Source: Solobacterium sp. (GTDB taxonomy: Bacteria; Bacillota_I; Bacilli_A; Erysipelotrichales; Erysipelotrichaceae). Taken from it: a stretch of DNA of 19,860 bases. The position numbers were made by a program, and so were the translations under genes. Position 1 is the first letter of the stretch. Every line of letters begins with the position of its first letter. Positions 1-19,860 of the stretch are shown one piece after another. Under the pieces are notes generated by a model. It was not told where the DNA came from. It did no database searches and saw only the letters and a list, made by a program, of their open reading frames with translations. Where the stretch lies: the NCBI GenBank assembly GCA_016291725.1, contig JAEEYJ010000103.1, forward strand, positions 1 through 19,860, in the 5' to 3' direction.

Positions 1-415
1 CGGTAGCACCCATCGCTTCGAATCCTTTGATGTGCAGATCGATCGGCCTCGGCCCCAGATAGCACCCGCCCGACATCTTGATCCGTACGTAGCCGTATTT
101 GCCCAGCAGTGCGCCCATGAAGTAGTAGGATGCCCTCAGCTTCTTGACCGCATCATCCTCCAGGTCGACGTTCTTCATGTCTGTCGGATCCATGATGATA
201 TGATCTTCCCGCTGCCGGTAGATCTTTACATTCAGCAGTTCCAGAATCCTGGCCAGCGATTCCACATCCGCAATGTTCGGCACACCGGTGATCGTCACCG
301 GACCGCGTGCCAGCACAGCAGCCGGAATCAAAGCGACCGTTGCGTTCTTCGCACCGGAGATCATGACCTCTCCCCTCAGCGGTCTTCCTCCGTCTATTCT
401 GATTACTTCTTCCAT
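1..415 (-). CDS. murA: UDP-N-acetylglucosamine 1-carboxyvinyltransferase (MurA), partial
   Basis: First committed step of peptidoglycan synthesis: transfer of enolpyruvate from PEP to UDP-GlcNAc in the cytoplasm. Only the N-terminal 138 codons are present; the gene continues past the left edge. Visible MurA landmarks are the substrate-binding Lys23-Asn24 in GAKNATVALIPAA, Arg94 in KKLRASYYFMG, and the active-site Cys118 in the loop GGCYLGPRPID. The Cys is the residue alkylated by fosfomycin, so the enzyme should be fosfomycin sensitive. The ATG at 415 is preceded by AAGGAG with an 8-base spacer. The start overlaps the last 13 bases of the upstream HAD phosphatase gene, so the two are probably one transcript. 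Many Bacillota carry two MurA paralogs; which one this is cannot be told here. Confidence 0.95.
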   Translation of the reverse strand, partial: MEEVIRIDGGRPLRGEVMISGAKNATVALIPAAVLARGPVTITGVPNIADVESLARILELLNVKIYRQREDHIIMDPTDMKNVDLEDDAVKKLRASYYFMGALLGKYGYVRIKMSGGCYLGPRPIDLHIKGFEAMGAT

Positions 416-1065
416 GATTCATTCTCCTTTATCACCAACGCTGCCATCTCTGCTGCGCACGTTACCGCAGCGTCGGCACGGCTCTGGTCCTGCCGGAACC
501 GTTCATCTGTCCTTGCGTATACCTTCATGCCCGCTCTTCTGCCGGACTCGATTCCCATCGTGCTGTCTTCGTAGACGGCACACTCGGCCGCAGGCAGCCC
601 CAGTCTTTCTGCTGCCTTCAGATAGATGTCCGGCAAAGGCTTCGGCCGGATGTCATCATTGCCTGAGAGCACGAACCGGAAGTACTTCCGGATGCCCATG
701 TCATCCAGGCTCTTCAGGACTACAGGCAGCGGGGAAGCCGAGCAGCATGCTATGGATATGCCTGCCTCGTCCAGCTTTTTCAGTGTCTCCGGGATATCCT
801 CGAACATCAGGGCACGGCAGTCCATGGGATGCGCGAGGAAATACTTCCCGGCTTCTTCCTTGATCTTTTCCGGAGAGACCCGTCCTTCCAGAAGCCCGGA
901 ATAGAAGCGGTAGGTATTCACTTCATTCATCCCTACGGCTTCAAAGAGCCTCTCCTCTCCTCCCTGATAGCCAAGGGAAGACAGGACTTCGGTGAACGAG
1001 CGGAAATAGTACGGTTCACTGTCGTACAGTATTCCGTCCATGTCAAAAAGAACAGCTTTGATCAT
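403..1065 (-). CDS. HAD-superfamily phosphatase (beta-phosphoglucomutase-like)
   Basis: A haloacid-dehalogenase hydrolase of 220 residues, subfamily I with a helical cap. Motif I is FDMDGILYD, with nucleophile Asp8 and acid Asp10. Motif II is the serine in ACCSAS. The lysine of motif III lies in RPKPLPDIY. Motif IV is YEDSTMGIESG. Such proteins dephosphorylate or isomerise sugar phosphates; the substrate cannot be read from the sequence. I chose the ATG at 1065 because AGGAG lies 5 bases upstream. An in-frame GTG at 1071 overlaps this ribosome site and is unlikely. The 3' end overlaps murA by 13 bases, suggesting translational coupling, but a role in envelope synthesis is only inference. Confidence 0.88.
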   Translation of the reverse strand: MIKAVLFDMDGILYDSEPYYFRSFTEVLSSLGYQGGEERLFEAVGMNEVNTYRFYSGLLEGRVSPEKIKEEAGKYFLAHPMDCRALMFEDIPETLKKLDEAGISIACCSASPLPVVLKSLDDMGIRKYFRFVLSGNDDIRPKPLPDIYLKAAERLGLPAAECAVYEDSTMGIESGRRAGMKVYARTDERFRQDQSRADAAVTCAAEMAALVIKENESWKK

Positions 1066-1081
1066 TGACACTCCTGTAGCA

Positions 1082-1110
1082 ATTCTACCCTATTCTCCTG
1101 CCAAAACCAA
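1082..1110 (-). promoter_or_regulatory. Candidate sigma-A promoter for the HAD-murA unit
   Basis: On the minus strand, TTGGTT (1105-1110) and TAGAAT (1082-1087) are separated by 17 bases. The -10 matches consensus at five of six positions and the -35 at three. It lies just downstream of the degV terminator and would give a very short leader before AGGAG and the ATG at 1065. Confidence 0.4.
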
Positions 1111-1111
1111 C

Positions 1112-1135
1112 AAAAAGCAGTGATTCCTCACTGCT
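1112..1135 (-). terminator. Rho-independent terminator of degV
   Basis: Read on the minus strand: AGCAGTGA, loop GGAA, TCACTGCT, then TTTT. The perfect 8-bp stem (1116-1123 / 1128-1135) begins at the last base of the degV stop codon. It separates degV from the HAD-murA unit. Confidence 0.9.
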
Positions 1136-1965
1136 CAGTAGTAACTCAGAATCAGGCCTTCCCGCTCTGCGTAGAAGCTGTCCAGACCCTTGGTCTGATA
1201 GACATCGGTTTCTATGAACGGCCATAGCCTGCGTACCTCCGCCCGGATGGTCTCTGCCATTTCCGGGTTGAAGGCATGGCTGATGACGACGTATTCCTTC
1301 GGTTCTCCTCTCTCCTTCAGGTCATCGAGGATGGCCTGTACAACACGCTTGGAGCCCCGTACCTTTGTTTTGATGACAATGGTGCCGGCAGGTGATCCGA
1401 TGCCCACACCCCAGAAGCCGAGCCTGCTGGCCACGAATCCGGCGATTCTGGACATCCTTCCGTTCTTGATCAGGTTATCGTAGGAACACAGGGCAAAGAT
1501 GATCCTGATCTGTTCTATATTCTTCTCAAAGAAATCCACGATCTCTTCAAAGGAAGCCTTCTTCCGGATCATGTTCAGAATGATCCTGTACGCAATGATC
1601 AAGGAAGGGCCGGTACCGATGGAATTGACGACATAGATCTTTTTGTCCGGTTCTTCCCCCAGGACCATATCCCTGGCAACACACGCACTGTTGTAGCTGC
1701 CGGAGAGCTCCTTGGATATTGTAATGGCAAACACATTGCCGGGACGTTTGAACTCTTCATACCAATCATAGGGTGAAGGGCAGGCCGTTCTGCATGGTTC
1801 CGAACTCGCTTCCATCGCTCTGAGCATTCCGTCCACATCCAGATCATCCGTATCCAGATACTGCTTCCCTTCTATGTTCATGATGAAAGGAATATAGGCA
1901 AAATGGATATCTTCCGTATCTTCCGGAAGCCAATCACAGCTGGAATCCGTAATAATGTTCCACAT
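1135..1965 (-). CDS. DegV family fatty-acid-binding protein
   Basis: A 276-residue DegV protein, close to the usual family length. DegV proteins bind a fatty acid in a deep pocket. Several (FakB) present it to the kinase FakA for phosphorylation, so host or recycled fatty acids enter phospholipid synthesis. Family features visible are the N-terminal TDSSCDW loop, the TISKELSGSYNSA segment that contacts the carboxylate, the NGRMSRIAGF stretch and the C-terminal VISHAFNPE histidine. The ATG at 1965 has AGGAGG 5 bases upstream. It is followed by its own terminator. No fakA is visible here. DegV paralogs are often multiple, so the specific lipid preference is unknown. Confidence 0.93.
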   Translation of the reverse strand: MWNIITDSSCDWLPEDTEDIHFAYIPFIMNIEGKQYLDTDDLDVDGMLRAMEASSEPCRTACPSPYDWYEEFKRPGNVFAITISKELSGSYNSACVARDMVLGEEPDKKIYVVNSIGTGPSLIIAYRIILNMIRKKASFEEIVDFFEKNIEQIRIIFALCSYDNLIKNGRMSRIAGFVASRLGFWGVGIGSPAGTIVIKTKVRGSKRVVQAILDDLKERGEPKEYVVISHAFNPEMAETIRAEVRRLWPFIETDVYQTKGLDSFYAEREGLILSYY

Positions 1966-1998
1966 ACACGCCTCCTGTTACCATTATGCCATAACCCC

Positions 1999-2026
1999 AA
2001 AAAAAGAGACATATCAATATGCCTCT
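1999..2026 (-). terminator. Rho-independent terminator of the ywiB-argS-rpoE operon
   Basis: Minus strand: AGAGGCATAT, TG, ATATGTCTCT, then seven T. The stem (2005-2014 / 2017-2026, with one G-T pair) contains the final codons of rpoE, and the rpoE stop TGA sits at the loop. The next start, degV at 1965, is only about 33 bases beyond, so degV may rely on read-through or a promoter inside rpoE. Confidence 0.88.
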
Positions 2027-2355
2027 TCTCCCTTCTGGTCTTCCGGAGACTCTTCAGCCTCTTCTTCCGGCTCTTCCTCTTCCTCGTCCTCTTCTGCGTC
2101 TTCTGCCAGCGCAGCTTTGGCGTGAAGCTCCGCGAACGTCCTGCGGTTGCGCAGGTCCCACTTATTGCCTTTCAGGGACGCAAAGCGGTTGTCCATCATC
2201 AGATCGGAATAGAACTCCGCTTTCTTCTTCCTGTCATCTACAGGAATCTGCAGCTTTGCGGCAACGCCTTCCCAGAGCATACGGAATTCCATATCGCTTC
2301 CATAGGCACTGAGTACATCATACGCCGCATCTGTCATGCTTGCTTTCCGGCTCAT
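2014..2355 (-). CDS. rpoE: RNA polymerase delta subunit (RpoE)
   Basis: Delta subunit of RNA polymerase, a factor restricted to Bacilli-type Bacillota. It raises transcription specificity and recycling by displacing RNA from core enzyme. The protein is 113 residues. Residues 1 to about 75 form the HARE-HTH domain, with the typical segments FRMLWEGVAAKLQIP and FYSDLMMDNRFASLKGNKWDLR. From about residue 84 the tail is almost entirely Asp and Glu, as in known delta subunits. It is shorter than the roughly 170-residue B. subtilis protein because the acidic tail is reduced. The ATG overlaps the argS stop (ATGA). It is last in the ywiB-argS-rpoE operon, an order related to that seen in Bacilli. Confidence 0.92.
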   Translation of the reverse strand: MSRKASMTDAAYDVLSAYGSDMEFRMLWEGVAAKLQIPVDDRKKKAEFYSDLMMDNRFASLKGNKWDLRNRRTFAELHAKAALAEDAEEDEEEEEPEEEAEESPEDQKGEEAY

Positions 2356-4019
2356 TCTTCAGAATTCTTTCCTTTCATCAGTTCGGGCGCACTGACACCG
2401 ATCAGATGCAGCGCGTTTTTCAGAACGATTTCACATGCCTGCACCAGGGCAAGGCGCTGGGCGCTCAGCTCCGGATTGGCAGGATCCACGATTTTACTGT
2501 CATTGTAGTAGCTGTGGAAGATTGCAGAGAGTTCCGCAATGTAGTTGACCATCTTGTGCGGCATCCTTGTTCTGGCCGCATCCGCAATGACCGACTCAAA
2601 CTCATTCATCTTCTTCAGCAGGCTCATTTCCTTGTCGGACACGATCTGTTCATAGTGGTCCGCCGGCACCAGATCTCCGGCCTTGGCCATGATTGAACAC
2701 ATTCTTGCATGAGCATACTGAGCATAGTACACCGGGTTCTCATTGGACTGCTTGGTCGCAATGTCCAGATCGAAGTCCATCTGGGTATTGCTCGCTCTGG
2801 ATACGAAGAAGTACCGTACCGCATCCACACCGGCTTCATCGATCAGATCGCGCAGCGAGATCGACTGTCCGCTCCGCTTGGAGAGCTTGAACTCCTTGCC
2901 GTCCTTGATCATTCTGGCCATCTGGATGACGTCCACTTCGAGCTTGTCGCTCGGATAGCCCAGTGCTTCAATCGCCGCCTTCAGGCGGGGAATGTATCCA
3001 TGGTGGTCGGCTCCGAACAGGTTGATCAGCTGGTCAAACCCACGGTCCAGCTTATCCAGGTGATAGGCAATGTCCGGTGTCAGATAGGTATACAGACCAT
3101 CGCTCTTACGGATAACCCGGTCCTTGTCATCACCGAACTGGGTGGTCTTCAGGAACAGCGCACCGTCCTTTTCATAGGTCCAGCCGCCCTCGATCAGCTT
3201 CTGTACAGCCGCATCCATCTTACCGGATGCCCGGATATCCCGCTCGCTGGTCCAGACATCGAATTCACAGCGGAATTCCTCCAGGTCCTTCTTCAGCTTT
3301 GCCAGCTCGGCTTTCAGACCGTACTCGCGGAAGAACAGGAAGGATTCCTCGATCGGTGCATCTGCGTACTTCTCACCGATTTCCTGGTACAGGTCATCCG
3401 CGATCTTGACCAGGTCCTGACCATGGTATCCGCCTTCGGGGATGACACCTTCCCTGCCGCAGCGCTGGAGATAGCGCGCCTGCAGTGAATAGCCCATGTT
3501 GTCGATCTGGCTTCCTGCATCATTGATGTAGTACTCTCTGGTAACATCGTATCCTGCCGCCTTCATCAGCCTGGTCAGAGAATCACCGCTGGCCGCTCCG
3601 CGCGCATGTCCGGGATGCAGATCACCGGTGGGGTTGGCGGATACATACTCCACCAGTACCTTCTTCCCCTTGCCGGCATTTGATGTACCATAGGCATCAC
3701 CTGCCGCAAGGATCCTGCCGATGACCGACTGGATGGAATCCTGCTTCATGAATACATTCAGGAAGCCCGGCCCGGCGATCTCAAGACGGTCCGCTCCGAC
3801 TGCATCGCAGTCAAACACCGCCGCAATCTTCTCCGCAGCTTCCCGCGGCTTCAGACCGGCTGCCTTCGCGTTGACCATCGCTACATTCGTTGCATAGTCA
3901 CCGTGAGCCTTCTCCTTGGGCAGATTCAGCGCTACACGCTCCGGCGCAACTTCCGCACCCAGCGCTTCCTTCGCCGCTCTGGCAAATTCCTGTTTCAGTT
4001 TCAGTTCGATTTCATTCAT
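2352..4019 (-). CDS. argS: Arginyl-tRNA synthetase
   Basis: Class I aminoacyl-tRNA synthetase charging tRNA-Arg; 555 residues, full length for bacterial ArgRS. The N-terminal Add1 domain spans about residues 1-90. The HIGH-type signature is HPGH at 135-138 within SANPTGDLHPGHARGA. The KMSKS counterpart is KLSKR at 378-382. The catalytic core includes GADHHGYIPRLKAA. The C-terminal helical anticodon-binding domain covers about 440-555. The start ATG at 4019 overlaps the ywiB stop by 8 bases and has GGAGG 9 bases upstream inside ywiB. The gene ends in a 4-base overlap with rpoE, so the three genes are translationally linked. Confidence 0.98.
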   Translation of the reverse strand: MNEIELKLKQEFARAAKEALGAEVAPERVALNLPKEKAHGDYATNVAMVNAKAAGLKPREAAEKIAAVFDCDAVGADRLEIAGPGFLNVFMKQDSIQSVIGRILAAGDAYGTSNAGKGKKVLVEYVSANPTGDLHPGHARGAASGDSLTRLMKAAGYDVTREYYINDAGSQIDNMGYSLQARYLQRCGREGVIPEGGYHGQDLVKIADDLYQEIGEKYADAPIEESFLFFREYGLKAELAKLKKDLEEFRCEFDVWTSERDIRASGKMDAAVQKLIEGGWTYEKDGALFLKTTQFGDDKDRVIRKSDGLYTYLTPDIAYHLDKLDRGFDQLINLFGADHHGYIPRLKAAIEALGYPSDKLEVDVIQMARMIKDGKEFKLSKRSGQSISLRDLIDEAGVDAVRYFFVSRASNTQMDFDLDIATKQSNENPVYYAQYAHARMCSIMAKAGDLVPADHYEQIVSDKEMSLLKKMNEFESVIADAARTRMPHKMVNYIAELSAIFHSYYNDSKIVDPANPELSAQRLALVQACEIVLKNALHLIGVSAPELMKGKNSEE

Positions 4020-4398
4020 CCGGATCTTCCTCCAGTTCCCATACCATCCTCTGATGGCTTACCGGTTCACTTCCCAGATATACCTTGTATTCCACACTCC
4101 GGCAATCTGCGTTGTATATATACTCAATCAGTTCGGTTTCGAACTGCATCATTCCATATTCACTGAATACCTGCGCGCTTCCCGCCTTTCCGAAATACAG
4201 TTTCGTCATACTGCGTACATCGGCAGACCTGCCGATGATGATGCTGTCCTTGCCGAAGCGGATGTGATGCATGATGGTATGCTCAGGGTCTTCCCAGTAG
4301 AAGAGCTGGTCATCCTTCCACCGGGCTTCTCCCCGGGCAATCACCTTCTCCTGATTTTCCATCAGATCATATTGTGTCAGCCGGACGTACAGTGCCAT
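4012..4398 (-). CDS. ywiB: DUF1934 beta-barrel protein (YwiB-like)
   Basis: A 128-residue protein resembling the DUF1934/YwiB family, small lipocalin-like beta-barrels of unknown function that usually stand directly upstream of argS in Bacilli. Visible family traits are the N-terminal strand MALYVRLTQY, a central FGKDSIIIGRSADVRSMTKLYFG segment read in two parts (residues about 48-70), and the hydrophobic-alternating strand pattern ending in VYLGSEPVSHQRMVWELEE. Position before argS supports the assignment strongly. The ATG at 4398 has only a weak AAGG upstream and the predicted leader is about 10 bases. No enzymatic motif is seen, and I do not assign a biochemical role. Confidence 0.85.
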   Translation of the reverse strand: MALYVRLTQYDLMENQEKVIARGEARWKDDQLFYWEDPEHTIMHHIRFGKDSIIIGRSADVRSMTKLYFGKAGSAQVFSEYGMMQFETELIEYIYNADCRSVEYKVYLGSEPVSHQRMVWELEEDPDE

Positions 4399-4414
4399 AT
4401 TCAGTACCTTATGA

Positions 4415-4442
4415 ATTATACCGATAGCGCTTCCATTGTCAA
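4415..4442 (-). promoter_or_regulatory. Strong sigma-A promoter of ywiB-argS-rpoE
   Basis: Minus strand: exact consensus TTGACA (4437-4442), 16-base spacer, exact consensus TATAAT (4415-4420). The predicted start of transcription near 4408 leaves only about 10 bases before the ywiB ATG at 4398. It is the best promoter match in the window. The 114 bases between it and the upstream terminator show no other feature. Confidence 0.9.
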
Positions 4443-4556
4443 CCGGTCTTCCGGAAAATCATCTGTACTGCCTGTATAACCGGCGGGCAGGCACGGAAGC
4501 TGTTTACAATTTTCAGCTGGATTTTCCACGGTTTCACAAACAGTTTCTTTTCCATG

Positions 4557-4582
4557 AAAACGACTGCCCGGAAAGGCAGCCG
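4557..4582 (-). terminator. Rho-independent terminator of the murD-HD operon
   Basis: Minus strand: CGGCTGCC, short loop TTTCCG, GGCAGTCG, then TTTT. The stem is 4561-4568 / 4575-4582 with one G-T pair, starting a few bases after the HD gene stop at 4591. Confidence 0.88.
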
Positions 4583-4590
4583 TCAACAGA

Positions 4591-5814
4591 TTACAGCAGA
4601 CTCTTGATTTCCGCCGGATAGAAGATCCGGTCATCCCGCAGCACCGGTCCGTTCACCAGGCTCGATACAATCGTGCTCGCTTCCGAAATCTCCTTGATCT
4701 CTCCCCCGTGCACACGGATCCAGATCGGGGCGGACCCATCGTTGGAATACGGCACATAGGGCCTTTGCCCTACTTCATCCATCGCAAAGTAGTACCTTGG
4801 ATCGTATCCCGCTCTTTCCAGCGCTTCATGCACACGCCTGACAGCACCGGCATTGTTTTCCTCATAGGCGAACAGACGTCTGTCCTGGACCCGGGAAGCC
4901 AGGTCTCTGACCACCGGATCCTCGGCGTCCTTCAGTACAGCGAAACCGTAGCCGCAGGTATACTCATCCAGCAGGAAGTACTCTTCCAGCGTCAGCACCC
5001 GGTCTTCTGCCAGTGCCTGGAACCCGGCAGGCACTGCCGGCATTTTCCCGGCACGGTACAGATCCTGAAGACGCAGGAAGAGGCTGTTGAGCATACTCTC
5101 ATAGCTGCGGCAGACCGGATGGTAGTATACCTGCCAGTACATATGGTAGCGGGCCATGATGTAGTTCTCCACCGCATAGATCCCGCTCTCCTTGACAACG
5201 GCCTTGCTGTCGCTGACGCGGAGTGTACGCAGAATGCGCTCCAGGTCGAATTCACCGTACTTGGTGCCGGTGAAGTAGGCGTCCCGGAGCAGATAGTCCA
5301 TGCGGTCAGCATCCAGCTGTCCGCTTACCAGCTGCGGCAGCAGAGGATTCTTCGAAGTATGGCGGATGACATCCGCCACTTCCTTTGCCAGACCGGGGCA
5401 TTCTGCCTCCAGCAGTTCCGTGATCTCCGTTCCTTCTTCAATGATCCGGCAGGTGTATTCCTCATGGCTGCCACGGATGATCTTTTCAAAGGTATGGGAG
5501 TACGGACCATGGCCGAGATCATGCAGCAGCCCGGCGATCATGACCGTAACCTTTTCCTTCTCATCCAGAGCGTCCCGGAGATCCGGCACTTCATTCACCA
5601 TCCGGCGGACAATCTCATAGACGCCCAGGGAATGCGTAAAACGGGTATGGTCCGCCGCATGATAGACCATGTGCGCTCCCCCGAGCTGCCGGATCCGGCG
5701 CAGCCGCTGGAACCAGGCAGTATTGATGCATTTCCAGATGATGTCGTAATCCACGTGGATATACCCATGCACCGGATCACGCATGACTTTTGTTTCGTTG
5801 GTCTTCCTGAACAT
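4591..5814 (-). CDS. HD-domain phosphohydrolase (YwfO/SAMHD1-like dNTPase family)
   Basis: A 407-residue HD-superfamily metal-dependent phosphohydrolase. The metal ligands of the family are visible: His61 in FTHSLGVYEIV, His98-Asp99 in LLHDLGHGPYSH, and Asp168 in GQLDADRMDYLLRDA. The opening RDPVHGYI and the RLRRIRQLGG segment are typical of the YwfO / E. faecalis EF1143 group. A member of that group hydrolyses dNTPs to deoxynucleosides and triphosphate under dNTP allosteric control. Substrate here is inferred from family only. It begins 5 bases after the murD stop, so it is cotranscribed with murD, and it is followed by a terminator. In lactobacilli and enterococci relatives lie near rpoE, consistent with this neighbourhood. 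Confidence 0.9.
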   Translation of the reverse strand: MFRKTNETKVMRDPVHGYIHVDYDIIWKCINTAWFQRLRRIRQLGGAHMVYHAADHTRFTHSLGVYEIVRRMVNEVPDLRDALDEKEKVTVMIAGLLHDLGHGPYSHTFEKIIRGSHEEYTCRIIEEGTEITELLEAECPGLAKEVADVIRHTSKNPLLPQLVSGQLDADRMDYLLRDAYFTGTKYGEFDLERILRTLRVSDSKAVVKESGIYAVENYIMARYHMYWQVYYHPVCRSYESMLNSLFLRLQDLYRAGKMPAVPAGFQALAEDRVLTLEEYFLLDEYTCGYGFAVLKDAEDPVVRDLASRVQDRRLFAYEENNAGAVRRVHEALERAGYDPRYYFAMDEVGQRPYVPYSNDGSAPIWIRVHGGEIKEISEASTIVSSLVNGPVLRDDRIFYPAEIKSLL

Positions 5815-5819
5815 AGTCT

Positions 5820-7118
5820 CTACAGTTCCTTGACCAGTTCAGCGAAGCGGTGGCCGCGTACTTCATAGCTCGGGAACTGATCCCAGGATGCGCACATCGG
5901 TGAGAGCAGCACAATATCGCCGTCCTTTGCCAGTTCATGCGCTTTGGCCACGGCTTCCTCCAGGTTCTCCACCAGAATCGTATCCGGATACAGATCCTTC
6001 AGCTGGTGCTTCGTTGCCCCGAAGGCAATCAGATACTTGATCCGGTCCAGATAGGGCTTCATCGCTGCAAATCCGGTCTTCTTGTCGTAGCCGCCGCCCA
6101 GCAGGATCACCGGCTGCGGGAATGCCTTCAGCGCAACGATGGTGGCTTCCGGAACCGTACCCTTCGAATCATTGTAGTACCGCACACCATCCTTCTCGGT
6201 GATGAACTGGATCCGGTGCTCCACACCCGGGAATTCCGAAAGCACCTTGACAATGTCTTCCCTGCTCACACCCAGCTTGACCGCCATCGCCGCAGCGCAC
6301 ATCGCATTGGCAATGTTGTGCAGGCCCGGTATGCGCAGAATTGCCGTATCGAAGAGCTCCTCTCCGAACATCAGGCCCTTTCCGTCCTTCAGGCAGATAT
6401 CCGCGTCCTTCTCCAGGGAGAATGTCAGCATCCGGCAGGGAAGGTCCCTGGCATACTCCATACAGTTGGGATCATCCGCATTGGTGATGAACCAATCATC
6501 TTCCGTCTGGTTCTGCCAGACAAGCATCTTTGCCTTATAGTAGGCATCTGTCGTACCGAAGACATTCAGATGATCCGGCGTCAGGTTGGTGCAGACCGAT
6601 ACAACCGGATGGAACTCCTTGGTGCCCAGCAGCTGGAACGCCGCAATCTCCACCGCAAAGGTATAGTCCCCGTCACCCAGTGTACGCACTGTTTCACAGA
6701 CCGGGAAACCGTTGTTGCCGATGGCTCCGTTGTGAGGATCCAGTGTCTTCAGCATCTCTCCCAGCAAGGTTGTTGTAGTGGTCTTGCCGTTGGTGCCGGT
6801 AATGGCGCCGAAGCGGTAATGAGGCGCGTATCTGGCTGCGATTTCGGTCTCGTTGTACATAAAATAACCCTGATCGATCATCGCTTTTACAAACGGTGCA
6901 CTGTCCGGGATGCCCGGATTCTTTACGATCAGATCATACTTCTCTTCCTTCAGAAAATCCGGATGTCCGCCGTCATAGACACGGATGCCCAGTGCCTCCA
7001 GTTCCTCCTTTTCCGGAATCTCCTTCAGGTCCGTAATGATTGCTTCATATCCCTTTTCATTCAGCAGCTTCGCAGCCGCAATGCCGCTTCTTGCAGCACC
7101 GATCATCAACGCTTTCAT
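5820..7118 (-). CDS. murD: UDP-N-acetylmuramoyl-L-alanine--D-glutamate ligase (MurD)
   Basis: Cytoplasmic Mur ligase adding D-glutamate to UDP-MurNAc-L-Ala with ATP; 432 residues, normal length. The Rossmann-like N-terminal domain opens with MKALMIGAARSGIAAAKLL. The P-loop GTNGKTTTTT is at 108-117. NLTPDHLN follows at 178, and the lysine in AYYKAKMLV (about 197) corresponds to the carbamylated lysine. HRIQF and YNDSKGT mark the C-terminal domain. One oddity is that the usual SSFQL stretch reads AAFQL (159-163). The gene stands outside a division cluster and leads an operon with the HD phosphohydrolase. It starts at ATG 7118 with GGAAG 8 bases upstream. It is divergent from the ADP-ribosylglycohydrolase gene. 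Confidence 0.97.
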   Translation of the reverse strand: MKALMIGAARSGIAAAKLLNEKGYEAIITDLKEIPEKEELEALGIRVYDGGHPDFLKEEKYDLIVKNPGIPDSAPFVKAMIDQGYFMYNETEIAARYAPHYRFGAITGTNGKTTTTTLLGEMLKTLDPHNGAIGNNGFPVCETVRTLGDGDYTFAVEIAAFQLLGTKEFHPVVSVCTNLTPDHLNVFGTTDAYYKAKMLVWQNQTEDDWFITNADDPNCMEYARDLPCRMLTFSLEKDADICLKDGKGLMFGEELFDTAILRIPGLHNIANAMCAAAMAVKLGVSREDIVKVLSEFPGVEHRIQFITEKDGVRYYNDSKGTVPEATIVALKAFPQPVILLGGGYDKKTGFAAMKPYLDRIKYLIAFGATKHQLKDLYPDTILVENLEEAVAKAHELAKDGDIVLLSPMCASWDQFPSYEVRGHRFAELVKEL

Positions 7119-7137
7119 CGTCTACACTTCCGTTTCC

Positions 7138-7153
7138 CACGGCTCCAGCCGTG
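7138..7153. other. Perfect inverted repeat in the murD leader
   Basis: CACGGCT, CC, AGCCGTG: a 7-bp perfect dyad between the divergent start sites. In the predicted murD mRNA it would form a hairpin about 20 bases before the ATG. On the plus side it lies upstream of the -10. It has no T-tract, so it is not a terminator; it could be a protein site or an RNA element. Confidence 0.4.
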
Positions 7154-7170
7154 TATTCCTTCATACTGAA

Positions 7171-7180
7171 TATGATACCA
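7171..7180. promoter_or_regulatory. Shared divergent -10 element (murD / ADP-ribosylglycohydrolase)
   Basis: Plus strand TATGAT (7171-7176) and minus strand TATCAT (7172-7177, preceded by TGG as in an extended -10) overlap. They would start transcription near 7183 (plus) and 7165 (minus), about 18 bases apart. No good -35 hexamer is seen for either direction, so the call rests on the -10 elements and on the need for promoters in this 83-base gap. Confidence 0.45.
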
Positions 7181-7201
7181 TATAGCCAGGAGGTATGATT
7201 T

Positions 7202-9214
7202 ATGGACTTCATGGACGCTTACCGCCGGATCTATGCATCCTGGCTGGGAAAATGCATCGGTGTACGCCTGGGCTCTCCCATAGAAAACTGGACCTGGGAA
7301 CAGATCCGGAAGACCTATGCCCCGATCCACGGCTATACCACGGATTACGGGCAGTACGCTGCAGATGATGATCTCAACGGACCGTTGTTCTTTGTCCGTG
7401 CCATGGAGGATCACACCATAGATGAAGTAACCCCGGAAGACATGGGCAGCAATATGCTCAACGTAGTCGCTCCCCTGCACGGCTTCTACTGGTGGGGCGG
7501 ACCGGGCATCGCCACCGAGCATACCGCCTACGCCAATCTGCAGAACGGCATCAAAGCACCCGCTTCCGGCTCTGCCGCAGTCAACGGAAAGACCATCGCG
7601 GAACAGATCGGCGGACAGATCTTCTCCGACTGCTGGGGATTCCTCTCCCTGGGCAATCCGAAGGAAGCCGCGGACCTTGCAGCAAAGATGAGCTCCGTCA
7701 CCCATGATCTGGACGGCATCGAAGGAGGCAGGTTCGTTGCGGCATGCATCGCTCTTGCCTGGCATATGCACGATGCTCGCACAATCATCGAAGAAAGCCG
7801 GAAATACCTCGATCCGAAGAGTTCCTATACAGCATTGATCAATGAATTCCTTGCCTTCCATGAAGCGCATCCGGAGGATGCACAGGCCTGTCTGGACTAC
7901 ATCCATGCGCATCATGGCTATGACAAATATGATGGTGTCTGCCACATTCTCCCGAATACCGCCATCATGCTGTACGGCATGCTGTACGGACACAATGACT
8001 TCAGCGGAACCATGCGCCTGATTGCGGAAGCCGGCTGCGATACCGACTGCAATCTTGGAAACGTCGGTGCAATCATGGGCATGATGCTCGGTCTGGAAGG
8101 CATCGATGAGAAGTGGATACTCCCCTTCAACGATATCCTCCTGTCCAGTTCCGCTCTCGGTGCCCGCAACATCGATACCATCTCCGGCACTGCCCTGTAC
8201 TTCACAAAGCTGGCCATGAAACTCCATCATCTGCCTGCAGAAGAAGTATCCCCGTTTGCAGTCCCCTATGCCACCCACGGCTTCCGGGCAGAAACGAACG
8301 CGGATCACGCTGTACACACCGATGCGAGGCACGGTGCCCTGCGCCTGATCATTGACCGCCTGCTGGCAGGAGAATCCTTCCGTATCTGGAAAACAACGTA
8401 CTTCCGGGCGGAAGATGTCTATGATGTACGCTATGAACCGCAGTTCACCGGCCTGCTGGAACCCGGGGATACTGTAGAATTCACCATCAGCACCCCGGAC
8501 AGTCTCCCCCTGTCCTTCACACCGTACATCAAAGACCATGACGGAAAGATCACAGCAGGAGAGAAAGCACAGGCCGGAACGGTCTGCTGGACCGTACCGG
8601 GCGGTGCCCTGCCTTTGCTGGAGACCGGCCTGATCGTAGAAGGATCCGAATACATAGAAAGAACTCTGTTCATCATCACAGACTTCCGGATCATCAAGCA
8701 CCCTTCAGCTACCATCGACTTCACAAAGACGACTGTAGAGGACTGGGGAACAGATATCGGTCTGGTGCACCGGTACGGTCTGTCCAACCTGGTCATCCAT
8801 GAGGGGCAGGCACACAAAGCGGAAGAAGGCGTCCTTCTGGATCCGCACAGTGCCATCAACTTCAGCGGACCGGACACTCTCTACCGCTTTGCGGAACTGA
8901 AGGTCAAAGCAGATGAAGAAACAGACCTGCTCTTCTCCTGGACCTACCGGGGTGTCCGCCGGCATACTGGCCTGCATATCCGCGGCAGCCGGGCTTCCCT
9001 CTATCACCGCTGGGACGATGACGGGACGGATACCGCTCTGGGCAGCTTCCCGGCAGCGGAAGATATGCTCACCCTGTGCTATGACGGGAATACCATCTCC
9101 GTCAACGGATACTCGTTCCCCGCTGCTGGACTGAAGGAACAGCGCGGTGCCCTGCTGGTCAAAAATCTCTCGGAAACCCCGCTCTGCATTGTCGAATGCA
9201 CCTACAGAGGATAG
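7202..9214 (+). CDS. Large ADP-ribosylglycohydrolase-family protein with C-terminal beta-rich region
   Basis: A 670-residue protein with no signal peptide or membrane segment, so probably cytoplasmic. Residues 1 to about 340 match the all-helical ADP-ribosylglycohydrolase (DraG/ARH) fold: GKCIGVRLGSPIE at 16-28, an acidic metal-binding run Asp55-57 in AADDDL, and the second metal motif CDTDCNLGNVGAIMG at 279-293. Family enzymes use two Mg ions to cleave N- or O-glycosidic bonds to ADP-ribose. Residues about 350-670 are beta-rich; the final part (about 555-665) looks like a LamG/concanavalin-like sandwich, which may bind a ligand. AGGAGG stands 8 bases before the ATG. The nucleoside hydrolase gene follows by 4 bases, so both probably degrade a ribosyl compound, which is an inference. 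The true substrate is unknown. Confidence 0.85.
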   Translation: MDFMDAYRRIYASWLGKCIGVRLGSPIENWTWEQIRKTYAPIHGYTTDYGQYAADDDLNGPLFFVRAMEDHTIDEVTPEDMGSNMLNVVAPLHGFYWWGGPGIATEHTAYANLQNGIKAPASGSAAVNGKTIAEQIGGQIFSDCWGFLSLGNPKEAADLAAKMSSVTHDLDGIEGGRFVAACIALAWHMHDARTIIEESRKYLDPKSSYTALINEFLAFHEAHPEDAQACLDYIHAHHGYDKYDGVCHILPNTAIMLYGMLYGHNDFSGTMRLIAEAGCDTDCNLGNVGAIMGMMLGLEGIDEKWILPFNDILLSSSALGARNIDTISGTALYFTKLAMKLHHLPAEEVSPFAVPYATHGFRAETNADHAVHTDARHGALRLIIDRLLAGESFRIWKTTYFRAEDVYDVRYEPQFTGLLEPGDTVEFTISTPDSLPLSFTPYIKDHDGKITAGEKAQAGTVCWTVPGGALPLLETGLIVEGSEYIERTLFIITDFRIIKHPSATIDFTKTTVEDWGTDIGLVHRYGLSNLVIHEGQAHKAEEGVLLDPHSAINFSGPDTLYRFAELKVKADEETDLLFSWTYRGVRRHTGLHIRGSRASLYHRWDDDGTDTALGSFPAAEDMLTLCYDGNTISVNGYSFPAAGLKEQRGALLVKNLSETPLCIVECTYRG

Positions 9215-9218
9215 AAAC

Positions 9219-10154
9219 ATGGCAAAAAGAAAAATCATCATTGACTGCGATCCCGGACATGACGATATTATGGCCATCCTGATGGCCCTGGCCCATCCGG
9301 AGGAGCTCGAACTGCTCGGCCTCACCACCGTTGCCGGCAACAACCACATGCGTCAGGTGACCGAAAATCTCCTGCGCACTCTGACCTATCTTGGACGTAC
9401 AGACATTCCTGTATCCATGGGCTCGGATACAGCACTGGTCCTGGATCCCGAGCCGCAGGACGCCCACGGCATCACCGGTCTGGACGGCTTTGACTTCCCT
9501 GAGCCGGCCTTCACACCCGTCAAGGAACGCGCTGTGGAATTCATGAAGAACTGCATCCTGGGCAGCGAAGACAAGGTCACCATCATCGCCCTCGCTCCGC
9601 TTACGAATGTTGCCCTGCTGGTACTGGCCTGTCCGGAAGTGAAAGCAAAGATTGAACAGATCATCCTGATGGGCGGCTCCGTCTACCGCGGCAACATGCT
9701 TGCCCGTTCTGAATTCAACATCTACGCCGATCCCCACGCGGCTGAAGCCGTCATGCGCAGCGGCGTGCCCGTGGTCATCGCTCCCCTGGAAGTCTGTGAT
9801 GACTGTCTGATCAGTGAGGATGACATCAAACGCTGGGAACAAACCAAAAAGCCTGCAGCACAGCTGTGCGCAGGCCTGATGAACTTCTTTGCAGGCTACG
9901 GCAGAAAACGGGGCTGGACACAGTTCACCGTCTTCGACCTGACAACGATCATGTATCTGCTGTATCCTGAGCGTTTTGAAGGCTTCCGGAGTTCCTGCCA
10001 TGTTGTCCTTGATGGAAAATATACCCGAGGCATGACGGTGATTGATGAAGACGGAAACGGCCATGTTTACACATTGATGAAGGCTGACAGGAAGTACCTG
10101 AACGAACGCTTCCTGGAAGCCATCGACCGTCTCGATGAAGGTTACCCTGTGTAA
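9219..10154 (+). CDS. Inosine/uridine-preferring nucleoside hydrolase family protein
   Basis: A 311-residue nucleoside N-ribohydrolase. The calcium-binding signature DCDPGHDD is near the N-terminus (residues 9-16). Also visible are AHGITG, LAPLTNVA, the ribose-binding block MGGSVYRGNMLARSEFNIYADP, and a late Asp in FDLTTIMYLLYP. Enzymes of this family release free base and ribose from nucleosides. At the late motif, where a His-Asp pair is common, the residue before Asp is Phe, so base activation may differ. I use ATG 9219 because AGAGG lies 8 bases upstream, overlapping the end of the previous gene, and because the protein then starts at the first strand. It is cotranscribed with the ADP-ribosylglycohydrolase gene and ends in a terminator. 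Confidence 0.92.
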   Translation: MAKRKIIIDCDPGHDDIMAILMALAHPEELELLGLTTVAGNNHMRQVTENLLRTLTYLGRTDIPVSMGSDTALVLDPEPQDAHGITGLDGFDFPEPAFTPVKERAVEFMKNCILGSEDKVTIIALAPLTNVALLVLACPEVKAKIEQIILMGGSVYRGNMLARSEFNIYADPHAAEAVMRSGVPVVIAPLEVCDDCLISEDDIKRWEQTKKPAAQLCAGLMNFFAGYGRKRGWTQFTVFDLTTIMYLLYPERFEGFRSSCHVVLDGKYTRGMTVIDEDGNGHVYTLMKADRKYLNERFLEAIDRLDEGYPV

Positions 10155-10162
10155 CCTTTTTT
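10138..10162 (+). terminator. Terminator at the end of the nucleoside hydrolase gene
   Basis: Plus strand: AAGGTTAC, loop CCTGT, GTAACCTT, followed by a run of T to 10162. The perfect 8-bp stem contains the stop codons of both convergent genes: TAA at 10152-10154 on plus, and TAA at 10142-10144 on minus. Confidence 0.9.
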
Positions 10163-10363
10163 ATGTACCGCAATGCTGATAATGAAGAGCACCGCAGCCG
10201 GAACCAGGCAGCAGACTGCGTTTGCCAGGATCCATGTACCGAACGGAGCAGAGTTGTCCACCGGTGAATACTGCAGATAGTCGAATGCGCTTTTCACGGC
10301 GAACACAATCACCAGAACAGCACTGATGATCCTGCAGATTCTCAATGCATGTTTACTGGTCAT
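10142..10363 (-). CDS. Small two-helix membrane protein, unknown function
   Basis: A 73-residue hydrophobic protein with two predicted transmembrane segments, roughly residues 10-28 and 44-66. The short connecting loop contains the segment DYLQYSPVDNSAPFGTW. The C-terminus is basic (HKKGYTG). Similar small proteins of unknown role exist in Clostridia-like bacteria, but I can name no family. It starts 8 bases after the ispF stop, with no strong ribosome site (GGAGG is about 16 bases away), so it may depend on translational coupling to ispF. Its 3' end overlaps the nucleoside hydrolase gene by 13 bases in convergent orientation. Confidence 0.7.
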   Translation of the reverse strand: MTSKHALRICRIISAVLVIVFAVKSAFDYLQYSPVDNSAPFGTWILANAVCCLVPAAVLFIISIAVHKKGYTG

Positions 10364-10371
10364 AAGCCGTT

Positions 10372-10845
10372 CTATATCTCCTCCAGCAGTACAACGGCCT
10401 GGGCCAGGACGCCTTCTCCTCTGCCCACAAAACCCAGACCTTCCCCACGGGTCGCTTTGACGTTGATCCGTTCCGGATCACATTCCAGCGCTGCAGCGAA
10501 GTTCTGCTTCATCCGTTCAATATGCGGAGCCATCTTCGGCTTTTCAATCATGATCAAACAATCCACATTTCCGATCCGGTATCCATGTTCATTCATGATC
10601 CGTCCGACCGCCTGCAGAATGACCTGTGAATCCACGCCTTCCCACTTCGGATCCGTATCCGGGAACCAGTGCCCCAGATCACCGAGCCCCAGCGCACCGA
10701 GCACCGCTTCCGCCACCGCGTGGGTCAATGCGTCCGCATCACTGTGGCCGAGCAATCCCTTCTCCCAGGGTATCTCAACACCGCCGATCACAAGCCTGCG
10801 CCCTTCCACCAAACGATGAATATCCGATGACTGTCCGATCCTCAT
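10372..10845 (-). CDS. ispF: 2-C-methyl-D-erythritol 2,4-cyclodiphosphate synthase (IspF)
   Basis: Fifth step of the non-mevalonate (MEP) isoprenoid pathway: cyclisation of CDP-methylerythritol phosphate with loss of CMP. The protein is 157 residues, standard length. Zinc ligands are Asp8 and His10 in SSDIHR and His42 in GHSDADALTHA. FPDTDPKWEG and the C-terminal ATRGEGLGFVGRGEG (131-145) are family signatures. I start at ATG 10845 because GGAGG lies 8 bases upstream and homologs begin MRIG. An in-frame ATG at 10860 would place that ribosome site inside the gene. The opening GQSSD differs from the common GQGYD. It is divergent from cca and followed by the small membrane protein gene. Confidence 0.96.
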   Translation of the reverse strand: MRIGQSSDIHRLVEGRRLVIGGVEIPWEKGLLGHSDADALTHAVAEAVLGALGLGDLGHWFPDTDPKWEGVDSQVILQAVGRIMNEHGYRIGNVDCLIMIEKPKMAPHIERMKQNFAAALECDPERINVKATRGEGLGFVGRGEGVLAQAVVLLEEI

Positions 10846-10865
10846 AGTTCTGTCCTCCATGATCT

Positions 10866-10873
10866 ATTATAAT
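10866..10873. promoter_or_regulatory. Palindromic -10 element shared by ispF and cca
   Basis: The palindrome CTATTATAATAG (10864-10875) gives TATAAT on the plus strand (10868-10873) and on the minus strand (10866-10871). Predicted starts are near 10880 (cca) and 10859 (ispF). No convincing -35 is visible on either side. For cca this would leave almost no leader before the ATG at 10882. Confidence 0.6.
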
Positions 10874-10881
10874 AGTAGCAT

Positions 10882-12066
10882 ATGAACACGATCGTAACGC
10901 TGCCTGCAGAGATTCTGCGGCTGATCGGAAAACTGAACGAAGCCGGCTATGAAGCTTATGCCGTCGGCGGCTGTGTCCGTGACGCGCTTTTGATGCGCCC
11001 CACGCATGACTACGACCTGACCACCGATGCATTGCCGGAAGAAATACACAGAGTCTTCCAGGGCGAGCACATCATCGATACAGGCATCAAACACGGCACG
11101 GTCACAGTCATCACCGGCGGCACCCCGGTGGAAATCACGACCTACCGCACAGAGAGTGCCTACCATGATCATCGTCATCCGGACCGTGTGAGTTTTACCC
11201 GCAGCCTGAAGGAAGACTGCGCCCGCCGGGATTTCACCATCAACGCCATGGCCTACCATCCGGATGCCGGCATCGTAGACTGGTTCCACGGGATGAACGA
11301 CCTGCAGGCAAAGGTCATACGCAGTGTCAACGACCCGAAGGAGCGCTTCAACGAAGACGCACTGCGTATACTGCGGGCTGTGCGCTTCGCGGCACAGCTT
11401 GGTTTCCGCATCGAGGAAAAGACAGCGCAAGCCGTACTGGACATGACGCAGGATCTGCAGTATATCTCCGCGGAAAGAATCGAAGCGGAGCTGCAGAAAC
11501 TTCTGCTGGCGGATTCTCCCGCTTCGGTTCTTGACCCCTACCGGTCTCTCATGGAGGTCATTCTGCCGCAGCTGAAGGATGATGCGGCATGGGATGAAAC
11601 GATGCGGCGGATTGACCGGAGTGGGAGACAGTATGCGGCCAGGCTTGCTGTTCTATGTGCGAACGTTACACTCACCGCAGCGGACCTGCAGAAGCTGAAG
11701 GTTACGAATACTGTCCGGGACACGGTACTGGCAATCAGGCAGTACAGGGATCTGCCGTTTGAAACCCGTTCTGATCTCCGAAAGGCAATGTATCTGCTGG
11801 ATCGTGCCTATCCGGATTATCTGGTCTACCGTTGCGCCGTGGACAAATACAGCGATGCAGAACGGCTGGAAGAACTGAGCGGTGATATTGGCCGTGATGA
11901 TGTCATCCGGCTTGCACAGCTGGCTGTCAACGGTCAGGATCTGCTGGATCTGGGATACCAGGGGAAGGAAATATCTGACACACTGCAGAAACTGCTGTAT
12001 CTGGTGATGGAAGATAAAGTGAGCAATACAAAGGATGCACTCATCGGGATAATAAAAAAGCGCTGA
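10882..12066 (+). CDS. cca: CCA tRNA nucleotidyltransferase
   Basis: Class II CCA-adding enzyme (polymerase beta superfamily) that builds or repairs the 3' CCA of tRNAs; 394 residues. The N-terminal head has GGCVRD at 29-34 and the catalytic DYD at 43-45. RRDFTINAMA (about 114-123) and the nucleotide-selecting motif NEDALRILRAVRFAAQLGF follow, with the helical body and tail after about residue 165. The start ATG at 10882 matches the usual N-terminus of homologs, yet no Shine-Dalgarno sequence precedes it. A TATAAT ends only 8 bases upstream, so the mRNA may be leaderless. Whether it adds all of CCA or only part cannot be decided from motifs. A bidirectional terminator follows at once. Confidence 0.96.
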   Translation: MNTIVTLPAEILRLIGKLNEAGYEAYAVGGCVRDALLMRPTHDYDLTTDALPEEIHRVFQGEHIIDTGIKHGTVTVITGGTPVEITTYRTESAYHDHRHPDRVSFTRSLKEDCARRDFTINAMAYHPDAGIVDWFHGMNDLQAKVIRSVNDPKERFNEDALRILRAVRFAAQLGFRIEEKTAQAVLDMTQDLQYISAERIEAELQKLLLADSPASVLDPYRSLMEVILPQLKDDAAWDETMRRIDRSGRQYAARLAVLCANVTLTAADLQKLKVTNTVRDTVLAIRQYRDLPFETRSDLRKAMYLLDRAYPDYLVYRCAVDKYSDAERLEELSGDIGRDDVIRLAQLAVNGQDLLDLGYQGKEISDTLQKLLYLVMEDKVSNTKDALIGIIKKR

Positions 12067-12081
12067 GATACAGCGCTCTTT
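12054..12081. terminator. Bidirectional terminator between cca and the flavodoxin gene
   Basis: Stem AGCGCTG (12059-12065), loop AGATA, CAGCGCT (12071-12077). On plus it is followed by CTTTTC. On minus it is followed by six T from the A-run at 12054-12059. It overlaps the end of cca and abuts the stop of the convergent flavoprotein gene. Confidence 0.88.
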
Positions 12082-12621
12082 TCATTTGCCGAAGCAGATA
12101 TCCGTCAGGGATCTGCCGAAATCATACAGTTCCCTGTATTTCTCCTCTGACTTGTTCTGTGCTCCGTTGGCAGTGAATATGCCCGCATTCTCCACGTCCC
12201 AGTATTCCACAATGGACTGGAAGTGCTGCGTAATGGCCGGTCCGTAGACGAACGGACTTCCTGAGCTCAGGATCAGAGCGACCTTCCTTACGTTCTTCGG
12301 AATATCGAAGGAATAGGTACGCTGGATCACCGCCTGAAGCTGGGCGCTCATAGTGAAATAGTAGATCGGTGAAGCAAATACGATCATATCCGTACTGAGC
12401 ATGTCCGGATAGATCAACTGCATATCATCCTTCTGCACACATTCCCCGTTTCCCTTCGTGTGGCAGTATTCGCAGGCTATGCAGCCTTTGATATTCATAA
12501 AGGCTGTATTGATTGTTTTTACGGTATGCCCGGCACTTCGGGCACCAGCAGTAAAAGCGTTGATCATATGGACCGTCGCACCGTCGATATGCGGGCTGCC
12601 GTTCAGTACGAGAATATTCAT
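12082..12621 (-). CDS. Flavodoxin-fold NAD(P)H-dependent flavoprotein with compact cysteine motif
   Basis: A 179-residue member of the NADPH-dependent FMN reductase / iron-sulfur flavoprotein group. The flavin phosphate loop is LNGSPHIDGAT at 6-16, and ASPIYYFTMSAQL (83-95) contacts the isoalloxazine. Four cysteines, C47, C50, C53 and C61, form C-x2-C-x2-C-x7-C. This resembles the compact [4Fe-4S] motif of archaeal Isf proteins, so a cluster is plausible but unproven. The ATG overlaps the stop of the lipoprotein gene (ATGA), making it the last gene of the AKR-lipoprotein-flavoprotein operon. Its likely role is short-range electron transfer to an unknown acceptor. Confidence 0.88.
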   Translation of the reverse strand: MNILVLNGSPHIDGATVHMINAFTAGARSAGHTVKTINTAFMNIKGCIACEYCHTKGNGECVQKDDMQLIYPDMLSTDMIVFASPIYYFTMSAQLQAVIQRTYSFDIPKNVRKVALILSSGSPFVYGPAITQHFQSIVEYWDVENAGIFTANGAQNKSEEKYRELYDFGRSLTDICFGK

Positions 12622-13091
12622 GATCCTTCTTCCTCCGTATACAGAACGATGGTCACATCACCGTTCCCGAGCAGTTGTTTCAGCTCTTCTGCATTCTTAT
12701 CCACGATATGTCCGAGCTTTGTATACTCCCAGGTATTCGAGCCGTAGAACACAACGATCCGGTTTCCCTGGTAGAGAACAATATCACCGGGCATTGTTGT
12801 GATGCGGACGTCATCGTGCGGAAGTCCGAAACCCAGAGCACCCACCTGCTCAAAGCCACCGTACATGGAGAGACCAGCATTCAACGGTTTCTCCTTTACT
12901 GCAGCATACAGTTCTCTGACTGCTTCATTGTCTTCCCAGAGAATTTCCATCGGTACATCATCAATATACAGATACAGGTCTTCTGCTGCATTGTACATCT
13001 CTGCTGTCTCCTCTTCTGTTTCTTCCACAGCCGCGGCTGTACATCCGCACAGCAGGCAGAATCCTGCAAGGCAGGATACAGTCTGTCTCAC
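12618..13091 (-). CDS. Cyclophilin-like fold lipoprotein
   Basis: A 157-residue secreted lipoprotein. The N-terminus MRQTVSCLAGFCLLCGC is a short lipoprotein signal peptide with Cys17 as the predicted lipid-modified residue. After an acidic linker (EETEEETAE), residues about 38-150 resemble the bacterial cyclophilin-like domain, with MEILWEDNEAVRELY, GGFEQVGALGFGLP, PGDIVLYQGNRIVVFYG and NTWEYTKLGHI. I use the GTG at 13091 because GGGGA lies 5 bases upstream and the signal peptide then has normal length. The in-frame ATG at 13145 lies inside the AKR gene and gives a poor N-terminus. Genes of this type often accompany flavodoxins and AKRs. Isomerase activity is not implied; the function is unknown. 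Confidence 0.85.
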   Translation of the reverse strand: MRQTVSCLAGFCLLCGCTAAAVEETEEETAEMYNAAEDLYLYIDDVPMEILWEDNEAVRELYAAVKEKPLNAGLSMYGGFEQVGALGFGLPHDDVRITTMPGDIVLYQGNRIVVFYGSNTWEYTKLGHIVDKNAEELKQLLGNGDVTIVLYTEEEGS

Positions 13092-13119
13092 TATCTTCCC
13101 CTTCACTGCTGTATACTCA

Positions 13120-14256
13120 TCAATGCTCGTAGTGCCTGGCTGCATCCTTCAGATACTGGATGATGGGCAGATGCTGGGGGCATACGCCCTCGCACTGTCC
13201 GCAGGCAATGCAGGCACTGGCTTTGTTGAACTTCCGGGAGAGAATCTCGTAGTTGGTGAAGTTGATTGTCCAGCCTTTCTCCTCCAGGTCTTCCCGCATG
13301 TCTTCATTGTAGATGGAGAAGAACTCCGGAATGCAGATGTGCATCGGGCATCCTTCCGTACAGTAGTGGCAGGCAGTGCAGGGCACTGTGATCTGACTGT
13401 TGATCATTTCCGCTGCTTTGAAGCACATCTGCTTCTCTTCTTCTTTCAGCGGTCTGAAATCCTGCATATAGCTCAGATTATCCTGCATCTGCTCCAAAGA
13501 ACTCATGCCGGACAGAACCATCATGACATTCGGCAGAGATGCCGCAAAGCGGATTGCCCAGCTCGGAACAGACATTGTACTGTCATAGTCTTCAAACATC
13601 TTCTTTACAGAAGCCGGAACCTTTGCCAGTGTACCGCCCTTCACCGGTTCCATGACGATGACCGGCTTGCCGTGCTTCTCCGCGACTTCGTAGCAGGCCC
13701 GGGACTGGATCCATTTGCTCTCCCAGTCCAGATAGTTGATCTGCAGCTGTACGAATTCCATCTCCGGATACTTTGTAAGCAGTTCATCCAACAGTTCCGG
13801 TGAATCGTGGTAGGAGAAACCGGCATGCTTGACCAGTCCCTGGGCCTTTTTCTCCAGAAGCCAGCCAAAGCAGTCGTACTGTTCATATGTCGGCAGCATA
13901 TTCTCTTCAATGCCATGGATCAGATAGTAGTCGAAGCAGCCGGCACCGGTCTTCTCCAGCTGGGCATTGAACACTTTGTCCCGGTCCTCCTTCGACTGTA
14001 CAAAGCCTGCATGGAGCTTTGTAGCCAGAGTAAAGCTTTCCCGCGGATAGCGGTCCACCAGCGCTTCCTTGGCCGCATTCTCACTCGCAAAGCCGTTGTA
14101 CATCCACGCTGTATCAAAGTAGGTAAAACCCTTCTCCATAAACAGATCGACCATCTGCTTCAGCTGCTCCATATCAATGTCCGCCGCATTGGCGGGATCA
14201 TTCTGCGGCAGCCGCATCAAGCCGAAGCCGAATTTCTTTTCCGGTCTGAATTCCAT
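13120..14256 (-). CDS. Aldo/keto reductase with C-terminal 4Fe-4S ferredoxin domain
   Basis: A 378-residue oxidoreductase. Residues 1 to about 280 form an aldo/keto reductase TIM barrel with the catalytic tetrad visible as Asp48, Tyr53, Lys80 and His114 (FDTAWMYNG, ATKLH, YLIHGIE). The C-terminal part carries two cysteine clusters, C293/C296/C299/C303 and C349/C352/C355/C359, each C-x2-C-x2-C-x3-C, indicating two [4Fe-4S] clusters. This arrangement suggests electrons pass between NAD(P)H chemistry and a ferredoxin- or flavoprotein-type partner. I start at ATG 14256, which has AGGAG 7 bases upstream; a more distal start lies in the promoter. It heads the operon with the lipoprotein and flavoprotein genes and is divergent from a LysR regulator. 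The substrate is unknown. Confidence 0.93.
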   Translation of the reverse strand: MEFRPEKKFGFGLMRLPQNDPANAADIDMEQLKQMVDLFMEKGFTYFDTAWMYNGFASENAAKEALVDRYPRESFTLATKLHAGFVQSKEDRDKVFNAQLEKTGAGCFDYYLIHGIEENMLPTYEQYDCFGWLLEKKAQGLVKHAGFSYHDSPELLDELLTKYPEMEFVQLQINYLDWESKWIQSRACYEVAEKHGKPVIVMEPVKGGTLAKVPASVKKMFEDYDSTMSVPSWAIRFAASLPNVMMVLSGMSSLEQMQDNLSYMQDFRPLKEEEKQMCFKAAEMINSQITVPCTACHYCTEGCPMHICIPEFFSIYNEDMREDLEEKGWTINFTNYEILSRKFNKASACIACGQCEGVCPQHLPIIQYLKDAARHYEH

Positions 14257-14292
14257 ACTGTTTCTCCTTTCAGATATACCTGTCCTGTCTAC

Positions 14293-14322
14293 AGTATAAA
14301 ACGCATTGTTTGATATAAACAA
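14293..14322 (-). promoter_or_regulatory. Candidate AKR promoter
   Basis: Minus strand TTGTTT (14317-14322), an 18-base spacer and TATACT (14293-14298). The -10 matches consensus at five of six positions. The -35 is weak and is itself one arm of the dyad at 14306-14322, as expected for a promoter controlled by the divergent LysR protein. Confidence 0.5.
14306..14322. promoter_or_regulatory. Candidate LysR operator (dyad)
   Basis: Perfect inverted repeat TTGTTT, GATAT, AAACAA between the divergent AKR and lysR genes. It contains the T-N11-A spacing typical of LysR-type binding sites and overlaps the AKR -35 region. Assignment to this LysR protein is inferred from position. Confidence 0.5.
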
Positions 14323-14342
14323 ATGCCCCTTTTGAATACTTT

Positions 14343-14363
14343 CCTATACAATATTCTTATAGG
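14343..14363. promoter_or_regulatory. Second dyad over the lysR promoter/ribosome site
   Basis: Inverted repeat CCTATA, nine bases, TATAGG, ending inside the AGGAG of lysR. A -10-like TACAAT (14347-14352) lies within it. It could be the autoregulatory site of the LysR protein or an RNA hairpin hiding the ribosome site. Confidence 0.4.
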
Positions 14364-14372
14364 AGAATGATC

Positions 14373-15239
14373 ATGGATATTGAAACACTGCAGTATTACC
14401 TCAGAGTGATCCAGGAAGGAACGATTTCCCGTGCCGCAAGAGCGCTGCACATCGCCCAGCCTGCGCTGTCAAGAAAAATGAAGGATCTGGAAGAAGAGCT
14501 CGGTGTTCAGCTGTTTGTCAGAGGAAACCGGAGAATCGTCCTCAGCGATGAAGGTGTGATTCTGCGCAAGCGGGCAGAGGAGATCGTCCGGCTGATGCAT
14601 ATTGCAGAAGATGAACTGCTGCAGGCAAAGGAGAGGATTACCGGTACTGTACGCATCGGCGCCGGTGAGTCTCGCTCCTTTTCCCTGCTGGCAAAGACCG
14701 CAGGGGAACTGATTGCCGAATATCCGGATATACGGGTCCACATCACCAGTGGTGATACCCAGGATCTGATGGAAGAACTGGACAACGGTCTGATCGACTG
14801 TGCTGTCATATTCACCAATGTGGATCATACAGTCTATCAGACAATTCCTCTGCCTGCGGAAGACCGTTTCGGTGTGCTGCTGCGGAAAGACCACCCTCTT
14901 GCGCAGAAGGAAGAACTGACATTCGAGGATCTGAGGGACATTCCTGTTATGGTATCCCGGGCTTCCGAAAACTGGTTCTCCTCCGTCTCCGGTGACAGTG
15001 CGCTGAATGTAATCGGTACCTACAACCTCATCTACAACGCCTCCCTGCTCGTGGAGAACCGGGTATGCTGTGCGCTTGCCTTTGATGGTCTGATCAATAC
15101 GACCGGCGACAGCCCGCTCTGTTTCCGTCCCCTGGTACCGGCACTCAGCATACGCGGTTCCCTGATCCGCAGGAAATACCAGCCCGCATCCCCTGTTCTT
15201 CAGCATTTCATCGACTGTCTGCAGAACCGTTTCAAATAG
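14373..15239 (+). CDS. LysR-type transcriptional regulator
   Basis: A 288-residue LysR-type regulator. The N-terminal winged helix-turn-helix covers about residues 1-60, with ISRAARALHIAQPALSRK as the recognition region and LEEELGVQLFVRGNR after it. A linker helix follows, then a periplasmic-binding-protein-like effector domain from about residue 90 (VRIGAGESRSF, DCAVIFTNVD, DIPVMVSRAS). I start at ATG 14373, where AGGAG has a 7-base spacer. The ATG at 14367 is only one base from that site. It is divergent from the AKR operon with 116 bases between starts, the classical arrangement for control of the neighbour and of itself. The effector is unknown. Confidence 0.92.
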   Translation: MDIETLQYYLRVIQEGTISRAARALHIAQPALSRKMKDLEEELGVQLFVRGNRRIVLSDEGVILRKRAEEIVRLMHIAEDELLQAKERITGTVRIGAGESRSFSLLAKTAGELIAEYPDIRVHITSGDTQDLMEELDNGLIDCAVIFTNVDHTVYQTIPLPAEDRFGVLLRKDHPLAQKEELTFEDLRDIPVMVSRASENWFSSVSGDSALNVIGTYNLIYNASLLVENRVCCALAFDGLINTTGDSPLCFRPLVPALSIRGSLIRRKYQPASPVLQHFIDCLQNRFK

Positions 15240-15240
15240 T

Positions 15241-15262
15241 TATTTAGATATTATTCTAAATA
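15241..15262. promoter_or_regulatory. Operator copy 1 upstream of the CPBP-SdpR-SdpI operon
   Basis: Perfect inverted repeat TATTTAGA-N6-TCTAAATA (15241-15248 / 15255-15262), beginning two bases after the lysR stop and ending 4 bases before the -35 element. The same arms recur at 15297-15318. The likely ligand is the SdpR-like repressor encoded in the operon. Confidence 0.75.
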
Positions 15263-15266
15263 GTGC

Positions 15267-15295
15267 TTGAATATACATTTCCAATGTGCTAGCTT
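15267..15295 (+). promoter_or_regulatory. Promoter of the CPBP-SdpR-SdpI operon
   Basis: TTGAAT (15267-15272), 17-base spacer, TAGCTT (15290-15295) with an extended -10 TGC just before it. Transcription would start near 15302, inside operator copy 2. The -10 hexamer itself is weak, so the extended TG and bracketing operators carry the argument. Confidence 0.55.
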
Positions 15296-15296
15296 G

Positions 15297-15318
15297 TATT
15301 TAGAGGAATTTCTAAATA
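15297..15318. promoter_or_regulatory. Operator copy 2 overlapping the CPBP start codon
   Basis: The same dyad, TATTTAGA-N6-TCTAAATA (15297-15304 / 15311-15318). Only the 6-base spacer differs from copy 1. The final A is the first base of the CPBP ATG and the Shine-Dalgarno AGAGGA spans the left arm and spacer, so DNA binding would cover the transcription start. The transcript could also fold here into a hairpin. Confidence 0.75.
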
Positions 15319-16181
15319 TGAACAGGAAACCATTATATACCTATCTGGCATTTGCATTCATACCGATCTGGACCGTGTGGATTCTCTGCATTTGGATTCT
15401 CAGGCTTCCCAGTGCCGTCCTTGTTACGGCTGCAGGCATGTGGTGTCCTGCCCTGGCACTGTTCCTGACGGACCGGATCCACCATCTGCACTTTCCCTGG
15501 AAGGACGTGCTGAAGCCGAAAATCAAAGGAAACGGCAGAAGCTATGCCTTTGCCTGGTTCATGCCGGCAGTACTGACCTTTTCCGGTATGATCCTGTACT
15601 TCGTGATCTTCCGGAACCAGTTCGATGCGGAATTCGGGTATCTCAACCAGCAGATCGCGGCGATGGTCCAGCCGCTCACTCCGCCGACGGTCATTCTCAT
15701 CACACTGCTTCAAGTACTGACCTACGCACCGTTGGTCAACTGCCTGCTCGCCGTCGGTGAAGAGCTTGGCTGGCGGGGATTCCTGTATCCCGAACTGAGG
15801 AAATCATTTGCGCCGCTGAAAGCCCATCTGATCACTGCCTTGATCTGGTCCTTGTGGCATCTTCCCATCAACCTGGCCGGCCACAACTATGGCATCCAGT
15901 ATCCTGGCTATCCCTTTGCCGGCATCCTGGCAATGTTCATGTTCTGCCTGAGCATCGGCATCCTGATGAGCCTGCTGTACGAGAAGACCGGCTCCATCTG
16001 GGTCTGCGCCATCATGCATGGTGCAGTGAACGCTGCCGGCAATATGCCGATGATCTTCCAGAAACTGTCGTATATGAACGGTGCATATACCGTACTGGGT
16101 CCTGCGCTCAACGGTATGATTGCCGGGCTGCCCGTACTGGTTCTGGCACTGATCCTGCTGAAGAAAGGAAAACAAGCATGA
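15318..16181 (+). CDS. CPBP family intramembrane glutamic endopeptidase
   Basis: A 287-residue multi-pass membrane protein of the CPBP (Abi/CAAX protease-like) family. The catalytic motifs are Glu148-Glu149 and Arg153 in GEELGWRGFLYPEL, His181 in IWSLWHLP, and His234/Asn238 in HGAVNAAG. About seven to eight hydrophobic segments are visible. Bacterial members are proteases or scaffolds linked to bacteriocin maturation and self-immunity, though most are uncharacterised. The ATG at 15318 follows AGAGGA with an 11-base spacer. An in-frame TTG at 15267 overlaps the promoter and is rejected. The gene overlaps the repressor gene by 4 bases (ATGA) and leads the operon with the SdpR-like and SdpI-like genes. 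Confidence 0.92.
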   Translation: MNRKPLYTYLAFAFIPIWTVWILCIWILRLPSAVLVTAAGMWCPALALFLTDRIHHLHFPWKDVLKPKIKGNGRSYAFAWFMPAVLTFSGMILYFVIFRNQFDAEFGYLNQQIAAMVQPLTPPTVILITLLQVLTYAPLVNCLLAVGEELGWRGFLYPELRKSFAPLKAHLITALIWSLWHLPINLAGHNYGIQYPGYPFAGILAMFMFCLSIGILMSLLYEKTGSIWVCAIMHGAVNAAGNMPMIFQKLSYMNGAYTVLGPALNGMIAGLPVLVLALILLKKGKQA

Positions 16182-16453
16182 GTTTTGCGGATACCTTCAA
16201 AGCCCTGTCTGATCCCGTCAGGCGGGAAATCCTGCAGATGCTGAAGGCAGGCAGGATGTCTGCCGGAGAGATTGCCTCCCGCTTTGATATGACGCAGGCA
16301 TCCGTTTCCTACCACCTCAGTATTCTGAAGAAAGCAGAACTGATCTTCGAAACCAGGGAAGGAACCTTCATCTACTATGAACTGAATGTATCGGTCGTAG
16401 AGGAAGTCATGATGTGGCTCGCAGAGCTGAAAGGAGACACTGGAAATGAATAA
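16178..16453 (+). CDS. ArsR-family autorepressor (SdpR-like)
   Basis: A 91-residue winged helix protein of the ArsR superfamily. FKALSDPVRREILQML opens the fold and AGEIASRFDMTQASVSYHLSILKKA (residues 29-53, recognition helix at about 40-50) is the DNA-binding part. The wing has ETREGTFIYYELN. It has no cysteines or obvious metal-binding pairs, unlike metal-sensing ArsR or SmtB. It therefore resembles SdpR, which represses its own operon and is sequestered at the membrane by SdpI when toxin is bound. The start ATG 16178 overlaps the CPBP stop. The next gene, SdpI-like, overlaps its end by 8 bases. The twin dyads before the operon are the probable binding sites. Confidence 0.88.
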   Translation: MSFADTFKALSDPVRREILQMLKAGRMSAGEIASRFDMTQASVSYHLSILKKAELIFETREGTFIYYELNVSVVEEVMMWLAELKGDTGNE

Positions 16454-17093
16454 ACTGAAAACCGAAAGAACTACGTTGATTCTCACAACGCTGATCATCC
16501 TCCTGCCTATCCTTGCAGGCGTGCTTCTGTGGGACCGTCTGCCGGACCGGATTCCCACCCACTTTGATTTCCAGGGCAACCCGGACGGCTGGTCTTCCCG
16601 CCGTGCAGCTGTCTTCTTCCTGCCGCTTTTCCTGACAGCCGTGCATCTGCTCTGCGCCTTCATTACGGCCTATGATCCGAAGGAAAGAGGTGTCAGCGTG
16701 AAGATCTACCGGTTGATCCTCTGGATTGTACCGGTACTGTCCGTTTTCCTCAACGGACTGGTCTATGCATACGCATTGGGCAAAGACGTCAATATCAGTA
16801 CAGCATCCTATGCTTTGGTCGGCCTGACGTTCATCATCATCGGCAATTACCTGCCTAAAGTCCGCCAGAACATGACGGTAGGCATCAAGATTCCCTGGAC
16901 ACTGGCAGACGAAACCAACTGGAATCTGACACACCGCCTGGCCGGCAGGCTCTGGATCATTGCCGGCATCGTCATTGTTGCGTCAACGTTCATGAGCAAT
17001 TCTGTGGGTCCGTTCGTAATGCTGGGTGCAGCCCTGTGCTGTACGCTGATCCCCTGTGTCTATTCTTTCCTCCTCTACAGGAAAACCCTGTAG
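16446..17093 (+). CDS. SdpI family immunity-type membrane protein
   Basis: A 215-residue membrane protein with about six hydrophobic segments, close to B. subtilis SdpI in length. Residues about 15-60 carry the DUF1648 motif LPDRIPTHFDFQGNPDGW. Residues about 133-165 carry the SdpI signature GNYLPKVRQN followed by GIKIPWTL and THRLAGRLW. In B. subtilis, SdpI protects against the SdpC toxin and also acts as receptor/signal transducer that captures SdpR. GGAG lies 9 bases before the ATG, and the start overlaps the repressor gene. No sdpA, sdpB or sdpC homolog appears in the window, so its toxin partner is unknown or comes from other cells. Confidence 0.92.
   Translation: MNKLKTERTTLILTTLIILLPILAGVLLWDRLPDRIPTHFDFQGNPDGWSSRRAAVFFLPLFLTAVHLLCAFITAYDPKERGVSVKIYRLILWIVPVLSVFLNGLVYAYALGKDVNISTASYALVGLTFIIIGNYLPKVRQNMTVGIKIPWTLADETNWNLTHRLAGRLWIIAGIVIVASTFMSNSVGPFVMLGAALCCTLIPCVYSFLLYRKTL
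17075..17093. other. Inverted repeat at the sdpI-like stop codon
   Basis: CTACAGG, AAAAC, CCTGTAG: a perfect 7-bp dyad that includes the stop TAG (17091-17093). No T-run follows, so it is not a standard terminator. It lies just upstream of the extended -10 of the next gene and could be a weak terminator, mRNA end-protecting hairpin or operator. Confidence 0.4.
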
Positions 17094-17096
17094 TCA

Positions 17097-17105
17097 TGGT
17101 ATGAT
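17097..17105 (+). promoter_or_regulatory. Extended -10 promoter of the TM1266-like gene
   Basis: TGG followed directly by TATGAT (17100-17105), five of six consensus. No clear -35 is seen, as is common for extended -10 promoters. The predicted start near 17112 leaves a leader of about 14 bases carrying AGGAGG. Confidence 0.55.
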
Positions 17106-17125
17106 ACAGACAGGAGGAACCTTCT

Positions 17126-17365
17126 ATGGAAAACAAACTCGCTGTTGTCGCAATCATTGTCGAGGATCCGGAATCCGTCCGCGCACTCAACGAAACTCTG
17201 CATGAATACAGTTCCTACATCATCGGCCGTATGGGCATTCCCTACCGAGCAAAGCAGCTCTCGCTGATCAGCATCGCACTGGATGCACCGGAAGAGGTCA
17301 TCCACGCACTGAAGCGCCGTCTTGTGGAACATGACGGTGTGCGTGCTGAGATTGTTGAAGCCTGA
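17126..17365 (+). CDS. TM1266-like [FeFe]-hydrogenase-system regulator family protein
   Basis: A 79-residue ferredoxin-like/ACT-type small protein. It resembles the TM1266 family often annotated as iron-only hydrogenase system putative regulator: AVVAIIVEDPESVRALNE at the start, SSYIIGRMGIPYR in the middle, and LISIALDAPEEVIHALKRRL at the end. In anaerobes these genes usually sit with the hydrogenase maturases hydE, hydG and hydF. None of those is in this window. AGGAGG lies 8 bases before the ATG, and the gene has its own extended -10 promoter and terminator, so it is a single-gene unit. The molecular role of the family is not established. Confidence 0.9.
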   Translation: MENKLAVVAIIVEDPESVRALNETLHEYSSYIIGRMGIPYRAKQLSLISIALDAPEEVIHALKRRLVEHDGVRAEIVEA

Positions 17366-17371
17366 TCCAGG

Positions 17372-17401
17372 AAAAAGCTCTGCACTGCGCAGAGCTTTTT
17401 T
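17372..17401. terminator. Bidirectional terminator between the TM1266-like and CDF genes
   Basis: Stem AGCTCTGC (17376-17383), loop ACTGC, GCAGAGCT (17389-17396). An A-run stands on the left and a T-run on the right, so it can end transcription in both directions. The last base of the CDF stop codon is at 17401. Confidence 0.92.
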
Positions 17402-18267
17402 CATGCCGGATTAACGTGGATCATGATGTGTTTTATGTTTGGAAAACGCTCTTCAACCCGGCTGTGTACATTTTCCGCAATCTCATGAGCATCAATCAGT
17501 GAAATGTTCCTGTCGACAGCGATTTCCAGGTCAGCGTAGACCCGGCTGCCGAACTGGCGGGTATGCAGCAGATCAATGCGCACTACACCTGGCTGTGCTT
17601 CTATGAATGCCTTGATCTCCTGCTCCAGAACCGTTCCTCCGGAAGTATCCAGCATCCGTTCCAGTGCGTCTTTTATGATGTCAAACGCGGCTTTCAGGAT
17701 CAGTATGCAGATAATCAGACCGGCAGCCGGGTCCATGATCGGCCAGCCCATCCTGGCCATACCAATGCCCAGGAAGGAACCGACCGATGACAGCGCATCG
17801 GAACGATGATGCCACGCATCCGCTCTGAATGCCGCAGAATCCAGTTTCTGTGCATAGTACATGGTATACCGGTACATGCCTTCCTTGGCAATGATTGACA
17901 CAACAGCCGCAAACAGCGGCAGTACGGTAGGAATCTCCAGTGCCTCCTGTCCGTAGATCAGTTTCCGGATACCGGCATAGCCGATTCCCGCGCCTGTTCC
18001 CGCTAGGATCAGACCGAGAATCAGGGATGCGACGCACTCCAGGCGCTCATGCCCGTACGGATGCTCTGCGTCCTCCTGCCGCTTTGACAGCTGTACACCG
18101 ATATAAGCGATCAGCGTCGCAAATACATCGGACAGCGAGTGCACGGCATCCGACACCATAGCGCCTGATTTTCCCAGTATACCGGCAAACAGCTTGAACC
18201 CGGCAAGCAGTACATTGCCCAGGATACCGATGCGGGACAATCTGTTGATGATATTCTGTTCTTCCAT
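17401..18267 (-). CDS. Cation diffusion facilitator metal exporter (riboswitch controlled)
   Basis: A 288-residue CDF transporter: a six-helix membrane domain followed by a ferredoxin-like cytosolic domain from about residue 205. Metal-site residues are His43 and Asp47 (HSLSD) in helix 2 and His153 and Asp157 (HHRSD) in helix 5, plus HPYGHER at 69-75. These proteins export divalent metals by proton antiport. The His-x3-Asp in both helices is typical of zinc carriers, but the upstream riboswitch points to cobalt, nickel or iron(II), so metal choice should follow the riboswitch. I start at ATG 18267, which has GGAGG 7 bases upstream. An in-frame start further upstream would lie within the riboswitch terminator region. 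Confidence 0.92.
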   Translation of the reverse strand: MEEQNIINRLSRIGILGNVLLAGFKLFAGILGKSGAMVSDAVHSLSDVFATLIAYIGVQLSKRQEDAEHPYGHERLECVASLILGLILAGTGAGIGYAGIRKLIYGQEALEIPTVLPLFAAVVSIIAKEGMYRYTMYYAQKLDSAAFRADAWHHRSDALSSVGSFLGIGMARMGWPIMDPAAGLIICILILKAAFDIIKDALERMLDTSGGTVLEQEIKAFIEAQPGVVRIDLLHTRQFGSRVYADLEIAVDRNISLIDAHEIAENVHSRVEERFPNIKHIMIHVNPA

Positions 18268-18293
18268 GGCTGCACCTCCGGTCTTCCGGGCAA

Positions 18294-18341
18294 TAAAACA
18301 GCACATCCCGGAACATGATTCCCTGTCCCGCAGATGTGCTG
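18294..18341 (-). terminator. Riboswitch expression-platform terminator before the CDF gene
   Basis: Minus strand: CAGCACATC (18333-18341) pairs with GATGTGCTG (18299-18307), followed by TTTT. An inner pairing GGAA/TTCC closes the loop. The 5' arm lies inside the aptamer's last helix and the apical part uses the 3' side of P1, so folding of aptamer and terminator exclude one another. This predicts that metal binding allows read-through (ON switch). Confidence 0.85.
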
Positions 18342-18408
18342 TGCGCTTCTGCTGTTGTCTATCACAACCCGGCTACATATCCATAAAGGATACTGCCTGT
18401 TCAGTCAT
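18315..18408 (-). ncRNA. NiCo (czcD-motif) transition-metal riboswitch aptamer
   Basis: The minus-strand leader carries the conserved blocks of the NiCo riboswitch in order: CTGAACAGGCA, a hairpin with GTATCC/GGATAT, AGCCGGG, a hairpin GTTGT/ACAAC, CAGCAGA, and TCTGCGGGACAG. These match the four-helix junction of the class, whose G-rich strands form the metal pocket. The class was described as sensing Ni(II) and Co(II), and later work reported response to Fe(II). It precedes a CDF exporter, the usual gene for this class. P1 appears short (ATGA/TCAT plus CTG/CAG) with an internal bulge. Identification is by pattern, not by covariance search. Confidence 0.9.
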
Positions 18409-18428
18409 TCATTGGTTTTTGTAAAGAC

Positions 18429-18458
18429 ATCATACCATCTTCTGCTGCTTTACAGCAA
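18429..18458 (-). promoter_or_regulatory. Promoter of the riboswitch-CDF transcript
   Basis: Minus strand TTGCTG (18453-18458), 18-base spacer ending in TGG, and TATGAT (18429-18434), i.e. an extended -10. The -35 lies in the last codons of the AEC transporter gene, whose stop is at 18450-18452. Transcription would begin near 18422, about 14 bases before the aptamer. Confidence 0.7.
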
Positions 18459-19355
18459 AGCCAGGAAGAGCGGCATGGTAATCAGGCTGAGAATGGTGGA
18501 CAGGCTGACTACACCTGCACCGTAGGCATAGTTTCCGCCGTACAGCTGGGAGAACATGCCCAGTGCCGTGGCTACCGGTGTAGATGCGGCAATCAGTACA
18601 ACCGCCTTGATTTCATCCAGGGAGGATGGAACCATCTTCAGCATCACAAGTACCATCAAAGGCACCAGTACCAGCCTGCCCAGGAGAATCAGATAGGTGT
18701 CCTTATTGCCGAAAACGGATTTCATATCCGCTTCCGCCAGATAGCTTCCCAGAATGATCATCGATACCGGAGCGCTCATATTCGCCAGCATACTGCAGGT
18801 ACGCGCCACTGTTGCCGGTACAGGAATCCGGAAACAGTAGATCAGCAGACCGGCAATCACACCGATGACCGGCGGATTGGTCAGCACCTTCTTCAGGGAC
18901 ATGCTGGATTGATCACCCGAGATCAGATACATACCGTAGGTGAAGGTTGTCAGTGTCATGACCGCAACAACCATCGCCATGTAGAAGACCGCTCCCGGTC
19001 CCAGCACCATCTGTACCAGAGGAATGCCCAGGAAGCCGACATTGCTGAAGAGGACACCGAACTGGCCGACATTGTTCAGCTTCCGCAGAACCGTCTTCAC
19101 CAGAATCAGTCCGAACAGGAAGGTCACGAACGCAAACAGGAAGGTCCAGCCCGCCCGGACCAGTTTCTGCGCATCGTATTCGGCAATGAAGGAATTGATC
19201 AGGATACCGGGCGTCGCTACATACAGCGCAATATTCGACATCTGCTTCACGCCTGTAGAATCAATCAGCTTTGCTTTGTACGCTATGAAACCGATCACCA
19301 TGAGCATACCCATGACAACCACCTGCTGCACCAATACCATCACAACATCCGACAC
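18450..19355 (-). CDS. AEC family (auxin efflux carrier-like) transporter
   Basis: A 301-residue membrane permease of the AEC family with about ten hydrophobic segments. The first half holds KAKLIDSTGVKQMSNIALYVATPGILI, here positions about 28-54, and FSNVGFLGIPLVQ, a family hallmark with a broken helix. The second half repeats the topology, with NMSAPVSMIILGSYL. Bacterial members include malate and other organic acid carriers; the substrate here is unknown. I use the GTG at 19355, with GGAGG 6 bases upstream. An in-frame GTG at 19370 overlaps that site. No strong terminator is seen at its end, so some read-through into the riboswitch-CDF gene is possible. Confidence 0.88.
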   Translation of the reverse strand: MSDVVMVLVQQVVVMGMLMVIGFIAYKAKLIDSTGVKQMSNIALYVATPGILINSFIAEYDAQKLVRAGWTFLFAFVTFLFGLILVKTVLRKLNNVGQFGVLFSNVGFLGIPLVQMVLGPGAVFYMAMVVAVMTLTTFTYGMYLISGDQSSMSLKKVLTNPPVIGVIAGLLIYCFRIPVPATVARTCSMLANMSAPVSMIILGSYLAEADMKSVFGNKDTYLILLGRLVLVPLMVLVMLKMVPSSLDEIKAVVLIAASTPVATALGMFSQLYGGNYAYGAGVVSLSTILSLITMPLFLALL

Positions 19356-19393
19356 AACGCACCTCCGCACCGCATATCCCGTGCATGTAAGTG

Positions 19394-19399
19394 ATTATA
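19394..19399 (-). promoter_or_regulatory. Candidate -10 of the AEC gene
   Basis: Consensus TATAAT on the minus strand about 40 bases before the GTG start. No convincing -35 lies at the proper distance. It stands between the GNAT terminator and the AEC gene, where a promoter is expected. Confidence 0.45.
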
Positions 19400-19435
19400 C
19401 ACCCTGACCCGTGCAGAATACATACCGTACGCAGT

Positions 19436-19461
19436 AAAAAAGACGGAATCTGTATTCCGTC
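19436..19461 (-). terminator. Rho-independent terminator of the GNAT gene
   Basis: Minus strand: GACGGAAT, loop ACAG, ATTCCGTC, followed by six T. Perfect 8-bp stem (19442-19449 / 19454-19461), 17 bases after the GNAT stop. Confidence 0.92.
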
Positions 19462-19478
19462 ATTGTTCCAGTCTTCGT

Positions 19479-19860
19479 TCAGTCAAGTACCTTGTGATAT
19501 GCCAGCCTGGGCGCACCGTCCACCATGTACACCGTACCGCACTCTTTGAATCCCGTGGATTCGAACAGTCTTCTCATGGAACGGTTCAGTTCATGGGTGT
19601 CTCCTCGCAGGTCATGGATACCGCGCTTCTTCGCTTCCTCTGCCGCAAAGTCCACGAACCTTCCTGCCAGCCCCTGTCCTTTCCGGTCTGCTTTGACTGC
19701 TGTACGGTGCAGAACACCGTACGGGCGGTCATTCAGCCAGGCACCGCCGTCGATCCTTGCATAGTTCGGATCCACGGTGAATGCAATGCCGCAGATGCCG
19801 ACGATCTCATCCCCGTCCGTCATGACATAGCTGCCGCCTTTGGCAATATCCTTCAGCAGA
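19479..19860 (-). CDS. GNAT family N-acetyltransferase, partial
   Basis: Acetyl-CoA-dependent acetyltransferase cut by the right edge. About 126 C-terminal residues are visible and the reading frame stays open to the last base, so the ATG at 19823 is probably internal. The acetyl-CoA pyrophosphate loop is RKGQGLAGRFVDFAAEEAKK, preceded by the strand GVLHRTAVKAD. The helix NRSMRRLFESTGFKECG is the typical GNAT motif B region, where the protein reads on to VYMVDGAPRLAYHKVL. The substrate cannot be inferred; GNAT proteins of this type acetylate small molecules or peptide amines. A terminator follows the gene. Confidence 0.88.
   Translation of the reverse strand, partial: LLKDIAKGGSYVMTDGDEIVGICGIAFTVDPNYARIDGGAWLNDRPYGVLHRTAVKADRKGQGLAGRFVDFAAEEAKKRGIHDLRGDTHELNRSMRRLFESTGFKECGTVYMVDGAPRLAYHKVLD

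Follow-up and report, generated by a model that had tools for sequence, protein, structure and literature searches.

In the 19,860-nucleotide stretch of Solobacterium sp. DNA analysed here (the window), three forward-strand genes whose ends overlap one another encode a CPBP protease, an SdpR-family repressor and SdpI, and they are preceded by two copies of an inverted repeat, TATTTAGA-N6-TCTAAATA, on either side of a predicted promoter. The features of the locus are as follows.

15241..15262, no strand: dyad 1, candidate upstream SdpR operator, TATTTAGA-TATTAT-TCTAAATA; exact match, conserved upstream of sdpR operons
15267..15272, + strand: predicted -35 element, TTGAAT; matches the TTGAC position in 55 aligned dyad pairs
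15290..15295, + strand: predicted -10 element, TAGCTT, with TG-N in front; matches the TATAAT position in the aligned pairs
15297..15318, no strand: dyad 2, candidate downstream SdpR operator, TATTTAGA-GGAATT-TCTAAATA; exact match, conserved
15302..15307, + strand: CPBP ribosome site, AGAGGA, where the left arm of dyad 2 runs into its spacer; read from the sequence; the spacer is GGAATT, GGGATT or GGAAAT in six loci of the genus with CPBP at the same place
15318..16181, + strand: gene for a CPBP (Rce1-like) intramembrane protease, 287 aa; PF02517, 70.7 bits
16178..16453, + strand: gene for an SdpR-family ArsR repressor, 91 aa; NF033789, 130.8 bits (cut-off 100)
16446..17093, + strand: gene for SdpI (DUF1648 and SdpI domains), 215 aa; PF07853 and PF13630

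The twin dyads that the first-pass annotation had described were both exact and lay at these coordinates, 56 bp apart from centre to centre. As also described there, dyad 2 covers the predicted transcription start and the CPBP ribosome site and ends on the A of the CPBP ATG (15318). A search of the window at up to three mismatches returned these two dyads only, with 0.03 expected (mean of 200 dinucleotide shuffles), and none of the 200 shuffles reached two. Likewise, no further dyad, exact or with up to two mismatches, was found in the source genome (1.67 Mb, 80.9% complete). Downstream of the operon, sdpI is directly followed by a TM1266-like gene (17126-17365; putative iron-only hydrogenase system regulator, TIGR03959), which has a GC-rich inverted repeat with a T run on its 3' side. 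Farther upstream, positions 7202-10154 hold two adjoining forward-strand genes that by eye encode an ADP-ribosylglycohydrolase-like protein and a nucleoside hydrolase.

In order to follow the dyad through other genomes, we used the best 80 of 587 confirmed SdpR relatives from a scan of genome contigs, a set that leans towards proteins resembling that of the window, and searched up to 3 kb upstream of each locus (213,653 bases in all) together with 222,118 downstream bases. An SdpI relative was present in 79 of these best 80 loci, as in the window, where sdpI lies directly 3' of sdpR, and a CPBP gene in eight. The upstream dyad was found exactly in 63 of the 80 loci, with at most one mismatch in 71 and with at most two in 73, and the downstream stretches contained none within two mismatches. 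Palindromes with permuted arms (100 controls) gave no exact match upstream of the 80 loci, a mean of 0.03 loci (maximum 1) at up to one mismatch and a mean of 0.3 (maximum 6 of 80) at up to two; because one control thus matched six of the 80 loci at the loosest setting, only exact and one-mismatch matches exceed every control. Dyads with other spacer lengths (0-5 and 7-14 bases) were absent from the 80 loci within one mismatch. Five of the seven loci lacking a dyad at up to two mismatches (L093, L120, L132, L133 and L151) have just 22-941 upstream bases; L164 carries a dyad at three mismatches, and L152 has none across 3 kb of upstream sequence.

The dyads are linked to the operon head, whether the first gene is sdpR, CPBP or an ABC-transporter gene. 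In L143, L144, L146, L150, L156 and L167 they stand 2.0-2.7 kb 5' of sdpR, and the genes in between encode, judged by eye, an ABC-transporter ATPase and permease. The linkage spans many genera, including, within the 80 loci, records titled Streptococcus, Paenibacillus, Blautia, Treponema and Chitinispirillales. A less biased, class-level sample of 299 genomes, picked with the family model, contained 95 genes over the cut-off in 92 genomes; a dyad with at most two mismatches was present within 800 bp upstream of 67 of the 95 genes, as compared to 0.6% for permuted-arm controls. The other 28 genes over the cut-off exceed two mismatches, and among them are 11 with His and one with Asn at residue 45. 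The best matches in long upstream stretches had three (G081), two (G104), five (G092), four (G070) and four (G113) mismatches, and L090 and L091 showed no clear dyad. Within the genus itself, SdpR was found at E 1e-20 or better in 24 of 70 genomes (26 genes), and 25 of the 26 sdpR genes had a dyad within three mismatches, the remaining gene being without its operon head. This patchy occurrence of SdpR (24 of 70 genomes) suggests a mobile or frequently lost cassette. One SdpR-family copy (G247:C28:10357-10584) has an in-frame TGA.

Exact dyads were also recorded irrespective of SdpR. In 296 genomes of the class there were 27 such places, 13 of which adjoin an SdpR gene over the cut-off and eight of which have a prfA-type spacer. 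A reading of exact dyads away from sdpR as PerR boxes was dropped, as the copies in L018 and L023 (1501-1522 in each) fall within a prfA-like open reading frame, where they form the codons for LFRMYSKY and appear to be a coincidental palindrome; prfA was recognised by eye, in two of the eight places with a prfA-type spacer.

The first-pass annotation had proposed to look for the dyad ahead of other sdpRI-like operons and to compare its arms with its spacers. Besides the 73 of the best 80 loci with an upstream dyad, this comparison gave, for 136 sites drawn from the same 80 loci, 1.43-2.00 bits for the arm columns and 0.56-1.02 bits for the spacer columns, the latter reflecting mostly A/T bias. 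At short range the distinction is absent: relative to L092, a ruminant-gut MAG titled Solobacterium sp. that is the nearest named relative among the best 80 of 587 (98% SdpR identity), 31 of 32 arm bases and 20 of the 34 bp between the dyads are kept, and since the spacers keep 11 of 12 bases, they are no less conserved than the arms in this pair.

A second dyad at a distance of 52-60 bp was present in 55 of the best 80 loci. Forty-one of these pairs were 56 bp apart, eight 57 bp, three 55 bp, two 52 bp and one 54 bp. When the pairs were aligned, the columns between the dyads displayed TTGAC near their start and TATA-T near their end. The commonest layout, seen in 34 of the 55 pairs, consists of a dyad, 4 bp, the -35 element, 17 bp, the -10 element, 1 bp and the second dyad, and the window matches it (GTGC, TTGAAT, 17 bp, TAGCTT, G), with the 4 bp GTGC between the end of dyad 1 and the -35 element. 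Its -10 element is weak, with three of six consensus letters, and is followed by the single G before dyad 2. A generic promoter scanner run on the window did not list a promoter between the dyads; we assign one because the family alignment of dyad pairs places the -35 and -10 elements there. Read off the -10 element, the transcription start is predicted near 15302, within the left arm of dyad 2.

The narrow distribution of distances bears on whether the two sites might be joined by DNA looping, which the first-pass annotation had suggested, or by an obligatory contact between dimers across the promoter, with selection on the 56 bp itself. We consider this unlikely, although cooperative binding, also suggested there, may occur. 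That 41 of the 55 pairs lie at exactly 56 bp would fit such selection, but in 39 of the 55 the -35 element lies 4 bp from the first dyad and the -10 element 1 bp from the second, whatever the length of the promoter spacer, and these fixed gaps account for the 56 bp without looping, so that the suggestion is not needed. The promoter spacer is 16 bp long in each of the three 55-bp pairs and 18 bp long in two of the eight 57-bp pairs. The other six 57-bp pairs hold 17 bp and lengthen one of the gaps by a base, which, in favour of looping, speaks for a distance not simply tied to the spacer. A distance of 56 bp corresponds to about 5.3 helical turns and places the dyads on different faces of the helix, and the 34 bp between them would make a short loop. 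Furthermore, some loci have a single dyad and others have two that overlap, which also counts against looping.

As to other ARRANGEMENTS, six dyad pairs overlap at 16 bp. The overlapping dyads of L116, L117, L105, L128, L157 and L040, which share a central TCTAATTAGA-like stretch, take the place of two separate dyads. In several genomes of the sister family (L054, L059, L057, L247 and similar loci), a single dyad is accompanied by a further half-site, TATTTAGA, in direct orientation 8 bp away, which is a different multi-dimer layout.

To relate the operator letters to the repressor, we took the upstream DNA of all SdpR relatives collected (271 distinct stretches) and assigned to each stretch the best of 16 symmetric TATTTAxy arm types within 200 bp. 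The innermost arm base (position 8) varied with residue 45 of SdpR. Where this residue was Tyr, the base was A in 111 stretches and G in one, with no site in 21 and too short a sequence in two; with His it was A in 73, ambiguous but including A in 19, C/T in one and G in one, with no site in six. Asn went with A (four stretches) or A/T (three), Arg with C in 16 of 16 and Lys with C in two of two. Gln (n = 10) was found with G (three), T (one), G/T (four) or no site (two), and Glu in one stretch with an ambiguous base. In the class sample, 66 of 78 genes with Tyr, His or Asn at residue 45 had a dyad within two mismatches vs one of 17 with Arg or Gln. A C in the arm is a G on the opposite strand, the base usually contacted by Arg or Lys. 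Residue 42, three positions away in the recognition helix, varied with arm position 7: Thr was paired with G in 135 of 138 stretches, Ser with G in 73 of 90, Ala with A in nine of nine and Gly with A in two of two. Mutual information, computed for those SdpR columns from 3 to 85 that had 100 rows or more, peaked at residue 45 for position 8 (0.49 bits corrected; next 0.26) and at residue 42 for position 7 (0.25; next 0.14).

The association between residue and base has a Fisher p of 1.5e-31, a value that ignores shared descent. On a FastTree phylogeny from which the helix columns were left out, Arg/Lys and C each changed three times, with one independent pair on supported branches, and residues other than Tyr, His or Asn and bases other than A changed six and eight times, respectively, with one supported pair. 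With few independent supported changes behind it, the covariation may owe a part to shared descent. In one genome of the genus (G1034), the SdpR paralogues L374 and L377 combine Thr42 with a GA-type operator and Ala42 with an AA-type operator. We lean, by a modest margin, towards a two-residue/two-base code in the SdpR family (arm position 7 read by residue 42, position 8 by residue 45), carried on a portable dyad-promoter-dyad cassette across records titled Bacillota, Spirochaetes and Chitinispirillales, in which changes in the code would insulate co-resident paralogues from each other.

Taken together, the two dyads are very probably operators of the SdpR encoded in the same operon, with two dimers bracketing the promoter and the operon repressing itself, as judged from sequence comparison. 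This supports the two-site autorepression by the SdpR-like repressor envisaged in the first-pass annotation, in that the dyads recur upstream of sdpR in relatives and their letters vary with the recognition helix. An SdpR dimer on dyad 1 would abut the -35 element, and one on dyad 2 would cover the transcription start, beside the -10 element, as well as the CPBP ribosome site. The two bound dimers would exclude RNA polymerase from the promoter between them and thereby repress the operon, with the recognition helix reading the arms through residue 42 at position 7 and residue 45 at position 8. Binding, repression and occlusion are in this sense predictions.

Translation might instead be controlled by dyad 2, folded as an mRNA hairpin over the CPBP ribosome site, a fold that the first-pass annotation had also put forward; we regard this as very improbable. 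The 22 nt of dyad 2 alone fold at -5.0 kcal/mol (z -3.6; -8.4 with context, z -2.1), and the ribosome site sits in the loop and left arm. However, the start predicted near 15302 falls in the left arm, so that transcripts would lack most of the hairpin's 5' arm. In addition, dyad 1 folds equally well (-5.3) and is equally conserved although it stands 5' of the promoter, many relatives have their ribosome site 3' of dyad 2, the arm letters vary together with SdpR residues, and there was no Rfam match. Least probable of all is that the dyads bind another regulator, either the upstream LysR-type protein (14367-15239), whose stop codon is a single base from dyad 1 and whose family often binds dyads, or a global regulator, since the source genome holds no further dyad for a global regulator, a LysR relative occurs in one of the best 80 loci vs 73 with the dyad, and the operator letters track SdpR's own helix.

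If SdpR acts as an autorepressor on the two dyads and induction follows the B. subtilis type, in which SdpI with bound toxin reportedly pulls SdpR to the membrane and lifts repression, then CPBP, SdpR and SdpI would form an immunity cassette expressed on demand. Immunity and signalling cassettes of the SdpRI type are widespread, and the operator, the promoter geometry and the residue-base code would let the regulation of many unannotated ones be predicted from sequence. The set of dyads and SdpR proteins would also provide a clean test system for specificity change in ArsR-type helices.

The closest known counterpart is the sdpRI operon of B. subtilis, which likewise encodes an SdpR-family repressor followed by SdpI, and for which autorepression is the known mode. 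Given the NCBIfam name 'autorepressor SdpR family', autorepression itself is therefore not new. The operon of the window differs from it in beginning with CPBP and in having, as its candidate operator, a dyad pair around the promoter. The ArsR/SmtB metal sensors CzrA and SmtB, which are among the solved-structure relatives of the window SdpR, share the winged-helix family and repression by an overlapping operator, and the window SdpR also matches NF033788 (87.7 bits, cut-off 55). They differ in that its 91 residues include no Cys and a single His, so that it is no metal sensor of the usual kind, and in the 8-6-8 form of its operator, those of ArsR/SmtB metal sensors being longer imperfect repeats. 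NolR of rhizobia, another solved relative (E 7.6e-7), is of the ArsR type like the window SdpR and has a TTAG core in its operator too, but is a global symbiosis regulator, unlike an sdpRI-type autorepressor. The top solved structure by sequence is SrnR (7p6f, E 4.7e-14), a likeness of protein sequence alone.
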